Positions 1 to 64,000 of a stretch of DNA of 64,000 nucleotides are shown one piece after another. The DNA is from Microbacterium sediminis (GTDB taxonomy: Bacteria > Actinomycetota > Actinomycetes > Actinomycetales > Microbacteriaceae), in NCBI RefSeq assembly GCF_004564075.1, contig NZ_CP038256.1, positions 2,728,001-2,792,000 on the forward strand. Direction: 5' to 3'. The translations under genes were made by a program, and so were the position numbers. Position 1 is the stretch's first letter. Each line of letters opens with the position of its first letter. The notes under the pieces are model-generated. The model did no database searches. It had not been told where the DNA came from and worked only from the letters and a program-made list of their open reading frames with translations.

Positions 1-720
1 CATGCCGATCCCATGCGCCAGGCGGGCGCGCTGCTCGACGCGAAGGCGGTCCACCCCGGTCGCACCGCCGAGGCGCACCTGCGGATGCTCGCCGCGACCA
101 ACGGCATCCCGCGCCGCCGCATCGGCGAGGTGCTCGAGCTCACGGGCCTCGAGTCCGTCGCCCGGCGGCGGATCGGCGGGTTCTCCCTCGGCATGCACCA
201 GCGCCTCGGCATCGCCGCCACCATGCTCGGCGACCCGCAGGTGCTCATCTTCGACGAGCCCGTCAACGGCCTCGACCCCGAGGGCGTGCACTGGGTGCGC
301 GGCTTCGCCCGCGCGCGGGCCGCGGAGGGCCGCACGGTGTTCATCTCGTCGCACCTGATGAGCGAGATGTCGCAGACCGCGGACCACATCATCGTGCTCG
401 GCCGCGGCCGCGTACTCGCCGATGCGCCCCTCGCCGACTTCCTCTCGGCCGCCCGCCGCGACGTCACGCGCGTGCGCGTGTCGGATCCGGCCGCGCTCGC
501 CTCCCTGCTCGCCGACGACGGCGTCACCGTCACCCAGACGCCCGCCGGCGCCCTCGAGGTGCAGGGCGTGCCCGCGTACCGGATCGCCCGCGTCGCCGCC
601 GACGGCGGCCTCGACCTGAACGAGCTCACGCCCGTGGCGGCCTCGCTCGAGGAGGCCTACCTCGCTCTCACCGGCGACGCCACCGAGTACCGCAGCGACG
701 CCGCGGCCGTGGCCGCCTGA
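1..720 (+). CDS. ABC transporter ATP-binding protein, 5' end cut by window
   Basis: This is the C-terminal part of an ABC ATPase that energises the ABC-2 type exporter encoded just downstream. The frame is open from base 1 and no Walker A is present, so the N-terminus lies outside the window. The ABC signature FSLGMHQ is at about 181-201 and Walker B VLIFDEP at 241-261, followed by the D-loop NGLDPEG and the switch histidine in ISSHLM. The last ~90 residues form the variable tail typical of bacitracin/lantibiotic-type exporters (BcrA-like). It ends 28 bp before the permease gene. The family call is firm; the substrate is unknown. Confidence 0.92.
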   Translation, partial: HADPMRQAGALLDAKAVHPGRTAEAHLRMLAATNGIPRRRIGEVLELTGLESVARRRIGGFSLGMHQRLGIAATMLGDPQVLIFDEPVNGLDPEGVHWVRGFARARAAEGRTVFISSHLMSEMSQTADHIIVLGRGRVLADAPLADFLSAARRDVTRVRVSDPAALASLLADDGVTVTQTPAGALEVQGVPAYRIARVAADGGLDLNELTPVAASLEEAYLALTGDATEYRSDAAAVAA

Positions 721-748
721 TCCCGGATTCCCAGAAAGGCATATAGCA

Positions 749-1585
749 ATGTCGACGCTTGCATCTTCCACCCCGGCCCGAGCGGCGCTCGCCCCCGCCG
801 GCACCGGCTTCGCCCGCCTGGTCCGGGCCGAGTGGATCGCGCTCACGAGCCTCCGCGCCACGCACTGGTCCCTCTGGATCGGCGCCGCCCTCGCCTTCGG
901 CCTCACCGCCGGCATGGCGCTGCTGTGGGTCACCGCCGCCGCGCGCTCGGATCAGCCACTCGCCCTCGAGTCCCTGCCGCCGGCCACCGATCTCATGACC
1001 AACGGCTACATCGTGGCGATCGCGGTCGCCGTGGTGCTCGGCGCCGCCGCCTATGCCAAGGAGCACGCCACGGGCTCCCTCCGCACGCGCCTGGCCGCCG
1101 CACCCGCCCGCACGCGCACGCTCCTGGCGATGGCCACCGTCACCGGCACCACGCTGTTCATCTTCTCGGTGGTGGGCTTCGCGCTCTGCTTCGTCGCCGC
1201 CGCGCTGATCTACTCGGCCTTCGGAGCACCCGTGGCCCTCACCGATCCCCTGCTGCAGCTGATCCTGCCGCTGCTCGGCATCGGGCTCGGCGCGGCGCTC
1301 ACCAGCGCCTTCAGCCTGGGGGTCGCGGCCATGCTGCGCTCGGAGACGTGGGCCGTCTCGCTCACCTTCGTGTTCCTGTTCCTGGTGCCCACCCTCCTCG
1401 CATCGCTCCCGTGGGAGTGGGCGGCGACGGCGTCCGAGTACGTGCTCGGCACCACCGTGCAGGCACTCCCCGTCACGGCGGCCGGCGTGACCGGCGACTA
1501 CCTCGCCGACGTGCTCATCACGGTCGGCTGGGCCGCCGCCGCGCTCATAGGCGGCGCGTTCGTGATGGGTCGACGCGACGCGTAG
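749..1585 (+). CDS. ABC-2 type exporter membrane protein
   Basis: A 278-aa integral membrane protein with about six hydrophobic segments. The N-terminal part is cytoplasmic and rich in Arg, and a long hydrophilic stretch (KEHATGSLRTRLAAAPAR) resembles the conserved cytoplasmic loop of ABC-2 permeases. It would form the export channel with the ATPase upstream. AAAGG lies about 10 nt before the ATG. A histidine kinase and a response regulator follow directly, an arrangement typical of self-sensing antibiotic or peptide exporters. The substrate cannot be read from sequence. Confidence 0.85.
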   Translation: MSTLASSTPARAALAPAGTGFARLVRAEWIALTSLRATHWSLWIGAALAFGLTAGMALLWVTAAARSDQPLALESLPPATDLMTNGYIVAIAVAVVLGAAAYAKEHATGSLRTRLAAAPARTRTLLAMATVTGTTLFIFSVVGFALCFVAAALIYSAFGAPVALTDPLLQLILPLLGIGLGAALTSAFSLGVAAMLRSETWAVSLTFVFLFLVPTLLASLPWEWAATASEYVLGTTVQALPVTAAGVTGDYLADVLITVGWAAAALIGGAFVMGRRDA

Positions 1586-1595
1586 GTTGGTGTCC

Positions 1596-2855
1596 ATGTC
1601 CGCTGCCGGTGCCGCGCCCTCCCCCGCCGGGGACGGTGCGGCACCGGCGCTCGAGCTCCCGCGGCCGCCCGGACTGCTGCGGCGCTGGGTGGACGCGCAC
1701 CCCCGCACGGTCGATCTGCTGCTCGCAATCGCCACCCAGGGCCTGCTCCTCCCCCTGGCCCTGGTCGCGTCGGCGTTCGACGACGAGCTCGCCGAGCCCT
1801 GGTGGCCCATGGCCGGCACCGTCCTCGTCGCGCTCGCCCTCGGATACGGCACATATGCCCGGCGGCGCATGCCCTTCGCGCTCCTTCTGGCGGCGCTCGT
1901 CGCGGTGCTGCTCCCCCAGCCCACTGCGGCGCTCGGGTCGATCGCGTCCTGGGTCGCGCTCTACGCCCTCGGCGTGTTCCGCTCGGCCCGCTGGGCCTGG
2001 ATCGGCTTCTCGGTCGCGGCGGTGGTGAACACGGCGCTGCTGCTCGGGTCGGCGGAGTACGAGCGCTTCGCGGCTCCGATCGTCGCGGTGATCTCCGTGC
2101 TGGTGCAGGTGACGGTCGCCACCCTCGTGCCGACGCTCATCGGCCTGTGGATCGGCGGTCGCCGCCGGTACGAGCGGGCGCTCATCGCGCGCGCCGAGGA
2201 CCTCGCCCGCGAGCGCGATCAGCGCACACGGCTGGCGGTCTCGGAGGAGCGCACCCGCATCGCGCGCGAGATGCACGACATCGTGTCGCACGGCCTCACC
2301 GTCATGATCACCCTCTCGGAGGGCGCGGCCGCCCAGGCGCTGGCCGGTGCCGCCACCGCCCCCGACGCCATGCGGCGCGTGGCCGACACCGGGCGCGCGT
2401 CGCTGGCCGAGATGCGGCGGCTGCTGGGCCTGCTGCGCGATCCCGCGGCGCCGGCGGAGCTGATCCCGCAGCCCGCCGACGCCGACATCGACCGCCTGAT
2501 CGCCGGGTTCCGCGACGCCGGGCTCCCGCTGCACTTCACGCGCGTCGGCGCCCCGCTCGAGGGGCCGAGCATTCCCCTGGCGGCATACCGCATCATCCAG
2601 GAGGCGCTCACGAACGTGCTGCGGCATGCCCCCCGCTCGCCGCGCGTGGACGTGCGCCTCGAGAACGCCGCGGACGAGATCGTGATCGCGGTCGAGAACG
2701 AGGCCGATCCCGAGCCGCCCGAGGCCACCGGCGCCGGTCGCGGCCTCATCGGCATGCGCGAGCGCGCCGCGCTGCTGGGCGGCTCGATCGACGCGGGCCC
2801 CCGGCTGCGCGGCGGCTGGGGAGTGCTCGCCGTGCTGCGGAAGGAGGAAGCGTGA
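1596..2855 (+). CDS. NarL-type sensor histidine kinase
   Basis: A 419-aa sensor kinase of the HisKA_3/DesK class. The N-terminal half has about five membrane helices with short loops, suggesting an intramembrane sensor. The phospho-acceptor histidine is in REMHDIVSH (about residue 226), and the HATPase_c domain shows QEALTNVLRHA and GRGLIGMRERA. The ATG at 1596 is preferred over the TTG at 1587 because TAGGTT (1583-1588) lies 7 nt before it, as in a leaderless promoter. It overlaps the next gene by 4 nt (GTGA). It probably senses the cargo or state of the neighbouring ABC exporter. Confidence 0.88.
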   Translation: MSAAGAAPSPAGDGAAPALELPRPPGLLRRWVDAHPRTVDLLLAIATQGLLLPLALVASAFDDELAEPWWPMAGTVLVALALGYGTYARRRMPFALLLAALVAVLLPQPTAALGSIASWVALYALGVFRSARWAWIGFSVAAVVNTALLLGSAEYERFAAPIVAVISVLVQVTVATLVPTLIGLWIGGRRRYERALIARAEDLARERDQRTRLAVSEERTRIAREMHDIVSHGLTVMITLSEGAAAQALAGAATAPDAMRRVADTGRASLAEMRRLLGLLRDPAAPAELIPQPADADIDRLIAGFRDAGLPLHFTRVGAPLEGPSIPLAAYRIIQEALTNVLRHAPRSPRVDVRLENAADEIVIAVENEADPEPPEATGAGRGLIGMRERAALLGGSIDAGPRLRGGWGVLAVLRKEEA

Positions 2856-3554
2856 GCGAGGCGATCCGCGTCGGGATCGCCGACGACCAGGAGCTCATCC
2901 GGATGGGCCTGCGCATGATCCTCGAGGTGCAGCCCGACATCGCCGTCGTCGCCGAGGCCGCCGACGGACGCGAGGCGATCGCCGCCGCGACCGGAGTGGA
3001 CGTGATTGCTCATGGATGTGCGGATGCCGCACCACGACGGCATCGCCGCCACCGAGGCGATCGTGGCGTCGGCGAACGCCCCGCGCGTGCTCGTGCTCAC
3101 GACGTTCGACCTGGACGAGTACGCGTTCGCGGCGATCCGCGCCGGGGCGAGCGGCTTCCTCCTCAAGGACGCACGGCCCGAGGAGCTGCTGGCGGCGATC
3201 CGCGCGGTGCACGCGGGCGACGCCGCGCTCGCGCCGAGCGTGACGCGGCGCCTCATGGCCCAGTTTGCGCGCCATGAGGCCGCCCGGCCGCTCCCGCGCA
3301 CGGACACCCCGTCCACGCCCGAAGCGCACCCGGGGCCGCGCGGCGCGACGGACGCGCTCGCGACGCTCACCCCGCGGGAGCGCGAGATCCTCGCGGCGAT
3401 CGCCGAGGGCCTCACCAACGACGAGCTCGCCGCGCGCTTCTTCCTCTCGCCGTCGACCGTCAAGACCCACATCGGCCGCCTGCTGCACAAGCTTGACGCC
3501 CGCGATCGCGTGCAGCTCGTGATCCTCGCTTACGAGGCCGGAATCGTTGGCTGA
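2852..3554 (+). pseudogene. NarL/LuxR-type response regulator broken by a +1 frameshift
   Basis: The partner of the kinase upstream. Translation from GTG 2852 gives a good receiver start (VGIADDQELIRMG) up to VDVI at about 3006. It then loses homology, while the next frame resumes exactly with LMDVRMPHHDG, which contains the phospho-acceptor Asp. Removing one base within 3005-3009 restores a complete protein of about 233 aa. The rest is intact: TTFDLDEYAF, SGFLLKDA and a C-terminal LuxR helix-turn-helix (LTPREREILAAIAEGLTNDELA, with STVKTHI). The extra base is a sequencing error, a recent inactivating mutation or, less likely, recoding; no slippery heptamer is visible. Internal starts at 3006 or 3012 would give a truncated protein without the acidic pocket. 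Confidence 0.8.
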
Positions 3555-3581
3555 CCGGGCGATTCCCGCGGGGGAGTGGCC

Positions 3582-4349
3582 TCAGCCCGCCACGATGCCC
3601 GCGATCTCGGTTGCGAGCGCGAGACGTGCCTCGAGGGTCTGCGGGCGCGGATCGTCGAGGGCGTAGACGACGACCCGGTCGGCTCCGACCGTGACGGTCA
3701 GCGGGAGGTCCGCGTGGGCAGCGACGCGGTCACGCACGCGGGCGGCCCATGCGGGTTCCGCGTCCGTTCCCAGCCACGTCGTGCGGCCACCGCGCGTCCA
3801 GGCGGGGGTGATGAGCAGCGGATCGGCGGTGGCGACGTTCGAGACGGCCAGACGCACCGCTCCGGTTCGGGCGGGAACGACGACGATCTCACGTCGGCGA
3901 GGCTGACGGCGCGAGCCCGGGACGGCCCGAAGCACCCAGGTCTCCGCGCGGGCGGTGCCCGCGGCGCGCGCCCCCACGATCCGCCCGCGCGCGGCCGTGA
4001 CGCTCCAGCCGCGGGGGACCGCGAGCTCCACGTCAGCCGGATCGGCCGGCCCGTCCGCGACCGGGACCCAGCCGTGGTGCTGGGCCCATGCCGCACGCGC
4101 CGCCTCCACGCTCGCGTGGATGGCCTCCGCGCCCCGACGATCGACGACGAGCACCGCGACCAGCACACCGACCACGAGGACCGCGGCCACAATCGCCACG
4201 CGGATCGGCTGCGGCAGCCCGCCCGTGAGCACCGCCGCGATCACGGCGACGACGATCGTCCCGACCGCGATCAGCAGCGATCGGCCGGCAGCCCCGGTCC
4301 ATGCTCGCCGGCCGAGCGCGGCACCGCGGTGCGCGTCGGCGGACATCAT
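3582..4349 (-). CDS. hypothetical two-helix membrane protein
   Basis: A 255-aa protein of unknown function. Two adjacent membrane helices near the N-terminus (LLIAVGTIVVAVIAAVLTGG, then VAIVAAVLVVGVLVAVLVV) are followed by a soluble domain of about 170 residues with regular beta-type spacing and no recognised catalytic motif. A longer reading exists, but it would run through the upstream SDR gene. The ATG-ATG pair at 4344-4349 follows GAGGGGG, seven bases after the SDR stop codon, so it is probably co-transcribed with the SDR. It converges on the broken regulator gene. Confidence 0.7.
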   Translation of the reverse strand: MMSADAHRGAALGRRAWTGAAGRSLLIAVGTIVVAVIAAVLTGGLPQPIRVAIVAAVLVVGVLVAVLVVDRRGAEAIHASVEAARAAWAQHHGWVPVADGPADPADVELAVPRGWSVTAARGRIVGARAAGTARAETWVLRAVPGSRRQPRRREIVVVPARTGAVRLAVSNVATADPLLITPAWTRGGRTTWLGTDAEPAWAARVRDRVAAHADLPLTVTVGADRVVVYALDDPRPQTLEARLALATEIAGIVAG

Positions 4350-4356
4350 CGCCCCC

Positions 4357-5343
4357 TCAGCGCCCCACGCGGGCGGCGCGGGCGAAGGGCCACTCGCTGC
4401 GGGTGAGGCGCTCGCACTCCTCCCACACGCGGCGACGCACCTCCGGGTCGGACGAGGTGCGCGAGGGCGTCTGCCGCACGGGCGCGCCATGGGTGAGGAA
4501 GCGCGGACCGAGGTAGTCGCCGCCCTGCACGGAGGGGTCGATCAGGGCCCGCACCAGCGCCCACGCGCCGCGCTCCTTGCTCTGGGCGAACGGCGCCTGC
4601 AGCCCGTCGCGGAACCGCTTCCACGGCGTGGGCTCGTTCACGCCGGTGACGATCGCCGTGCGACCGCCGATCGAGTAGCCCGGGTGGGCGATCACGCTCG
4701 CCACCGGCACCCCGGCCTCGCGCAGCCGCGCGTCGGCCTCGAGGCCCAGCGCCTGCACCACCACCTTGGACTGCACGTAGGCCTTCCACGCCGCGTAGCC
4801 GGTGTCGAGCTGCAGGTCGGTGGGCTCGTACGAGCCCAGGCGCGTCGACATGCTGCCGAGCCACACGAGCCGCGGCGTCCAGTCGCGGGCCGCCGACTTG
4901 GCGAGGGTCACGAGCAGCTCGGCGCCCAGCACGAAGTGCCCGAGGGCGTTCGTCGAGATCACGAGCTCGCGGCCGTCGCGGGTGACCTCGCGTTGGCGCG
5001 GGGTGTGCACGATCCCCGCGTTCATGAGCACGCCGTCGAGCCGGCCGCGCTGGAAGATGCCGCCGCGCAGCGAGGCCGACGCCGCGCGGATCGACCCGGG
5101 GTTCGTCACGTCGAGCAGCAGCGTCTCGACCGAGGCGCCGGCCACGCGCGCCTCGAGCGCGTCGTGCGCCGCCGCGAGCCGGTTCGGGTGCCGGCCGCTG
5201 AGGATCACGTGCCCGCCGGCGCGCGCGAGCTGCTCGGCGGCGAAATAGCCGAGCCCCCGGTTGGCTCCCGTGACGAGGAACGTGCGCCCCGACTGGTCGG
5301 GCAGGTGCGCGGGATCCCACGACGGGCGCGCGCGTGCGATCAC
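4357..5343 (-). CDS. short-chain dehydrogenase/reductase
   Basis: A 328-aa NAD(P)-dependent oxidoreductase of the classical/extended SDR group, close to the protochlorophyllide-reductase/retinol-dehydrogenase-like branch. The cofactor loop TGANRGLG is near residue 25, SGRHPNRL follows as the cofactor-specificity region, NAG lies in the middle, and the catalytic set is Ser in LGSMS plus YVQSK. The substrate is unknown. The GTG start follows TAATGT (5350-5355 on the reverse strand) by 7 nt, which suggests a leaderless transcript. The gene is divergent from the phosphatase gene. Confidence 0.85.
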   Translation of the reverse strand: MIARARPSWDPAHLPDQSGRTFLVTGANRGLGYFAAEQLARAGGHVILSGRHPNRLAAAHDALEARVAGASVETLLLDVTNPGSIRAASASLRGGIFQRGRLDGVLMNAGIVHTPRQREVTRDGRELVISTNALGHFVLGAELLVTLAKSAARDWTPRLVWLGSMSTRLGSYEPTDLQLDTGYAAWKAYVQSKVVVQALGLEADARLREAGVPVASVIAHPGYSIGGRTAIVTGVNEPTPWKRFRDGLQAPFAQSKERGAWALVRALIDPSVQGGDYLGPRFLTHGAPVRQTPSRTSSDPEVRRRVWEECERLTRSEWPFARAARVGR

Positions 5344-5432
5344 GATGTCGACATTAGACCCGCCATGTTTCGCGCAGGCGACGGCGCGCTGCCCCGCGAC
5401 GCGGATCGGCTCGCGCGCCCTACGCTGGGGGT
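5344..5432. promoter_or_regulatory. divergent leaderless promoter region
   Basis: This 89-bp gap holds two outward promoters. Rightwards, TACGCT (5421-5426) is 6 nt from the phosphatase ATG. Leftwards, TAATGT (reverse strand, 5355-5350) is 7 nt from the SDR GTG. Neither start has a convincing Shine-Dalgarno. The assignment rests on spacing alone. Confidence 0.5.
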
Positions 5433-6251
5433 ATGGCGCGACGGGATGCGATCGAGTGCTGGCTCACCGATATGGACGGCGTGCTCGTCCATGAGGACCA
5501 GCCGATCTCCGGGGCACGAGAGCTGCTGACGCAGTGGCGCGAGACGGGCACGCCCTTCCTCGTGCTCACGAACAACTCGATCTTCACCCCGCGCGACCTC
5601 TCCGCCCGGCTGCGCAACTCGGGCATCGAGGTGCCGGAGGAGAACATCTGGACGAGCGCGCTGGCCACCGCCGCGTTCCTGCAGCAGCAGAGCCCGGGCG
5701 GCACCGCCTTCGTGATCGGCGAGGCGGGCATCCTCACCGCCATGCACGAGGCCGGCTTCATCATGACCGAGTCCGACCCGGACTACGTGGTGGTGGGCGA
5801 GACGCGCAACTACTCGTTCGAGGCGCTCACCAAGGCCGTGCGCCTCATCAACGGCGGCGCGCGCTTCATCTCCACCAATCCCGACGCCACCGGCCCGAGC
5901 GCGCAGGGCGTGCTGCCGGCGACCGGCGCGATCAACGCGCTCATCACGGCCGCGACGGGCAAGGAGCCCTACATCGTGGGCAAGCCCAACCCGATGATGT
6001 TCCGCTCGGCGCTCAACCGGATCGGCGCGCACAGCGAGAACACCGGCATGATCGGCGACCGCATGGACACCGACATCGTCGCGGGCATCGAGGCGGGCCT
6101 GCACACGGTGCTCGTGCTGACGGGCATCAGCACGCGCGAGTCGATCGAGCGCTTCCCCTTCCGGCCCGACGAGATCGTCGACTCGGTGGCCGACCTGATC
6201 AACCCCGCCATCGAGGGCGACGGCGGGGCCGAGCTCAACAGCGGGGTGTGA
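5433..6251 (+). CDS. HAD-IIA family sugar phosphatase (NagD-like)
   Basis: A 272-aa cytoplasmic HAD hydrolase. Motif I is LTDMDGVLVHED at residues 11-22 (nucleophile and acid aspartates), motif II is the Thr in LTNNS, motif III is the Lys in GKPNP, and motif IV is GDRMDTDI. The large C2 cap between motifs II and III marks class IIA, to which NagD (nucleotide and sugar phosphate phosphatase) belongs. The substrate is probably a small phosphorylated metabolite. The length is normal for the family. A 35-codon membrane peptide follows after 9 bp. Confidence 0.88.
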   Translation: MARRDAIECWLTDMDGVLVHEDQPISGARELLTQWRETGTPFLVLTNNSIFTPRDLSARLRNSGIEVPEENIWTSALATAAFLQQQSPGGTAFVIGEAGILTAMHEAGFIMTESDPDYVVVGETRNYSFEALTKAVRLINGGARFISTNPDATGPSAQGVLPATGAINALITAATGKEPYIVGKPNPMMFRSALNRIGAHSENTGMIGDRMDTDIVAGIEAGLHTVLVLTGISTRESIERFPFRPDEIVDSVADLINPAIEGDGGAELNSGV

Positions 6252-6260
6252 GGGCAAACC

Positions 6261-6368
6261 ATGGTCCTGGACGGGCGCGATCTGATGTACGCCGTCGGGG
6301 TGGTCTGCATCGCGGGCACGCTCGTGGTGTTCCTGCTGCAGTGGTGGCGCAACCGCGACAAGAAGTGA
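6261..6368 (+). CDS. 35-aa single-helix membrane peptide
   Basis: A short open frame starting at ATG 6261, nine bases after the phosphatase stop codon. It encodes MVLDGRDLMYAVGVVC followed by IAGTLVVFLLQWWRNRDKK. The shape is one hydrophobic helix of about 20 residues flanked by an acidic head and a Trp-Trp plus Arg/Lys tail, as in genuine small membrane proteins (N-out, C-in by the positive-inside rule). No family was recognised. Codon usage matches its neighbours. It is probably co-transcribed with the phosphatase. Confidence 0.6.
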   Translation: MVLDGRDLMYAVGVVCIAGTLVVFLLQWWRNRDKK

Positions 6369-6384
6369 TCGCGCCCGGCGCGCG

Positions 6385-7287
6385 TCAGCGCAGCACGAGC
6401 GCGGCGGCGCCGACGAGCGGGCCCTCGTCGCCCAGCGCGCTGCGGACCACACGGGTGGCGCGAGCGTACGGGAGCACGGCGGTCTCGCGCAGCGCGGCCG
6501 CCACGAGGTCGACGTAGTCGTCGGCCACGCGCGAGAACCCGCCGCTGATGGCGATCACCTCGAGATCGAGCAGCGTCGACGCGTCGGCGAGTGCGCGTCC
6601 GACCGCGCGGGCCGATCGCTCGATCGCGGCACGGGCGATCTCGTCGCCGGCCGCGGCGGACCGCGCCAGGTCCTCGCCGGTCTCGCCCGTCCAGCCGCGC
6701 GACTGCGCCCAGCGGACGGTGTGCGGTCCGGAGGCCGTCTCCTCGGTGGTGGTCTCGTCGACGAACGTCTGCCCGAGGTGACCGGCGTTGCCGCTCGCGC
6801 CGCCGATGGGCCGCCCGTCCATGACGATCCCGCCGCCCACGCCGGTGGACACGACGATCGACAGCGACGCGCGCGTCCCGGCGGCGGCGCCGATCCACGA
6901 CTCGGCGAGCGCGAGGCAGCCGCCGTCGTGGCGCAGGCGCACCTCGACCTCGGGCAGCCCGGTGGCGCCGATGACCGCATCGCGCACCGCCTCGACGAGC
7001 GCGAAGCCGTGCACGCCGCGCATGTTGACGGGATCGATCGTGCCGGCCTGCAGGTCGATCGGGCCGGCCGATCCGATGCCCGCGCCGGCGAAGTCGGCGT
7101 CGGCGGGCAGCAGCGCGAGCGCCTCGCCCACCACGGTGGAGATCGCCTCGCGCAGGCCGTCGGGGGTGATGTCCCGACCCGTCGGGCGGCGGTGGCGGCT
7201 GCCCGGCACCACGCCGCCGTCCGCGGCGACCAGTCCGGCCTCGACCTTCGTGCCGCCGAGGTCGACGCCCAGCGCGATGGTGCTCAC
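6385..7287 (-). CDS. ROK family sugar kinase, zinc-motif cysteines missing
   Basis: A 300-aa ROK kinase (glucokinase/fructokinase/N-acylsugar kinase group). The phosphate-binding loop GVDLGGTKVEAGL is at residues 7-19, the catalytic Asp lies in RHDGGCLALAES, and STGVGGGIV is the second ATP-contact glycine loop. The usual ROK zinc signature (GHxxxx followed by CxCGxxGCxE) is only half present: GNAGHLG keeps the histidine, but no cysteines follow. The start is GTG 7287, whose bases overlap the pyrE stop (GTGA), so the two are translationally coupled; a longer reading is ruled out by pyrE. The sugar specificity is unknown. Confidence 0.85.
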   Translation of the reverse strand: MSTIALGVDLGGTKVEAGLVAADGGVVPGSRHRRPTGRDITPDGLREAISTVVGEALALLPADADFAGAGIGSAGPIDLQAGTIDPVNMRGVHGFALVEAVRDAVIGATGLPEVEVRLRHDGGCLALAESWIGAAAGTRASLSIVVSTGVGGGIVMDGRPIGGASGNAGHLGQTFVDETTTEETASGPHTVRWAQSRGWTGETGEDLARSAAAGDEIARAAIERSARAVGRALADASTLLDLEVIAISGGFSRVADDYVDLVAAALRETAVLPYARATRVVRSALGDEGPLVGAAALVLR

Positions 7288-7865
7288 TGCGGTGCGAGTC
7301 CCAGGTCGTCGAGGTCGATGGCCGCGCGCCACTCGAGCCCCTCGGCCTCGACCGCCGCCTGCGCGCCGGTCTTGCGGTCGACGATCACGGCCACGGCCGC
7401 GACGTCCGCACCGGCCTTGCGCAGCGCCTCGACCGCCTTCAGCGCCGACTGGCCGGTGGTGGAGGTGTCCTCGAGCACGACGACGCGCTTGCCCTCGACC
7501 TCGGCGCCCTCGATCTGGCGGCCCCGGCCGTGATCCTTCGGCTCCTTGCGCACGACGAACGCGTCGAGCGGGTGGTCCGTCGCGGCCGAGGCGTGCATCA
7601 CGGCGTTGGCGATCGGGTCGGCCCCGAGCGTGAGGCCGCCGACCGCGACGACCCCGTCGATGTCGCCGACGAGATCGAGCATGATGCGGCCGATCGCGGG
7701 CGCCGCGCGGTGGTCGAGCGTGAGCTTGCGCATGTCGACGTAGTACGTGGCCTTCTTGCCGCTGGAGAGCGTGAAGTCGCCGTGGAACACCGCCTCGTCC
7801 TTGATGAGCTCGATGAGCTTCTGACGGTCGGCTTCGAGCTCGGGCGTGGATGCGGGTGCGGCCAT
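7284..7865 (-). CDS. pyrE: orotate phosphoribosyltransferase
   Basis: A 193-aa enzyme that converts orotate and PRPP to OMP in de novo pyrimidine synthesis. The PRPP-binding motif VVVLEDTSTTGQSALKAVEALRKAG is complete, and FTLSSGKKATYYVDMR is the orotate-site region near residue 40. Its length is normal. ATG 7865 is chosen because TAGACT on the reverse strand (7879-7874) precedes it by about 7 nt; GTG 7871 is an alternative two codons upstream. It shares four bases with the ROK kinase gene and diverges from xth, whose start is 74 bp away. Confidence 0.93.
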   Translation of the reverse strand: MAAPASTPELEADRQKLIELIKDEAVFHGDFTLSSGKKATYYVDMRKLTLDHRAAPAIGRIMLDLVGDIDGVVAVGGLTLGADPIANAVMHASAATDHPLDAFVVRKEPKDHGRGRQIEGAEVEGKRVVVLEDTSTTGQSALKAVEALRKAGADVAAVAVIVDRKTGAQAAVEAEGLEWRAAIDLDDLGLAPQ

Positions 7866-7938
7866 GCGCACAAGTCTAGGAGTCGCCCCGGCCGCGCACG
7901 CCTCGGGCGATGTCCGCGGCCGCGTTTAGGCTGGCTCC

Positions 7939-8781
7939 ATGCGCCTGGCCACCTGGAATGTGAACTCGATCCGCACGCGCGTTGACCGCATCGTGTCGTT
8001 CGCGGAGCGCGAGCACGTCGACGTCCTCGCGATGCAGGAGATCAAGTGCAAGCCCGAGCAGTTCCCCTACGAGCCGTTCGAGGCGGCGGGCTATCACGTC
8101 GAGGTCAACGGCCACAATCAGTGGAACGGCGTCGCGATCGCCAGCCGCGAGCCGATCGAGGACGTCGAGTATGCCTTCACCGGCATGCCGGGGTTCCAGA
8201 AGGGCTACGACGGCGACGACGCCCCGCAGGAGGCGCGCGCCCTCGGTGCGACGGTGAACGGCGTGCGGGTGTGGAGCCTGTACGTGCCGAACGGGCGAAC
8301 GCTCGACGACCCGCACTACGCCTACAAGCTGCGCTGGCTCGAGGCGCTGCGGCAGTACACCGCCGACACCCTCGCCGCGCAGCCCGACCTGCCGCTGGCG
8401 CTCGTGGGCGACTTCAACATCATCCCCACCGACGAGGACAACGGCGATCCCGCGATCGTCGTCGGCCGCTCCACGCACGTCTCGCCGGCCGAGCGCGCGG
8501 CGTTCCAGGCGCTCCAGGACGCGGGCCTGGCCGACACCGTGCGCCCGTTCGTCCCCACCGGCTACACCTACTGGGACTACCAGCGCCTGAAGTTCCCGCG
8601 CAACGAGGGCATCCGCATCGACTTCATCCTCGGCTCGCGCGCCTTCGCCGGCGCCGTGACCGGCGCGGCCATCCACCGCGACGAGCGCAAGGGCACGCAG
8701 CCCAGCGACCACGTGCCGGTGGTCGTCGACCTCGACCTGGCCGGCCCCGAGGACGACGACGTCCCGATGATCTTCGGCTGA
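7939..8781 (+). CDS. xth: exodeoxyribonuclease III
   Basis: A 278-aa AP endonuclease/3'-5' exonuclease of the ExoIII (EEP) family, acting in base excision repair. All catalytic blocks are visible: LATWNVNSIR (metal Asn), MQEIKCK (metal Glu), SLYVPNG (Tyr), VGDFNI (Asp/Asn pair), RIDFILGS, and SDHVPVVVDL (terminal Asp-His). The start is ATG 7939, with TAGGCT (7927-7932) 6 nt upstream, so it is probably leaderless. Its 3' end is followed directly by the tandem repeats at 8.8-9.36 kb. Confidence 0.95.
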   Translation: MRLATWNVNSIRTRVDRIVSFAEREHVDVLAMQEIKCKPEQFPYEPFEAAGYHVEVNGHNQWNGVAIASREPIEDVEYAFTGMPGFQKGYDGDDAPQEARALGATVNGVRVWSLYVPNGRTLDDPHYAYKLRWLEALRQYTADTLAAQPDLPLALVGDFNIIPTDEDNGDPAIVVGRSTHVSPAERAAFQALQDAGLADTVRPFVPTGYTYWDYQRLKFPRNEGIRIDFILGSRAFAGAVTGAAIHRDERKGTQPSDHVPVVVDLDLAGPEDDDVPMIFG

Positions 8782-8819
8782 CCCGCGCTCCGGCGCCCGC
8801 TCTCGACTGCGCTGCGCTC

Positions 8820-9360
8820 CGCTCGAGCCGTCTCCGCTCGCTTCGCTCGGTCGACGAGCCCGTCGGGGTCACGGCGCGCGGTGGGCCGCAACCCCTCACG
8901 GCTCGTCGACCGGAGCGCGAAGCGCGGAGCGGAGACGGGTCGAGCGCAGCCGCGAAGCGGCGGAGTCGAGACCAAGGCCCGAGCCCGTCGGGGTCACGCC
9001 CGCGATGCGCCGCAACCCCTCACGGCTCGTCGACCGGAGGCGCGCAGCGCCGGAGCGGAGACGGGTCGAGCGAGCGAGCGAAGCGAGTCGAGACCAAGGC
9101 CCGAGCCGTACGTCGTCACGGCGCGCGATGGGCCGCAACCCCTCACCGCTCGTCGACCGGAGGCGCGCAGCGCCGGAGCGGAGACGGGCCGAGCGCAGCC
9201 GCGAAGCGGCGGAGTCGAGACCAAGGCCCGAGCCGTCGGGGTCACGCCCGTGAGGGGCCGCAACCCCTCACCGCTCGTCGACCGGAGGCGCGCAGCGCCG
9301 GAGCGGAGACGGGCCGAGCGCAGCCGTGAAGCGGCGGAGTCGAGGCCTCGGCCCCAACCC
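8820..9360. repeat. tandem array of ~124-bp repeats
   Basis: Four near-identical units begin with GCCGCAACCCCTCAC at about 8885, 9009, 9132 and 9257 (spacings 124, 123 and 125). Each unit carries a TCGACCGG block, a purine-rich block (GGAGCGGAGACGG), an AGTCGAGACCAAGGCCCGAGCC block and a TCGGGGTCACG tail. A half unit in the opposite orientation (CGTCTCCGCTCGCTTCGCTCGGTCGACGAGCC) starts at about 8828, so the array begins with an inverted pair. Long open frames on both strands are only the effect of the unit length and GC content. The reverse complement of the core is the same family as the repeats at 59650-60549. Confidence 0.85.
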
Positions 9361-9362
9361 GC

Positions 9363-10262
9363 CTATCGCGCGATCTCGAAGTTGTAGATGCCCGAGTCGA
9401 AGGCGTTGTAGCCGGGGTAGTCGACGAGGTCGTACAGGTCGGCGCGGTGCTGCATCTCGCCCAGGAGCCCGGTGAGGTGCCCGTCGGCGAGGAGCGTGTC
9501 GAGGGCGCGCTCGGCCGATCCCATCGCCATGCGCAGCAGCGACACCGGCCAGATCACGAGGCGGGCGCCGGCCTCGCGCAGCTGATCGACCGTGAACAGC
9601 TCGCTCTTGCCGAACTCGGTCATGTTGGCCAGCACGGGCACGTCCAGCGCCGCGCTGACCGCCTCGAACTCCGCGAGGTCCCTCATCGCCTCGGCGAAGA
9701 TCATGTCGGCCCCGGCCTCGACCAGCTTGCGCGCCCGGTCGATGGTCGCCTCGAGCCCGGCGATCGCGCGGATGTCGGTGCGGGCGATGATCACGAAGTT
9801 CTCGTCGCGGCGCGCGTCGGCGGCGGCGCGGATCCGCTGCAGGGCGGTGTGCTCGTCGACGACCTCCTTGCCGTCGAGGTGGCCGCAGCGCTTGGGGTTC
9901 ACCTGGTCCTCGATGTGGCAGCCCGCCACCCCGGCGTCCTCGAGCGTCTGGATGCTGCGGGCGACGTTCATGGTCTCGCCGAAGCCGGTGTCGGCGTCGA
10001 CGATCACCGGCAGGTCGGTCATCCTGGCGATCTGCCCCGCGCGCGTCGCGACCTCGGTGAGGGTCGTCAGCCCGATGTCGGGCAGGCCGAGGTCGGCGGC
10101 GATCACGGCGCCCGAGACGTAGACGCCGTCGAAGCCCTTGCGCTCGATGAGCCGCGCCGAGAGTGGGTTGAAGGCGCCGGGGAAGCGGAGGATCTCACCC
10201 GAGGCGATCCGCTCGCGGAAGGCGCGGCGCTTCTCGTGCGCGGGAACGGAGGAGTAGAGCAT
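9363..10262 (-). CDS. prpB: methylisocitrate lyase
   Basis: A 299-aa member of the isocitrate lyase/PEP mutase superfamily. It cleaves 2-methylisocitrate to pyruvate and succinate in propionate breakdown. The signature active-site block KRCGHLDGKEV is present, with metal and substrate regions VDADTGFGE and EDQVNPKRCG upstream and IARTDIRA downstream. ATG 10262 shares one base with the prpD stop codon (TGATG), so the pair is translationally coupled. No prpC follows; the gene ends at the tandem-repeat array. Confidence 0.93.
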   Translation of the reverse strand: MLYSSVPAHEKRRAFRERIASGEILRFPGAFNPLSARLIERKGFDGVYVSGAVIAADLGLPDIGLTTLTEVATRAGQIARMTDLPVIVDADTGFGETMNVARSIQTLEDAGVAGCHIEDQVNPKRCGHLDGKEVVDEHTALQRIRAAADARRDENFVIIARTDIRAIAGLEATIDRARKLVEAGADMIFAEAMRDLAEFEAVSAALDVPVLANMTEFGKSELFTVDQLREAGARLVIWPVSLLRMAMGSAERALDTLLADGHLTGLLGEMQHRADLYDLVDYPGYNAFDSGIYNFEIAR

Positions 10263-11788
10263 CAGAACAGACCCTTCGGGCGGGGCGCGGCCTCGAGCAG
10301 GCCGGGCGTGGCGACGATCGTGAGCCGGCGCACCTCGTCGGCGGTCAGCTCGGGCAGGCGCTGGGCGAGGTCGAGGAAGCGCTCGATCTCGGCCGGCTCC
10401 AGGGCGGGCTCGGCCAGCAGGCGGAACTTGCGGACGTAGTCCGCGCGGGCGAACGGCCGAGCGCCCAGGGGATGGGCGTCGGCCACGGCGATCTCCTCGA
10501 CGATCGTCGAGCCGTCGGCCAGGCGGATCTCCACGCGTCCGCCGAAGGCCTTCTCGTCCGGGTCCTCGGAGTGGTAGCGGCGCGTCCACTCGTCGTCGAG
10601 GGCCGAGGTGACCTTGTGCCACAGCTCGACCGTGTCGGGGCGCTGGGCGCGCTCGGGCGCGTACGAGTCGACGTGGTGCCAGCCGCCGTCCTGCAGCGCG
10701 ACGGTGAAGATGTAGGGAATCGAGTGATCGAGCGTCTCACGCGAGGCCGTCGGGTCGTACTTCTGCGGGTCGCCCGAGCCGGAGCCGATCACGACGTGGG
10801 TGTGGTGGCTCGTGTGCAGCACGATCGCCTCGACGTTGCGGGGGTCGCGGATCTCGGGGCGCTCGGTGCCGAGGCGGCGGGCGAGGTCGATCCACGCCTG
10901 CGCCTGGTACTCGGCCGAGTGCTCCTTGGTGTACGAGTCGAGGATCGCCCGCTTGGCCTCGCCGGGGGCGGGCAGCGGCACCTCGTACCGGCCTTCGGGG
11001 CCGTCGAGCAGCCAGGCGATCACGCCGTCCTCGCCCTCGTAGATCGGCGACGGCGAGGTCTGGCCGCGCATCGCGCGGTCGACGGCCTCGACCGCCATCT
11101 TGCCGGCGAAGGCCGGGGCGTGCGCCTTCCACGTGGAGATCTCGCCCTTGCGGCTCTGCCGGGTGGCGGTGGTGGTGTGCAGCGCCTGCCCGACCGCCTG
11201 GTAGATCACCTCGGGGTCCAGGCCGAGCATCGTGCCGATGCCCGCGGCGGCCGACGGGCCGAGGTGGGCGACGTGGTCGATCTTGTGCCGGTGCAGGCTG
11301 ATCGCGCGCACGAGGTCCATCTGGATCTCGTACCCGGTCGCGATGCCGCGCAGCACGGCGCGGCCGTCGGCGCCGACGTGCTGGCCCACCGCGAGGATCG
11401 GCGGGATGTTGTCGCCCGGATGCGAGTACTCGGCCGCGAGGAAGGTGTCGTGGTAGTCGAGCTCGCGCACGGCCACGCCGTTGGCCCACGCCGCCCACTC
11501 CGGGCTCGTGAGGGTCTCGAGCGGGCAGCCGAACACGGTCGCGCCGCGCCCGCCGGTCGAGACCGGGTGGCTGAGCGCCTGCGCGCGGGCGGAGTTGATC
11601 GGGCCGCGCGTGAGCGACGCCGCGGCGACGGCGGCGTTGTCGATCACCCGGTTGATCACCATCTCGGCCACGTCCGCGTCGACCTCCACCGGGTCGGCGG
11701 CGACCTCCGCGATCTTCCACGCGAGCTGCTCCTCGCGGGGGAGCGGCTCGTCCGATCGATAGGTGCGGACGGGATGGATGACGGTCAT
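10262..11788 (-). CDS. prpD: 2-methylcitrate dehydratase
   Basis: A 508-aa MmgE/PrpD family protein that dehydrates 2-methylcitrate in the methylcitrate cycle, which oxidises propionyl-CoA. The N-terminus is [19 protein letters not shown]; conserved blocks such as [33 protein letters not shown] and [12 protein letters not shown] are present. ATG 11788 follows GGAAGG at a proper distance. The frame is open further upstream, but that part is antisense to the kinase gene and is not coding. It is the first gene of a two-gene operon with prpB. Confidence 0.92.
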
Positions 11789-11983
11789 GATCGGCCTTCC
11801 GAGAGGGTGTCGAGGGCGTCCGGCGGCGCCGCGTCGGGGGCTCGCCGCCCCGCGGGGGCGTCGGCGAGCGCTCGTGCCACCCCTCGATTGTCGCGTATCG
11901 GCGCCGACCGGGCCGCGCGCCCGCCCCGCGGAATCCACCGCCCGGGGGAGGAATCGGGGGGCGCGGATCCCTACGGTGGAGGG

Positions 11984-13297
11984 ATGACCGCCGTTTCCGA
12001 TGCGCCCGCGCGCCCGCGCGAGCTCGGCCCGAGCACGCCGCTGCGCCACCCGGTGACGCCGCGCGAGCTGCGGCTCGACGCGATCCTCGCCGCCGTGATG
12101 TTCGTCGCCGCGATCGTCAGCGGCGCGCTGTCGTCGATCTCGCAGTTCTACGGCGACGAGACCGCCGATCTCGTGTGGACGATCCCGCTCGCCGTGTTCA
12201 CCACGCTCCCACTCGCGCTGCGCCGGCGCTTCCCCGTCACCGTCGCCGTGGTGATCTGCGCCGCCTACTTCGTCGGCGTCGAGCTGCGCGTGCCCGAGGC
12301 CTTCGTGAGCAACGTGGCCATGTTCATCGCCATCCACACGATCGGCGCCTGGCTCGACGATCGCCGCCGCGCCTTCCGGGCGCGCACGATCATCGTCGTG
12401 GCGATGTTCCTGTGGATGCTCGTGAGCACGTTCCGCTCGGTGACCACCGCCGCCGAGGACTCGCCCGAGCTCACCGCCGGCGCGTTCTCGCCGATGCTCG
12501 CGTACCTGCTCATCCAGTGGCTCATCAACGTGGCGTACTTCGGGGGAGCGTGGTTCCTGGGCGACCACGCGTATCGTGCCGCCCTCGATCGCCAGGCGCT
12601 GCGCGACCTCACGGCCCGGCTGGAGGAGGAGCGCGAGATCTCGGCCGCCCAGGCGGTGGCGCTCGACCGCATCCGGATCGCGCGCGAGCTGCACGACGTG
12701 GTCGGCCACCACGTGTCGGTGATGGGCGTGCAGGCCGGCGCGGCCCGCACGGTGCTCGCGACCGACCCGCGCGCGGCCGAGCAGATGCTGCGCGGCGTGG
12801 AGGATGCGGCGCGCGCGGCGATCGACGAGCTGCATCAGCTGCTCGGCACCCTGCGCCCGCACGAGGACGAGGGCGAGACGCCGGCCTCCGCGCTGCGGCT
12901 CGAGGGCCTGGCGGAGCTCGCGCGCGCCATGACGGCGGCGGGCACCCCCACGGCGTTCGACGTGGTCGGCGAGCCCCGTCCGGTGCCGGACCTCGTGCAC
13001 GTGAACCTCTACCGCATCGCGCAGGAGGCCCTCACGAACGCGCGCCGCCACGGCGGGCCCGACGTCACGGCCGAGATCCGGCTGCGCTACGAGCCCGACG
13101 CCGTGGAGCTCGAGGTCACCAACACCGGCTGGGTCCGCGCGGGCGCGCGGCCGGGCATCGGCCAGCTCGGCATGCGCGAGCGCGCCACGGCCGTGGGCGG
13201 CACCCTCGAGCTCGGCCCGCGGCACACCCTCGGCAGCACCGAGCGCACCGGCTACCTCGTGCGCGTGCGCGTGCCGATCGTGGGAGGCGCCGCGTGA
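11984..13297 (+). CDS. NarL-type sensor histidine kinase
   Basis: A 437-aa sensor kinase. About five membrane helices in residues 25-180 are followed by a short coiled-coil linker, the HisKA_3 box [16 protein letters not shown] (His near residue 236) and an HATPase_c domain ([23 protein letters not shown]). ATG 11984 has TACGGT (11972-11977) six bases upstream; GGAGG is too close to act as a normal ribosome site, so the mRNA is probably leaderless. It overlaps its response regulator by 4 nt (GTGA) and is divergent from prpD across 195 bp. The signal is unknown; a link to prpDB is not shown. Confidence 0.9.
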
Positions 13298-13950
13298 CGC
13301 GCGTGCTGATCGTCGACGACCACGCCGCGATGCGGGCGGGGTTCCGGGTGATCCTCGAGGCCTCCGGGTTCGACGTGGTGGGCGAGGCCGCCACCGGGGC
13401 GGAGGCGGCCGATGCGGTGGCCGAGGCACGCCCCGATGTCATCTGCATGGACGTGCAGATGCCGGACATGGACGGGATCGAGGCGACGCGGCGGATCCTC
13501 GCCCGCGCCGCGGCCGAGGAGGCTCCCGCGCCGCGCATCCTGATCGTCACCACCTTCGATCGCGACGACCACCTGTTCGCCGCTCTCGATGCCGGTGCCA
13601 GCGGGTTCCTGCTCAAGAACGCCGGTCCGGAGCAGCTGGTCGGCGCCGTCCGCGTCGTCGCGGCGGGAGACGCGCTGCTCGCCCCCGAGGTCACGCGGCG
13701 GGTGATCGAACGGTTCGCCCCGGCACCCGCGAGTGATCATTCCGACGCGCGCATATACGGCGAGCTCACCGAGCGCGAGACCGAGGTCCTGCGCCTGCTC
13801 GCCCAGGCGCTGAGCAACGCCGAGATCGCGCAGCGCCTGTACATCGGCGAGGCGACCGTCAAGACGCATGTGTCGAACATCCTGCTCAAGCTCGGCGTCC
13901 GCGATCGCGTGGCCGCCGTGGTCCACGCCCACCGCCACGGCCTCGCCTGA
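13294..13950 (+). CDS. NarL/LuxR-type response regulator
   Basis: A 218-aa DNA-binding regulator. The receiver has the acidic pair VDDH near residue 8, the phospho-acceptor Asp53 in [12 protein letters not shown], Thr in TTFDRDD and Lys in FLLKNA. The LuxR helix-turn-helix at the C-terminus reads [22 protein letters not shown] with [14 protein letters not shown] 13294 overlaps the kinase stop, with GGAGG at 13283-13287. Unlike the homologous gene at 2852-3554 it is intact, so it also shows what the broken copy should look like. Confidence 0.93.
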
Positions 13951-13964
13951 CGGGTCCGACCCAC

Positions 13965-14000
13965 GCGAAACGCCCCGGGCCGAAGCCCGGGGCGTTTCGC
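13965..14000. terminator. bidirectional hairpin terminator
   Basis: A perfect 16-bp stem, GCGAAACGCCCCGGGC, pairs with its reverse complement around the CGAA tetraloop. It sits between convergent genes (response regulator on the left, FMN reductase on the right). There is no long U-tract on either side, as is common in high-GC actinobacteria. Confidence 0.9.
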
Positions 14001-14008
14001 GGAGGGGA

Positions 14009-14563
14009 TCAGGCGTAGGCCTTCTCCACCCGGCCGACGAGGCCGAGGAACGTGTCGACGAACGACTGCAGGAAGGCCTTGGTGCCCTCGTTGGTGATCT
14101 CGCCGCCCTCGATGAGGCCCGGGGTCACCTGGATGAAGCCCTCGGGCTGGCCCATGACGATCGCGTCGACGTGCGAGAGCACCGACTTGAGGTGCTGCTG
14201 GCCCGCGGCGGTCGCGATGCCACCCGGCGAGCCGCCGAGCACGGCGACGGGCTTGCGGCTGAACGACATGTTGCCGTAGGGGCGGGCCGACCACTCGATG
14301 GCGTTCTTGAGCACGCCGGGGATGGAGCGGTTGTACTCCGGGGTGACGATGAGCACGCCGTCGACGCCCTCGATCGCGGCCTTGAAGTCGGTGCCGACCT
14401 GCGGGAAGTCCGCGTCGTAGTCGGGCGAGTAGAACGGGAGGTCCTTGATCGGGATCTCCACGACCTCGACGCCCTCCGGCACGAGCTTCACGACAGCCTC
14501 CGCGAGCTGCCGGTTCAGCGAGGTGCTGCTGATGCTGCCGACGATGTAGCCGATCTTCGTCAC
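14009..14563 (-). CDS. NADPH-dependent FMN reductase family protein
   Basis: A 184-aa flavodoxin-fold enzyme. The FMN phosphate loop GSISSTSLNRQLAEA is at residues 9-23 and the family block TPEYNRSIPGVLKNAIEW lies in the middle, followed by VLGGSPGG. Such proteins reduce quinones, azo dyes or chromate, or supply reduced flavin. GTG 14563 is chosen because AGGAGT lies about 8 nt upstream; a longer reading has no ribosome site. A perfect palindrome lies about 32 bp before the start. Confidence 0.88.
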   Translation of the reverse strand: MTKIGYIVGSISSTSLNRQLAEAVVKLVPEGVEVVEIPIKDLPFYSPDYDADFPQVGTDFKAAIEGVDGVLIVTPEYNRSIPGVLKNAIEWSARPYGNMSFSRKPVAVLGGSPGGIATAAGQQHLKSVLSHVDAIVMGQPEGFIQVTPGLIEGGEITNEGTKAFLQSFVDTFLGLVGRVEKAYA

Positions 14564-14594
14564 GGTGAGTACTCCTGAGTTCAGGGGGAAGTCC

Positions 14595-14613
14595 GATCGG
14601 CGGGTCGCCGATC
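14595..14613. promoter_or_regulatory. palindrome upstream of FMN reductase
   Basis: GATCGGCG and CGCCGATC are perfect 8-bp arms around GGT. The element lies in the leader or promoter of the FMN reductase gene and looks like a dimeric repressor site, although an mRNA hairpin is equally possible. No regulator gene is adjacent. Confidence 0.4.
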
Positions 14614-14772
14614 CATGCGGATGAAAGGAGTTCGCGGGTCCCATTATTCCCGCGCGCGCCGATCCGTCCGCCGCTTCCCTCGCACGGGGGAGGGGCGAGG
14701 ATCCGTCCCGCGGCGGATGTGCCGCCCCGCCGCCGCTTCCTAGTCTGAGGGCAGGATCACGGAAGGATCGAC

Positions 14773-15657
14773 ATGCTGCGACTGCAGGGGATCACCAAGA
14801 GCTACGGGGAGCGGAGGGCGCTCGACGGCGTCACCTTCGACGTCTCGCCCGGGCGCCTGACCGGTTTCGTCGGCGGCAACGGCGCGGGCAAGACCACGAC
14901 CATGCGCATCGTGCTGGGCCTGCTCGCGCGCGACGCGGGCACGGTCGAGCTCGACGGCGCCGGGCTGACGGCCGCCGACCGCCGCCTGTTCGGCTACATG
15001 CCCGAGGAGCGCGGCCTGTACCCGAAGATGAAGGTGCTCGACCAGATCGTGTACCTCGCGCGCCTGCACGGCTTCGGACGCGCCGAGTCGGTCCGCCGCG
15101 CGACGGAGATCCTCGAGCGGCTCGGCCTGCAGGAGCGGCTGAACGACAACGTCGAGGCCCTCTCGCTCGGCAACCAGCAGCGGGCGCAGATCGCCGCCGC
15201 GCTCGTGCACGACCCCGAGGTGCTCATCCTCGACGAGCCGTTCTCGGGCCTCGACCCGCTCGCGGTGGAGGTGGTCGCCGGTGTGCTGCAGGAGCGGGCC
15301 GCCGGGGGAGCGGCCGTGCTGTTCTCGTCGCATCAGCTCGACGTGGTCGAGCGCCTCTGCGACGACCTCGTGATCATCGCCGGCGGCCGGGTGCGGGCCT
15401 CCGGCTCGCGCGAGGCGCTGCGCGCGGAGCACGCCACGCGCCGGTTCGAGCTGGTCTCGGGCCACGACGCCGGCTGGATCCGCGACGAGCCGGGCGTGGA
15501 GGTGCTCGAGTTCGACGGCGGCTACGCCCTGTTCGAGGCGATCGACGACGCGGCCGCGCAGCGCGTGCTGCAGCGGGCCGTGGCCCGCGGCGACGTCGCC
15601 AGCTTCACCCCGCAGCAACCCTCGCTCTCGCAGATCTTCAAGGAGGTCATCCAGTGA
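14773..15657 (+). CDS. ABC exporter ATP-binding protein (NatA-like)
   Basis: A 294-aa ATPase with Walker A GGNGAGKTT near residue 36, the Q-loop region MPEERGLYPKM, signature SLGNQQRAQIAAAL, Walker B VLILDEPFSGLDP and the switch His in SSHQLD. It resembles NatA/CcmA-like subunits of Na+ or drug exporters with a C-terminal DUF4162-type tail. GGAAGG precedes ATG 14773, and TAGTCT about 30 bp upstream may be the -10. It overlaps the permease gene by four bases (GTGA). Confidence 0.92.
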   Translation: MLRLQGITKSYGERRALDGVTFDVSPGRLTGFVGGNGAGKTTTMRIVLGLLARDAGTVELDGAGLTAADRRLFGYMPEERGLYPKMKVLDQIVYLARLHGFGRAESVRRATEILERLGLQERLNDNVEALSLGNQQRAQIAAALVHDPEVLILDEPFSGLDPLAVEVVAGVLQERAAGGAAVLFSSHQLDVVERLCDDLVIIAGGRVRASGSREALRAEHATRRFELVSGHDAGWIRDEPGVEVLEFDGGYALFEAIDDAAAQRVLQRAVARGDVASFTPQQPSLSQIFKEVIQ

Positions 15658-16748
15658 ACGCCGCACCCGCGCCGCTGACGGCCGCACAGGGCACCTGGCT
15701 CGTCGCCGAGCGCGACATCATGGGCCGCCTGCGCAGCAAGTCGTTCCTCATCTCGACGCTCATCACGCTGCTGATCGCGGTGGGCGGGATCGTCGTCATG
15801 GGCATCATCAGCTCCACGGGGGGCGGCACGCCCGTCGCCGCAACCGCCGACGCGGCCGCGCTGCTGCCCGACACGGAGGCGCTCGAGGTGACGCAGGTCG
15901 CTGATCGCGCCGAGGGCGAGCAGCTGGTGCGCGACGGCGACGTCGACGCGCTCGTGATGGCGGCGACCGACTCGCCGACCGGAGTGGAGATCGTCGCGCT
16001 CACCGAGCCGCCCTCCGACGTCGTCGCGCTGCTGTCGGTCGCGCCCGAGGTCACCCTGCTCGAGGACCCCGGGGTGCCCTACGGCCTGCGCTACGTCCTC
16101 GGCATGATCTTCGGCATCGCGTTCATGGGCACCGCGCTGAGCTTCGCGATGCCGATCTCGACCGCGGTGGTGGAGGAGAAGCAGACGCGCGTGATCGAGA
16201 TCCTCATCTCCACGATCCCCGCCCGCGTGCTGCTGGCGGGCAAGGTGCTCGGCAACCTCGTGCTGGCGATGGGGCAGATCCTGCTCATCATCGCCGCGGC
16301 GACGATCGCCCTCGCCGTGACGGGCCAGTCCGACATCCTCCGCGACGTCGGCGCGCCCATGGCGTGGTTCGCGGTGTTCTTCCTCTTCGGCTTCCCGCTG
16401 CTGTCGGCCATGTTCGCCGCCGCCGGCGCGATGGTGTCGCGTCAGGAGGACATCAGCCCGACCGTCATGCCGATCATGTACCTCGTGATGATCCCGTACT
16501 TCCTCGCGGTGTTCCTCGGCGGCAACCCGATCGTGATGACGATCATGTCGTACGTGCCGTTCTCGGCGCCGGTGGCGATGCCGATCCGGCTGTACTTCGA
16601 CGAGGCGCTGTGGTGGGAGCCGATCATCTCGCTCGTGATCATGGCGGCCACCGCCGTGGCGATCGTGCTGCTGGGCGCGCGGATCTACGAGAACTCGCTG
16701 CTGCGCATGGGCGGGCGGGTCAAGCTCGCCGAGGCGCTGAAGGCCTGA
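15654..16748 (+). CDS. ABC exporter permease (NatB-like, ABC-2 family)
   Basis: A 364-aa membrane protein. One helix near residues 30-50 is followed by an extracytoplasmic domain of about 110 residues, then five or six helices (MIFGIAFMGTALSFAMPIS, VLGNLVLAMGQILLIIA, WFAVFFLFGFPLL, PIMYLVMIPYFLAVFLGG, IISLVIMAATAVAIVLLGA). The motif VVEEKQTRVIEILISTIPAR after the second helix is the hallmark of NatB-type subunits. Start GTG 15654 is coupled to the ATPase gene. It is likely to export Na+ or a toxic compound. Confidence 0.9.
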   Translation: MNAAPAPLTAAQGTWLVAERDIMGRLRSKSFLISTLITLLIAVGGIVVMGIISSTGGGTPVAATADAAALLPDTEALEVTQVADRAEGEQLVRDGDVDALVMAATDSPTGVEIVALTEPPSDVVALLSVAPEVTLLEDPGVPYGLRYVLGMIFGIAFMGTALSFAMPISTAVVEEKQTRVIEILISTIPARVLLAGKVLGNLVLAMGQILLIIAAATIALAVTGQSDILRDVGAPMAWFAVFFLFGFPLLSAMFAAAGAMVSRQEDISPTVMPIMYLVMIPYFLAVFLGGNPIVMTIMSYVPFSAPVAMPIRLYFDEALWWEPIISLVIMAATAVAIVLLGARIYENSLLRMGGRVKLAEALKA

Positions 16749-16760
16749 CGCCGCAGATGC

Positions 16761-16796
16761 CGAGGGGCTCCGACCGGTCGCGGTCGGAGCCCCTCG
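16761..16796. terminator. bidirectional hairpin terminator
   Basis: A perfect 15-bp stem, CGAGGGGCTCCGACC, pairs with GGTCGGAGCCCCTCG around a 6-nt loop. It separates the ABC exporter from the convergent gene ending at 16810. Confidence 0.88.
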
Positions 16797-16809
16797 TGCG
16801 TCGGGCGCG

Positions 16810-18000
16810 TCAGTCGATCGACAGCGCGTCGATCGTCTCGCCCAGCGTGGCCGAGGTGAAGTCCTCGGCGGGGCAGGACAGGTAGGCGTACATCGTCGCG
16901 CCCGAGTCGACAAGGCTGCGGAAGTACCAGCGCTCGAGGTACTCCGACCCGTCGCTCCACGTGAGCGTGGAGTCGAACGTGGCGAACTCGATCGTGCCGG
17001 CCGAGGACTCCAGCGCGACGGAGCCGACCTCGGTGAACTGCTCGTCGACGATCTCGGTGCCCATGCCGATCTCCTCGAAGTACGCGGGGAAGTCCGCCGC
17101 CGTGGCCGCCGCGTCGTCGGCCGCGGCCGGGTCGGCGCCGTAGAGATCCATCGTCTGCGCCTCGAACACGCACGAGTCGGTCTCGTGCTCGGCGAAGGTG
17201 TAGAAGTCGTCCTGATCGGAGACGCTCCAGCCCTCGAGCCCCGGCACCGCGAAGGCCAGCTCGAGCGGCGCGTCCATGACGGCGGTGAGCGGATAGTCGG
17301 CGCTCGCGCTGCCCGCGCCGGTGTCGCCGGTGCCGGTGTCGCCGGTGTCGGTGTCGCTCGTGCCCGTGTCCTCGCCGGGGCCGGCCGTCTCGGTGTACGG
17401 CATGACGAGGTTGATCACGGCCACCACGGCGACGACCGCGCCCAGCACGACGACGGCACCCACGCCGATCGTCCACCAGGCCCACGTGGGCATGCCCTTC
17501 CGCTTGGCGGGCTGCGCGGCCGCGCCGTAGGGCTGCGTGCCGTACGGAGCGGGCTGGGACCCATAGGCCGCCGGCTGCGGCGCGCCGTACGCGGGCTGCG
17601 TGCCGTACGGGCCCGGCTGCTGGCCGTACGGCGCCGCGGGCTGCCCGGTGGGCTGAGCCGCCGGCTGGCCGGTGGGCTGCGCGCCGTAGGGAGCGGTGGG
17701 CTGGGCGCCGTAGGCGGCGGGCTGCTGCCCGGAGGCGGCGGGCGCGGGCTGCTGCGGCGCCGCCGGGTCGTGCGGCGTGCCGGGCGTCGCCCGGGCGGCA
17801 TACGGGTCGTACGACCCACCCTGCGCGGCGCGGGCCGCGTACGGGTCGTGCGGCGCGGCCGGGGCCGCCTGCGGCGCGGCCGGCTGCTGCTCCCACGGCA
17901 GCGGCGGCAGCGGCGGCATGCTCACCGGCGGCGTGGGCGCCCCGTTCTGATCGTTGTGCTGGCCGTCCTGTCCGGACAGCTCCGGCGTGGTCCCGCTCAT
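16810..18000 (-). CDS. proline-rich single-pass membrane protein
   Basis: A 396-aa protein of unknown function. Residues 1-150 are low-complexity Pro/Ala/Gln/Tyr/Gly sequence with repeats such as PYGAQPTGQPA, a cytoplasmic tail common in actinobacterial cell-envelope proteins. One helix follows (WWTIGVGAVVVLGAVVAVV) after KRKGMPTWA, then a Thr/Gly/Asp repeat linker and an extracellular domain of about 170 residues with two cysteines (DSCVFE, YLSCPAED) that could form a disulfide. ATG 18000 has GAGGGGGA upstream. It lies downstream of clpB on the same strand. Confidence 0.75.
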   Translation of the reverse strand: MSGTTPELSGQDGQHNDQNGAPTPPVSMPPLPPLPWEQQPAAPQAAPAAPHDPYAARAAQGGSYDPYAARATPGTPHDPAAPQQPAPAASGQQPAAYGAQPTAPYGAQPTGQPAAQPTGQPAAPYGQQPGPYGTQPAYGAPQPAAYGSQPAPYGTQPYGAAAQPAKRKGMPTWAWWTIGVGAVVVLGAVVAVVAVINLVMPYTETAGPGEDTGTSDTDTGDTGTGDTGAGSASADYPLTAVMDAPLELAFAVPGLEGWSVSDQDDFYTFAEHETDSCVFEAQTMDLYGADPAAADDAAATAADFPAYFEEIGMGTEIVDEQFTEVGSVALESSAGTIEFATFDSTLTWSDGSEYLERWYFRSLVDSGATMYAYLSCPAEDFTSATLGETIDALSID

Positions 18001-18121
18001 GATGGTCCCCCTCTTCCCCCTCGAGTATTCCGCGCGGGAAGGGTCCGAGACAACGCGCACAGCGGGCAGGAGTCCCCACCGACGCCGTCGACGGGGGAGC
18101 GGGCTCCCGGCGCCCGACCGG

Positions 18122-20269
<2,148 letters not shown>

Positions 20270-20294
20270 GTCCCCTCCAATGATCCCGTGCGAA

Positions 20295-20315
20295 CTTGAG
20301 TCGCTCTCACTCAAC
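20295..20315. promoter_or_regulatory. HAIR (HspR) operator of clpB
   Basis: CTTGAGT-N7-ACTCAAC matches the HspR-associated inverted repeat CTTGAGT-N7-ACTCAAG at all but the last base. On the reverse strand TAAAGT (20319-20314) could be the clpB -10 hexamer, which places the transcription start inside the repeat. Repression by HspR and heat induction are inferred from the motif. Confidence 0.8.
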
Positions 20316-20376
20316 TTTAGCAACCGCACCGCCGCAGCGGAACCCCGCCCGACCCCGCGGCGCCGCGTCTTCACGC

Positions 20377-20443
20377 CGAGACTGCAGGCCTGCGCCGAAA
20401 CAGCAGACGCTGCACGCTGTCTCGGCGCAAACCTGCAGTCTCG
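20377..20443. repeat. long inverted repeat (28-bp arms)
   Basis: Arms 20377-20404 and 20416-20443 are reverse complements with only three mismatches, separated by an 11-base loop. Both ends carry CGAGACTGCAGG. It lies after the GlxA-type regulator gene and before the clpB promoter, so it may act as a terminator, but its size and composition also fit a mobile palindromic element. Confidence 0.75.
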
Positions 20444-20475
20444 CGGATCACGGCCGGCCGCAGCCGCCGCCCGCG

Positions 20476-21459
20476 TCAGGCCAGCGCGAGCTCGGCCGCG
20501 GGCTCGTCCACGCAGGCGAAGCGCGCGCGGTAGGCGGTGGGGCTCGTGCCCAGGGCGCGAGCGAAGTTCTGCCGCAGCACCGCCGCCGAGCCGAAACCGC
20601 ATTCGGCCGCGATCCGGTCGAGGCCCCAGTCCGTGCGCTCCAGCAGACGCTGCGCCTGCAGCACGCGCTGGCGGGCCAGCCACGCCGCGGGGGTCGTGCC
20701 GTGATCGGCCTTGAAGCGCCGGGCGAAGGTTCGCGGCGACATGTGGGCGTGGGCGGCGAGGTCCTCGACCGAGAGCTCGCGCTGCAGGTTCGCGATCGCC
20801 CAGTCGAGCGTCGGCGACAGCGACATGCCCTGCGCCTCGGGCAGGGGGTGGAGGATGAACTGCGCCTGACCGCCGTCGCGCTGCGGCGCGACCACCATGC
20901 GCCGGGCGACGATGTTCGTCAGCTCGGCGCCGATCTCCTGCCGCAGCAGGTGCAGGCAGGCGTCGATCCCCGCCGCCGTTCCGGCGCTCGTGATGATGCG
21001 CCCCTCCTGCACGTAGAGCACATCGGGATCGATCGTCACGCGCGGATAGCGCCGGGCCATCTCGTCGGCGTACATCCAGTGCGTCGTCGCGCGCTTGCCG
21101 TCGAGCACGCCCGCGGCGCCGAGGGTGAACGAGCCGCTGCACACGCTCAGCACCCAGGCGCCGCGCTCGACGGCGCGGCGCACGACGTCGATCACCCGCG
21201 GGTCCACGTGGTCCCAGTACGGATGCGGGGTCGCGGTGACGACGACCACGTCGGCCTCGTCGGCGAACGACAGGTCGTTGTCGATCTGCAGCGAGAAGCC
21301 CATCTTCGTGCGGACCAGGCCGGGATCGGGCGTGACGGGGCGGAAGTCGAACGTGGGCACGCCCTGATCCGAGCGATCGAGGCCGAACGCCTCGCAGACC
21401 ACGCCGAACTCGAACACCGCGGCCCCGTCGAGCACGATGCAGGCGACCTTCTGGATCAT
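20476..21459 (-). CDS. GlxA/FtrA-type AraC-family transcriptional regulator
   Basis: A 327-aa regulator. Residues 1-190 form a DJ-1/PfpI-like domain ([16 protein letters not shown], then [26 protein letters not shown], with Cys in the nucleophile-elbow position). The C-terminal AraC helix-turn-helix pair reads [21 protein letters not shown] and [24 protein letters not shown] 21459 follows GGGAGGATCG. It is divergent from a 51-aa membrane protein. A rhodanese gene lies close by, a pairing often seen for FtrA-like regulators. GTGGCAGGA-type motifs in the neighbouring promoters may be its sites. Confidence 0.88.
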
Positions 21460-21470
21460 CGATCCTCCCG

Positions 21471-21540
21471 TTGGCAGAAGTCCTGCGACCGGCGGCGATC
21501 GTCGTGGCAGGAATCCGTTGGATTGCGTCGATCCTGCCAC
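21471..21540. promoter_or_regulatory. candidate operator cluster of the GlxA-type regulator
   Basis: Between the regulator and the small divergent gene lie GTGGCAGGA (21504-21512) and its exact reverse complement TCCTGCCAC (21532-21540). A weaker pair, TTGGCAG and TCCTGCG, lies at 21471-21487. The arms of the strong pair are 28 bp apart centre to centre, suiting two AraC-type monomers. The same motif recurs at 22339-22368. Confidence 0.5.
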
Positions 21541-21576
21541 TCGTGGCCGGATCAGCGCAACCGTAGCTTTTCGGTC

Positions 21577-21732
21577 ATGAGCGTTCTCCTCGGGATCATC
21601 GTCATCGCGGTCGTCGTCGCCAGCGTCGCGGCCACCCTCTGGGTGCTGCCCAACGACGGGTACGGCCAGCGGGTGTTCGGCACCGATGACTGGGCGCACC
21701 GCCCGGATCACGCCCCTCGGATCGACAGCTGA
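21577..21732 (+). CDS. 51-aa small membrane protein
   Basis: ATG 21577 opens a 51-codon frame: MSVLLGIIVIAVVVASVAAT, then LWVLPNDGYGQRVFGTDDWA and HRPDHAPRIDS. It has one hydrophobic helix of about 20 residues followed by a hydrophilic tail with aromatic and acidic residues. TAGCTT at 21563-21568 lies 8 nt upstream, so the start may be leaderless. It is preceded by the GTGGCAGGA inverted repeat and converges on the DUF1272 gene. No family was recognised; composition supports a real gene. Confidence 0.6.
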   Translation: MSVLLGIIVIAVVVASVAATLWVLPNDGYGQRVFGTDDWAHRPDHAPRIDS

Positions 21733-21737
21733 CCGGC

Positions 21738-21878
21738 TCACACCGGATTCAGCTCGCCCCGGCAGTTCGGGCAGCGACCGTCGGGGAACGTCGCCACGCA
21801 CGCGGCGCACCAGGTGCAGGCGAACGAGCACGCGAGAAACGGCCCCTCCGCGCCGTCGCAGCGCTGACAGACGGTCAC
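21738..21878 (-). CDS. DUF1272-like small zinc-ribbon protein
   Basis: A 46-aa protein with eight cysteines in four pairs. It begins VTVCQRCDGAEGPFLACSFA and continues CTWCAACVATFPDGRCPNC then RGELNPV. The pattern CxxC...CSFxCTxCxxC...GRCPNCxGEL is that of DUF1272, a short metal-binding family. It probably binds two zinc ions. GTG 21878 overlaps the rhodanese stop codon by four bases (GTGA), so it is translated together with it, which strongly supports a real gene. The function is unknown. Confidence 0.8.
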   Translation of the reverse strand: MTVCQRCDGAEGPFLACSFACTWCAACVATFPDGRCPNCRGELNPV

Positions 21879-22288
21879 CGCACGCCCGCGGTCAGCGGAT
21901 CGACCGGGCCGCGCCGCTCGCCCTCATCCGTCACGACCGGGTACCCCTCGCGCGCCCAGTACTCGAAGCCGCCGATCATCAGGCGCACGTCGTACCCGAG
22001 CTCGGCGAACGCCAACGCCGCCTTGTCGCCGCCGTTGCAGCCCGGGCTCCAGCAGTACACGACCACGGCCGTGCCCGCGGGGATCTCGGCGGCGGCGCGC
22101 GCCGGGATCTCGCGGGTGGGCAGGTGGATCGCGCCCTTCGCGCGCCCCTGCGCCCACGCCTCGGCCGAGCGCGTGTCGACGAGCACGAAGGCCTCCCCGG
22201 CCTTCTGCGCGGCGTACACGTCGGCGGGATCGGTCTCGACCGCGAGCTTGGCGCGGTAGTGGGCGGCGATGTCGGCGGGAGTCGTCAT
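21875..22288 (-). CDS. rhodanese-like sulfurtransferase
   Basis: A 137-aa single-domain rhodanese that moves sulfane sulfur from donors such as thiosulfate to cyanide or thiols. The Asp-Arg motif VLVDTRSAEAWAQGRAKGA is at residues 35-53. The catalytic loop YCWSPGCNGGDKAA has Cys79 in the usual position and a second Cys84, which could form a redox pair. ATG 22288 has TACCGT six bases upstream (leaderless). Two TGGCAGG motifs lie 51-80 bp before the start. The DUF1272 gene follows in the operon. Confidence 0.9.
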   Translation of the reverse strand: MTTPADIAAHYRAKLAVETDPADVYAAQKAGEAFVLVDTRSAEAWAQGRAKGAIHLPTREIPARAAAEIPAGTAVVVYCWSPGCNGGDKAALAFAELGYDVRLMIGGFEYWAREGYPVVTDEGERRGPVDPLTAGVR

Positions 22289-22338
22289 GCTCGAACGGTA
22301 GGCGGCCGCCGCGATCGGCGGGGGCCCCTGCCGCGCAC

Positions 22339-22368
22339 TTGGCAGGATCCGGGCGAACAGTGGCAGGG
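22339..22368. promoter_or_regulatory. direct-repeat TGGCAGG motifs
   Basis: TTGGCAGGATCC (22339-22350) and GTGGCAGGG (22360-22368) repeat the same core in direct orientation 21 bp apart, two helical turns. They lie between the divergent rhodanese and membrane-protein starts. They match the motif found beside the GlxA-type regulator, a typical AraC-family direct-repeat layout. Confidence 0.45.
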
Positions 22369-22397
22369 CGTGCCCCGCGGGGACTACCCTCGGCGGC

Positions 22398-22799
22398 ATG
22401 AGCGCCCCCGGTCTTCCCCCCTACGGCCAACCGGCGTCGAGCTATCCCGGCGTGATGGCCGGAAGCCCGACGGAGCCGGCCACCAGCGGGCGCACGCTCG
22501 CCTGGACCTCGATCGCGCTGGCGGCGCTCGTCACGATCGCGCAGCCGGTGATCCAGATGGTGCTGCTCGGCATGATGAGCGGGCAGGGCTCGAGCCTGAC
22601 GACGGCGCAGTACGGCCTCGCGACGGCCATCGCCGGCGGCGTGTACTGCGTGATCGCGGTCGTGGGGCTCGTGCTCGGCCTCGTCGCGGCGCGCGGGTCG
22701 GCACGCCTGCTCAGCGGGATCGGCATCGGCGCCAACGGCCTCGTGCTGGCCGGGTTCGCGGCCGGCCTGCTCGTGCAGCCGCTCTACGCCGTGCTCTGA
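22398..22799 (+). CDS. hypothetical DUF4190-like membrane protein
   Basis: A 133-aa protein. A Pro/Gly/Tyr-rich N-terminus (PGLPPYGQPASSYPG) precedes three helices: LAWTSIALAALVTIAQPVI, LATAIAGGVYCVIAVVGLVL, then GIGIGANGLVLAGFAAGLL. The layout resembles the DUF4190 family often found in actinobacteria. The function is unknown. TACCCT (22385-22390) lies 7 nt before ATG 22398, a clear leaderless promoter. Its stop codon is 7 bp from the convergent glycosyltransferase stop. Confidence 0.75.
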   Translation: MSAPGLPPYGQPASSYPGVMAGSPTEPATSGRTLAWTSIALAALVTIAQPVIQMVLLGMMSGQGSSLTTAQYGLATAIAGGVYCVIAVVGLVLGLVAARGSARLLSGIGIGANGLVLAGFAAGLLVQPLYAVL

Positions 22800-22805
22800 G
22801 CCGGT

Positions 22806-24014
22806 TCAGCGCGCGAGCACGCGCTCGTACACCGCGAGCATCTGCGCCGTGCTCGCCGACTGCCGGAACCGCTCGCGCACCGAGGGATCGGGCGCGGGAG
22901 CGGTGCCGGATCGGATGTCGGCGGCCGCGCGCCGCAGCGTCGCGGCGAGCGCGTCGACCGACGCATCGGCGTGGCCGGGCTCGCCCACCCGCCACACGCC
23001 GGCGCCGACCTCGGCGGCGATGTCGGGGTCGCTCATCACGCTCGGGGTTCCCAGCGCCGCGGCCTCGAACGGCGTCATGCCCTGGGTCTCGAAGCCGATC
23101 GACGTCTGCACCAGGGCATCCGCGGCCGCGATGCGCGCGAGGGTCTGCTCGTACGGCAGCCCGCCGAGGAAGGTCACGATCTCGCCCAGGCCGTAGCGGG
23201 CCACGACGCGCCGCGCGGCGCGGGACTGCGCGCCGCCGCCGATCACCTCGACCCGCATCGGCGCCCCGGCGCGCGCGACGGCCTCGAGGAACGGCAGCAG
23301 CCGCTTCTCGGGGCTCATCCGGCCCACCCAGAGGAACGTCGGCACGGCCGGCGGCGCGGCCGGCTCGACCCGCTCGGCGCGCATGCGGTCGAGCAGGTCG
23401 TCGTCCATGCCGTTCCAGATGGCGTCGACCGCGGGGAAAACCCCGTGGCTCTCCAGCCGCCGCGCGAAGTGCCCCGACGGCGCGGTCACCGCCGAGGCCC
23501 CCGAGGCGAGCCCCCGCAGGTAGGCCCACCCGTCCGTGCCGCGCCCCGTGCCCGGCAGCGCCCGGCGGCGCCACAGGTTGAGCCCGCGCAGCAGGAGCTC
23601 CGGGAACGGCGTGGTCGCCCGCAGGCCCACGTCGACGCGGTTGTGCATCGTGTGCACGACGGGCAGGCCGTGGCGGCGCGCGTAGCGGTAGCCGAGGAAC
23701 GCGCCCCAGAAGTCCGCCTGCACGTGCACGACGTCGGGCGCGGGACGGTCGCGGAGCGCGCGCTCGACCGCCCCGTCCGCGCGGCGCCCCGGCCAGGTGA
23801 CCGAGTACTCGCGATCGATCGTCGCGATCATCGACGGCAGATCGGCATACGCCGGGTCGTCGGCGTGGATGCGGGAGCGCGGTCCGTGGCGCCGCGGCGC
23901 GACGATCGTCACCGTGTGGCCCGCCCGCTCGAGGTACCGCCGCTGCAGCCGGGTCGAGACCTGCGCGCCGCCCAGCGTCTCGACGTGCTGGTCGGCGAAC
24001 ATGACGATGTGCAT
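22806..24014 (-). CDS. GT4 family glycosyltransferase
   Basis: A 402-aa GT-B fold retaining glycosyltransferase. The N-terminal acceptor domain shows GGAQVSTRLQRRYLERAGH and VVHVQADFWG. The C-terminal donor domain has FLWVGRMSPEKRL and the EX7E motif ETQGMTPFE followed by AAALGTPSV. It lies 8 bp after another GT4 gene on the same strand, a pair that in actinobacteria commonly builds glycosylated diacylglycerols or phosphatidylinositol mannosides. The sugar and acceptor are not determined by sequence. Confidence 0.88.
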   Translation of the reverse strand: MHIVMFADQHVETLGGAQVSTRLQRRYLERAGHTVTIVAPRRHGPRSRIHADDPAYADLPSMIATIDREYSVTWPGRRADGAVERALRDRPAPDVVHVQADFWGAFLGYRYARRHGLPVVHTMHNRVDVGLRATTPFPELLLRGLNLWRRRALPGTGRGTDGWAYLRGLASGASAVTAPSGHFARRLESHGVFPAVDAIWNGMDDDLLDRMRAERVEPAAPPAVPTFLWVGRMSPEKRLLPFLEAVARAGAPMRVEVIGGGAQSRAARRVVARYGLGEIVTFLGGLPYEQTLARIAAADALVQTSIGFETQGMTPFEAAALGTPSVMSDPDIAAEVGAGVWRVGEPGHADASVDALAATLRRAAADIRSGTAPAPDPSVRERFRQSASTAQMLAVYERVLAR

Positions 24015-24022
24015 GCGCGGGC

Positions 24023-25228
24023 CTAGGCGGGCAGCGGCTCGCCGCGGTACAGGGCCTCGAAGGTGTCGAGCGTGCGGTTGATGTCGTGCGCCGAGACGAT
24101 CCGCAGCGACGCCTCCTGCATCGCGCGGCGGTCCTCCGGCGCGGCGGTGAGCACGTCGCGCAGGCGATCGGCGAGCTCATCGACGTTGCCCGGCTCGAAC
24201 AGGTGCCCGTTCTCGCCCTCGTGCACGAGGTGCGGCAGCGCGACCGCGTTCGCGGCGACGATCGGCAGGCCCGAGGCCATGGCCTCCATCGTCGCGATCG
24301 ACTGCAGCTCAGCGATCGAGGCGATCGCGAACACGCTCGCCCGGGTCAGCGCGGCGCGCAGCTCGGCGTCGGTGGTGTGGCCGAAGAAGTGCACGCGCTC
24401 GCGGATGCCCAACTCCTCGGCGAGCTTCTCGAGGTGCGGGCGCTGGTCGCCGTCGCCCACGAGATCGAGCTTCACGTCGAGCTCCGGGTCGAGCTGGGCG
24501 ACCGCGCGCAGGATCACGTCGACCTGCTTCTCGGTGGTGAGCCGGCCGACGAACACCACGCGGTTCTCGGTGCGCGGCGACAGGTCGGGCGTGTACTGCT
24601 TCTGATCGATGCCGCAGCTGACGGGGATCACCCCGGCGATGTCGATCGTCGACTCGAGGAAGTCCGCGGCCTTGCGCGTGGGCGTGGTCACGGCCGCCGT
24701 GAGCCCGAAGGTGCGCTCCGCGTCGGCCCAGGCGAGCTTGACGAACACCTTGTTGAGCGCGTCGGGCAGCAGCGTGTTGTCGAGGATGTTCTCGGGCATC
24801 ACATGGTTGGTGGCGATCACGGGGATGCCGCGCTTGCGGGCCTCGCGGGCCAGGCCGCGGCCGATGACGATGTGCGACTGGATGTGCACGACGTCGGGGT
24901 TCACCCGGTCGAGCACCACGCGGGCCCAGTGCTTGGAGCGCCACGGCCACACGAAGCGCAGCCACTCGTGCCAGAACAGGCGCACCGAGGGGAGCCGGTG
25001 CAGCATGAGCGGCTGGCCCTCGATCTGCTCGATCGCGGGCTCCTGCTTGCGGAACCGACGCGCGGGTGCCGACACGTGCACGTCGTGGCCCCGCTCGACG
25101 AGGCCCGCGGCGAGGCGCTCCGCGAAGCGGGCGGCGCCGTTGATGTCGGGCGAGAACGTGTCGCAGCCGAGGAGTACGGTCAGCGGCTGCACCGGTGACG
25201 TGTGCTGATCAGGCGACGTATGGTCCAC
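24023..25228 (-). CDS. GT4 family glycosyltransferase, glycolipid type
   Basis: A 401-aa GT-B enzyme similar in layout to PimB-like mannosyltransferases and glucosyl-diacylglycerol synthases. Features are CDTFSPDINGAARFAERLAAGL near the N-terminus, VVHIQSHIVIGRGLAREARKRG, the nucleotide-sugar region VFVGRLTTEKQVDV, and EX7E as ELQSIATME with AMASGLPIV. GTG 25228 follows TAACTT by 6 nt (leaderless). It is the first gene of a two-gene operon. It acts at the cytoplasmic face of the membrane if the glycolipid assignment is right. Confidence 0.88.
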   Translation of the reverse strand: MDHTSPDQHTSPVQPLTVLLGCDTFSPDINGAARFAERLAAGLVERGHDVHVSAPARRFRKQEPAIEQIEGQPLMLHRLPSVRLFWHEWLRFVWPWRSKHWARVVLDRVNPDVVHIQSHIVIGRGLAREARKRGIPVIATNHVMPENILDNTLLPDALNKVFVKLAWADAERTFGLTAAVTTPTRKAADFLESTIDIAGVIPVSCGIDQKQYTPDLSPRTENRVVFVGRLTTEKQVDVILRAVAQLDPELDVKLDLVGDGDQRPHLEKLAEELGIRERVHFFGHTTDAELRAALTRASVFAIASIAELQSIATMEAMASGLPIVAANAVALPHLVHEGENGHLFEPGNVDELADRLRDVLTAAPEDRRAMQEASLRIVSAHDINRTLDTFEALYRGEPLPA

Positions 25229-25286
25229 CCCACGAAGTTACTAGGACCGCGCCCGGATTCCCCGGCGGCTGGCCGGGATTCGGGGG

Positions 25287-25835
25287 TTACCCGGAGAAAC
25301 CCGCGGCGCCGTTCCTCGCCGGCTTCTCGCGCGGCGCCCAGGTGAGGGTGTCGCCCTCGGCCTCGAACGTGATCCGGTGCACCCGCCAGCTGGGGCTCTG
25401 GATCGGCTGCACGCGCGTGACGTCGTCCTTCATGCGCTTCACCGCATACGCGATGCCGTCCGCATGCTTGACGCGCTGGACGAACAGATCGCCCGGGTGG
25501 AGCGTGTGCAGGGCCGGCAGATCCTCGGCCCGGCCGTCGACCTCGACGTCGGCACGGACGTCGAACACGGTCGTCGTGCCGTGGTTGATCACGCGCAGGC
25601 CCCACTCCGTCCAGGTGCGGCCGTCCTCGCCGGCGCGCTGACGGGTGACCCACTGCGCCGTCACCGTGCGGGCCTGACTGGCGATCTCCCGCTCCCGCGC
25701 CGCCTGCGAGTCGGCGATCTGCTGCTGCAGCGAGCGCCAGGCGGCCAGGGCGCCGATCGTCGCGAGCACGAGCGCCGCGACGGCCGTGATCGCCGTGATC
25801 CAGTTCGGCACCGCGGTGCCCCACACGTCCCCCAC
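25287..25835 (-). CDS. hypothetical membrane-anchored protein
   Basis: A 182-aa protein of unknown function with one N-terminal helix (WITAITAVAALVLATIGALA), a short coiled-coil-like stretch (LQQQIADSQAAREREIASQA) and a beta-rich domain of about 110 residues (GLRVINHGTTTVFDVRADVEV, then FVQRVKHADGIAYAV). The start is GTG 25835, 18 bp after cca, so it is probably in the cca transcript. The arrangement of helix, coiled coil and beta domain is seen in many uncharacterised actinobacterial proteins. Confidence 0.65.
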   Translation of the reverse strand: MGDVWGTAVPNWITAITAVAALVLATIGALAAWRSLQQQIADSQAAREREIASQARTVTAQWVTRQRAGEDGRTWTEWGLRVINHGTTTVFDVRADVEVDGRAEDLPALHTLHPGDLFVQRVKHADGIAYAVKRMKDDVTRVQPIQSPSWRVHRITFEAEGDTLTWAPREKPARNGAAGFSG

Positions 25836-25853
25836 GGGGACGATGATGCCAGG

Positions 25854-27281
25854 TCAGTCCTGCGCGGCCCACCACTCGAGCAGCCGGCGCTCGGCCTCGT
25901 CGGCGCCGAGCACGCCCTCGTCCAGACGCAGGTCGAGCAGGAAGCGGTAGGCCTTGCCCACCGCGGGGCCGGGACCGATGCCCAGGAGTTCCTGGATGCG
26001 GTTGCCGTCGATCTCGGGGCGGATCGCGTCGAGCTCCTCCTGCTCGCGCAGGGCGGCGATCCGCTCCTCGATGTCGTCGTACGCCTGGGCCAGGCGGGCG
26101 GCCTTGCGCCGGTTGCGCGTGGTCACGTCGGCGCGCGTGAGGATGTGCAGGCGCTCGAGCTCATCGCCCGCGTCGCGCACGTAGCGGCGCACCGCCGAGT
26201 CGGTCCAGGCGCCCTCGGAGTAGCCGAAGAAGCGCAGGTGCAGCTCGATGAGCTTCGACACCGAGGCGGTCGTGTCGCCGTCGAAGCGCAGCGCCTGCAG
26301 CCGCTTGCGCGCCATGCGCGCGCCCACCACGTCGTGGTGATGGAACGTCACGGCGCCGCCGGGCTCGAGCTTGCGGGTGCGGGGCTTGCCGATGTCGTGC
26401 AGCAGTGCCGCCAGCCGCAGCGGAATGTCGGGGTCGGCGCCCGGGCGACGCGCGTGCTCGTGCTCGATCGCCTGGGCGAGCACGGTGAGCGAGTGCTCGT
26501 AGACGTCCTTGTGGTGATGGTGCTCGTCCACCTCGAGGCGCAGCGCCGAGATCTCGGGCAGGAACTCGTCGATCAGCCCGGTCTCGACGAGCACGCGGAT
26601 GCCGCGCACCGGATCGTCGGTGCCGAGCAGGCGTGTGAGCTCGCCCTGGATCCGCTCCGGGCTGACGATCTCGAGGGTCGCGCGCAGCCGCTCGATCGCC
26701 TCACGCGTGCGCGGCTCGATGTCGAAGCCGAGCTGCGACGAGAAGCGGGCGGCGCGCAGCATGCGCAGGGGATCGTCGCCGAAGCTGACGGCCGGGTCGA
26801 TCGGGGTGCACAGCACGCCGGCCACGAGGTCCTCGACGCCGCCCGTCGGATCGACGAGCTTCACGCCGGGCACGCGCAGCGCCATCGCGTTGACGGTGAA
26901 GTCGCGGCGGACGAGGTCGGACTCCAGGGTGTCGCCGAACTCCACCGTCGGCTTGCGCGTGGCCCCGTCGTAGCTGTCGGCGCGGAACGTGGTGATCTCC
27001 ACCTGCTCGCCGCGCACGCGCGCGCCGATCGTGCCGAACTCGCGCCCGATGTCCCACTGCGCCGTGCTGATCGGCGTGACGATCCGCAGGATGTCGTCGG
27101 GTCGGGCGGAGGTCGTGAAGTCCAGGTCGTGGGTCGGGCGGCCCAGCAGCGCGTCGCGCACCGGCCCGCCGACGATCGCGAGGTCGTGGCCGGCGTCGGC
27201 GAACGCCCGGCCCAGCTCGGCGACCACGGGGTGTGCCGCGAGGTCGCCGAGGCGCGCGAGTCCGGCGGCCATGTTGAGCAT
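25854..27281 (-). CDS. cca: CCA tRNA nucleotidyltransferase
   Basis: A 475-aa class II tRNA nucleotidyltransferase that adds or repairs the 3' CCA end of tRNAs. GGPVRDALLGRPTHDLDFTT at residues 38-57 carries the GG and DxD catalytic elements. RRDFTVNAMA and the arm-binding region DPLRMLRAARF follow, and an HD phosphohydrolase domain (LLHDIGKPRTR) is in the C-terminal half. ATG 27281 is chosen because TACCCT sits 7 nt upstream; longer readings lack any signal. The gene is an anchor of the conserved origin-flank block. Confidence 0.94.
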   Translation of the reverse strand: MLNMAAGLARLGDLAAHPVVAELGRAFADAGHDLAIVGGPVRDALLGRPTHDLDFTTSARPDDILRIVTPISTAQWDIGREFGTIGARVRGEQVEITTFRADSYDGATRKPTVEFGDTLESDLVRRDFTVNAMALRVPGVKLVDPTGGVEDLVAGVLCTPIDPAVSFGDDPLRMLRAARFSSQLGFDIEPRTREAIERLRATLEIVSPERIQGELTRLLGTDDPVRGIRVLVETGLIDEFLPEISALRLEVDEHHHHKDVYEHSLTVLAQAIEHEHARRPGADPDIPLRLAALLHDIGKPRTRKLEPGGAVTFHHHDVVGARMARKRLQALRFDGDTTASVSKLIELHLRFFGYSEGAWTDSAVRRYVRDAGDELERLHILTRADVTTRNRRKAARLAQAYDDIEERIAALREQEELDAIRPEIDGNRIQELLGIGPGPAVGKAYRFLLDLRLDEGVLGADEAERRLLEWWAAQD

Positions 27282-27346
27282 GGGTTCCAGGGTAGTCGGG
27301 GCGCCCTGAGCGGCCGGCGACCCCATCACGGCGATACGCTCGGAGC

Positions 27347-28414
27347 ATGCGTGCGACGATCCTCTCCGGTCCCCGTGACATCCGCGTCGAGGAGGTGCCC
27401 GATCCGCAGCTCGCCACCACGGGCGGCGGCGTGGGCCGCGACGCGATCGTGCGCGTGGTCGCGGCGTGCGTGTGCGGCTCGGACCTGTGGCCCTACCGCG
27501 GCGTGACCCAGCCGAAGACCCCCAAGCGCATCGGCCACGAGATGGTCGGCGTCGTGGAGCAGGTCGCCGCCGACGTGACGCGCGTGAAGCCGGGCGACTT
27601 CGTCATCGCCCCCTTCTACGACTGCTGCGGCGCGTGCGCCAACTGCCGCAACGGCTTCACGACCTCGTGCCTCGAGGCCGGCAGCTGGGGCGGCCGCGAT
27701 CACTGGGGCCTCGACGTGGACGGCTGCCAGGGCGAGCTCGTGAGGGTGCCGCACGCGGACGGCACGCTGAAGGTCGTCGAGGGCGGGATGCCGGACGAGT
27801 CGCTGATCCCGAGCCTGCTGACCCTGTCGGACGTATTCCTCACGGGCCACCACGCCGCGATCTCGGCCGGCGTGCGTCCCGGCTCCACCGTGGCGGTGGT
27901 CGGCGACGGCGCGGTCGGGCTCTCGGGCGTGCTCGCCGCCAAGCGCCTGGGCGCCGAGCGGATCGTGGCGATGTCGCGCCACGAGTCGCGCCAGCGCCTG
28001 GCCACCGCGTTCGGCGCGACCGACATCGTGCCGCAGCGTGGCGACGAGGGCATCGCGGCCCTCAAGGAGATGTTCGACGGCATCGGTCCCGACGCGGTGC
28101 TGGAGTGCGTCGGCACGAAGGAGTCGATGGATCAGGCCCTGCGCTCCGCGCGTCCCGGCGGCCAGGTGGGCTTCGTGGGCGTGCCGAACGGGGGACCGGA
28201 GCTGCCGGTGCGCACGATGTTCTCCACGAACGTCGGCGTCCGCGGCGGCGTCGCGCCGGTGCGCGACTACGTCGACGAGCTGCTGCCCGAGGTCCTGGAC
28301 GGATCGCTGAACCCGGGCGCGGTGTTCGACGCCACGTTCTCGCTCGACGAGTCGGCCGAGGCCTACGCCGCCATGGACGAGCGCCGCGCGATCAAGTCGC
28401 TGCTGCGCCCCTGA
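27347..28414 (+). CDS. zinc-dependent alcohol dehydrogenase
   Basis: A 355-aa medium-chain dehydrogenase. The catalytic zinc site shows CGSD and GHEMVG; the structural-zinc lobe is CCGACANCRNGFTTSC. The nucleotide-binding fold starts VVGDGAVGLSGVLAAKRLGA. It resembles the threonine dehydrogenase/glutathione-independent formaldehyde dehydrogenase-like branch, but the substrate is unknown. ATG 27347 has TACGCT (27335-27340) six bases upstream (leaderless). Its 3' end overlaps the convergent membrane-protein gene by 23 bp. Confidence 0.9.
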   Translation: MRATILSGPRDIRVEEVPDPQLATTGGGVGRDAIVRVVAACVCGSDLWPYRGVTQPKTPKRIGHEMVGVVEQVAADVTRVKPGDFVIAPFYDCCGACANCRNGFTTSCLEAGSWGGRDHWGLDVDGCQGELVRVPHADGTLKVVEGGMPDESLIPSLLTLSDVFLTGHHAAISAGVRPGSTVAVVGDGAVGLSGVLAAKRLGAERIVAMSRHESRQRLATAFGATDIVPQRGDEGIAALKEMFDGIGPDAVLECVGTKESMDQALRSARPGGQVGFVGVPNGGPELPVRTMFSTNVGVRGGVAPVRDYVDELLPEVLDGSLNPGAVFDATFSLDESAEAYAAMDERRAIKSLLRP

Positions 28415-28946
28415 CCTCGGCCGGCGCCTTCTTGGGCCAGATCGTGTAGCTCACGGCCCAGATCGTCTCGACGGCGAAGATCACGCCGAGGATGCCGTAC
28501 ATCCCCGTGAGCGCGGTCACGTCGGCGCCCTCCGCGGCCACGCGGGTGAGCAGCCACAGCACGCCGGCCGCGATCGCGACCGCCAGCCCTGTGCGCGCGA
28601 CGTCGCCCCAGCACGCCCGGGCGTAGGCGGCGCCGTAGGCCTTGCGCGGCGCCGGGCCGCCCGCGAAGCGATGGGCGAAGCGCGCATCGGCCCAGCGGAT
28701 CATCCGGTGCCCGTACGCGATCGAGAACCCGAGGTAGGCCGCCGCGAGCGCGTGGGGGAGCGACGCGTCCCCGCCGCCGCGCAGGTCGGCGCCGACCGCG
28801 ACCAGCAGCACGAGGTCGACCGCGGGCGTGAGCACCAGCAGGGTCGCGCCCAGCCGCGGCGCGCGCAGGATGTACCGCGCCGCAAGGCCGAGCGCGATGA
28901 GCACCCAGAAGCCGATCTCGCACGCGACGATGATGCCGAGGATCAC
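28392..28946 (-). CDS. TetR-linked integral membrane protein
   Basis: A 184-aa protein with about five helices (ILGIIVACEIGFWVLIALGL, LGATLLVLTPAVDLVLLVAVG, then HALAAAYLGFSIAYGHRM, LAVAIAAGVLWLLTRV and MYGILGVIFAVETIWAVSY). It is a widespread actinobacterial membrane protein without assigned function. GTG 28946 follows GGAGAGGG. It is divergent from a TetR repressor with a perfect palindrome between them, so it is the likely target of that repressor. Confidence 0.8.
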   Translation of the reverse strand: MILGIIVACEIGFWVLIALGLAARYILRAPRLGATLLVLTPAVDLVLLVAVGADLRGGGDASLPHALAAAYLGFSIAYGHRMIRWADARFAHRFAGGPAPRKAYGAAYARACWGDVARTGLAVAIAAGVLWLLTRVAAEGADVTALTGMYGILGVIFAVETIWAVSYTIWPKKAPAEVRGAAAT

Positions 28947-28986
28947 GATCCCTCTCCTTTGTAGTACGGGTGTGCCAGAAAGAAAC

Positions 28987-29002
28987 TAGCACGACCGTGC
29001 TA
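28987..29002. promoter_or_regulatory. TetR operator palindrome
   Basis: TAGCACG-AC-CGTGCTA is a perfect palindrome apart from its 2-bp centre. It abuts the tetR -10 hexamer TACTTT (29001-29006), which lies 6 nt before the ATG, and covers the space shared by both divergent promoters. Autorepression and control of the membrane-protein gene are inferred. Confidence 0.75.
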
Positions 29003-29012
29003 CTTTGTCGCC

Positions 29013-29600
29013 ATGCCCCGACGGATCGACCTCGACCAGCGACGCGAGCAGCTCGCGGAGGCGGTGTGGAGCACCATCCGCAGCAGCGGCATCGGCGCCG
29101 TCTCGGTGCGCACGGTCGCGGCGGCGGCCGGCGTGGCGGTCGGCTCGCTGCGCCACGTGTTCCCGACCCGCGCCGAGCTGCTGCGGTTCTCGGCCGAGCT
29201 CATGGTCCGCCGCGCCACCGAGCGGGTGACGGCGACCGTGCCGACCGGCGACGCGCGCGCCGATGCGCTGGCCCTGCTCGTGCACCTGCTGCCCACGCAG
29301 CCCGACAGCCGCGCCGAGCTCGAGGTGCAGCTCGCCCTCATCGCGGAGGCGCCCGCGGTGCCCGAGCTCACGCAGATCCGCGATCATTCGATGCGGCAGG
29401 TGCGGGCGCTCGCCCGGCACATCGTCGACGCGCTCGCACCCGGCCTGACGACCGCCCGCGCGGAGGCGGAGGAGCGCCGACTGGCCGCGCTCACCGACGG
29501 CCTCGCGCTGCAGCTGCTGGCGCAGCCGATCGACGCGCCCCACGCGTGGGCGGTGGGGGTGCTGCGCGACGAGATCGACCGGATCGCCGCCCTCGCCTGA
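29013..29600 (+). CDS. TetR family transcriptional regulator
   Basis: A 195-aa repressor-type protein. The helix-turn-helix is in residues 27-50 (GAVSVRTVAAAAGVAVGSLRHVF), with the usual SLRHVFPTRAEL recognition helix end. The C-terminal ligand/dimer domain resembles TetR_C_6 (BetI-like). The start is ATG 29013, leaderless from TACTTT. It is divergent from a membrane protein and has a perfect 16-bp palindrome at its promoter. The ligand is unknown. Confidence 0.88.
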   Translation: MPRRIDLDQRREQLAEAVWSTIRSSGIGAVSVRTVAAAAGVAVGSLRHVFPTRAELLRFSAELMVRRATERVTATVPTGDARADALALLVHLLPTQPDSRAELEVQLALIAEAPAVPELTQIRDHSMRQVRALARHIVDALAPGLTTARAEAEERRLAALTDGLALQLLAQPIDAPHAWAVGVLRDEIDRIAALA

Positions 29601-29632
29601 ATCCCCGGCGCCCTCCGGGCGACGCGACCGGC

Positions 29633-31159
29633 TCAGTCCGCGAAGGCGAGGAAGCCGTCGAGCAGCAGCTCGCGGATCGTCGGCAGCAGCGAGGCGCGCA
29701 GGGCCGCGGCGTCGGCCTCGAGGATCTGCGCGATCGCATCGATGAGCACGCCCGCCGGCAGCTCGCCGTCCGAGGCGCCGAGGAACCCGGCCAGCGCGGG
29801 GTCGGCCTGCACCGAGCGACCGAATCCGCCGCCCTGGCGCAGCTCGATCACGCTCGGCGCCTCCTCGCCGGGGCGGTGGTGGCGCGCCTCGGTCACGTCG
29901 GCCGCGGTGCGCAGCCGCGCGGCGGCGAGCGCCTCGTCGTCGAGGGCGGCGGCGCGATCGTGCTCGGCGAGGGCCGCGGCCAGGTGCGAGCCGAGCGCGC
30001 CCTCCGACGGGATCGGGTTGGTCACCCGCTCGTAGCGCGCCAGCGTCGGGGCGCCCTCGGCACGGCGCAGCAGCACGTACCCGAAGCCGATCGCGGTCAC
30101 ACCGCGCGCGGCGAAGTCGTCGAGCCACGCGTCGAGCAGCGCGTCGAACGCGGGCGAGCCGGGCACCGTGCCGCCGTCGCGGATCCACATCTCGGCGTAG
30201 CGGATGGGATCGAGCTCCTCGCGCTCCACGATCCACGCGTCCAGCGGCACGGGGGCCGATTCGATCCAGCCGCGCACGCGATCGAGCCCCGCCACCCCGT
30301 CGCGCGTCTCCCAGTTGGCCAGCAGCTGGGCGGTGCCGCCGGGCGCCAGGTGCGGCCCGACGCCCGTGATCACCCGCTCGACGAGGGCATCGCCGATGAG
30401 CCCGCCGTCGCGGTACTCGTAGGCCGGCACGCCCTTCGCGCGGGGCGTGATCACGAACGGCGGGTTGCTCACGATCCGGTCGAACGTCTCGCCCGCGACC
30501 GGGTCGAACAGCGAGCCGCCGCGGGTGTCGATCCCGCCCGTCCCGTTCAGCGCCGCGTTGAGCCGGGCGAAGGCGAGGGCGCGCTCGGAGATGTCGGTGG
30601 CGACCACCTCGTCGGCGTAGCGGCGGGCCCGCAGCGCCTGGATGCCGCACCCGGTGCCCAGGTCGAGCACCCGCCGCGCCGGCGTGGGCAGCTGCAGGCC
30701 CGCGAGCGTGAGCGACGCGCCGCCGACCCCGAGCACGTGGTCCTCGGCGAGCGCACCGCCGCCGAGGGCGAGCTCGTCGAGATCGCTCGCGATCCACCAC
30801 TCGCCCGGGCCGCGGTCGTCGTGGAACGACTGCGGGCGCACGATCGCGCGGGGCTCGACGACGTCGCCGGCGATCTCGGCCAGCCCCAGCCGCTGCAGCC
30901 CCTCGGTGCCGAGCGCGGGGAGCGCGGCGCCGACGTCGGCGAGCGGCTGCGCGATGCCGAACACGAGCAGGCGGGCGAGCACCGCCAGGGCGTCGCGCCG
31001 GTCGCCGAGCCCACGCAGCGCGGGGGAGCGCAGCCCGCGGCCGCTCGCGTCGTCGGCCTCCACGCCCCACGCCGCCCGCAGCGCCTCCGTGCGGAAGCGG
31101 GCCGCGGCCAGGTCGGCCGCGAACGCGCGGCACAGCTCGGGATCGGCGTTCGGAGTCAT
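29633..31159 (-). CDS. class I methyltransferase of the HemK/RlmG type with extra N-domain
   Basis: A 508-aa SAM-dependent methyltransferase. An N-terminal helical domain of about 145 residues (DUF7059-like) precedes the Rossmann core: VLDLGTGCGIQALRARR is SAM motif I, VVATDISERAL motif II and SNPPFV the NPPY-type catalytic motif that targets amide or exocyclic nitrogens in proteins or nucleic acids. A C-terminal domain of about 140 residues follows. The product may be an rRNA or protein N-methyltransferase; the substrate is not known. ATG 31159 is the first start after a weak promoter region. Confidence 0.82.
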   Translation of the reverse strand: MTPNADPELCRAFAADLAAARFRTEALRAAWGVEADDASGRGLRSPALRGLGDRRDALAVLARLLVFGIAQPLADVGAALPALGTEGLQRLGLAEIAGDVVEPRAIVRPQSFHDDRGPGEWWIASDLDELALGGGALAEDHVLGVGGASLTLAGLQLPTPARRVLDLGTGCGIQALRARRYADEVVATDISERALAFARLNAALNGTGGIDTRGGSLFDPVAGETFDRIVSNPPFVITPRAKGVPAYEYRDGGLIGDALVERVITGVGPHLAPGGTAQLLANWETRDGVAGLDRVRGWIESAPVPLDAWIVEREELDPIRYAEMWIRDGGTVPGSPAFDALLDAWLDDFAARGVTAIGFGYVLLRRAEGAPTLARYERVTNPIPSEGALGSHLAAALAEHDRAAALDDEALAAARLRTAADVTEARHHRPGEEAPSVIELRQGGGFGRSVQADPALAGFLGASDGELPAGVLIDAIAQILEADAAALRASLLPTIRELLLDGFLAFAD

Positions 31160-31350
31160 GCCCCCATTCAACCCGCTCGGCCGCCCGGCCGGCGGATGGC
31201 GGTCGTCCCGGCCGAGGGAGATGTGCCGAGCCGAGGGCGAATCCGCCGATCCCGGGCGGATCCGGGGCGATTCCCCGCGCCTCGGGATCCCCGCCTCCTC
31301 CGGCACGCCCACCAGCCGGTACACAGGCCGGTTCGTAGGATGGACCCGGC

Positions 31351-33471
31351 ATGTCCGCTCTTCGTCGTCTCCCCCGCACGACCGCGCGCAGGCGGCGAAT
31401 CCTCGCCCCCCTCCCCGCGGTGCTCGCGGTGCTCCTGGGGATGTCGGCCTTCGCGCCGACCGCGGCGGCCGCGGAATCCGTCAGCCCCACGCCGTCGGCC
31501 GACGACGGATCGGGCCCCCAGCTCACGCTCGAGCCGGTCGACGACGGCCTCGTCGGTACCGAGCCGATCACGGCGAACGTGACGGTGCAGGCGCCGATCG
31601 GGCTCGCCGGCGTGCCCGAGGGCACCGTGACCCTGCGGATCGGCACGCAGCCGATCGCCGATCGCGCGGCACTGGACCAGTGGCTCGACGGTGCCGACTC
31701 GACGACGTTCACGGATCTCGACACGGCCGACAGCGACGCCCTCGCCGTCGGCGGCACCACGACCGTGGCCCTCGCGGAGGACACCCGCACGACGCCGCGC
31801 GCGCCCGGCGTGTACCCGCTGCGCGCGGTGCTCAGCGCGGGCGGCGAGCAGTACCAGGACGACCGCCTCGTGCTCATCGAGGGCGAGACGAGCCCCGCGG
31901 TCACGGTCGTCGTGCCGATCACGGCCCCCGCCACCGACCGCGGCCTGCTCACCGCCGACCAGCTGGCGGCCCTCACCGCCCCCGATGGGTCGCTCTCCAC
32001 GCAGCTCGAGGCGGCCGCCGGCACCCAGGCCGCGCTGGCGGTCGACCCCGCGATCCCGGCGGCCATCCGCGTGCTCGGCGCGCAGGCGCCCGCGAGCGCC
32101 CTGGCGTGGCTGGAGCGCCTCGAGACGATCTCGAACGAGCGCTTCGCCCTCGCGTTCGGCGACGCCGACCCGTCGGTGCAGGTCGCCGGCGGCGTCTCGC
32201 CACCGCTCACGCCGATCAGTCTCGCGCCCTACCTTCCCGGCGCCGGTGGCCCCGAGCCCACCGCGACGCCCACGCCGTCGCCGACCCCCTCGCCCACGTC
32301 GACGGCCGCCCCCGACCCCACCGCGCTCGACCCGGCCGAGCTGCTCTCCATCGGCACCGCGCTGCCGGGGCTGCAGTGGCCCGATCCGAACGCCGTCGAC
32401 ACCGCCACGGTCGAGGCCCTGGCCGCGGCGGGGGAGACCTCGCTCGTGCCGTCCACCGCGACCGCGGCGGGCGTCGACGGATCGGCCGTCCCGTCGCGCG
32501 GAGACGGCGCCCTCGTCTACGACGCCGACGCATCCGATCTGCTCTCGCAGGCCGCCGCCACCGCCGAGCAGGCCGAGCGCGACCCGCTCCTCGACGCGGC
32601 CCGCGCGTCGATGTGGCTCGCCGCCGCCGAGTCCGGCGCGCCCGTGCTCGTCGCGCTCGCGCGGCAGGGCGGGGTCGACACCGAGGACGACGCCGTCGAC
32701 CGCGACCCCTCGCCGCGACCGGCCGACGCCGTGCACGACGCGGTGGTCAGCGCCACCTCGTTCGACACCCGCCCGCTCTCGGCCCTCCTCGCCGACGCCC
32801 CGCGCCCGGTCGAGATCGCCGGCCCCGGCCCGGCGAGCGACCGTGTCGCGGCCATCGCGGAGCTGCACCACGGCGAGCAGCGCCTCGCGCAGGTGGGCAC
32901 GGTGCTGAGCGATCCCACGCTGCTGACCGCGCGCGCCCGCGCCGAGGAGCTGCAGCTGCTCGGCGCCTCGTGGAGCCTGCACCCCGAGGCGTGGGCGGCG
33001 GCCATGGAGGGCCAGCGCGCCTCGCTCGCCGAGCTCGCCAACGGCGTCGGGATCGTCGTGAGCGACGTGCAGCTGGTCAGCTCCGAGGCGCCGCTGCCGG
33101 TGTGGATCCGCAACGACCTGCCCTACCCCGTCACCGTCACGCTCATCACGCGGCCCGACGACACGCGCCTCGCCGTGCAGCGCGTCACCGAGGTCGTGGC
33201 CGCGCCCGACCAGAACACGCGCGTGCGCATCCCCGTGGAGGCGACAATCGGCAGCGGCCAGGTCCGCCTCGACCTGTCGCTCGTGAGCCCGACGGGCGAA
33301 TCGATCGGCACCGCCCAGTCCATGAACGTCACCGTCCGCGCCGACTGGGAGCGCGTCGGGATCGTGATCCTCTCGGTGCTGATCGTGGGGCTTGTCGTGC
33401 TCGGCACGATCCGCACCGTCCGCCGGCGCCGCCGCCGTGCGGACGACACCGGGGAGGCCTCGGATGGCTAG
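31351..33471 (+). CDS. DUF6049-like secreted, membrane-anchored protein
   Basis: A 706-aa envelope protein. A signal peptide (about residues 1-42, ending AAAA) is followed by a long extracytoplasmic region. This contains a Pro/Thr/Ser spacer around residues 298-325, and beta-rich ends. A single C-terminal helix (VILSVLIVGLVVLGTI) precedes an Arg-rich tail. It overlaps murJ by 8 bp, the standing neighbour of this family in actinobacteria, so a role in peptidoglycan or envelope assembly is likely but unproven. TAGGAT (31337-31342) precedes the ATG. Confidence 0.85.
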   Translation: MSALRRLPRTTARRRRILAPLPAVLAVLLGMSAFAPTAAAAESVSPTPSADDGSGPQLTLEPVDDGLVGTEPITANVTVQAPIGLAGVPEGTVTLRIGTQPIADRAALDQWLDGADSTTFTDLDTADSDALAVGGTTTVALAEDTRTTPRAPGVYPLRAVLSAGGEQYQDDRLVLIEGETSPAVTVVVPITAPATDRGLLTADQLAALTAPDGSLSTQLEAAAGTQAALAVDPAIPAAIRVLGAQAPASALAWLERLETISNERFALAFGDADPSVQVAGGVSPPLTPISLAPYLPGAGGPEPTATPTPSPTPSPTSTAAPDPTALDPAELLSIGTALPGLQWPDPNAVDTATVEALAAAGETSLVPSTATAAGVDGSAVPSRGDGALVYDADASDLLSQAAATAEQAERDPLLDAARASMWLAAAESGAPVLVALARQGGVDTEDDAVDRDPSPRPADAVHDAVVSATSFDTRPLSALLADAPRPVEIAGPGPASDRVAAIAELHHGEQRLAQVGTVLSDPTLLTARARAEELQLLGASWSLHPEAWAAAMEGQRASLAELANGVGIVVSDVQLVSSEAPLPVWIRNDLPYPVTVTLITRPDDTRLAVQRVTEVVAAPDQNTRVRIPVEATIGSGQVRLDLSLVSPTGESIGTAQSMNVTVRADWERVGIVILSVLIVGLVVLGTIRTVRRRRRRADDTGEASDG

Positions 33472-35059
33472 CCTCGGCCGCTCCAGCGCCCTCATCGCGG
33501 CGGGCACGCTCGCCTCGCGCGTGACCGGGCTGCTGCGCACGATCGTCCTCGTCGCCGTGATCGGCTCGTTCGGCTCGCCGGCGGCCGACGCCTTCGCGAC
33601 CGCCAACCAGCTGCCCAACAACATCTACACCGTCATCTCCACGGGCATCCTCACCGCGGTGATCGTGCCGCAGATCGTGCGGGTGTCCACGCGCAGCGAC
33701 GGCGGCCGCGAGTTCATCTCGAAGCTGTTCACGCTCGGCACGGTCGTGCTGCTGGCCGCGACGGCGATCGCGATGATCCTCGCGCCCGTGATCGTGTGGC
33801 TGTACGTGCCGAGGTTCTCGGCCGAGCAGCAGGCGCTCGCGGTCGCCTTCGCCTACTGGTGCCTGCCGCAGGTGCTGTTCTACGGGCTCTACGCCCTCGT
33901 GGGGGAGACCCTCAACGCCAAGGGCGTCTTCGGGCCGTTCGCGTGGGCTCCCGTGGTCAACAACGTCGTCTCGATCGCGGGCTTCGGGGTGATCATCGCG
34001 CTCACGGGCGGCGACGTGACCGAGGTGACCGAGTGGACGCCCGGCATGATCGCGCTGCTCGCCGGCACCGCGACGCTCGGCATCGTCGCGCAGGCGCTCG
34101 TGCTGTTCGCGTTCTGGCGCGGCACCGGCCTGCACCTGCGGCCCGACTTCCGCTGGCGCGGCGTCGGGCTGGGCGACATCGGCCGCCTCGCCGGCTGGAC
34201 GTTCCTCATGATGCTCGTCGGCCAGGTCGCCGGCTGGATCCAGTCGCGGGTGGTCTCGGAGGCGTCGGGCGATGCGGGCATCGCGGTGATGCAGAACGCG
34301 TGGCTCGTGTTCATGCTCCCGTACTCCGTGATCGTGATGGCGATCGGCACCCCCTACTTCACGCAGCTGTCGGCGCACGCCCACGAGGGCCGCGACGACG
34401 CCGTGCGCGCCGACGTGGGCCGCGCCATCCGCACCCTCGGGCTCTTCGTCGTGATCGCCACCGCCGCCCTCGCCGCGGCCGCCGTGCCGGCCACCCGCGT
34501 GTTCACCCAGCGCGCCGGCGACGCGGTGGCGTCGGCGCCCGTGCTGCTCGCGTTCCTCGTGTGCCTCGTGCCGCTGGCGGTGCAGTTCGTCGTGCAGCGC
34601 ACGTTCTACGCCTACGGCGACACCCGCACGCCGTTCCTGTTCACCCTGTTCCAGGGCGCGCTCGTGATCGGCTTCGCGTACCTGGCCGACGCGATCCTGC
34701 CCGTCGAGCTGCTCACGGCCGGCGTCGCCCTGGGCCAGGCGCTCGCGAGCACGCTGCAGGTGGTGCTGGCCACGTGGCTGCTGCGCCGGAGGATCGGATC
34801 GTTCGAGCTCGGCCGCTCGCTGTGGGCGCTCGGCCGCTTCGCCCTCGCCGCCGTCCCCGCCGCCCTCGCGGGATGGGGCGTGTACCTGTGGACGGGCGGC
34901 GCCGACGGGTGGATGACCGCGAGCATGCTGCAGGGCGCCCTCGGGACCGTCCTCGTCGGCGCCGTCGCCGTCGCGATCTACGTCGCGCTGCTGGCCGCGT
35001 TCCGCGCCCCCGAGCTCTCGGTCGCCGGCGGCATGCTGCGCCGGCTGCTCAGGCGCTGA
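33464..35059 (+). CDS. murJ: lipid II flippase MurJ
   Basis: A 531-aa polytopic membrane protein with about 14 helices. The N-terminus ALIAAGTLASRVTGLLRTIVLVAVIG is the typical MVIN/MurJ start, and ATANQLPNNIYTVISTGILTAVIVPQIVR is its conserved helix 2 region. It moves lipid-linked peptidoglycan precursor across the membrane. It lacks the large C-terminal kinase-like domain of mycobacterial MurJ (MviN). ATG 33464 overlaps the upstream gene by 8 bp, with GGGGAGG before it. The stop codon overlaps the convergent GH31-like gene by 11 bp. Confidence 0.93.
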   Translation: MASLGRSSALIAAGTLASRVTGLLRTIVLVAVIGSFGSPAADAFATANQLPNNIYTVISTGILTAVIVPQIVRVSTRSDGGREFISKLFTLGTVVLLAATAIAMILAPVIVWLYVPRFSAEQQALAVAFAYWCLPQVLFYGLYALVGETLNAKGVFGPFAWAPVVNNVVSIAGFGVIIALTGGDVTEVTEWTPGMIALLAGTATLGIVAQALVLFAFWRGTGLHLRPDFRWRGVGLGDIGRLAGWTFLMMLVGQVAGWIQSRVVSEASGDAGIAVMQNAWLVFMLPYSVIVMAIGTPYFTQLSAHAHEGRDDAVRADVGRAIRTLGLFVVIATAALAAAAVPATRVFTQRAGDAVASAPVLLAFLVCLVPLAVQFVVQRTFYAYGDTRTPFLFTLFQGALVIGFAYLADAILPVELLTAGVALGQALASTLQVVLATWLLRRRIGSFELGRSLWALGRFALAAVPAALAGWGVYLWTGGADGWMTASMLQGALGTVLVGAVAVAIYVALLAAFRAPELSVAGGMLRRLLRR

Positions 35060-37823
35060 CCACGCGGTAGTCCGACCCGGGCTGCACCGCGAAGTCGATC
35101 GCCCCGGTGACGGGATCGACCGTGTGCGGCACCGCGCCGCCCGCGTCGTCGATCGCCCGCACCTCGCCGGCGTCCGGGTCGGCCTCGACGGTGATCGTGG
35201 AGGTCGACTCGCCGTCCGCGGCGGTGTAGCGGTACTCCGCCCCGGCCGGCGCGACGGGGAACACCTGGGCGTGCACCGCGTCGCCGACCTGATGGACGAC
35301 GATGCCGCTGCCACCCACGAACGCCGGGATCTTCCCGAACGGCTGCTCGCGATCCTCCAGCGTGACCGGTCCCGTGAACCGCTCGCCCGTCTCGATGTCC
35401 ATCCACTCGCCCTCGGGCAGGTACACGTCACGCGCCGTGGCCGTCGTGGCGTCGCTGCCGTAGAGCGGTGCGACCAGCAACGAGGGGCCGACCATCCACT
35501 CGTACTGCTTCGCCTCGGCCGAGACGAGCCCGTACGTGGCGGGGTCGTCGGGGAACGCGATCGGCAGCGGGGTCGCCGTCGACGGGTACCCGCTCTCGAA
35601 CGAGGCGATCGCCTCGGAGTAGAGGTACGGCTGGTACTCGGCGTGCCACTGCGCGGCCTTGACCGTCGCCGCCACGAGCGAGGCGTCGCTCATCACCCAC
35701 GGCTCGTTCCCGAACGACATCGAGGGCGACATCGCGGCGAACATCGCGTTGCGGGCGAGGAAGCGCTGCTTGTCGGCGTTGGTGGCCAGATCGGGCATCA
35801 TGCGCCCGCCGACGATGTCGGGGTAGAAGTTCGGCTGGCCGCTCGTCGCGTAGGCGAGCCCGTTGATCGCGGTGCGGTCGCGGTCCGCCGGGCCGTGGTT
35901 GTAGTCGGTGTCGTTGATCCGCAGGATCGATCCGCCCACGGAGTAGGCGCTGTTGCGCACCATCACGAGGTTGCCGTCCTCGGCGAGCGCCTCGTTGACC
36001 GGGTTCACCAGGTCGTTGCGGGGGAACCCGTTGGCCGTGGCGTTGAACATGTGGTCCTCCTTGAAGCCGTCGGCCTCCCACGCGCGGGAGTTCTCGACGA
36101 ACCAGGCGACCGCCTCGGGATTGTCGGGGTCGAGCAGGTAGACCCGGCCCGCGGGGAACGAGATGGTCGAGAAGGTCCGCGGCGAGCCGTCGGCGTCGGC
36201 GATCAGGTAGCCCTTCTCGATCGCCTCCGTCACCCACGGGCCGTCCTTGGCCGGATCGTACGTGCCGCCGTCCTCGGGCAGCGCCGGGAACGACTGCCGC
36301 AGCCCCAGGATGAGGGCGATGTCGTTGTCGGCGAAGAACTGCTTGTACGCCGCGGGATCCGGGTACTTCTCGCCCCACATGCCGAAGCTCGAGGTCGTGC
36401 CCTGCTGCGTGCCGACGTACGGCCAGAACCCCGATCCGGTCACGGCCCACGAGATCGGGAAGCCGCGCTCGAGGTACTCGGCCACCGACGCGGTGATCGT
36501 GGCCTGGTTGGTGTTGTACCCCAGCGCGCCGTACGACTCGTAGCCGACGCCGAAGAACGCATAGTCCGGCCGCGCGTCCGCGTAGCCGGCGTCGTGTCGG
36601 GCGTCGCGATAGGCGGCGTAGATCGTCTCCATGTCGCCGAAGAAGTAGTCGATGTCCAGGGCCGTGGCGGCGTTCGCCCCGAGGAGGGTGGCGTCGTCGT
36701 CGATCTGGATCGCCTGGCTGCCGTCCCAGAACGCCACCTGCGCGAACCGCCGGTCGGGGAACACCGTGAAGTTCGAGACGAATCGCTGCTCGGTGGTGCC
36801 GTCGGCGTTCTGGGCGTAGTAGTCCAGCGCCTTCGTGCCGTACACGTCGAGGTCGCCGCTCCAGCCGCCGAGGTCGCCCAGGCCGTAGGCGGGTGCCTGG
36901 CCGCCGGCGAGCTGGCCGCGCAGGTAGGCCGGGCGGTCGTCGTGCGGGGCGAGCCGGAGCGTCACGCGATCGGCGTGCACCGTCACCTCGGGATCGGCGG
37001 TGCGCCCGTCCGAGAACAGCACCTCGAACGTCGGGCCGTCCGCATCGGCGCCGACGAGGGTCGCGGCGACGGCCTCGCACAGCTCGGCGGGGTCGCCCCC
37101 GAGCAGCAGTCCCGTGTCGGCGTGCGCGCGCGCCACCAGCTCGTCGCCGCTCTTGAGCGCATACCGGGCGCGATCGCGGTCGAGCTCCCAGGCCCAGTCG
37201 TCGGCCTGCACCCGCACGACCGTGCCGTGCTGCACGAGACGGTAGCCGTCGAACACCTGCGTGGGCGCGTTGCTGCGCTCCACCGGCGCCGTCACGCTTC
37301 CGCACGCGGGCCCGAGCGGCACGAGCCGCACGGCGTCGGCGCGGGTGATGGCCCCGAGCGAGGGCGCGGTCACCGCCGAGCCGTCGCTCGCGGTGACGGT
37401 GAGGGCGAGCTCGGCGCCCGCCTCCAGCTCGACGGTGCCCAGCCGATTCCAGCGCGAGCCGTTCGCGGTCTGGTCGACGACCACGGGCTCGCCCTCCTGA
37501 CCGGTCCAGGCGTATCGCACCCGCTTGCCGTTGTCGACGCTGCTCGTGTAATACGTCTCCACGCCGTAGCGCCCGGCCTCGGGCACCGTGATCACCCATG
37601 TCGCGGTGTCTCCCGCCGTGCGGGTGAAGCGCGGGCGGACGCCGTCATAGCTGGGATCGCGCGCGGTCGACCACGAGCCGACCTCGCTGTAGCCGGGCGA
37701 CTGGGTGGTGGCGACGATCGGCTCGGCGTCGTCGGCCTGCGACGGCGCCGCGATGCCGAGGCTGAGCGCCAAGGCGAGCGCGGCCGCCGCGGCGATGCGG
37801 GAGCGGAGGGTTCTGGTGGTCAT
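35049..37823 (-). CDS. secreted GH31-like glycoside hydrolase with golvesin-type domain
   Basis: A 924-aa exported protein. The signal peptide ends near residue 30 (SLGIAAPSQA). Residues 35-160 resemble the golvesin C-terminal/carbohydrate-binding-like beta domain (YSEVGSWSTARDPSYDG, ADAVRLVP). The catalytic part follows the GH31 order: YGLGDLGGW, the PDYAFFGVGYESYG barrel start, a nucleophile block DGFKEDHMF (Asp590) and an acid/base block LRINDTD (Asp638), then FYPDIVGG. The nucleophile block lacks the usual trailing Asn-Glu. It probably hydrolyses an alpha-linked glycan outside the cell. The frame is open far upstream, but that is antisense to nothing useful; ATG 37823 begins the signal peptide. 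Confidence 0.85.
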   Translation of the reverse strand: MTTRTLRSRIAAAAALALALSLGIAAPSQADDAEPIVATTQSPGYSEVGSWSTARDPSYDGVRPRFTRTAGDTATWVITVPEAGRYGVETYYTSSVDNGKRVRYAWTGQEGEPVVVDQTANGSRWNRLGTVELEAGAELALTVTASDGSAVTAPSLGAITRADAVRLVPLGPACGSVTAPVERSNAPTQVFDGYRLVQHGTVVRVQADDWAWELDRDRARYALKSGDELVARAHADTGLLLGGDPAELCEAVAATLVGADADGPTFEVLFSDGRTADPEVTVHADRVTLRLAPHDDRPAYLRGQLAGGQAPAYGLGDLGGWSGDLDVYGTKALDYYAQNADGTTEQRFVSNFTVFPDRRFAQVAFWDGSQAIQIDDDATLLGANAATALDIDYFFGDMETIYAAYRDARHDAGYADARPDYAFFGVGYESYGALGYNTNQATITASVAEYLERGFPISWAVTGSGFWPYVGTQQGTTSSFGMWGEKYPDPAAYKQFFADNDIALILGLRQSFPALPEDGGTYDPAKDGPWVTEAIEKGYLIADADGSPRTFSTISFPAGRVYLLDPDNPEAVAWFVENSRAWEADGFKEDHMFNATANGFPRNDLVNPVNEALAEDGNLVMVRNSAYSVGGSILRINDTDYNHGPADRDRTAINGLAYATSGQPNFYPDIVGGRMMPDLATNADKQRFLARNAMFAAMSPSMSFGNEPWVMSDASLVAATVKAAQWHAEYQPYLYSEAIASFESGYPSTATPLPIAFPDDPATYGLVSAEAKQYEWMVGPSLLVAPLYGSDATTATARDVYLPEGEWMDIETGERFTGPVTLEDREQPFGKIPAFVGGSGIVVHQVGDAVHAQVFPVAPAGAEYRYTAADGESTSTITVEADPDAGEVRAIDDAGGAVPHTVDPVTGAIDFAVQPGSDYRVVSA

Positions 37824-37855
37824 GCGATCACGTCCTTGTGATGCGGGGCGGCCGG

Positions 37856-40129
37856 TCAGGGCCGCGGTGGGGTCTCGTAGGCGCGGAACGCGTAGACCCG
37901 CGCCTGGGCGGCGCCGTTGGTGGCGCGGACGCTCAGGCGAAGGGCCCGCGTCGTGATGCTCGGAAATCGGTGCACGCGGTGGCGCCGGCGGTTGCCGGTG
38001 ACGGCGGCGACCTCGCGCCACGCGCCGGACTCGTCGAGGGCCTCGATCGCGTAGTCCCGCACGAGCTCCGGGAACACGCGATCGGGCGTGCGATGGTGGT
38101 GCAGCGTGTTCAGCTCCACGTCGAGGTCGTCGTCGAACACGACGCGCACCTCCGACACGGCCCGCTCCGCGGGCCAGTCCAGCCGCAGCCAGGGCGCGCG
38201 GTCGTCGGCGCGCGAGGCCCACAGGTTCGGGCCGCCGTAGTACCGCTGATAGCCCCCGACGGCCCGCGCCGCCGCGAAGGCCGCGGTCTCGGGCGTGATG
38301 CGGGCGCGCAGGGTGCGGCCGCGGAGCGGGATCGCCGGCCAGGCGATCACGGCCTCCGACTGGTCGACGGCCACGTTCACGTCGCCGTCGGCCTCGGCCC
38401 GCCGCACGAGCGTGAGCATGCCGGGCACCTGCGCGGCCTGCAGGTGCACGTCGATCGCCTCGTCGGCGGCGAGGGTGACCACCACGCTCTCGGGCTCGGC
38501 CGGCGCCCACTCCAGCGGCAGCCGGACCCACTGCGGCTCGGCCGCCGCGGTCACGGGCACCCGGACGATGCGGCGGTGGTCGACCGGCACCGCGTTCTGG
38601 GGGCGCCCGGTGGTCCACAGCGAGGCCTCCACGACGGTGTCGGCGCGCACGGTGAGCAGCACCTCCACGGCGTCGATCCGCGGGTCCACCGGCAGCAGCA
38701 GCCCCACCTCGGCGTCCAGCCGCAGCGGCGACGTCGCGGAGCCGGGCTCGAACTCGGCCGCGTCGATCGATGTCGCCTCGCTCGACGCCGTCACGGTGGC
38801 GGCGCGGGCGAGGTCCAGCGGATCGGTGTTGCGCACCCCGAACACCCCGGCGTCCTGCCGCAGCAGCAGCTGCCGCAGCCGGTCGGCGTGGTGGGTCGCG
38901 ATCTCGCGCGGCCGCACCCCGAGCTCGAGCGCCAGGGCGGCGCCGGTGCCGGCGGCCTCGCCCCCGAGCCCGCAGGTGGCCATCACGCGCGACGAGCCGA
39001 AGGCCACGTGCGTGGCCGAGATGTCGCGCCCGGCCATGAGCATGTTGGCCACGTTCCGGGAGTAGTAGCTGCGGAACGGGATCCCGTAGATCCCGTCGGA
39101 GTAGCGCTGCAGCGCCCCCGCCTCGGTGGAGTACATGCCCTCCACCGGGTGCAGGTCGATCGACCACCCCCCGAACGCGACGGCGTCGGGGAAGTCGACC
39201 TGTCCGAGGATGTCGTTCTGGCTCAGCACGTGATCGCCCAGGAAGCGGCGGTACTCCCGCTTGCCCGGGATCGCCCCGACCCACTCGAGGTCGAGGGTGT
39301 CGGCCTCGAACTGCCCCGAGTTCTTGATGTAGTCCCAGATCCCGAAGATCACGCCGCGCAGCTCGTCGCGGATGCGCTCGTTGTCGTCGACGATGTCGAG
39401 CTCGCCGCCCCACTCGATCCACCAGTAGTGAGCGCCCGAGTCGCCGCTGCGCAGGATGCGCGAGGTGGGGATCGGGGTGTCGCGGATGTCGATCGCCGAG
39501 TCCGGCGCCACGTACTCCACCGGCCGGCCGCGATCGGCCGTGTAGAAGAGGATCGTCGAGCCCAGGAACTCCCGATCGGCCACCTCCGGCGCCCACTCCT
39601 CGCCGTGCTCGTCGCGCGCCTCGCGGCCCAGGCGATAGTCGGCGCCCGCGAGGTGGCCGATCAGGCCGTCGCCCGTGCAGTCCAGCACGTACGGGCTGCG
39701 GAACTCGCTCCAGATCTCCGACCCCATCGTCCAGCCCCGCACGCTGCGGATGATCCGCTCCCCGTCGACGTCGGCGGCGTCCACCTCGCGCACGTCGGTG
39801 TTGAGGAAGAGACGGATGTTCGGCTCCGCGCGCACGGCGTCCCAGACCACCTCGTCCCACAGGATCGGGTTGCCCTCGGGATTGCGGTACTGGTTCTCGA
39901 CGTACAGCTCGCCGACGATGCCCGTCTCGCGTGCGAAGCGCTGCACACCGTGGGCGGTCGCGCCGCACACCCAGACCCGCACCTCCGACGAGGAGTTCCC
40001 GCCCAGCACCGGCCGGTTGTTGATCAGCGCGACCCGCTTGCCCAGGCGTGCCGCGCTGATCGCGGCGCACACCCCCGCGAGTCCGCCGCCCACCACCGTG
40101 ATGTCGGAGTCGATCGTCTGAGAGCGCAT
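37856..40129 (-). CDS. FAD-dependent oxidoreductase (FAD_oxidored family) with beta-sandwich C-terminus
   Basis: A 757-aa flavoprotein. The FAD loop VVGGGLAGVCAAI is at residues 12-24, followed by RPVLGGNSSSEVRVW. YVLDCTGDGLIGHLAGADYR and MLMAGRDISATHVAFGSSR close the FAD domain. About 300 C-terminal residues form galactose-binding-like beta sandwiches, such as RLSVRATNGAAQARVYAFRAY. No signal peptide is seen. Members of this family are often mis-named xanthan lyase; the chemistry is unknown, but it may oxidise a sugar or dehydrate a glycan fragment. It lies 32 bp upstream of the GH31-like gene and 37 bp downstream of the sugar-binding protein gene. Confidence 0.85.
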   Translation of the reverse strand: MRSQTIDSDITVVGGGLAGVCAAISAARLGKRVALINNRPVLGGNSSSEVRVWVCGATAHGVQRFARETGIVGELYVENQYRNPEGNPILWDEVVWDAVRAEPNIRLFLNTDVREVDAADVDGERIIRSVRGWTMGSEIWSEFRSPYVLDCTGDGLIGHLAGADYRLGREARDEHGEEWAPEVADREFLGSTILFYTADRGRPVEYVAPDSAIDIRDTPIPTSRILRSGDSGAHYWWIEWGGELDIVDDNERIRDELRGVIFGIWDYIKNSGQFEADTLDLEWVGAIPGKREYRRFLGDHVLSQNDILGQVDFPDAVAFGGWSIDLHPVEGMYSTEAGALQRYSDGIYGIPFRSYYSRNVANMLMAGRDISATHVAFGSSRVMATCGLGGEAAGTGAALALELGVRPREIATHHADRLRQLLLRQDAGVFGVRNTDPLDLARAATVTASSEATSIDAAEFEPGSATSPLRLDAEVGLLLPVDPRIDAVEVLLTVRADTVVEASLWTTGRPQNAVPVDHRRIVRVPVTAAAEPQWVRLPLEWAPAEPESVVVTLAADEAIDVHLQAAQVPGMLTLVRRAEADGDVNVAVDQSEAVIAWPAIPLRGRTLRARITPETAAFAAARAVGGYQRYYGGPNLWASRADDRAPWLRLDWPAERAVSEVRVVFDDDLDVELNTLHHHRTPDRVFPELVRDYAIEALDESGAWREVAAVTGNRRRHRVHRFPSITTRALRLSVRATNGAAQARVYAFRAYETPPRP

Positions 40130-40166
40130 GCCGTCCTTCGTGTCGGGGATCAGGGTGGGGGAGGCG

Positions 40167-41459
40167 TCAGAGCATGCCGGCGATCGTCGACTTCGCCTCG
40201 GCGAGCGCGTCGGCGGGGCTGGCGTCGCCGATCAGCACCGCCTGCACGTTCTCGGCGATCGCGGTCTCCATCTGGGCGTAGTTGACGTACCCCCAGAACG
40301 GGTTCTTCGTCGCCGTGGCCGTGATCCGCTCCGCGAACTCGCTGTTGAACCGGTCGGCGCCCACCGCCTCGGACTGCAGGCCGGACTCGGTCGCGGGCGG
40401 AAGCGAGAGCGCCTCGAAGTAGGCGGCGGTCTGCTCGTCGTCGCTCGTGAGCCACTGGGCGAACTCGGCCGCGGTGCCCTCGCCGTCGCCGCTGACCACG
40501 CAGACGGCGTGGCCCCACAGCGTCGCGACGGGTGCGTCGCCGGTGCGGGCCACGGGGCGCGCGATCGGCACCATCTTGTCGACGATGGCCGGGTCGGTGG
40601 CCGCGCTGCGCACCGCCGAGACGCCCACCGGGGCGTCGTCGTAGAGGGCGGCGGCCTCCTGCGCGAACAGGTTGCGGGCCGCGAAGCGGTCGACGTCGGG
40701 CGCGATCAGCCCCTCGTCGAACAGCTTCTTGTACCACTCGACGGCCTTCACCGAGGCCTCGTCGCCGATCTCGACGGAGTCGCCCTCGACGAGCGGCGAG
40801 CCGAAGGTCTGCATCCACATGAGGATGTCCTTGAGCTGAGCGGCGGCGGTCGCGGCGGCGTACGGCGTCACGCCGATGCCCTTGAGCGCGCGCAGCCCCT
40901 CCTCGAACTCCTCGATCGACGCCGGCTCGAGCGACGCGCCCGCGCGGTCGAACAGCTCGGCGTTGCCGATGAGGCCGATCGCGCCGATCGTCCAGGGCAG
41001 GCCGTACTGCACGTCGTCGAGGCGGCCCGCGGCGAGGGCGGCGTCGGTGTAGCCGCGCCCCTCGGCGAGCGGCCCGAGGTCCGCCAGCTTGCCGAGGGCG
41101 GCGAGGGCGGCCAGCCAGGCGACGTCGACCTGCACGGCGCCGGCGAACTGTCCGCCGCGCACCTGCAGCGTGAGCTGGTTGAGGTACTCGTTGTACGGGA
41201 AGGTGACCGTCTCGACGGAGACGCCCTTGTCCCCGGCGAACGCGTCGATCGCCGCCTGGACGGTCGCCTTGGGGGCCTCCTCCGAGAGGCTCCACGAGGC
41301 GAACGAGAAGTCGGTGGCCTCGCCGCCGACGTCGGGGGTGCCCGCGCCGCCGGTGGCGGGGCCGGTCGTGGAGCAGCCCGCGATCGCGAACAGCGATGCG
41401 CTGCCGAGGCCGATCGCCGAGAACCGCAGAAGGTCCCGGCGCGTGAGGTGGTGGGTCAT
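40167..41459 (-). CDS. ABC sugar transporter substrate-binding lipoprotein
   Basis: A 430-aa extracellular solute-binding protein, family 1. The N-terminus combines a twin-arginine motif (TRRDLLRF, Arg7-Arg8) with a lipobox (AIAGC, Cys29), so it is probably a Tat-exported lipoprotein. The mature part begins with a Gly/Thr linker and has the typical two-lobe pattern (ASWSLSEEAPKATVQAAIDAF, VDVAWLAALAALGKL, WGHAVCVVSGDGEGTAAEFAQWL). It captures an oligosaccharide for the two permeases encoded upstream in the transcript. ATG 41459 is preceded by GAAGGAGAATC. Confidence 0.92.
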   Translation of the reverse strand: MTHHLTRRDLLRFSAIGLGSASLFAIAGCSTTGPATGGAGTPDVGGEATDFSFASWSLSEEAPKATVQAAIDAFAGDKGVSVETVTFPYNEYLNQLTLQVRGGQFAGAVQVDVAWLAALAALGKLADLGPLAEGRGYTDAALAAGRLDDVQYGLPWTIGAIGLIGNAELFDRAGASLEPASIEEFEEGLRALKGIGVTPYAAATAAAQLKDILMWMQTFGSPLVEGDSVEIGDEASVKAVEWYKKLFDEGLIAPDVDRFAARNLFAQEAAALYDDAPVGVSAVRSAATDPAIVDKMVPIARPVARTGDAPVATLWGHAVCVVSGDGEGTAAEFAQWLTSDDEQTAAYFEALSLPPATESGLQSEAVGADRFNSEFAERITATATKNPFWGYVNYAQMETAIAENVQAVLIGDASPADALAEAKSTIAGML

Positions 41460-41496
41460 GATTCTCCTTCGAATCGGGGTGTCGAGTGAACGGCTG

Positions 41497-42396
41497 TCAG
41501 CCCTTGATGGCGCCGGCGGTGATCCCGCCGACGAGGTACCGCTGCAGGAACATGAACGCGGCGGCCACGGGGATCGAGACCAGGAGCGAGGCCGCCATGA
41601 GCTCCGGCCAGGCCGTATTGGCCTCGCTGATGTAGGTGTTGACGAGGCCGGGCGGCAGCGTCATGTACTCGGGGCCGGCGAGCGTGAGGGCGAAGATGAA
41701 GTCGTTCCAGCCGCGGACGAAGGCGAACAGGCCGCTGGCCACGAGGCCCGGCGCCGCCAGCGGCATGATCACGGAGTGGAAGATGCGCCACGGCCCGGCG
41801 CCGTCGATGCGGGCGGCCTCGATGAGGTCGTCGGGCAGCGCGTCGAAGAAGCCCTTCAGCATCCACACGCAGAGGGGCAGCGTGAAGGTCGTGAACGAGA
41901 CGATCAGCGCCACGTAGCTGTTCAGCAGCCCGAACTGGGCGAACACGAGGTAGAGGGTGATGAGCAGCAGCGCCTGCGGGAACATCTGGCTCGACAGCAC
42001 GAAGTACATCAGCGACGTGCGGCCGCGGAAGCGGTACTTCGAGAAGGCGTAGCCCATGTACATCGACACCACGACCGACAGCACGGCCGTGATCACCGAC
42101 ACGATGATGCTGTTGCGCAGGTAGCGGAACAGCTCGCTGCGCTGGAAGACGTCGGCGTAGTGCTCCCACGTCATCTCGGTGGGGAACAGCGGGGCGGGGA
42201 ACGTGAACACGGCGCTGTTGGGCGTGAGGGAGGTCGCCAGCAGCCAGTACACGGGCGCGAAGGCGAACAGTCCGATCACGACGAGCGTGATCCACAGCGC
42301 CCACCGCGGCCGCAGCGGGCGGCGGCGGCGCGACGGCGCGGGGCTCCCGGTGACGATCGCGTGCGTCGTGACCGGCTCGGCGGCGGTGATGGTCAT
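41497..42396 (-). CDS. ABC sugar transporter permease, MalG type
   Basis: A 299-aa inner-membrane permease with six helices. The EAA loop EAARIDGAGPWRIFHSVIMP, which docks on the ATPase, is at about residues 205-224. The N-terminal 35 residues are cytoplasmic and Arg/Pro-rich. ATG 42396 overlaps the stop of the upstream permease by four bases (ATGA). It is the second permease of the importer. No ATPase is in the operon, so a shared MsiK-like ATPase elsewhere is expected. Confidence 0.93.
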   Translation of the reverse strand: MTITAAEPVTTHAIVTGSPAPSRRRRPLRPRWALWITLVVIGLFAFAPVYWLLATSLTPNSAVFTFPAPLFPTEMTWEHYADVFQRSELFRYLRNSIIVSVITAVLSVVVSMYMGYAFSKYRFRGRTSLMYFVLSSQMFPQALLLITLYLVFAQFGLLNSYVALIVSFTTFTLPLCVWMLKGFFDALPDDLIEAARIDGAGPWRIFHSVIMPLAAPGLVASGLFAFVRGWNDFIFALTLAGPEYMTLPPGLVNTYISEANTAWPELMAASLLVSIPVAAAFMFLQRYLVGGITAGAIKG

Positions 42397-43307
42397 CGTG
42401 CCTCCCTTCGGGCGCCTCGTTCGCTGAGCGTGACGTACACCACGACCAGCACCGACAGCAGCACCATCCACAGCAGGCCGATCGCTCCCGCGCGGCCGAG
42501 GTCGAATCCGGCGAACGCCGCGTCGTACACGGCGGTCGCGAACGTGTTCGTCGTGCCGGCGGGGCCGCCGCCGGTGAGGACGAAGATCGTGTCGAAGTGC
42601 TGGAAGTTCCAGATGAACTCGAGCAGGATCACCAGGCCCGCCACGCCGCGGATGTGCGGCCACGTCACGGCGCGGAACCGGCGGATCGCGCCGGCGCCGT
42701 CGATCGCCGCGGCCTCGTGCAGCTCGTTCGGCACGGTCTGCAGCCCCGCCAGCAGCATCACCGCGACCCAGGGGAACGAGTTCCAGGTCTTGGCGATGAT
42801 GAGCGCGCCGCGGGCGGAGTCGGTCTGGAACAGCCAGGCGACCGGCCCGTCGAGGATTCCCGTGCTCACGAGGATCCCGTTGAGCACGCCGTAGTTGGCG
42901 TCGAAGATCCACGCCCACAGGAACGAGACGACGACGCCGGGGATGAGCCACGGGATGAGGAACGCCCCGCGGAAGAAGCGCTGGCCCGGGAAGCTCTGGT
43001 TGAGCACGAGCGCGAGCGCCAGGCCGATGACGAATGGGCCGATCGTCGAGCCCACGGTGAAGATCAGCGTCTGCCAGACGAGACGGAGGAAGTCGTGCTG
43101 CAGCACCTGTGCCACGTTGTCGAGTCCGACGAACGGCATCCCCGGGTAGAGCAGGCTCTCGTCGAAGAAGGCCGACAGCAGCGAGCGCACGAGGGGATAC
43201 AGCACGACCAGGCACAGCAGCACGAGCCCCGGCAGCAGCAGGAACGTCAGGAAGCTGCGCTCGGACAGCGGCATGCCAGGCCGGCTCCGGGTGGACTGCG
43301 TCGTCAT
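42393..43307 (-). CDS. ABC sugar transporter permease, MalF type
   Basis: A 304-aa inner-membrane permease with six helices and the EAA loop EAAAIDGAGAIRRFRAVTWP. The first helix is LLLPGLVLLCLVVLYPLV. It is the first gene of the carbohydrate operon (permease, permease, binding protein, FAD oxidoreductase, GH31-like). GAGGAATCC precedes the ATG at 43307. On the reverse strand TATAGT (43395-43390) is a good -10 and lies inside the IclR palindrome, so the operon should be repressed by the divergent IclR protein. Confidence 0.93.
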   Translation of the reverse strand: MTTQSTRSRPGMPLSERSFLTFLLLPGLVLLCLVVLYPLVRSLLSAFFDESLLYPGMPFVGLDNVAQVLQHDFLRLVWQTLIFTVGSTIGPFVIGLALALVLNQSFPGQRFFRGAFLIPWLIPGVVVSFLWAWIFDANYGVLNGILVSTGILDGPVAWLFQTDSARGALIIAKTWNSFPWVAVMLLAGLQTVPNELHEAAAIDGAGAIRRFRAVTWPHIRGVAGLVILLEFIWNFQHFDTIFVLTGGGPAGTTNTFATAVYDAAFAGFDLGRAGAIGLLWMVLLSVLVVVYVTLSERGARREAR

Positions 43308-43383
43308 GGATTCCTCACCGCGGCGATCAGCCTCGATCGGCGCTGAAGCTCAGCGTGCCCGCGCTCCGCCATTTTTGCAATGC

Positions 43384-43402
43384 CCATGCACTATATGCAT
43401 GG
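43384..43402. promoter_or_regulatory. IclR-type operator over divergent promoters
   Basis: CCATGCA-CTATA-TGCATGG has perfect 7-bp arms. It contains the leftward -10 TATAGT of the sugar operon and abuts the rightward -10 TATGGT (43405-43410) of the iclR-type gene. One protein bound here would block both promoters. A further half site TGCAATGC lies at 43376-43383. Confidence 0.75.
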
Positions 43403-43416
43403 CGTATGGTGTGGGC

Positions 43417-44193
43417 ATGGCGGTGGACAAGAGCACCAACCAGTCGGTCGAGAAGGCCCTCGCGCTCCTCGAGTGCTTCCAGGACGGCCGCGCGCGCCGC
43501 GTCGGCGAGCTCGCGGAGGACACGGGGATCGGCCAGTCGACGGTGTCGCGCCTGCTCGCCACGCTCGAGTCGGCGGGCATCGTGGAGCGCGACCCGAGCA
43601 GCTCCCTGTACTTCCTCGGATCGGAGCTGCTCACGCTCGCCGGCGTCGCCATCAACCGCCAGCCCGTGCACCGCGCGGCGCGCATGATCGCGCAGCAGCT
43701 GGCGGCCCGCCTCGAGCTCGGCGTGAACGTGGCGATCCTGCGCGGGGCGGAGCTCGTCTACCTGTGCAACTTCGAGGGGCGGCTGTCGCCGAAGTCGCAC
43801 ACGCTCATGGGGGAGCGCGTGCCGCTGCACGCCACGAGCATCGGCAAGGCGGTGCTGTCGGGCATGAGCCCCGCGGAGCGCGACGCCATCACCCCGCGGC
43901 TGCGCGCCTACACGACCGAGACGATCACCAACCGGCGCGATCTCGTGCGCGAGCTCTCCCTCGCCGCGCGCGAGGGCTACGCGACCGAGATCGAGGAGTT
44001 CGTGCTCGGCCGCGCCTCCGTGGCCGCGCCCATCCGCGACCGCAACGGCGTCGTCGTGGCCGCGATCTCGATCTCGGGCCCCCGCACGGTCGTCGATCTC
44101 GACACCCGCCGCGGCGAGCTCGGGCGCATCGCGGTGGAGGCCGCCGACCGCATCAGCACCGGCCTCGGCTTCCACGGGCCCGCCGGCCCGTAG
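43417..44193 (+). CDS. IclR family transcriptional regulator
   Basis: A 258-aa regulator. The N-terminal winged helix-turn-helix (KALALLECFQDGRARRVGELAE, then TGIGQSTVSRLLATLESAG) is followed by the IclR effector domain (LGVNVAILRGAELVYLCNFEG, HATSIGKAVLSGM, VAAPIRDRNGVVVAAISISGP). ATG 43417 has TATGGT six bases upstream, so it is leaderless; the longer reading from 43273 would run through the promoter. It is divergent from the sugar operon and probably represses it until a glycan-derived inducer binds. Confidence 0.92.
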   Translation: MAVDKSTNQSVEKALALLECFQDGRARRVGELAEDTGIGQSTVSRLLATLESAGIVERDPSSSLYFLGSELLTLAGVAINRQPVHRAARMIAQQLAARLELGVNVAILRGAELVYLCNFEGRLSPKSHTLMGERVPLHATSIGKAVLSGMSPAERDAITPRLRAYTTETITNRRDLVRELSLAAREGYATEIEEFVLGRASVAAPIRDRNGVVVAAISISGPRTVVDLDTRRGELGRIAVEAADRISTGLGFHGPAGP

Positions 44194-44252
44194 CCGGGTC
44201 GGGCAGGAGTACCCATACCTCGGGTCGCCGCCTTCGTCCTACTGTCATCGGC

Positions 44253-44726
44253 ATGGTGTGGTGGAGAGGTCTCGGGGGACTCGGTTTCATCTTCGCGGTG
44301 CTCGGCGGTTTCGCCGGCGCCGGCATCGCCGCGGCGCTGCGCGTCGACGGCGGCGTGGTGACGGCGTTCATCGGCGGCGGCATCATCCTCGGCGGGGCGG
44401 CATCGTTCGCGCTCGGGTGGTACCTGAACGTGGTGCGGCCCGTGAAGCAGACCGACGAGTGGGCCGCCGGACGCAAGCAGCTGCTGGACCATCAGGTGGC
44501 CACGGGCCAGTTCCGCTACACCACCGACACGCCGCCGCCCGCCAGCATCGCCGAGGCGCAGTCTCAGGCGCAGACCCTGCTGGCGTGGGAGCGCGAGAAC
44601 GCGCACAAGGCGTATCGGAACAACCACTCGGTCTACAGCATCCCGCTGCAGTGGTTCGGCGTGGTCGTGGCGGTCATCGGGCTCGTCGTCGTCGGCCTGG
44701 GCGTGGCCGCCGCATTCGGCGGCTGA
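44253..44726 (+). CDS. hypothetical membrane protein beside trxB
   Basis: A 157-aa protein with two close N-terminal helices (GLGFIFAVLGGFAGAGIAAAL, AFIGGGIILGGAASFALGWYL), a hydrophilic loop with KQTDEWAAGRKQLLDHQVATG and SQAQTLLAWERENAHKAYRNN, and one C-terminal helix (VVVAVIGLVVVGLGVAAAF). The function is unknown. TACTGT (44240-44245) lies seven bases before ATG 44253, a leaderless signal; the upstream in-frame extension belongs to antisense of the IclR gene. Confidence 0.75.
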   Translation: MVWWRGLGGLGFIFAVLGGFAGAGIAAALRVDGGVVTAFIGGGIILGGAASFALGWYLNVVRPVKQTDEWAAGRKQLLDHQVATGQFRYTTDTPPPASIAEAQSQAQTLLAWERENAHKAYRNNHSVYSIPLQWFGVVVAVIGLVVVGLGVAAAFGG

Positions 44727-44811
44727 GGCCTTCCGTCTCACGGTTGTCACGGCCCCCGCGGAATACCCCGCGGCTAGCATGGGTTGCGTACGGGGAACAC
44801 AGGAGGCACGC

Positions 44812-45777
44812 GTGCGACAGCTCATCATCATCGGATCGGGTCCGGCCGGGTTCACGGCCGCCATCTACGCGGCGCGGGCGAACCTGAAGCCCCTCGTGAT
44901 CGCGAGCTCGGTCGAGGTCGGCGGCGACCTCATGCAGACCACCGAGGTCGAGAACTTCCCCGGCTTCCCGGAGGCCGTGATGGGCCCGGACCTCATGGCC
45001 AAGATGCAGGAGCAGGCCGAGAAGTTCGGCGCCGAGATCGCCTACGACGACGCCACCGAGCTCGACCTCGACGGCCCCGTCAAGCGCGTGACCCTGGGCA
45101 GCGGCAAGGTCGAGGAGGCCTCCGCGCTGATCTTCGCCACCGGCTCCGCCTACCGCAAGCTCGGCGTGCCGGGCGAGGAGGCCCTCTCGGGCCACGGCGT
45201 CTCGTGGTGCGCCACCTGCGACGGCTTCTTCTTCCGCGACAAGGTCGTGGCCGTGGTCGGCGGCGGCGACTCCGCACTGGAGGAGGCGACGTTCCTCACG
45301 AAGTTCGCGTCGAAGGTCATCGTGATCCACCGCCGCGACGAGCTGCGCGCCTCGAAGGCGCTCCAGGACCGTGCGTTCGCGAACGACAAGATCGAGTTCA
45401 TCTGGAACTCGGAGGTCGTCGAGATGCTCGGCGCCTCCGGCCTCACCGGCGCGCTGCTGCGCGACCTGACCACGGGCGAGGAGCTCGAGATCGCCCTCGA
45501 CGGCATGTTCGTCGCGATCGGCTCCGACCCCCGCGTGCACCTCGTGCACGGCAAGCTCGACCTCACCGCCGAGGGCACGATCGCCGTCGACGGCCGCTCC
45601 TCGCGCACCTCGGTGCCGGGCGTGTTCGCCGCGGGCGACGTGATCGACCCGACCTACCGTCAGGCGGTCACCGCCGCGGCGTCGGGCACCGTCGCCGCGC
45701 TGGACGCGGAGCACTACCTCGCCGCCCTCGAGGACCTCGCCAAGGCAGAGGCCCTGGAGCAGATCGCCACCGTCTGA
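44812..45777 (+). CDS. trxB: thioredoxin reductase
   Basis: A 321-aa NADPH-dependent flavoenzyme that reduces thioredoxin. FAD loop IIGSGPAGFTAAIYAARA is at residues 6-23, the redox pair is Cys133/Cys136 in SWCATCDGFF, and the NADPH loop is VVGGGDSALEEA. VFAAGDVIDPTYRQAVTAAASG closes the FAD site. GTG 44812 follows AGGAGG at five bases; TAGCAT (44775-44780) is the probable -10. It forms an operon with trxA, 58 bp downstream. Confidence 0.96.
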   Translation: MRQLIIIGSGPAGFTAAIYAARANLKPLVIASSVEVGGDLMQTTEVENFPGFPEAVMGPDLMAKMQEQAEKFGAEIAYDDATELDLDGPVKRVTLGSGKVEEASALIFATGSAYRKLGVPGEEALSGHGVSWCATCDGFFFRDKVVAVVGGGDSALEEATFLTKFASKVIVIHRRDELRASKALQDRAFANDKIEFIWNSEVVEMLGASGLTGALLRDLTTGEELEIALDGMFVAIGSDPRVHLVHGKLDLTAEGTIAVDGRSSRTSVPGVFAAGDVIDPTYRQAVTAAASGTVAALDAEHYLAALEDLAKAEALEQIATV

Positions 45778-45835
45778 CCCGGAATGTCCCGGGCGCTGAC
45801 GCGTTGACTTCAAGACAGAGACAAGGGAGAACGAC

Positions 45836-46159
45836 ATGACCGCCAAGGCAACCACCTCGGCCACCTTCGAGCAGGACGTGCTCCAGGCCGACGGCCCCGT
45901 GCTCGTCGACTTCTGGGCGGAGTGGTGCGGCCCGTGCCGCATGGTCTCGCCCGTCCTCGACGAGATCCAGTCGGAGAACCCCGACAAGATCACCATCCTC
46001 AAGCTCAACGTGGACGAGAACCCGGATCTGGCCATGAAGTACCAGATCACCTCGATCCCCGCGATGAAGGTCTTCCAGGGCGGCGAGGTCGCCACCACGA
46101 TCATCGGCGCCAAGCCGAAGTTCGCCCTCGAGCAGGACCTCGCGGAGTTCCTCAAGTAA
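45836..46159 (+). CDS. trxA: thioredoxin
   Basis: A 107-aa thioredoxin of normal length with the redox motif WCGPC (Cys31, Cys34), the FWAEWC helix start, and cis-Pro in SIPAMKVFQGG. It serves as the general cytoplasmic disulfide reductant, kept reduced by the adjacent TrxB. A GGGAGAACGAC stretch provides a ribosome site before ATG 45836. Confidence 0.97.
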   Translation: MTAKATTSATFEQDVLQADGPVLVDFWAEWCGPCRMVSPVLDEIQSENPDKITILKLNVDENPDLAMKYQITSIPAMKVFQGGEVATTIIGAKPKFALEQDLAEFLK

Positions 46160-46190
46160 TCCGCTCGCGCCCTCGGGGCGCGTCCTCGAT

Positions 46191-46221
46191 CCCCCGGCGC
46201 CGTCCCCACGGTGACCGGGGG
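46191..46221. terminator. possible terminator after trxA
   Basis: CCCCCGG (46191-46197) pairs with CCGGGGG (46215-46221), and the inner sequences can partly extend the stem. It lies between convergent genes. It is weaker than the other hairpins in the window. Confidence 0.45.
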
Positions 46222-46240
46222 TTCGTCGTCTCCGGCCGCC

Positions 46241-46594
46241 TCAGCGGCGGTGGGCGTCGATGACGCGCACCGCCGCGTCCCAGCGGCGGTGCGTGTTCTC
46301 GTGACCGAGCAGGCGCCACACGGCGCGAGAGAGCTCGGGGTACTGGGCCGCGATCAGCCGCAGCAGGCGCTGGTTGCGCGCGTGCGTGGGCCGCAGGCCG
46401 CCGTCCGCCTCGATGTGCTCGGCCCGCAGCGTGAAGACCACGAGCTCATCGACGGTGGGCAGCTCCTCCATGAACTCCCACGGGTCCTCGCCCGCTCGCA
46501 GCCGCTCGTGCACGAGGGCCGCGAGCTCATCGGCGGCCTCCGCGCGCAGCAGCTCGACGCTGGCGCGCCGGCGCGGTCCGGAGAGCTCTTCCAC
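46241..46594 (-). CDS. hypothetical helical protein
   Basis: A 117-aa soluble, probably all-helical protein of unknown function: VELLRAEAADELAALVHERL, then LPTVDELVVFTLRAEHIEA and LLRLIAAQYPELSRAVWRLLG. No signal peptide, metal motif or catalytic motif is visible. GTG 46594 is six bases after TAGGCT on the reverse strand, a leaderless arrangement that supports it. It lies just downstream of the response regulator gene on the same strand, about 10 bp away. Confidence 0.65.
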   Translation of the reverse strand: MEELSGPRRRASVELLRAEAADELAALVHERLRAGEDPWEFMEELPTVDELVVFTLRAEHIEADGGLRPTHARNQRLLRLIAAQYPELSRAVWRLLGHENTHRRWDAAVRVIDAHRR

Positions 46595-46603
46595 CCATCA
46601 AGC

Positions 46604-47332
46604 CTACGACCGGGCTCCTGGACGGGCTCCGGGATGCGCCGCCGGATCGGCCTGTCCGCGCGCCGAGTAGAGGAGCTCCGGACGCCCCGTCGATCCGTAC
46701 CGCGGGCCGCGATCCGCCAGCCCGGCCTCCACGAGCCGCTCCAGATACCGCCGGGCGCTGACCCGCGACATCCCGAGCCCGTCGGCGAGCGTGCTCGCGG
46801 TCACCGGCTCCGTCTGTGCGATCAGGGCCTCCGCCACGCGCTCGAGGGTGATCGGCGAGACCCCCTTGCGCTGCCCGGCCGCGGCGAGCGCGTCGCGGCG
46901 CAGCAGCGCGTCGACGGCCGACTGGTCGAGTGGGCCGTCACCCGTGAGCGCGGTGTCGCGCTCGACGGCCCGGAACACGTCGTCGAGGCGCTCGTGCAGC
47001 GCCTGCATGGGGAACGGCTTCACGAGGTAGTGATGCACCCCGTGTGCGCGCGCCAGACGCACCGTTTCGAGGTCTCGCGCGGCCGTGACCGCGATCACCT
47101 CCACGCGCGATCCCGCGGCGCGGGCGCGACCGAGCACGGCGATCCCCGAGAGGTCGGGCAGGTAGACGTCGAGGAGCATCACCTCGGGCTTCAGCTCCGC
47201 GAGCATCCGCAGCGCCTCCTTGCCCGTCGCTGCGACGCCCACCACGTCGAAGCGCCCGTGCCGCTCGACCATTCCCCGCGTCACATGGGCGACGGCGAAG
47301 TCGTCCTCGACGATCAGCGTGCGCAGCCTCAT
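46604..47332 (-). CDS. CitB/DcuR-type response regulator
   Basis: A 242-aa regulator. The receiver starts TLIVEDDFAVAHV, has the phospho-acceptor Asp in VMLLDVYLPDLSG and Lys in YLVKPFP. The C-terminal half has a helix-turn-helix of the CitB type (TASTLADGLGMSRVSARRYLERLVEAG), then a Pro-rich tail. ATG 47332 overlaps the kinase stop by one base (TGATG). It most likely activates the tricarboxylate transporter operon that lies divergently next to its kinase. Confidence 0.92.
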   Translation of the reverse strand: MRLRTLIVEDDFAVAHVTRGMVERHGRFDVVGVAATGKEALRMLAELKPEVMLLDVYLPDLSGIAVLGRARAAGSRVEVIAVTAARDLETVRLARAHGVHHYLVKPFPMQALHERLDDVFRAVERDTALTGDGPLDQSAVDALLRRDALAAAGQRKGVSPITLERVAEALIAQTEPVTASTLADGLGMSRVSARRYLERLVEAGLADRGPRYGSTGRPELLYSARGQADPAAHPGARPGARS

Positions 47333-48939
47333 CACGCGGCCCCACTCGAGACCCTGCCCGACACCACCGCCGGCCGGGGGAGGAGCACGGCGAACCGCGC
47401 GCCACCCGCGGCGGATTCGGACACGCTGACCGTGCCGCCCGAGCGCTCGAGCACGCGCGCGACCAGGGTGAGACCGTAGCCCCGCTGGCCGCTGCCGCCC
47501 TTCGTCGAGTACCCGAGCGTGAACACGCGCCCCCGCCGATCCGCGGGAATGCCGGGCCCGTCGTCGTCCACGACGATCTCGACCGCACCGTCCCGCTCGA
47601 TCACCCGGAGCGTCACGGAACCCCCGCGCCCCGCCGCGTCCAGCGCGTTGTCGACGAGGTTTCCGACGACGGTGACGATGTCGGCGCTGCCGCCGTCCGC
47701 CTCCGGAAGGTAGGAGTCCGCGGTGACGTTCAGCGCCACGCCGAGCTCGCGCGCCCGCGCCCGCTTGGCGAGGAGGAGCGCGGCTACCTCGATGTCGTGG
47801 ATGCCGTCGTGCGCGTCGAGGTGGGTGATCGCCCCGCCGTCGCCGTTGCGCTGGATCATGCGCATCGCCGCGTCGGTCTCGCCGAGCTCGAGCAGCCCGC
47901 CGAGCGTGTGGAGCGTGTTCGCGAACTCGTGCTGCTGGGCGCGCAGTCCCTCGGTCAGGCTCTGGGCGCCGGCAAGCTGCTGCAGCGCGTGGTCGAGCTC
48001 GGTGCGATCCATCAGGATCACGACGGTCCCCACCTCGCGCCCGTGCACGCGAACCGGAGCGGCCCGGGCCACCAGCACGCGCTCGCCCGAGAGGATCAGC
48101 CGCTGCGGCACGGCGTCGCCGCGCGCGTCGTCGATCAGCCCGGCGAGGTCGTCGTCGAGCAGATCCCCCGCGGCGACGCCGATCGCGCTGTCGGGCGAGG
48201 CCAGATCGAGCAGCCGGGCGGCCGCGTCGTTGCAGAGCGAGACGCGACCTTCGGCATCGAAGGCGATCAGGCCCTCGCGGATGCCGTGCAGAGTCGCCTC
48301 CTGGGTCTCGAGCAGCCCGCGGATCTCCTCCGGCTCGAGCCCGTAGATCCGGCGGCGCACCAGGCGCGCGATCGCTGTGGACGCCACGACCCCGAGCACC
48401 GTCGCGGCTCCCAGCGCGACGAGCACCACGGTGATGTCGCCGAGGAAGTCGGCTCGGAGGTCCGATTCGAGGATGCCGACCGACACCTGCCCCATGACGT
48501 CGCCGTCGTCGCCGAACACCGGCACCTTCACTCGCCACGACTCGCCGAGCGTGCCGGTCTCCGTGCCCGTGAACATCTGGCCGGACAGGGCGACGCTGGG
48601 GTCGGTGGACACCGGCTCGCCGATCCGCTCCGGGTTGGTGTGCGAGAAGCGGATGCCCGCGTCGTCGGTGACCACGACGTACGCGACGTCGGACGACTCG
48701 CGGATGAGCTCCGCGATCGGCTGGATCACGGCCGACGGATCGGGATCGTCGTAGGCCTCGAGCACGGTCGGCAGCTGCGCGACCGACTGGGCGACGGCGA
48801 TCATCCGGTCCTGGGAGGCCTCGCGGATCTGGTTCTCCTGCATCCAGAGCGCCGCGATCCCGACGGTGAGGACGATCACGAGCACGATGACGACCTGCAG
48901 CAGCACGAGCTGCGTGCGAAGCCTCATCGCCTTGATCAC
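47332..48939 (-). CDS. CitA/DcuS-type sensor histidine kinase
   Basis: A 535-aa membrane sensor for a C4/C6 carboxylate. Helix 1 (VLLQVVIVLVIVLTVGIAAL) and helix 2 (ITVVLVALGAATVLGVVAS) flank a periplasmic Cache/CitA-type domain of about 130 residues. A PAS domain follows (IREGLIAFDAEGRVSLCND), then the family H-box HEFANTLHTLGGLLELG and HATPase motifs (GNLVDNALDAA, DDGPGIP, GYGLTLVARVLE). GTG 48939 is six bases after TACGAT (leaderless); ATG 48927 is an alternative. It is divergent from tctC. Confidence 0.93.
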   Translation of the reverse strand: MIKAMRLRTQLVLLQVVIVLVIVLTVGIAALWMQENQIREASQDRMIAVAQSVAQLPTVLEAYDDPDPSAVIQPIAELIRESSDVAYVVVTDDAGIRFSHTNPERIGEPVSTDPSVALSGQMFTGTETGTLGESWRVKVPVFGDDGDVMGQVSVGILESDLRADFLGDITVVLVALGAATVLGVVASTAIARLVRRRIYGLEPEEIRGLLETQEATLHGIREGLIAFDAEGRVSLCNDAAARLLDLASPDSAIGVAAGDLLDDDLAGLIDDARGDAVPQRLILSGERVLVARAAPVRVHGREVGTVVILMDRTELDHALQQLAGAQSLTEGLRAQQHEFANTLHTLGGLLELGETDAAMRMIQRNGDGGAITHLDAHDGIHDIEVAALLLAKRARARELGVALNVTADSYLPEADGGSADIVTVVGNLVDNALDAAGRGGSVTLRVIERDGAVEIVVDDDGPGIPADRRGRVFTLGYSTKGGSGQRGYGLTLVARVLERSGGTVSVSESAAGGARFAVLLPRPAVVSGRVSSGAA

Positions 48940-49100
48940 CCGCCCATCGTAGGTGACCGGGAGCGGCGATCCGGAGGGACCAAAACGACCACAAGTTCCC
49001 GTTCTGACCGCAACCCGAGGCGGCACGCGCGGCATCGATACGCTCCCCTGATGGCCGCGGCACCGATGCCGCACCCCCGAGTGGACTTAAGGAAGAGCCC

Positions 49101-50126
49101 ATGACACAGCACCCGCACGTCTCCCGGCGCCTCGGCGCCTTCGCCCTCGCCGGCGTGGCCGCCCTCACCCTCGCCGGATGCACCGCATCGCCCTCCGGCG
49201 GCGGCGAGGGAGGCGATGAGCCCGCCGCCATCTCCGCCGTCGACGTCATCGCCCCGGCCGACCCGGGCGGCGGCTGGGACCAGACCGCGCGCGCCGTGTC
49301 GCAGGCGCTGACGGAGGCATCGCTCGTCTCGTCCGCGCCGGTGAGCAACATCGGCGGCGCCGGCGGCACGGTGGGACTCGCATCGCTCGCCACCGAGACC
49401 GATCCGAACACCCTCATGGTCACGGGATCCGTCATGGTGGGCGCGGTGGAGACGAACGCGTCGTCCGTCCGGATGGAGGACATGACGGCGATCGCACGTC
49501 TCACCGAGGAGCCCCTGGTCATCGTCGTCCCCGCCGACAGCCCCTACGACTCGGTGCAGGACTTCCTCGACGCCTGGGTCGAGGAGGACTCGGGGATGGC
49601 CGTGACGGGCGGCTCCGCCGGCGGCATCGACCACGTCCTCGCGGGCCTGCTCCTCACCGGCGGTGGGGTCGAGCCGGCCGACATCCCGACCTCGCTCAAC
49701 TACATCGCGAACTCCGGTGGCGGCGAGGCGCTCACGCTCCTGCTCGGCGGGCAGGTGGACGCGGGCATCTCGGGCGTCGGCGAGTTCTCCCAGCAGATCG
49801 AGGCCGGCGAGCTCAAGGCGCTCGCGGTCACCTCGAGCGAGCCGGCCGAGCTCCTGCCGGACGCCCCGACGCTGGTCGACGAGGGCATCGACATCACGCT
49901 CACCAACTGGCGGGGGCTGCTCGCGCCCGGCGACATCTCGGACGACGAGCGTGTCGCGCTCGAGACCCTCGTCACCGACCTGCACGAGAGCGACGCCTGG
50001 ACGGAGGTGCTCGCCACGAACGGCTGGACCGACGCGTTCCTCGCCGGGGCGGAGTTCGACGAGTTCCTCGCCGAGGACATCGCCACCACGCAGGAGACGC
50101 TGACCACGATCGGGCTGATCGAGTGA
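49101..50126 (+). CDS. tctC: tripartite tricarboxylate transporter substrate-binding lipoprotein
   Basis: A 341-aa periplasmic-type binding protein of the Bug/TctC family. Lipobox TLAGC places the lipidated Cys at 27. The mature part has the family start VDVIAPADPGGGWDQTARAV, then SNIGGAGGTVG and GGSAGGIDHV, which bind the carboxylate groups. It delivers citrate or a similar carboxylate to TctAB. AAGGAAG precedes the ATG; TACGCT near 49038 may be the -10. The adjacent CitA/CitB-type system suggests control by extracellular carboxylate. Confidence 0.93.
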   Translation: MTQHPHVSRRLGAFALAGVAALTLAGCTASPSGGGEGGDEPAAISAVDVIAPADPGGGWDQTARAVSQALTEASLVSSAPVSNIGGAGGTVGLASLATETDPNTLMVTGSVMVGAVETNASSVRMEDMTAIARLTEEPLVIVVPADSPYDSVQDFLDAWVEEDSGMAVTGGSAGGIDHVLAGLLLTGGGVEPADIPTSLNYIANSGGGEALTLLLGGQVDAGISGVGEFSQQIEAGELKALAVTSSEPAELLPDAPTLVDEGIDITLTNWRGLLAPGDISDDERVALETLVTDLHESDAWTEVLATNGWTDAFLAGAEFDEFLAEDIATTQETLTTIGLIE

Positions 50127-50668
50127 TGAGCGCTCCCACCACGGGCGGGGTGGCCGGCAGCGCGCCGGCGCCCCGCCCGCGCGTGGGCGAGCTGATCTTC
50201 GTCGGCATCGTCTTCGCGTTCTCGATCGTCGCGCTCCTCATGGTCGGCGCGATCCGCGAGCCGATCGGCTCGTCCAACGTGATCGGCGCGCGGGTGATGC
50301 CCTACGCCGTCTGCATCCTGCTGCTCGTCACCTCCGCGGCCGCGCTCGTCACCGTGCTGCGCGGGAACGTCGGCCTGCCGGAGGAGGGCGAGGACGTCGA
50401 CGCCGAGGCGAAGACCTCGTGGCGCACCGTCATTCTGCTCACGCTGGCCTTCGCCTCGCTGATGGTCGTCATCCCGCTCGCAGGCTGGCCGATCGCCGTC
50501 ACCGTGCTCTTCGCGGGCGCCTCGCTCGCCCTGGGCGCCGCGTCGTGGTGGAAGGCCCTGCTGCTCGGCGCCGGGCTCGGCGTGCTGACGCAGCTCATCT
50601 TCGGCGTGGGCCTCGGGCTGTCGCTCCCGCCGTTCGGCACGATCCTTCCGGGGGTGTTCGGTGGATAG
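50126..50668 (+). CDS. tctB: tripartite tricarboxylate transporter small membrane subunit
   Basis: A 180-aa protein with four helices: [58 protein letters not shown], then [18 protein letters not shown] and a further segment. This is the TctB layout. ATG 50126 overlaps the tctC stop (TGATG); GTG 50123 is possible one codon earlier. It ends with an 8-bp overlap into tctA. Confidence 0.9.
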
Positions 50669-52244
50669 CCTTCAGCTGCTGCTCGACGGTTTCGCGACCG
50701 CGCTGCAGCCCCAGTACCTGCTGTACTCGTTCCTCGGCGTGCTCCTCGGCACCGCCGTCGGCGTGCTTCCGGGCATCGGCCCGGCCATGACGGTGGCGCT
50801 GCTGCTCCCGCTCACCTACACGCTCGACGTGACCAGCGCGATCATCATGTTCGCCGGCATCTACTACGGCGGCATGTACGGCGGCTCGACCACGTCGATC
50901 CTGCTCAACACACCGGGGGAGTCGGCGTCGATCGTCACGGCGCTCGAGGGCAATCGCATGGCTCGCGCCGGTCGCGCGACCGCCGCCCTCGCCACCGCCG
51001 CGATCGGCTCGTTCATCGCCGGCACGATCGCCACCGCGCTGCTCACGCTCGCGGCGCCGTGGATCGCGGACTTCGCGGTGACCCTCGGTCCCGCCGACTA
51101 CTTCGCGCTCATGATCGTCGCGTTCCTCACCGTCGGCGCGCTGCTGGGCGGCTCGCCGGTGCGCGGTCTGGTGTCGCTGGCGATCGGCCTCTTCGTGGGG
51201 CTCGTCGGCACCGACACCCTCACCGGTCAGCAGCGTTTCACGTTCAACATCCCGAATCTCGGCGACGGGATCGACGTGGTGATCGTCGCGGTCGGGCTGT
51301 TCGCGGTCGGCGAGGCACTGTATGTCGGTTCGCGCATGCGTCACGGCAAGCTCCCGATCATCCCGGTCTCGGGAAGCTGGCGGACGTGGATGTCGAAGTC
51401 CGACTGGAAGCGATCGTGGAAACCCTGGCTCCGCGGCACCGCGATCGGCTTCCCGATCGGATCAATCCCGGCGGGCGGTGCGGATGTGGCGACCTTCCTG
51501 TCGTACGCGACCGAGAAGAAGCTCACGAAGGAGCCCTACCGGCAGCAGTTCGGCAAGGGCGCGATCGAGGGCGTCGCCGGGCCCGAGGCGGCCAACAACG
51601 CCGCAGCCGCGGGCGTCCTCGTGCCGCTTCTCACCCTCGGGCTGCCGACGACCGCCACCGCCGCGATCATCATCAGCGCGTTCCAGACCTACGGCATCCG
51701 CCCGGGGCCGTTGCTGTTCGACAGCCAGCCGGCGCTCGTGTGGGCGCTGATCGCGAGCCTCTACATCGGCAACGTCGTGCTCGTCGTGCTGAACCTGCCG
51801 CTGGTGGGGATGTGGGCGAAGGTCCTGCAGATCCCGCGTCCGTACCTCTATGCGGGCATCCTGGTGTTTGCCGGCCTCGGCGCGTACGCGGCGAACTTCA
51901 CCGTGTTCGACCTGGGCGTCCTCCTGCTGCTCGGCCTCGTGGGCTTCTTCATGCGGCGTCACGGATATCCGGTGTCGCCGCTCGTGGTGGGCGCGATCCT
52001 CGGCCCGATGGCGGAGGAGCAGCTGCGGAAGGCGATGGCGATCAGCCAGGGCGATCCCGTGATCCTCGTCCAGGGGCTGACGTCGCAGATCATCTACGGC
52101 GCGATGATCGTGCTGCTCATCGGCGGTCTGTGGCTGAAACGGCGCCAGCGCCGCTTCGAGGAGATCGATGCCGCGGCCGTCGACACCAGGACGATCCGGG
52201 CCGTCGACGAGGACCTGGCGAAGCAGCTGGGGCGCCGCGACTGA
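50661..52244 (+). CDS. tctA: tripartite tricarboxylate transporter large membrane subunit
   Basis: A 527-aa polytopic transporter with about 11-12 helices. The two conserved Gly/Pro blocks are present: [21 protein letters not shown] near residue 30 and [20 protein letters not shown] in the middle, followed by [21 protein letters not shown] and [13 protein letters not shown]. It imports tricarboxylates using an ion gradient. GTG 50661 overlaps tctB by 8 bp. A strong hairpin terminator follows the stop codon. Confidence 0.94.
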
Positions 52245-52251
52245 CGGGATT

Positions 52252-52297
52252 GACGGCGGAGGGGCGGTGAGGGGGAAGGATCCGCCCCTCCGTCGTC
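52252..52297. terminator. bidirectional hairpin terminator after tctA
   Basis: GACGGCGGAGGGGCGG (52252-52267) pairs with CCGCCCCTCCGTCGTC (52282-52297) with one mismatch, leaving a 14-base loop. It lies between the convergent tctA and Rho_N-like genes. Confidence 0.85.
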
Positions 52298-52301
52298 GGC
52301 C

Positions 52302-52559
52302 TCAGTGGTTGCGCAGGCGGTCGATCAGCTCGCCCTTGCGGAGCTTCGACACGCCCTCGATGCCCAGTTCCTTCGCCCGGTCGCGCAGCTCGCCGACCGT
52401 GCGCTCCTCGTAGTCCTCGGCGTTGCCGCCGCGCTTGCCGACCTTCTTGCGGCCGTCGCGGGCCGCGGCGTTGGAGATGCGCGCGGCCTTCTCGGGCGAG
52501 TTGCCCTCGTCACGGAGCTTCTCGTACAGCTCCTCGTCCTTGATGCTCGGGTTCGGCAT
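52302..52559 (-). CDS. small Rho-N/DUF7218-type protein
   Basis: An 85-aa basic, soluble protein. The N-terminal half matches the actinobacterial DUF7218 pattern (NPSIKDEELYEKLRDEGNSP, EKAARISNAAARDGRKKVGKRGG) and the C-terminal half resembles the Rho termination factor N-terminal/SAP-like fold (TVGELRDRAKELGIEGVSKL, RKGELIDRLRNH). It could bind nucleic acid. It begins one base after the stress-type SDR gene ends, so both share an mRNA. Such proteins often accompany stress genes. Confidence 0.8.
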   Translation of the reverse strand: MPNPSIKDEELYEKLRDEGNSPEKAARISNAAARDGRKKVGKRGGNAEDYEERTVGELRDRAKELGIEGVSKLRKGELIDRLRNH

Positions 52560-52560
52560 G

Positions 52561-53448
52561 TCAGAACCCCCTTCCTCCCGTGACCGGGATCACGGCGCCG
52601 GAGACGTAGGACGCCTCCTCGCTGGCCAGATACACGTACGCCCCCGCGAGCTCGCCGGGCTGGCCGGCGCGACCGAGGGGCGTGTCCTTGCCGAAGCTCT
52701 CGACCTTGTCGTCGGGGAACCCCGTCGCCGGAATGAGCGGCGTCCAGATCGGACCGGGGGCCACCGCGTTGACGCGGATGCCGCGCGGGCCGAGCTCCTG
52801 GGCGAGCGCCTGCGTGTAGGCGACGAGCGCGGCCTTGGTCATGGCGTAGTCGAGCAGGCCCGGCGACGGCTCGGACGCCTGGATCGACGTGGTCACGATG
52901 ATCGAGGCACCCGGCGACAGATGCGGCACCGCCTCGCGCGCGAGCAGCAGCGGGGCGACGAGGTTCGTGTGGAACACGCGCTCGACCTCGCTGAGCTGCA
53001 GGCTCTCGATGCCGTCGCGCTGCTTCTGATATGCCGCATTCGGAATAAGAATGTCGAGGCCGCCGAGCGCCTCGACGGCCCCCGCGACGAGATCGATGCA
53101 CGACTGCTCGCTCGTGAGGTCGAGCGGGAACAGCGCGCAGGCACGGCCGGCCTCGCGCACGAGCCGCTCGGTCTCCTGGGCGTCCTGCTCCTCCTCCGGC
53201 AGGTACGCGATGGCGACGTCGGCGCCCTCGCGCGCGTACGCGACGGCGATCGCCCGGCCGATCCCGGAGTCGCCGCCGGTGATGAGGGCGCGGCGCCCGA
53301 CGAGGCGCTCACGTCCCTGCCAGGCGTTCTCGCCGTGATCGGGGGTGGGAGTCATGGGCTCCGTGAGCCCGGGCTGCTCCGGCTGCTGCTGCGCCGGGAG
53401 GTCCTGCGAGGGTTCGCGCGGATCTGTCATCGTGTCCGGATCGGTCAT
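52561..53448 (-). CDS. SDR oxidoreductase, general-stress (YghA/GS39) type
   Basis: A 295-aa NAD(P)-dependent short-chain dehydrogenase with an extended, Pro/Gln-rich N-terminus of about 45 residues typical of the YghA/GS39 group. Cofactor loop ITGGDSGIGRAIAV, then NAAYQ, catalytic Ser in VTTSIQ and YAMTK, and NAVAPGPIWTPL. The substrate is unknown; homologues are linked to desiccation, salt or general stress. GGAGGAGCTGAC precedes the ATG. It is operonic with the Rho_N-like gene. Confidence 0.9.
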   Translation of the reverse strand: MTDPDTMTDPREPSQDLPAQQQPEQPGLTEPMTPTPDHGENAWQGRERLVGRRALITGGDSGIGRAIAVAYAREGADVAIAYLPEEEQDAQETERLVREAGRACALFPLDLTSEQSCIDLVAGAVEALGGLDILIPNAAYQKQRDGIESLQLSEVERVFHTNLVAPLLLAREAVPHLSPGASIIVTTSIQASEPSPGLLDYAMTKAALVAYTQALAQELGPRGIRVNAVAPGPIWTPLIPATGFPDDKVESFGKDTPLGRAGQPGELAGAYVYLASEEASYVSGAVIPVTGGRGF

Positions 53449-53562
53449 GTCAGCTCCTCCTGTGCGATCGAGCGCACGCCTCGGCGACGTACGCGTCCAC
53501 CCTCGCGCGGGCCGGGCGCGGCCGGTACCCCCTTGACACCGTTGGGGGCCCGGTCGCAGGAG

Positions 53563-54849
53563 CTAAGCCGGAGGATCGTCCGGATCGCCCACCTGATCGA
53601 TCGTGTCGGTGCGGATGTGCTCCGGATCGGGAAGCCGGGTGAAGAACCGATACCCGAGGAGCGAGACGACGATGCCGGCCCCGCCGCCGATCAGCAGCGG
53701 CATGGTGAGCCCGCCCCGGGCGAGGAGCCCGCCGATCAGCGAGCCCAGCGGCATCGCCCCCCACAGCAGCGTGCGCCACGTGCCGTGCACGCGGCCAAGC
53801 AGGTGACCGGGGATGAGCGACTGCCGCAGCGACATGATGTGCACGTTCCACACCGTGGTCGAGCCCCAGGCGATCGCCATGGCCACCGCGGCGAAGACGA
53901 TGTTCGGGAACAGCCCCATGGCGAACCAGCACAGCAGGCCGAGCAGGTTGATCGCCGCGAGCAGCGGGCCGGTGCGGAACCGCCGTTGCAGGGGAGCGGC
54001 GACCACCGAGCCCAGGAAGGCGCCGGCCGCGCCGACGAGCAGGAACGACCCGTACCAGGGCTCCGGCACGCGCAGCTCATCGAGCACGTAGAGAACGAAC
54101 GTCGACATCACCGTCGCGTGGCAGACGCCGATGACGACCGACAGCAGCCACAGCGGCCAGAGCACGCGGTGCCGCCGGATGAAGCGGTAGCCGCTCGTGA
54201 GATCGCGGCGCCACGACCCGCGTACCCCCGGCTCCGTCGCTGCGGCGCGGTGCGCCCCCGCGGCGGCCGCGGGCAGCAGGAACGCCAGCAGCGCCGCGAG
54301 CACGTAGGCGCCGGCGCCCGTCACGAGCGGCACGAGCACCGACAGCGCGAGCAGCCACGACGTGATCGGTCCCGACAGGAACTGCTGGATGACGATCTCG
54401 GTGCCCTCGATGCGCGAGTTGGCGCGCGAGAGGTCGCGTCGGGGGAGGATCGCCGGAGGGATCGCCCGCACGGCCCCGTCGTAGAGGATCTCGAGCGTGG
54501 CGTACACGAGCGTGACGCCCAGCAGCAGCCAGATGGTGAGCGTCCCGGTGGCGGCCAGCACGGAGAGCGTGACGGCCACGGCGGCACGGAGTGCGCCCGC
54601 GAACGACATCGCCCGGCGCCGGTCGACACGGTCGAGCACGACGCCGAGCGGGATCGCGAAGAACAGCCACGGCAGATTCGACGCGATCGCGATGCCTGAG
54701 ACGAGCAGCGGGTCGTCGGTCAGGCGCGCCGCCAGCAGCGGGAACGCGGTGCGGGCGATGCCGTCGGCGAGCGACGCACTGACGTTGGCGGTGAGAAGGG
54801 TGCGGAACGCCGGCCCCAGGGGGCCACGCGCCGGTCGATCCTTCGTCAC
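53563..54849 (-). CDS. MFS transporter
   Basis: A 428-aa major facilitator superfamily protein with about 12 helices. The motif between helices 2 and 3 reads PLGVVLDRVDRRRAM, the family signature for proton-coupled export. The layout resembles EntS-like/MFS_3 exporters. GTG 54849 follows TAGCCT by six bases (leaderless). The C-terminus has a short acidic tail (DTIDQVGDPDDPPA). The substrate cannot be told; a drug or siderophore is usual for the group. Confidence 0.88.
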   Translation of the reverse strand: MTKDRPARGPLGPAFRTLLTANVSASLADGIARTAFPLLAARLTDDPLLVSGIAIASNLPWLFFAIPLGVVLDRVDRRRAMSFAGALRAAVAVTLSVLAATGTLTIWLLLGVTLVYATLEILYDGAVRAIPPAILPRRDLSRANSRIEGTEIVIQQFLSGPITSWLLALSVLVPLVTGAGAYVLAALLAFLLPAAAAGAHRAAATEPGVRGSWRRDLTSGYRFIRRHRVLWPLWLLSVVIGVCHATVMSTFVLYVLDELRVPEPWYGSFLLVGAAGAFLGSVVAAPLQRRFRTGPLLAAINLLGLLCWFAMGLFPNIVFAAVAMAIAWGSTTVWNVHIMSLRQSLIPGHLLGRVHGTWRTLLWGAMPLGSLIGGLLARGGLTMPLLIGGGAGIVVSLLGYRFFTRLPDPEHIRTDTIDQVGDPDDPPA

Positions 54850-54887
54850 CTCACAAGGCTACGGGGCGCCGCGCGTCGCCCCCGCCG

Positions 54888-55709
54888 TCAGGCGGACGCG
54901 CGCTTCGCCGCGAACCACGCGTTCGAGGGCCGCAGCCAGAGCAGCACGATGCCGAGCACGCTCAGCAGCAACCCGAACAGGGCGTTCGTCTGGCCGTTGC
55001 CGATGCTCGCCAGACCGCTGACCGCGTTCAACGCGAACATCACCGTCAGCGCGATGCGCGCCCATCCCCGGCCCTGCCACGTGAAGATGGCGAACACCAC
55101 GAGGCCGATGATCGTCAGGATGGGGATGATCAGGTATCCCGCGAGGTAACCACCGTCGACGTCGTAGCGCGCGAGGAGCGACAGCGCAGCGATCAGCCCG
55201 ATGGCGCCCAGGGCGGCGATCACCCACGCCAGGACGCAGGCGCTCACGACGAAGCGGGGGCGCGTGGCGCCGGCGGGCGGGGTGGCGCCGTAGGGCTGCG
55301 CGGGGTACGCAGCGCCGGGGTAGGCGGCGCCGGGGTACGGCTGCTGGCCCGGCGCGGCGCCCGGGTATCCGTTGCCGGCCGGGTATCCGTTGGCGGCCGG
55401 CGGCGCGGGGTAGGCGCCCTGGGCGGGCTGCGCTCCCGGGTAAGCCTGCGGAGCGGCGGGCGGCACCGGCGGCGGGACCGGCGATGCGCTCGGCCCGGAC
55501 GACGGGGCCGGTGCGGACGTCTGCGGGGCATCGGGCGCGGCGGGCTGCGACGCGTCCGATGCAGAGGTCGGCGGCGCCGGCGGCACGATCGGCGGGTTCT
55601 GGTCGGCCGATGCCGCGGACGCGCCGGGGATGGCGTCGAACGCCGAGTCGACGACGGGGTCGGGCGTCGGGATCGAGTCGGGCTGCTCTTCGCGGTTCTG
55701 ATCGCTCAT
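54888..55709 (-). CDS. proline/alanine-rich tetraspan membrane protein
   Basis: A 273-aa protein of unknown function. Residues 1-150 are disordered Pro/Ala/Ser/Tyr sequence with GYPAGNGYPGAAPGQQPYPG-type repeats. Four helices follow: VVSACVLAWVIAALGAIGL, LAGYLIIPILTIIGLVVFAI, IALTVMFALNAVSGLASIG and LFGLLLSVLGIVLLWL. TAGGCT on the reverse strand is seven bases before the ATG (leaderless). It resembles the protein at 16810-18000 in its low-complexity tail but has a different membrane part. Confidence 0.75.
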   Translation of the reverse strand: MSDQNREEQPDSIPTPDPVVDSAFDAIPGASAASADQNPPIVPPAPPTSASDASQPAAPDAPQTSAPAPSSGPSASPVPPPVPPAAPQAYPGAQPAQGAYPAPPAANGYPAGNGYPGAAPGQQPYPGAAYPGAAYPAQPYGATPPAGATRPRFVVSACVLAWVIAALGAIGLIAALSLLARYDVDGGYLAGYLIIPILTIIGLVVFAIFTWQGRGWARIALTVMFALNAVSGLASIGNGQTNALFGLLLSVLGIVLLWLRPSNAWFAAKRASA

Positions 55710-55787
55710 ACCGGCGAGCCTAGGGCCGACGCGCCGCGACGGCGAGGGGTATCACTGCCCATCGACGCGCGGCGACCACGGGAGGAC

Positions 55788-56759
55788 TTACTCCCCGTAC
55801 GACTCCTCGCCGATCTCGGAGAGGATGCGGTTGAGGTCCTGGATCGACGCGAAATCGATCGTGACCTGGCCTTTTCGCGCGCCCAGATTGATCTTCACAC
55901 GGGTGTTCAGGCGATCGCCCAGTCGCGTCGCCACCTCATCGAGATAGGCCCGGCGCGCGCCGGCCTTGGGCTTGACCTTGGCGGGGGAGGACTCGCCCAC
56001 GGCGGCGATCGTCTTGGCGGCGGCCTCGGCGGCACGCACCGAGAGGTCCTCGTTGACGATCTTGTCGGCCAGGCGCTGCATCGCGTCGACATCGTCGAGC
56101 GAGAGGATCGCACGGGCGTGGCCGGCGCTCAGCACCCCGGCGGCGACGCGCTGCTGGACGGGGACGGGAAGGCGGAGCAGGCGGATCGTGTTGCTGATCT
56201 GCGGGCGCGATCGTCCGATCCGCTTGGCGAGCTCGTCCTGCGTGATGCCGAAGTCATCGAGCAGCTGCTGGTAGGCCGAGGCCTCCTCGAGCGGGTTCAG
56301 CTGCGAGCGGTGCAGGTTCTCGAGGAGGGCGTCGCGCAGCAGATCCTCGTCCTGGGTGTCGCGGACGATCGCGGGGATCTCCGTGAGCCCGGCCTCGCGC
56401 GAGGCGCGCGTGCGGCGCTCGCCCATGATCAGCTCGAAGGTGCCGTCGCCCTTGTCGCGGACGACGACGGGCTGCAGCACGCCGAACTCGCGCACGCTGT
56501 GCACGAGCTCCGCGAGGTCGTCGGGATCGAAGTTCGTGCGGGGCTGACGCGGGTTGGGGACGATCGCGTGCGGGTCGATGTGCACGAGGCGCGCGCCCGG
56601 CACCGCGACGAGCTCCTCCGCGGCCGCGACGGGCGCGGTCTCCTCTGCCTTCTTCTTCGACGCGCCTGGGAAGAACACGTCGACGGGACGGGTGTCCGTC
56701 GACTCCGAAGTGGGGATGAGCGCGCCGATACCGCGCCCCAGACCCGTTCGCTTTGCCAT
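55788..56759 (-). CDS. parB: chromosome partitioning protein ParB
   Basis: A 323-aa parS-binding CTPase. The N-terminal region has LVHIDPHAIVPNPRQPRTNFD and the CTP box IMGERRTRASREAGL. The helix-turn-helix ITQDELAKRIGRSRPQISNTIRLLRLP recognises parS. The C-terminal dimer domain ends KGQVTIDFASIQDLNRILSEI. ATG 56759 shares a base with the parA stop (TGATG). It loads on the parS cluster right next to the operon and organises the origin region. Confidence 0.97.
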   Translation of the reverse strand: MAKRTGLGRGIGALIPTSESTDTRPVDVFFPGASKKKAEETAPVAAAEELVAVPGARLVHIDPHAIVPNPRQPRTNFDPDDLAELVHSVREFGVLQPVVVRDKGDGTFELIMGERRTRASREAGLTEIPAIVRDTQDEDLLRDALLENLHRSQLNPLEEASAYQQLLDDFGITQDELAKRIGRSRPQISNTIRLLRLPVPVQQRVAAGVLSAGHARAILSLDDVDAMQRLADKIVNEDLSVRAAEAAAKTIAAVGESSPAKVKPKAGARRAYLDEVATRLGDRLNTRVKINLGARKGQVTIDFASIQDLNRILSEIGEESYGE

Positions 56760-57694
56760 CAGGCCTTCTCCTCTTCGCTGTTCTTCGCTCCGCGCGACAC
56801 GATCTCCACCGCGGCCTCACGGTAGGCCACGGCCCCGGCGGAACCGCCATCGTATGTGATCACGGTCTGCCCGAAGCTCGGCGCCTCCGACACGCGGACC
56901 GAGCGCGGGATGACCGTCTTGAGCACCTCGTTTGGGAAGTGCGACCGCACCTCGTCACCGACCTGCTGCGACAGTCGCGTGCGCTGATCGAACATCGTCA
57001 GGAGGATCGTCGACACGTGGATCCGCGGATTCAGGTGCTTCTGGATCATCTTGATGTTGCCGAGCAGCTGGCTCAGGCCCTCGAGGGCGTAGTACTCCGC
57101 CTGGATGGGCAGGAACACCTCGTCGGCGGCGGTGAACGCATTGATCGTGAGGAGCCCGAGCGAGGGCGGGCAGTCGATCAGGATGAAGTCGAACGCGTGC
57201 TCCTGCTCCGCGAGGAACGTGTCCAGCGCGGTCTTCAGGCGGTGCTCGCGGGCAACCTGCGAGACGAGCTCGATCTCGGCGCCCGCCAGGTGGATCGTGC
57301 TCGGGGCGCAGAACAGGTTCTCGCTCTCCGGGCTCGGCTGGATCACGTCGGCGATCGGGAAGTCGTCGATCAGCACGTCGTAGATGCTCGGAACGTCGGC
57401 CGAGTGCGGCACGCCGAGGGCGGTGGAGGCGTTCCCCTGCGGGTCGAGATCGATGACCAGCACGCGACCGCCGAGCTCCGCGATCGCGGCGGCGATGTTC
57501 ACCGTGGTCGTGGTCTTCCCCACGCCACCCTTCTGGTTCGACACCGTCATCACGCGGGTCTGTCCCGTGAACGTGACCTTCGCCTCGGCCAGACGGCGCT
57601 TGCGGGCGCTCAGATCCGCGAGTTCGCGGGCGAGAGGGGTGTCATCGGGAAGCGAGAAGGTGCTCTCGTTCTCGGACTGTTTCACGTGAAACAC
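56759..57694 (-). CDS. parA: chromosome partitioning ATPase ParA
   Basis: A 311-aa deviant Walker ATPase. About 50 residues precede VMTVSNQKGGVGKTTTTVNIAA (signature Lys in KGGVGKT). Switch regions VLVIDLDPQGNASTALG and FILIDCPPSLGLLTINA follow. It moves ParB-parS complexes over the nucleoid. GTG 57694 gives an N-terminus MFHVKQ that is encoded by a perfect parS site, so ParB bound there would sit on the start codon. An internal start near KVTFTGQTRVM is possible. Confidence 0.95.
   Translation of the reverse strand: MFHVKQSENESTFSLPDDTPLARELADLSARKRRLAEAKVTFTGQTRVMTVSNQKGGVGKTTTTVNIAAAIAELGGRVLVIDLDPQGNASTALGVPHSADVPSIYDVLIDDFPIADVIQPSPESENLFCAPSTIHLAGAEIELVSQVAREHRLKTALDTFLAEQEHAFDFILIDCPPSLGLLTINAFTAADEVFLPIQAEYYALEGLSQLLGNIKMIQKHLNPRIHVSTILLTMFDQRTRLSQQVGDEVRSHFPNEVLKTVIPRSVRVSEAPSFGQTVITYDGGSAGAVAYREAAVEIVSRGAKNSEEEKA
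57678..57693. other. parS site 1 (perfect, over the parA start)
   Basis: TGTTTCACGTGAAACA, the exact consensus. It covers the first codons of parA. Confidence 0.95.
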
Positions 57695-57779
57695 ACTCTT
57701 TCGCTTCGCGGGCGTCGGGCTGTGTCCACTCTAACCCGGCACGCCGACAACACTCCGGGGCACCGCGCTTCCCTGTGGA

Positions 57780-57795
57780 TGTTTCACGTGAAACA
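57780..57795. other. parS site 2 (perfect)
   Basis: TGTTTCACGTGAAACA, exact consensus, 102 bp from site 1. Confidence 0.95.
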
Positions 57796-58189
57796 TCGGG
57801 TAGGTCTGCGCGTTGCCCGGTCGAGCGGAGCCGTGGCCGCTGACCGACGTGACGCCGCCGCTGCTTCCCGAGGCCGGACGCGCACGCGTGCGGCCGGAGC
57901 GACGCGGCGGTGCCTGTCGTGTGGTGCCGCACCCGTGTGCGAGGTCCGACTCCGCTCCGCTTCTGCGGGGCCCGTTCCACGCGCCTCTGCCCGCGATGAC
58001 CCGCGCTGAGCGAGTGAGCGCCATGCGACGACTCTCCTGGACGATGGGCCCCAACTCAGCGCGCGACGCCGAGACGAGCGTCCGCCAACCGGCCACGTGC
58101 ATCGCGAAGGCCAGAGGCGGGGGATCCGACGCAGGCGCGGAGTCGCAAGGGCAGGTCGCCCCATGCTTCCACCGGTCGCTCAGTCCCGA

Positions 58190-58205
58190 TGTTTCACGTG
58201 AAACG
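58190..58205. other. parS site 3 (one mismatch)
   Basis: TGTTTCACGTGAAACG; only the last base differs from consensus. It is 410 bp from site 2. Confidence 0.92.
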
Positions 58206-59007
58206 TTGAGGTCCCTCTGCGCCCGCTGCACTTGGCGGCGCCAGTGTGATCCATTGCTCGTCACCCCGGACCCCCAGGCGTCGATTCGTGGCAGGGATCC
58301 CCTCGTTCTTCGTCGACCCGCCCGTACGAAACACCTCCACATCGCGCGCGCGAGAAGCCCGAGCACGGAGGCGGCCTTCACCACAGCGCCGAGCCGGAGC
58401 CCCCGGGACTCCGGCGCCACCACCAGTGAAGCCCTTCTCGGCGCGGTGCCCCTTGAGAACGACGAAGGTCATCGCGAGCACGCGCCCTCCCGTATCGAAC
58501 ACACCGAACCCTCGCCGCTCAGGTCCGAAGAGGATGGTTGATGCGGTCAGCCGCTCCTGTCGTGCCGCTCCGCCACCCGAGTCGCGCGCCACGACCGCCC
58601 TCCGGTCCGACTCCTCGATCTGTCGCACGTCCCGTCGTGAAAGGGCGCGTCCACCCAGCTCCGAAAGCGCATCGACGCCCGCCGTTGTGCGGTCAGCTGC
58701 GCGCCCGTGGAGTGCGCCACCACGACCCTGCCGTCCCTCTCGAGGGACGCTCGACGAGGATCATCGCTCGGCCGCACATCCTGTCCGCACCCGATCCCAC
58801 CAGTCTGGCGGCGTGGCGGCGTCCGAGCGGTCGGGGATTCGCCGCGCGCCTGGGGGAGTGGCACATCCGCTCATCGATTGGAGGGTCGGCTGCAGCGGGT
58901 ACCTTCATCTCCGCGGCTGCACCGCTCCGTTCAGGGATCGATGCGGTTGGCACCTCAGAGGTGGCCCCATCCGGTCGGAGCCGGCGCCCGCGATTGCGTC
59001 GATCCGA

Positions 59008-59023
59008 CGTTTCACGTGAAACA
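59008..59023. other. parS site 4 (one mismatch)
   Basis: CGTTTCACGTGAAACA; only the first base differs. It is exactly 818 bp from site 3. Confidence 0.92.
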
Positions 59024-59825
59024 TCCCGCCTCCTCTTCAGAAGTGGCAGGACAGCGGTTCCCGATTGTCCCCCCAGGCACCGTGGATGACGCGACCACCG
59101 CAACGACACGTGAAGGTGTCCCGGCACGGGCAGGGGGCGCGGCGTCCGCTTACGACTCCGTCATGATCGCTCGGGTCACGCAAGAGCCCGACGGCGCAGA
59201 TCGCCGACTCCGACTGCCCACAATCCACAGTGTGCCCGGCACGGGCGACCCCGCCGGTGACGCGATTGCCGAACCGAGGCTCGCATCGCCGCAGCCGATG
59301 CAATCACCCCAAGCCCTCGTGCTGCGTTCCCGGCGCGAACCGCACGCTCACGCCGTCGACGCATGCGGGAGCATCCGACGCCGGACACGTCTACCGCAAC
59401 CGGCTCAGCGGACACCCTCTCCGGACACCCGGTTCGAGCTGCCGCGCTGACAGGTCAGGTGAGACGTCACTCGGCGGCACGATCCCGCTGCATGGGCGAA
59501 GCCGCGACCCGCTCGACGAGCGATGGCGGACGCGACTCCAGCAGCAGGTGTGTGGTCGCCCCCGAAACGGCACAAGGGGCGTGCCGCCACCGCTTCGGTT
59601 ACCGGATCGCGGCGGGGTCCATCTTCCTGTCCATCCGTAAGGCTCCGCCCGACCCGTCTCCGTTCACTTCGCTCAGTCGACGAGCGGAACTCCGAGCTCC
59701 CGCGTCCCACACGGCGGCGCCCTGTTTCACGTTCGCTTCGCTCAGTCGACGAGCGGAACCGGGAGCGCCCGCCGCGCGGCTTGGCATGAGCCGGGGGACT
59801 ACCTGTCGGCCGACACCGTGGGGGA

Positions 59826-59841
59826 TGTTTCACGTGAAACA
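59826..59841. other. parS site 5 (perfect, heads tandem module 1)
   Basis: TGTTTCACGTGAAACA, exact consensus; again exactly 818 bp from the previous site. Confidence 0.95.
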
Positions 59842-60109
59842 TCGCGGGCGAAGAAGGGCGCCGGCGGAACCGGCGAGCGGTGTAGGCCGCGTGGCCGGAC
59901 CGGAGAGCATGCAAATACCCGATGGTCATTGAAAGAGGAGCCGACCGATCGGTCACAGCCGGCGACCGAAAGTCTCGACTACGCCCTTCGGGCTCCGCTC
60001 GACCCGTCTCCGTTCGCTTCGCTCAGTCGACGAGCGGAGCCGCGGACCCCCGTCTCATGGATTGGGCCATGCAGCCGTGGGACTGCCTCTCGGCCGAGCC
60101 AGCGGGGGA

Positions 60110-60125
60110 TGTTTCACGTGAAACG
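60110..60125. other. parS site 6 (one mismatch, heads tandem module 2)
   Basis: TGTTTCACGTGAAACG, 284 bp from site 5. Confidence 0.92.
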
Positions 60126-60386
60126 TCGCCAGGGAGAGGGCGTCGGCGGCGAAACGGCGAGCGGAGTAGGTGCGTGGTCCGGACGGGAGAGCGTTCAACT
60201 ACCGGATCGTCACTGAAAAAGGAGCGACCGATCTGTCACAGCCGGCGACCGAAGGTCTCGACTCCGCCCTTCGGGCTCCGCTCGACCCCTCTCCGTTCGC
60301 TTCGCTCAGTCGACAAGCGGAACCGGGAGCGCCCGTCTCATTGCTTCGGCGTCCTCTCTTGCCTGTTGGCTGACGCGCCGGTGGTC

Positions 60387-60402
60387 TGTTCCACGTGAAC
60401 GC
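60387..60402. other. decayed parS at the head of tandem module 3
   Basis: TGTTCCACGTGAACGC keeps the CCACGTGA core but has arm changes. It is 277 bp from site 6, in the place where the module pattern predicts a parS. Confidence 0.6.
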
Positions 60403-60645
60403 CAAGCGGACCACAACGACTCCCAAGAGCCCGTCCGAACCGACGCGGGGGAGGGGATCACCTGCCGCTCCTGGCCGGGAAAGGTCTCGGCTCCGCCCTT
60501 CGGGCTGCGCTCGACCCGTCTCCGTTCGCTTCGCTCAGTCGACGAGCGGGAGCCGGGTCTGCCGTGCAGCCGCCTCGGCTCGGTCGGCCCGAGAGACTCC
60601 CACCTGCCGCGCAGCGGTCATGAGCCAAGGGGAACCGCGATGCGA

Positions 60646-60661
60646 CGTTTCACGTGAAACG
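60646..60661. other. parS site 7 (CGTTTC variant) at the rsmG end
   Basis: CGTTTCACGTGAAACG is a perfect palindrome with both outer bases changed from consensus. It lies 57 bp from the rsmG stop codon. Confidence 0.85.
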
Positions 60662-60717
60662 CCCGTCGGCCTCAGCCAGCGTCGAGCGCGCGGGGCGCAG
60701 CTGCGGTCACCGCCGGC

Positions 60718-61371
60718 TCAGGCCGCGCGGACGAGAGCGCGGACGACGCGCGTCTCCTCGGCCAGGACGCCCTCGCCAAGGACCTCCACACGCACGTCGG
60801 AGAGCTTGAACTTCCGCACCTGCTTGGCCGCCGCCTCGATCTCGGCCTCGGCATTGCGGCCCTTGAGCAGGATCAGCTCACCGCCGTCGCGCACCAGGGG
60901 AGCGGTCCAGGGAATGAGGGTGCGCAGCGCCGAGACGGCGCGCGCCGTCACCGCGTCGAGCAGCCCCTCCACGCCGGCCTCCTCCGCTCGGGCGCGATGC
61001 ACCGTCACGTTCGACAGGCCGAGCGACGACACCTGCTCCTCGAGCCACGCCACGCGGCGCTCCATCGGCTCGATGAGCTCCCATGTCACATCCGGTCGCG
61101 CGATCGCCAGCACGATGCCCGGCAGACCGGCACCGGAGCCGACGTCGCCGACGCGGCCGCCGGCGGGGAAGAGGGGAGCGGACACCGCGCAGTTCAGGAT
61201 GTGTCGCGTCCACAGCCGCGGCAGCTCCTGCGGCCCGATCAGCCCGCGCTCCTCGCCGTGCGCCACCAGGGCCGCCGCGTACGAGCGAGCGAAGTCGATG
61301 CGATCCCCGAACAGCGTCGCCGCGATCGCCGGTTCTGGCTCGACGGGGGAGACCTCGGGCGCTTCGCTCAT
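60718..61371 (-). CDS. rsmG: 16S rRNA (guanine-N7) methyltransferase
   Basis: A 217-aa SAM-dependent enzyme that methylates G527 (E. coli numbering) of 16S rRNA. SAM motif I is VGDVGSGAGLPGIVLAI, followed by ELIEPMERRVAWLEE. The catalytic region has TARAVSALRTL and LLKGRNAEAEI. Its length is normal. AAAGGATGG precedes ATG 61371. It sits in the standard origin-flank order after jag, 81 bp away. Confidence 0.95.
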   Translation of the reverse strand: MSEAPEVSPVEPEPAIAATLFGDRIDFARSYAAALVAHGEERGLIGPQELPRLWTRHILNCAVSAPLFPAGGRVGDVGSGAGLPGIVLAIARPDVTWELIEPMERRVAWLEEQVSSLGLSNVTVHRARAEEAGVEGLLDAVTARAVSALRTLIPWTAPLVRDGGELILLKGRNAEAEIEAAAKQVRKFKLSDVRVEVLGEGVLAEETRVVRALVRAA

Positions 61372-61452
61372 CGCGTGGCCATCCTTTCGACGCGTTGCGG
61401 TCGCGCCGGGATCCCCACGCGACCGTTCGGGTGCTCGATCAGCCGAGCCGGG

Positions 61453-61950
61453 TCAGCCGCGGCGGATCACCGTGTGGCGGTCGGCGCCCTCGCCGTACGA
61501 CTCCGACACGAGGCCGCGGGCGGCCACCACATCGTGGACGAGCTTGCGCTCGTACGACGACATCGCGGGCAGCGACGCCTGCGAGGCGCCCTCGTCCAGC
61601 TTGGCCACGGCCGCGTCGACGAGCTTCTCGAGCTGACGCTGGCGGGTCTCGCGCGATCCGCCGATGTCGAGGATCAGTCGCGAGAAGCGCCCGGTCTCGC
61701 TCTGCACCGCGAGGCGCGTGAGCTCCTGCAGCGCCTGCACCGTGTCGGGGTCCGCGAGGCGGTGCAGCGATTCGTCGTCCGACTCGACCGAGACGTAGGC
61801 ACGGCCGGCGCGCACGTCGAGGGTCAGGTCGCCCTCGATGTCGGCGATGTCGAGCAGGCCCTCGAGGAAGTCGGCGGCGATATCGCCCTCACGCTCGAGC
61901 TCAGCCTCGGTGGGCTCCTCGGTGTGGGTCGCGGGGGTGGTGTTCATCAT
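61453..61950 (-). CDS. jag: Jag/KhpB-type KH-R3H RNA-binding protein
   Basis: A 165-aa single-stranded nucleic-acid binding protein. An acidic N-terminus (THTEEPTEAELEREGD) precedes a KH-like domain (residues 30-95) and the R3H domain (RQRQLEKLVDAAVAKL, MSSYERKLVHDVVAARG). It lacks the Jag_N domain, as is usual in actinobacteria. Two ATGs are adjacent (61950 and 61947); AGAGGTAG favours the second by spacing. The gene lies 20 bp after yidC. Confidence 0.93.
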   Translation of the reverse strand: MMNTTPATHTEEPTEAELEREGDIAADFLEGLLDIADIEGDLTLDVRAGRAYVSVESDDESLHRLADPDTVQALQELTRLAVQSETGRFSRLILDIGGSRETRQRQLEKLVDAAVAKLDEGASQASLPAMSSYERKLVHDVVAARGLVSESYGEGADRHTVIRRG

Positions 61951-61970
61951 CTACCTCTGAAAAGTCCTGA

Positions 61971-63023
61971 TCAGGACGGAGAATCCGTGCCGGGCTGCGG
62001 GTTCTGCTTCTGCGCCTGCTTCTTGGCGCGCTGCTTGCTCAGCGGCTGCTGGCGCTTGGCGCGGGCGGCACGCTCGATCTCGGCCTGGCGCAGCAGCTCC
62101 TCCTGCTCGCGCTGGTACTCCTCCATCGAGACGACCTTGCCCTGCGAGTTCAGCGCCTTGCCCTTGCGCGCCAGGCGCTCCTCGCGGGCCTTCGCGGCCT
62201 CGGAGCCGGGCGTCGGCATCGATCGGATGACGAGGAACTGCTGGCCCATCGTCCACAGGTTGTTGAAGAACCAGTAGGTGACCACACCGAGCGGGAACGC
62301 GACGCCCGAGAAGATCATCGCGAAGGGGATGATCCACAGCATGATGCGCTGCATCTGGTACGCCTGGCCGGTCTTGGCCTCGGGCGAGAGGTTCTTCGAG
62401 ACGATCTGCAGCTGCGTGAAGAACTGCGTGGCGATCATGAGCGCGACGAGGATGATCAGCAGCACGATCGCGGGCACCGACACCGGCGACGCGTTGAAGT
62501 GATCGATCAGCGTCATGTGCAGCGGCGCGACATCGAACAGCGACGCGTCGTTGAACTCGTGCACCCGCTCGGGGGTGAACAGCCAGGCGTTGCGACCCGA
62601 GGAGTCGTTGGCCGCCCACGTCTTGATGTCGTAGAGCGTCCAGTACAGCGAGAAGAAGATCGGCATCTGGATGAGGATCGGCAGGCATCCGCCGACCGGA
62701 GAGGTGCCGTGCTTCTTGTACAGATCCATGGTCTCGCGGCTCATCGCCTCGCGAGACAGCTGATCGCGCTTGCCCTTGTACTTCTCCTGGATCTTGCGCA
62801 TCTCGGGCGCGATCTCCATCATCTTCCGCTGGCTCTTGATCTGGCGGATCGTGAGCGGGAAGATGCACAGTCGCACGATGACGACCACGCCCAGGATCGA
62901 CAGCACCCAGGTGAGGCCGCCGGTGGAAGGCATGCCGATCGCGGTGAACAGCCAGTGCCACCCGACCAGGATCGCCTCGATCACCCATCGGATGGGGAAC
63001 AGGAGGGTTCCGAAGAAGTCCAC
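61971..63023 (-). CDS. yidC: membrane protein insertase YidC
   Basis: A 350-aa Oxa1-family insertase. The first helix pair reads LTWVLSILGVVVIVRLCIFP, the conserved hydrophilic groove Arg lies in this region (VVIVRL), then LPILIQMPIFFSLYWTLY, LLIILVALMIATQFF and WFFNNLWTMGQQF. The long C-terminal tail is Lys/Arg/Gln-rich and may contact the ribosome. No signal peptide for lipidation is seen. GTG 63023 follows AGGACTG. It lies 3 bp after yidD. Confidence 0.96.
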   Translation of the reverse strand: MDFFGTLLFPIRWVIEAILVGWHWLFTAIGMPSTGGLTWVLSILGVVVIVRLCIFPLTIRQIKSQRKMMEIAPEMRKIQEKYKGKRDQLSREAMSRETMDLYKKHGTSPVGGCLPILIQMPIFFSLYWTLYDIKTWAANDSSGRNAWLFTPERVHEFNDASLFDVAPLHMTLIDHFNASPVSVPAIVLLIILVALMIATQFFTQLQIVSKNLSPEAKTGQAYQMQRIMLWIIPFAMIFSGVAFPLGVVTYWFFNNLWTMGQQFLVIRSMPTPGSEAAKAREERLARKGKALNSQGKVVSMEEYQREQEELLRQAEIERAARAKRQQPLSKQRAKKQAQKQNPQPGTDSPS

Positions 63024-63026
63024 GGA

Positions 63027-63377
63027 TCAGTCCTTTCGGCGCGGCACGACGAAGCCGCGGGGAGTCAGGTCGTAGCGGAAGTTCGGGTGCGGCGGCACGT
63101 CATCGACGCCGCCGGAGGCCCAGGGATGACAGCGAGCGATGCGCGCGAGCGCACGCCCCGATCCTCTCACGAGCCCGTGCTGCTGCACGGCGCCCACCGC
63201 ATACGCGGAGCAGGAGGGGTAGTAGCGGCACACGTCGCCGTAGAGCTTGGAGATGGTGGCGCGGTAGCCGATCAGCGCCGCGACGCCCAGATTGCGGGGG
63301 AGCAGCGGCAGCGAGCGCAGGGCATCGCGCGCCTGGAGGTGGGCGGTCCCGTACGACGTGGCCGGCAGGACGCTCAT
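63027..63377 (-). CDS. yidD: membrane protein insertion efficiency factor YidD
   Basis: A 116-aa YidD protein. The family block IGYRATISKLYGDVCRYYPSCSAYAVGAVQQHG has the conserved cysteines, and RIARCHPWASGGVDDVPPHP follows. It assists YidC in inserting membrane proteins. ATG 63377 overlaps the rnpA stop by four bases (ATGA), so this start is preferred over the one at 63398. Confidence 0.93.
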   Translation of the reverse strand: MSVLPATSYGTAHLQARDALRSLPLLPRNLGVAALIGYRATISKLYGDVCRYYPSCSAYAVGAVQQHGLVRGSGRALARIARCHPWASGGVDDVPPHPNFRYDLTPRGFVVPRRKD

Positions 63378-63709
63378 GAGGCTCGCCGCTCCAGGCACCG
63401 CAGCACCTCGGTCCGCAGCTCGGCGAACGGCGCGTGGGCAGACGACGGGAGGGCGCGGATGACGACATCCGCGCCCTCCCGAACGCCCGGCAGCGCCTCC
63501 GCGCAGACCGCCTTGAGGCGGCGGCGGACGGTGTTGCGCACCACGGCGCCGCCGACGGCCTTGCTGATGATGAACCCGAAGCGCGCCGGACGCGGCTCGT
63601 CGGTCAGCACCACGTGGGTCACGAGATGCGCGCCCGCGCAGCGCGCCCCCCGACGGGAGACAGACCGATAGTCGATCCCGCGGGTGAGGCGATTCGGCCG
63701 CGCGAGCAC
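63374..63709 (-). CDS. rnpA: ribonuclease P protein component
   Basis: A 111-aa basic protein that supports the RNase P ribozyme in trimming tRNA 5' ends. The RNR motif region reads FGFIISKAVGGAVVRNTVRRRLKAVC. The start is GTG 63709. The distance to rpmH is 28 bp, as expected for the rpmH-rnpA operon. Confidence 0.95.
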   Translation of the reverse strand: MLARPNRLTRGIDYRSVSRRGARCAGAHLVTHVVLTDEPRPARFGFIISKAVGGAVVRNTVRRRLKAVCAEALPGVREGADVVIRALPSSAHAPFAELRTEVLRCLERRAS

Positions 63710-63737
63710 GCTGAACCGTGACGCCGTGCCGTCGGTC

Positions 63738-63875
63738 TTACGCCGAGAGCTCGGTGCGGCCCTTGGCGCGGCGCGCCGCGAGGATGGCGCGACCGGCGCG
63801 CGTGCGCATGCGGGCGCGGAAGCCGTGCTTCTTGGCGCGACGACGGTTGTTGGGCTGGAACGTGCGCTTGCTCAT
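63738..63875 (-). CDS. rpmH: 50S ribosomal protein L34
   Basis: A 45-aa ribosomal protein: [20 protein letters not shown], then [20 protein letters not shown] and TELSA. The [21 protein letters not shown] signature is unmistakable. ATG 63875 follows GGAGTGAG. It is the first gene of the leftward origin operon; dnaA is expected to start beyond the right edge on the plus strand. Confidence 0.97.
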
Positions 63876-63963
63876 GGGAATCTCACTCCGGAGGATTCGT
63901 CACCGGGAAGGATCCGGAGACAGTCGGTACAGGGCCCTCGAGAGGGCATAAGTCAACCGACAT

Positions 63964-63993
63964 AGATTACGCCGGGCCGCGTGCTCGACGCAA
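63964..63993 (-). promoter_or_regulatory. probable rpmH promoter
   Basis: On the reverse strand TTGCGT (63993-63988) and TAATCT (63969-63964) are separated by 18 bp, giving a good housekeeping-type promoter. A further TTGACT at 63956-63951 has no matching -10. The leader to the rpmH ATG is about 80 nt. Confidence 0.55.
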
Positions 63994-64000
63994 ACCGCCC

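Follow-up and report, generated by a model that had tools for sequence, protein, structure and literature searches.

Between rsmG and parA, the Microbacterium sediminis chromosome carries a 3,023-bp gap that adjoins the chromosome-segregation genes and holds repeated parS sites. We asked what this interval is and how its sites came to be so many, using a 64-kb stretch of the chromosome (the window) and the corresponding loci of congeneric species.

The rsmG-parA interval and its parS sites

Pfam matches give the gene order rnpA-yidD-yidC-jag-rsmG-parA-parB. The genes parB (55788 to 56759; ParB_N, HTH_ParB, and ParB_C), parA (56759 to 57694; AAA_31/CbiA), and rsmG (gidB; 60718 to 61371; GidB) are all on the reverse strand. 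The predicted start of parA is the listed GTG at 57694, and a second in-frame GTG falls on the center of the first parS site (57678 to 57693), which lies over the translation start. Exact copies of the parS core, GTTTCACGTGAAAC, occur at 57679, 57781, 58191, 59009, 59827, 60111, and 60647, and these seven are the only sites with zero or one mismatch in the 2.92-Mb genome. Four sites with two mismatches exist in the genome, none of them in the gap. The gap proper holds six exact cores, the first core overlapping the parA start. A ParA ATPase, a ParB with ParB_N and HTH domains, and several exact palindromic cores near parAB and origin-side genes together characterize a chromosomal ParABS system. 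The initial annotation had counted eight parS-like palindromes: seven are exact, the eighth is a decayed copy, TGTTCCACGTGAACG (60387 to 60401), and a ninth, of which the left part remains (TGTTTCACGT, 59723 to 59732), was absent from its list.

The same annotation described these 3 kb as lacking genes, and none was evident to us. Genes or pseudogenes were unsupported, as a coding-like codon-position GC spread was seen in 0 of 28 windows of the gap and none of the 10 ORFs tried had a Pfam match. Of all noncoding-like runs in the 64-kb window, the longest two both fall in this gap. Noncoding RNA was also rejected as a candidate, with no Rfam match in the gap. Two DnaA-box 9-mers had 1 match across 130 gaps of the genus and none in the window's gap, where equal base frequencies would give ∼5 matches across the 130. 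Sigma-70-type promoters numbered 0, and terminator-like matches numbered 4 versus 1.3 in shuffles.

Duplicated units and the dispersed repeat R

After parS 2 (57780 to 57795), parS 3 (58190 to 58205), and parS 4 (59008 to 59023), the interval continues toward rsmG as a series in which forward-strand copies of a dispersed repeat, R, alternate with intact, decayed, or truncated parS sites. R copy 1 (59630 to 59702) was matched in the genome search at 59641 to 59688. The truncated parS at 59723 is joined to a shortened copy 2 (59730 to 59771; genome search match at 59730 to 59761), the two sharing CGT at the junction, and this fusion looks like a deletion within one more module. Two copies of a forward-strand unit follow, at about 59789 to 60072 and 60073 to 60350, each with a tail, parS, a block, and R. 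The first contains parS 5 (59826 to 59841), the shared block (59842 to 59961), and R copy 3 (59962 to 60050), the query of the genome search; the second contains parS 6 (60110 to 60125), the block (60126 to 60244), and R copy 4 (60245 to 60325), both blocks being delimited by module alignment. R copy 5 (60481 to 60555), like copy 4 a genome search match, comes after the decayed parS, and parS 7 (60646 to 60661) is the last site before rsmG.

This part of the interval had been read as three modules of 284, 277, and 259 bp, and the parS-to-parS steps match these lengths by position. The first two modules are genuine tandem duplicates of each other. Without parS they are identical at 188 of 217 positions, and without both parS and the repeat at 92 of 110, scores reached by 0 of 500 shuffles in each case. 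The claim that a shared block continues every module did not hold for module 3: GTCACAGCCGGCGACCGAA is found at two window positions only (59952 and 60235), and the head of module 3 aligned with the blocks of modules 1 and 2 no better than shuffles did (113 and 482 of 500 as good, respectively). All three modules do contain R, with that of module 3 identical to those of modules 1 and 2 at 72 and 71 of 77 positions, and the parS of module 3 is decayed, as had been noted. Head-to-tail copies above background are therefore present in modules 1 and 2, and in relatives, while module 3 stays at background outside the repeat. Two of the six parS sites in the gap lie in register within direct repeats.

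R has 72 matches genome-wide, 5 of them at this locus. It is also clustered elsewhere, at places without parS, so clustering of R needs no centromere. Clusters contain several copies, and neighbors are often oppositely oriented. In being short, dispersed, and clustered in this manner, R resembles REP, BIME, and REPIN sequences, and it departs from the REP/RAYT system in two respects. RAYT-driven mobility was rejected, since the genome gave 0 matches to PF01797 (Y1_Tnp) in a search whose control was positive in 5 of 14 genomes, and a strong hairpin was rejected, since one window copy folded no better than shuffles (z = −0.61; 54 of 200 as good). The repeat of the unit also occurs outside the locus in all four genomes searched, namely, this one and three (G078, G137, and G138) of the 27 relatives with arrays; it is abundant in two and found only twice in one. 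The unit of G078 has 86 genome-wide matches, that of G137 has 14 with 8 away from the locus, and that of G138 has 12 with 2 away from the locus and is hardly dispersed. Counts of R k-mers are partly circular, as the k-mers were chosen from the same gaps.

Variation of the interval across Microbacterium

Of 149 genomes, 141 had rsmG, one being that of the window; the 140 others represent one genome per species. Left out were G142, G003, and G066, in which rsmG is followed by little sequence, and G023 and G044, with fragmented assemblies. Among 135 loci, six gave no match to ParA within the piece examined (L096, L098, L102, L136, L218, and L220); the interval of L096 is longer than that piece, because parS sites extend almost to its end. 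L013 (gap the same as in L182), L015 (another genus), and L014 (no RsmG-ParA pair) were not counted.

The gap is 40 bp at its shortest and 8.6 kb at its longest across 130 same-genus loci (median, 1.9 kb), an up to about 200-fold difference between congeners, and has a median of 106 bp in 60 other genera (one genome per genus, taken from 106 with rsmG). Across 149 genomes, each carries between 0 and 14 exact parS sites, and most of those with none are incomplete assemblies. The 130 gaps contain 643 exact cores and 114 with one mismatch, with none at one mismatch or fewer in one base shuffle per gap, and in 100 of the 130 loci the parA start is overlapped by parS or by a site one mismatch away from it. 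The number of sites climbs with gap length (r = 0.80 over 129 relatedness-corrected contrasts; 94 concordant, 18 discordant). Such a correlation proves little by itself, as more sites can fit into a longer gap. Gap length follows the tree, being alike within clades and different between them. Several sister pairs with 95 to 98% identical RsmG, ParA, and ParB have little alignable gap DNA in common; L208 and L211 share 63 aligned columns out of a gap of about 5.4 kb. In another pair, L161 (181 bp, two parS sites) and L162 (501 bp, four sites), the surplus DNA of L162 shows no detectable duplication. No fixed spacing of sites is shared by the relatives. Within loci, the sites were spaced more evenly than expected at random in 68 of 83 cases and in 51 of 63 among loci without arrays, where spacings below 80 bp were depleted (0.052 versus 0.143 expected).

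Arrays were sought in 120 loci, after exclusion of the 10 of 130 with gaps of ≤150 bp. parS was in register inside direct repeats in 28 loci (mean of 10.4 and maximum of 17 in 200 parS relocations), giving 134 in-register site pairs (mean of 15.9 and maximum of 26 in 200 relocations), both counts being uncorrected for kinship of loci; the remaining 92 had no such array. Units aligned in six relatives consist, by eye, of parS and a repeat-like stretch and measure about 100 to 300 bp, differing between species. In L109, units of 107 bp reach 98% identity. Module identity was similar within and between sister genomes and not clearly higher within. A single origin was not favored, as parsimony required 22 changes to account for the 28 loci (mean of 25.6 and minimum of 19 with random labels), which means that arrays are scattered over the tree; the number of origins is uncertain because repeat-like sequence is common to the modules of 10 loci.

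In 84 loci without arrays and with enough sites, parS flanks from one locus resembled each other scarcely more than flanks from different loci did (similarity of 0.315 versus 0.311, P = 0.046), so parS there can hardly be part of short duplications. Together with the 92 loci lacking arrays, this leaves most extra parS sites without a demonstrated duplication origin. Sequence comparison thus suggests that centromere size varies greatly among species and grew by unit copying in several of the 129 relatives, with tandem copying accounting for what is, on the same grounds, a minority of sites. The proposal that parS sites multiplied as a composite unit was duplicated in tandem is well supported for one duplication here and for other species but explains only some of the sites. 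Neither of the contrary outcomes named in the initial annotation turned up outright, as relatives have no common fixed spacing and modules 1 and 2 align far above background outside parS and R, although module 3 does not.

Interpretation and known systems

We consider it probable that the interval is the centromere region of the chromosome, expandable in Microbacterium and enlarged in some lineages by duplication of units of parS and R. The DNA between rsmG and parA, without evident genes, would be where ParB and, by extension, SMC are loaded. In some lineages, including this one, tandem duplication of one parS with a copy of the genome-dispersed R would have produced the alternating R-parS-R-parS series, and unequal recombination between R copies on both sides of a parS is the likeliest route. 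The core and spacing statistics suggest that purifying selection keeps the cores and a minimum spacing and that the DNA between may change freely. From what is known of ParB, every parS would be an entry point from which clamps slide along neighboring DNA, so that array length would determine how much ParB gathers at the origin.

Neutral growth seems unlikely to us. Under it, insertions and duplications mediated by R would be tolerated in the interval, with parS copies as passengers of no benefit. Clusters of R away from parS, the 92 of 120 loci without an in-register array, and an interval length that follows the tree, as a drifting trait would, all agree with this. However, the cores stay exact although the gaps of several sister pairs barely align, sites are regularly spaced with a deficit of short spacings in loci lacking arrays as well, and noncoding-like runs, taken as the longest per locus, have a median of 250 bp outside the gap versus 1,475 bp inside gaps of ≥600 bp. 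We give a modest chance to the idea that selection acts on gene-free length itself, as a transcription-free track for ParB sliding and SMC loading, with parS number following. Length is alike within clades and varies between them, and many congeneric gaps lack a coding signal (60 of 106 of ≥600 bp and 29 of 64 of ≥2 kb), yet the cores are conserved where the DNA between them is not, regular parS spacing is not predicted by length selection alone, and some relatives' gaps (L179, L192, and L099) contain coding-like stretches. These stretches, often beside rsmG, and the long open frames in G+C-rich gap DNA would suit a remnant of a decayed gene, prophage, or mobile element that contains parS sites by chance. 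We regard such a remnant as very improbable, given the lack of codon-position signal throughout the window's gap, the lack of Pfam matches for 10 ORFs here and 10 long ORFs tried in relatives' gaps, the lack of an Rfam match, and a genome without a transposase of the Y1 family, the one transposase family searched genome-wide.

Beyond an expandable centromere region, we tentatively propose, as something close to but short of an even call, an evolvable satellite-like centromere: a zone of 40 bp to 8.6 kb, largely without genes, in which the dosage of ParB sites would be repeatedly adjusted by recombination between dispersed repeats flanking parS, and composite units would amplify, decay, and be replaced independently in many lineages. 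Satellite-type centromeres of eukaryotes place an essential binding function on fast-changing DNA that can expand by tandem duplication. The interval shares this trait; it differs in having its site defined by a short, conserved motif and in a module identity that is similar within sister genomes and between them.

The expansion of bacterial centromere regions, both its course and its driving forces, has been called an open question (PMC5815017). Microbacterium offers a natural dosage series, with 0 to 14 parS sites per genome, intervals of 40 bp to 8.6 kb, and the mechanism visible in some lineages, which allows the role of parS number and gene-free DNA in ParB loading, SMC loading, and segregation to be tested. 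Among the literature matches listed, as far as their excerpts go, we found no description of chromosomal parS in tandem units or of this interval in Microbacterium. The centromere sopC/parS-F of the F plasmid consists of a 43-bp unit repeated twelve times in tandem and includes ten ParB motifs of 16 bp (PMC6238139), likewise a ParB-binding motif inside a tandemly repeated unit. That unit is short and on a plasmid, whereas those described here are chromosomal, about 100 to 300 bp long, different between species, partly decayed, and associated with a genome-dispersed repeat. Corynebacterium glutamicum has ten parS sites within 35 kb, most of them between genes (PMC7083940), and thus a similar ParB-associated cluster of mostly intergenic, B. 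subtilis-type sites near the origin. Its sites are spread across the 35 kb, whereas here they occupy one interval without evident genes, some in tandem units with R, and the length of this interval differs up to about 200-fold between congeners.

parS sites and the repeat R in the window

In this 2.92-Mb genome the gene order is rnpA-yidD-yidC-jag-rsmG-gap-parA-parB, all on the minus strand, the gap spanning 3,023 bp. Among named relatives, the best ParA match is that of Microbacterium sp. MYb54 (76% identity). Seven exact parS cores lie between the parA start and rsmG (parS 1 to 7, at 57679, 57781, 58191, 59009, 59827, 60111, and 60647), parS 1 over the parA start and the other six within the gap proper. 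A whole-genome search found no further sites with up to one mismatch, and none of the four two-mismatch sites in the genome is in the gap. Also between the parA start and rsmG are a decayed parS at 60387 and a truncated one at 59723. The truncated copy continues straight into the dispersed repeat R, with CGT common to both sides of the joint, a pattern that a deletion joining parS to R within a further module would produce.

With the module 1 copy as the query, R had 72 genome matches at an E value of ≤0.001, 5 of them within the gap, and many of those outside it are adjoining copies in opposite orientation. R is not called a REP element here because the genome contains no Y1 transposase and the one copy folded showed no unusual hairpin. 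Two R copies in opposite orientation (8801-8972) lie inside the longest noncoding-like run of the window (8701-9450) after the two in the gap.

Probable amplification of parS in composite units

Modules 1, 2, and 3 are the parS-to-parS steps of 284, 277, and 259 bp at 59826-60645. Modules 1 and 2 without parS share 188 identities in 217 columns, and their block without parS and R is identical at 92 of 110 positions; neither score was reached in 500 shuffles. The tails before parS 5 and parS 6 also match (40/51, with 0/500 shuffles as good), which places the start of the duplicated unit ∼37 bp ahead of parS and not at parS. The remaining tail comparisons were weak, with 9/500 shuffles equally good for the tail before parS 5 against that after module 2 and 4/500 for tail A against tail B. 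The initial annotation described blocks common to all three modules, which is wrong for module 3: its similarity to modules 1 and 2 is confined to R (72/77 and 71/77), and its head matched the others no better than shuffles did (113 and 482 of 500). In order, the series consists of five R copies alternating with parS that is truncated, intact, intact, decayed, and intact in turn. On the minus strand, terminator-like hairpins (59940-59963 and 60225-60244) occupy equivalent positions in the two copies of the duplicated block.

Arrays, meaning parS in register within direct repeats, were sought in the 120 gaps longer than 150 bp with parS masked. Direct self-matches at E < 1e−5 were found in 55 of these, while any match occurred in 9/360 shuffled replicates. 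In 28 gaps parS was in register with the repeat, compared to a mean of 10.4 and a maximum of 17 in 200 relocations, and in-register site pairs numbered 134 (mean of 15.9, maximum of 26). Alignments gave unit lengths of 107 (locus L109), 208 (L213), ∼216 (L118), 150 (L129), 135 (L111), and 160 bp (L135), and by eye each of these six units comprises parS and a repeat-like stretch. In genome searches for three of these units, the unit's repeat was frequent outside the locus in genome G078 (86 matches in all), occurred at 8 distant places in G137, and was found only twice away from the locus in G138. In 21/28 array loci, at least half of the in-register parS have a repeat 9-mer nearby, and in the other 7 they do not, a count that is partly circular since the 9-mers were selected from the same gaps. 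Arrays are scattered on the tree, requiring 22 changes for the 28 loci (mean of 25.6 for random labels), and the L118/L119 array looks inherited.

In 84 array-free loci with enough sites, parS flanks were barely more alike within than between loci (0.315 versus 0.311, P = 0.046), so either duplications occurred there too long ago to remain visible or parS was gained in another way. No duplication signal was found in one sister pair, whose members have 2 and 4 sites.

Origin-proximal clusters of parS are well known (PMC7083940, PMC7022226, PMC8357415), ParB-site units occur in tandem on the F plasmid (PMC6238139), and a passage of PMC5815017 calls the expansion of chromosomal centromere regions an open question. 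Among the literature matches listed, from a search mostly outside the subscription literature, none described chromosomal parS amplification in units that include a dispersed repeat, or the rsmG-parA interval in Microbacterium.

Length, coding signal, and turnover of the gap

A search of 149 same-genus genomes located rsmG in 141, own genome included; 135 loci were fetched, and 130 gaps, including the window's, were counted. Gap length ranged from 40 to 8,610 bp (median of 1,881.5), compared to a median of 106 bp in single genomes from 60 other genera in the family (Mann-Whitney P = 1.3e−12), and gaps of at least 600 bp were present in 106/130 versus 19/60. Length tracks the tree (mean squared contrast of 0.67, versus 2.67 or more in all 300 label shuffles). 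In the genomes with the 12 longest gaps, 123 of 125 exact parS lie in the gap or at its edge. parS number correlated with gap length (Spearman 0.77; 0.80 in 129 phylogenetically independent contrasts, with RsmG, ParA, and ParB used for the tree), which, as a longer gap has more room, says only that sites were added or kept during gap growth.

Codon-position GC spread, with the coding 5th percentile as the threshold, distinguished rsmG and parA from the gaps. This level was reached by 5.3% of 2,831 scoring windows across all gaps and by 0/28 in the window's own gap. Coding-like stretches are present in some relatives' gaps, so the absence of genes is not universal; 60 of the 106 gaps ≥600 bp long and 29 of the 64 that were ≥2 kb had none. 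Pfam matched none of 10 open reading frames from the window's gap or 10 from relatives' gaps. The longest noncoding-like run had a median of 1,475 and a maximum of 7,000 bp inside the 106 gaps, versus 250 and 2,500 bp per locus outside the gap (1.02 Mb of flanks, other loci). In locus L096, coding-like stretches after rsmG are followed by ∼6 kb with little coding signal and 7 exact parS, the last at position 10156 of 10330; the interval extends beyond this fetched piece.

Eleven sister pairs with RsmG/ParA/ParB identity of 0.95 to 0.98 were compared, of 13 such pairs listed. Summing listed segments, less than about one-third of the gap aligned in six: L222/L223 (nothing), L208/L211 (63 columns), L138/L156, L115/L122, L130/L172, and L093/L094. 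The gaps of L147/L154 and L197/L201 aligned nearly throughout. At the same setting, the window's gap had no match to the gaps of its nearest relatives, L093 and L094.

The gaps contain 643 exact parS and, cumulatively, 757, 777, and 797 sites with up to one, two, and three mismatches, compared to 0, 0, and 6 after one base shuffle per gap. Of the 83 loci with five or more sites, 68 had spacing more regular than random, including 51 of the 63 that are array free. From the exact cores and regular spacing, we infer that selection acts on each parS site and on the spacing. Of the 114 one-mismatch sites in relatives' gaps, about half are the variants GTTTCACGTGGAAC (37) and GTTCCACGTGAAAC (21), which may be tolerated or weaker parS.

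The parA start and upstream DNA

At 57678-57694, parS 1 and the translation start of parA overlap. Of the 130 congeneric loci, 100 carry parS, or either of two one-mismatch variants, with the central GTG in the parA reading frame, and a Shine-Dalgarno-like stretch directly precedes it in 94 of those 100. ParB bound at parS 1 could repress parAB. Upstream of parA (∼57730 in the window), the gaps of 53 and 47 of the 130 loci contain the 9-mers TAGAGTGGA and TTAGAGTGG, respectively; these may belong to a conserved promoter of parA, with gap growth taking place upstream of it.
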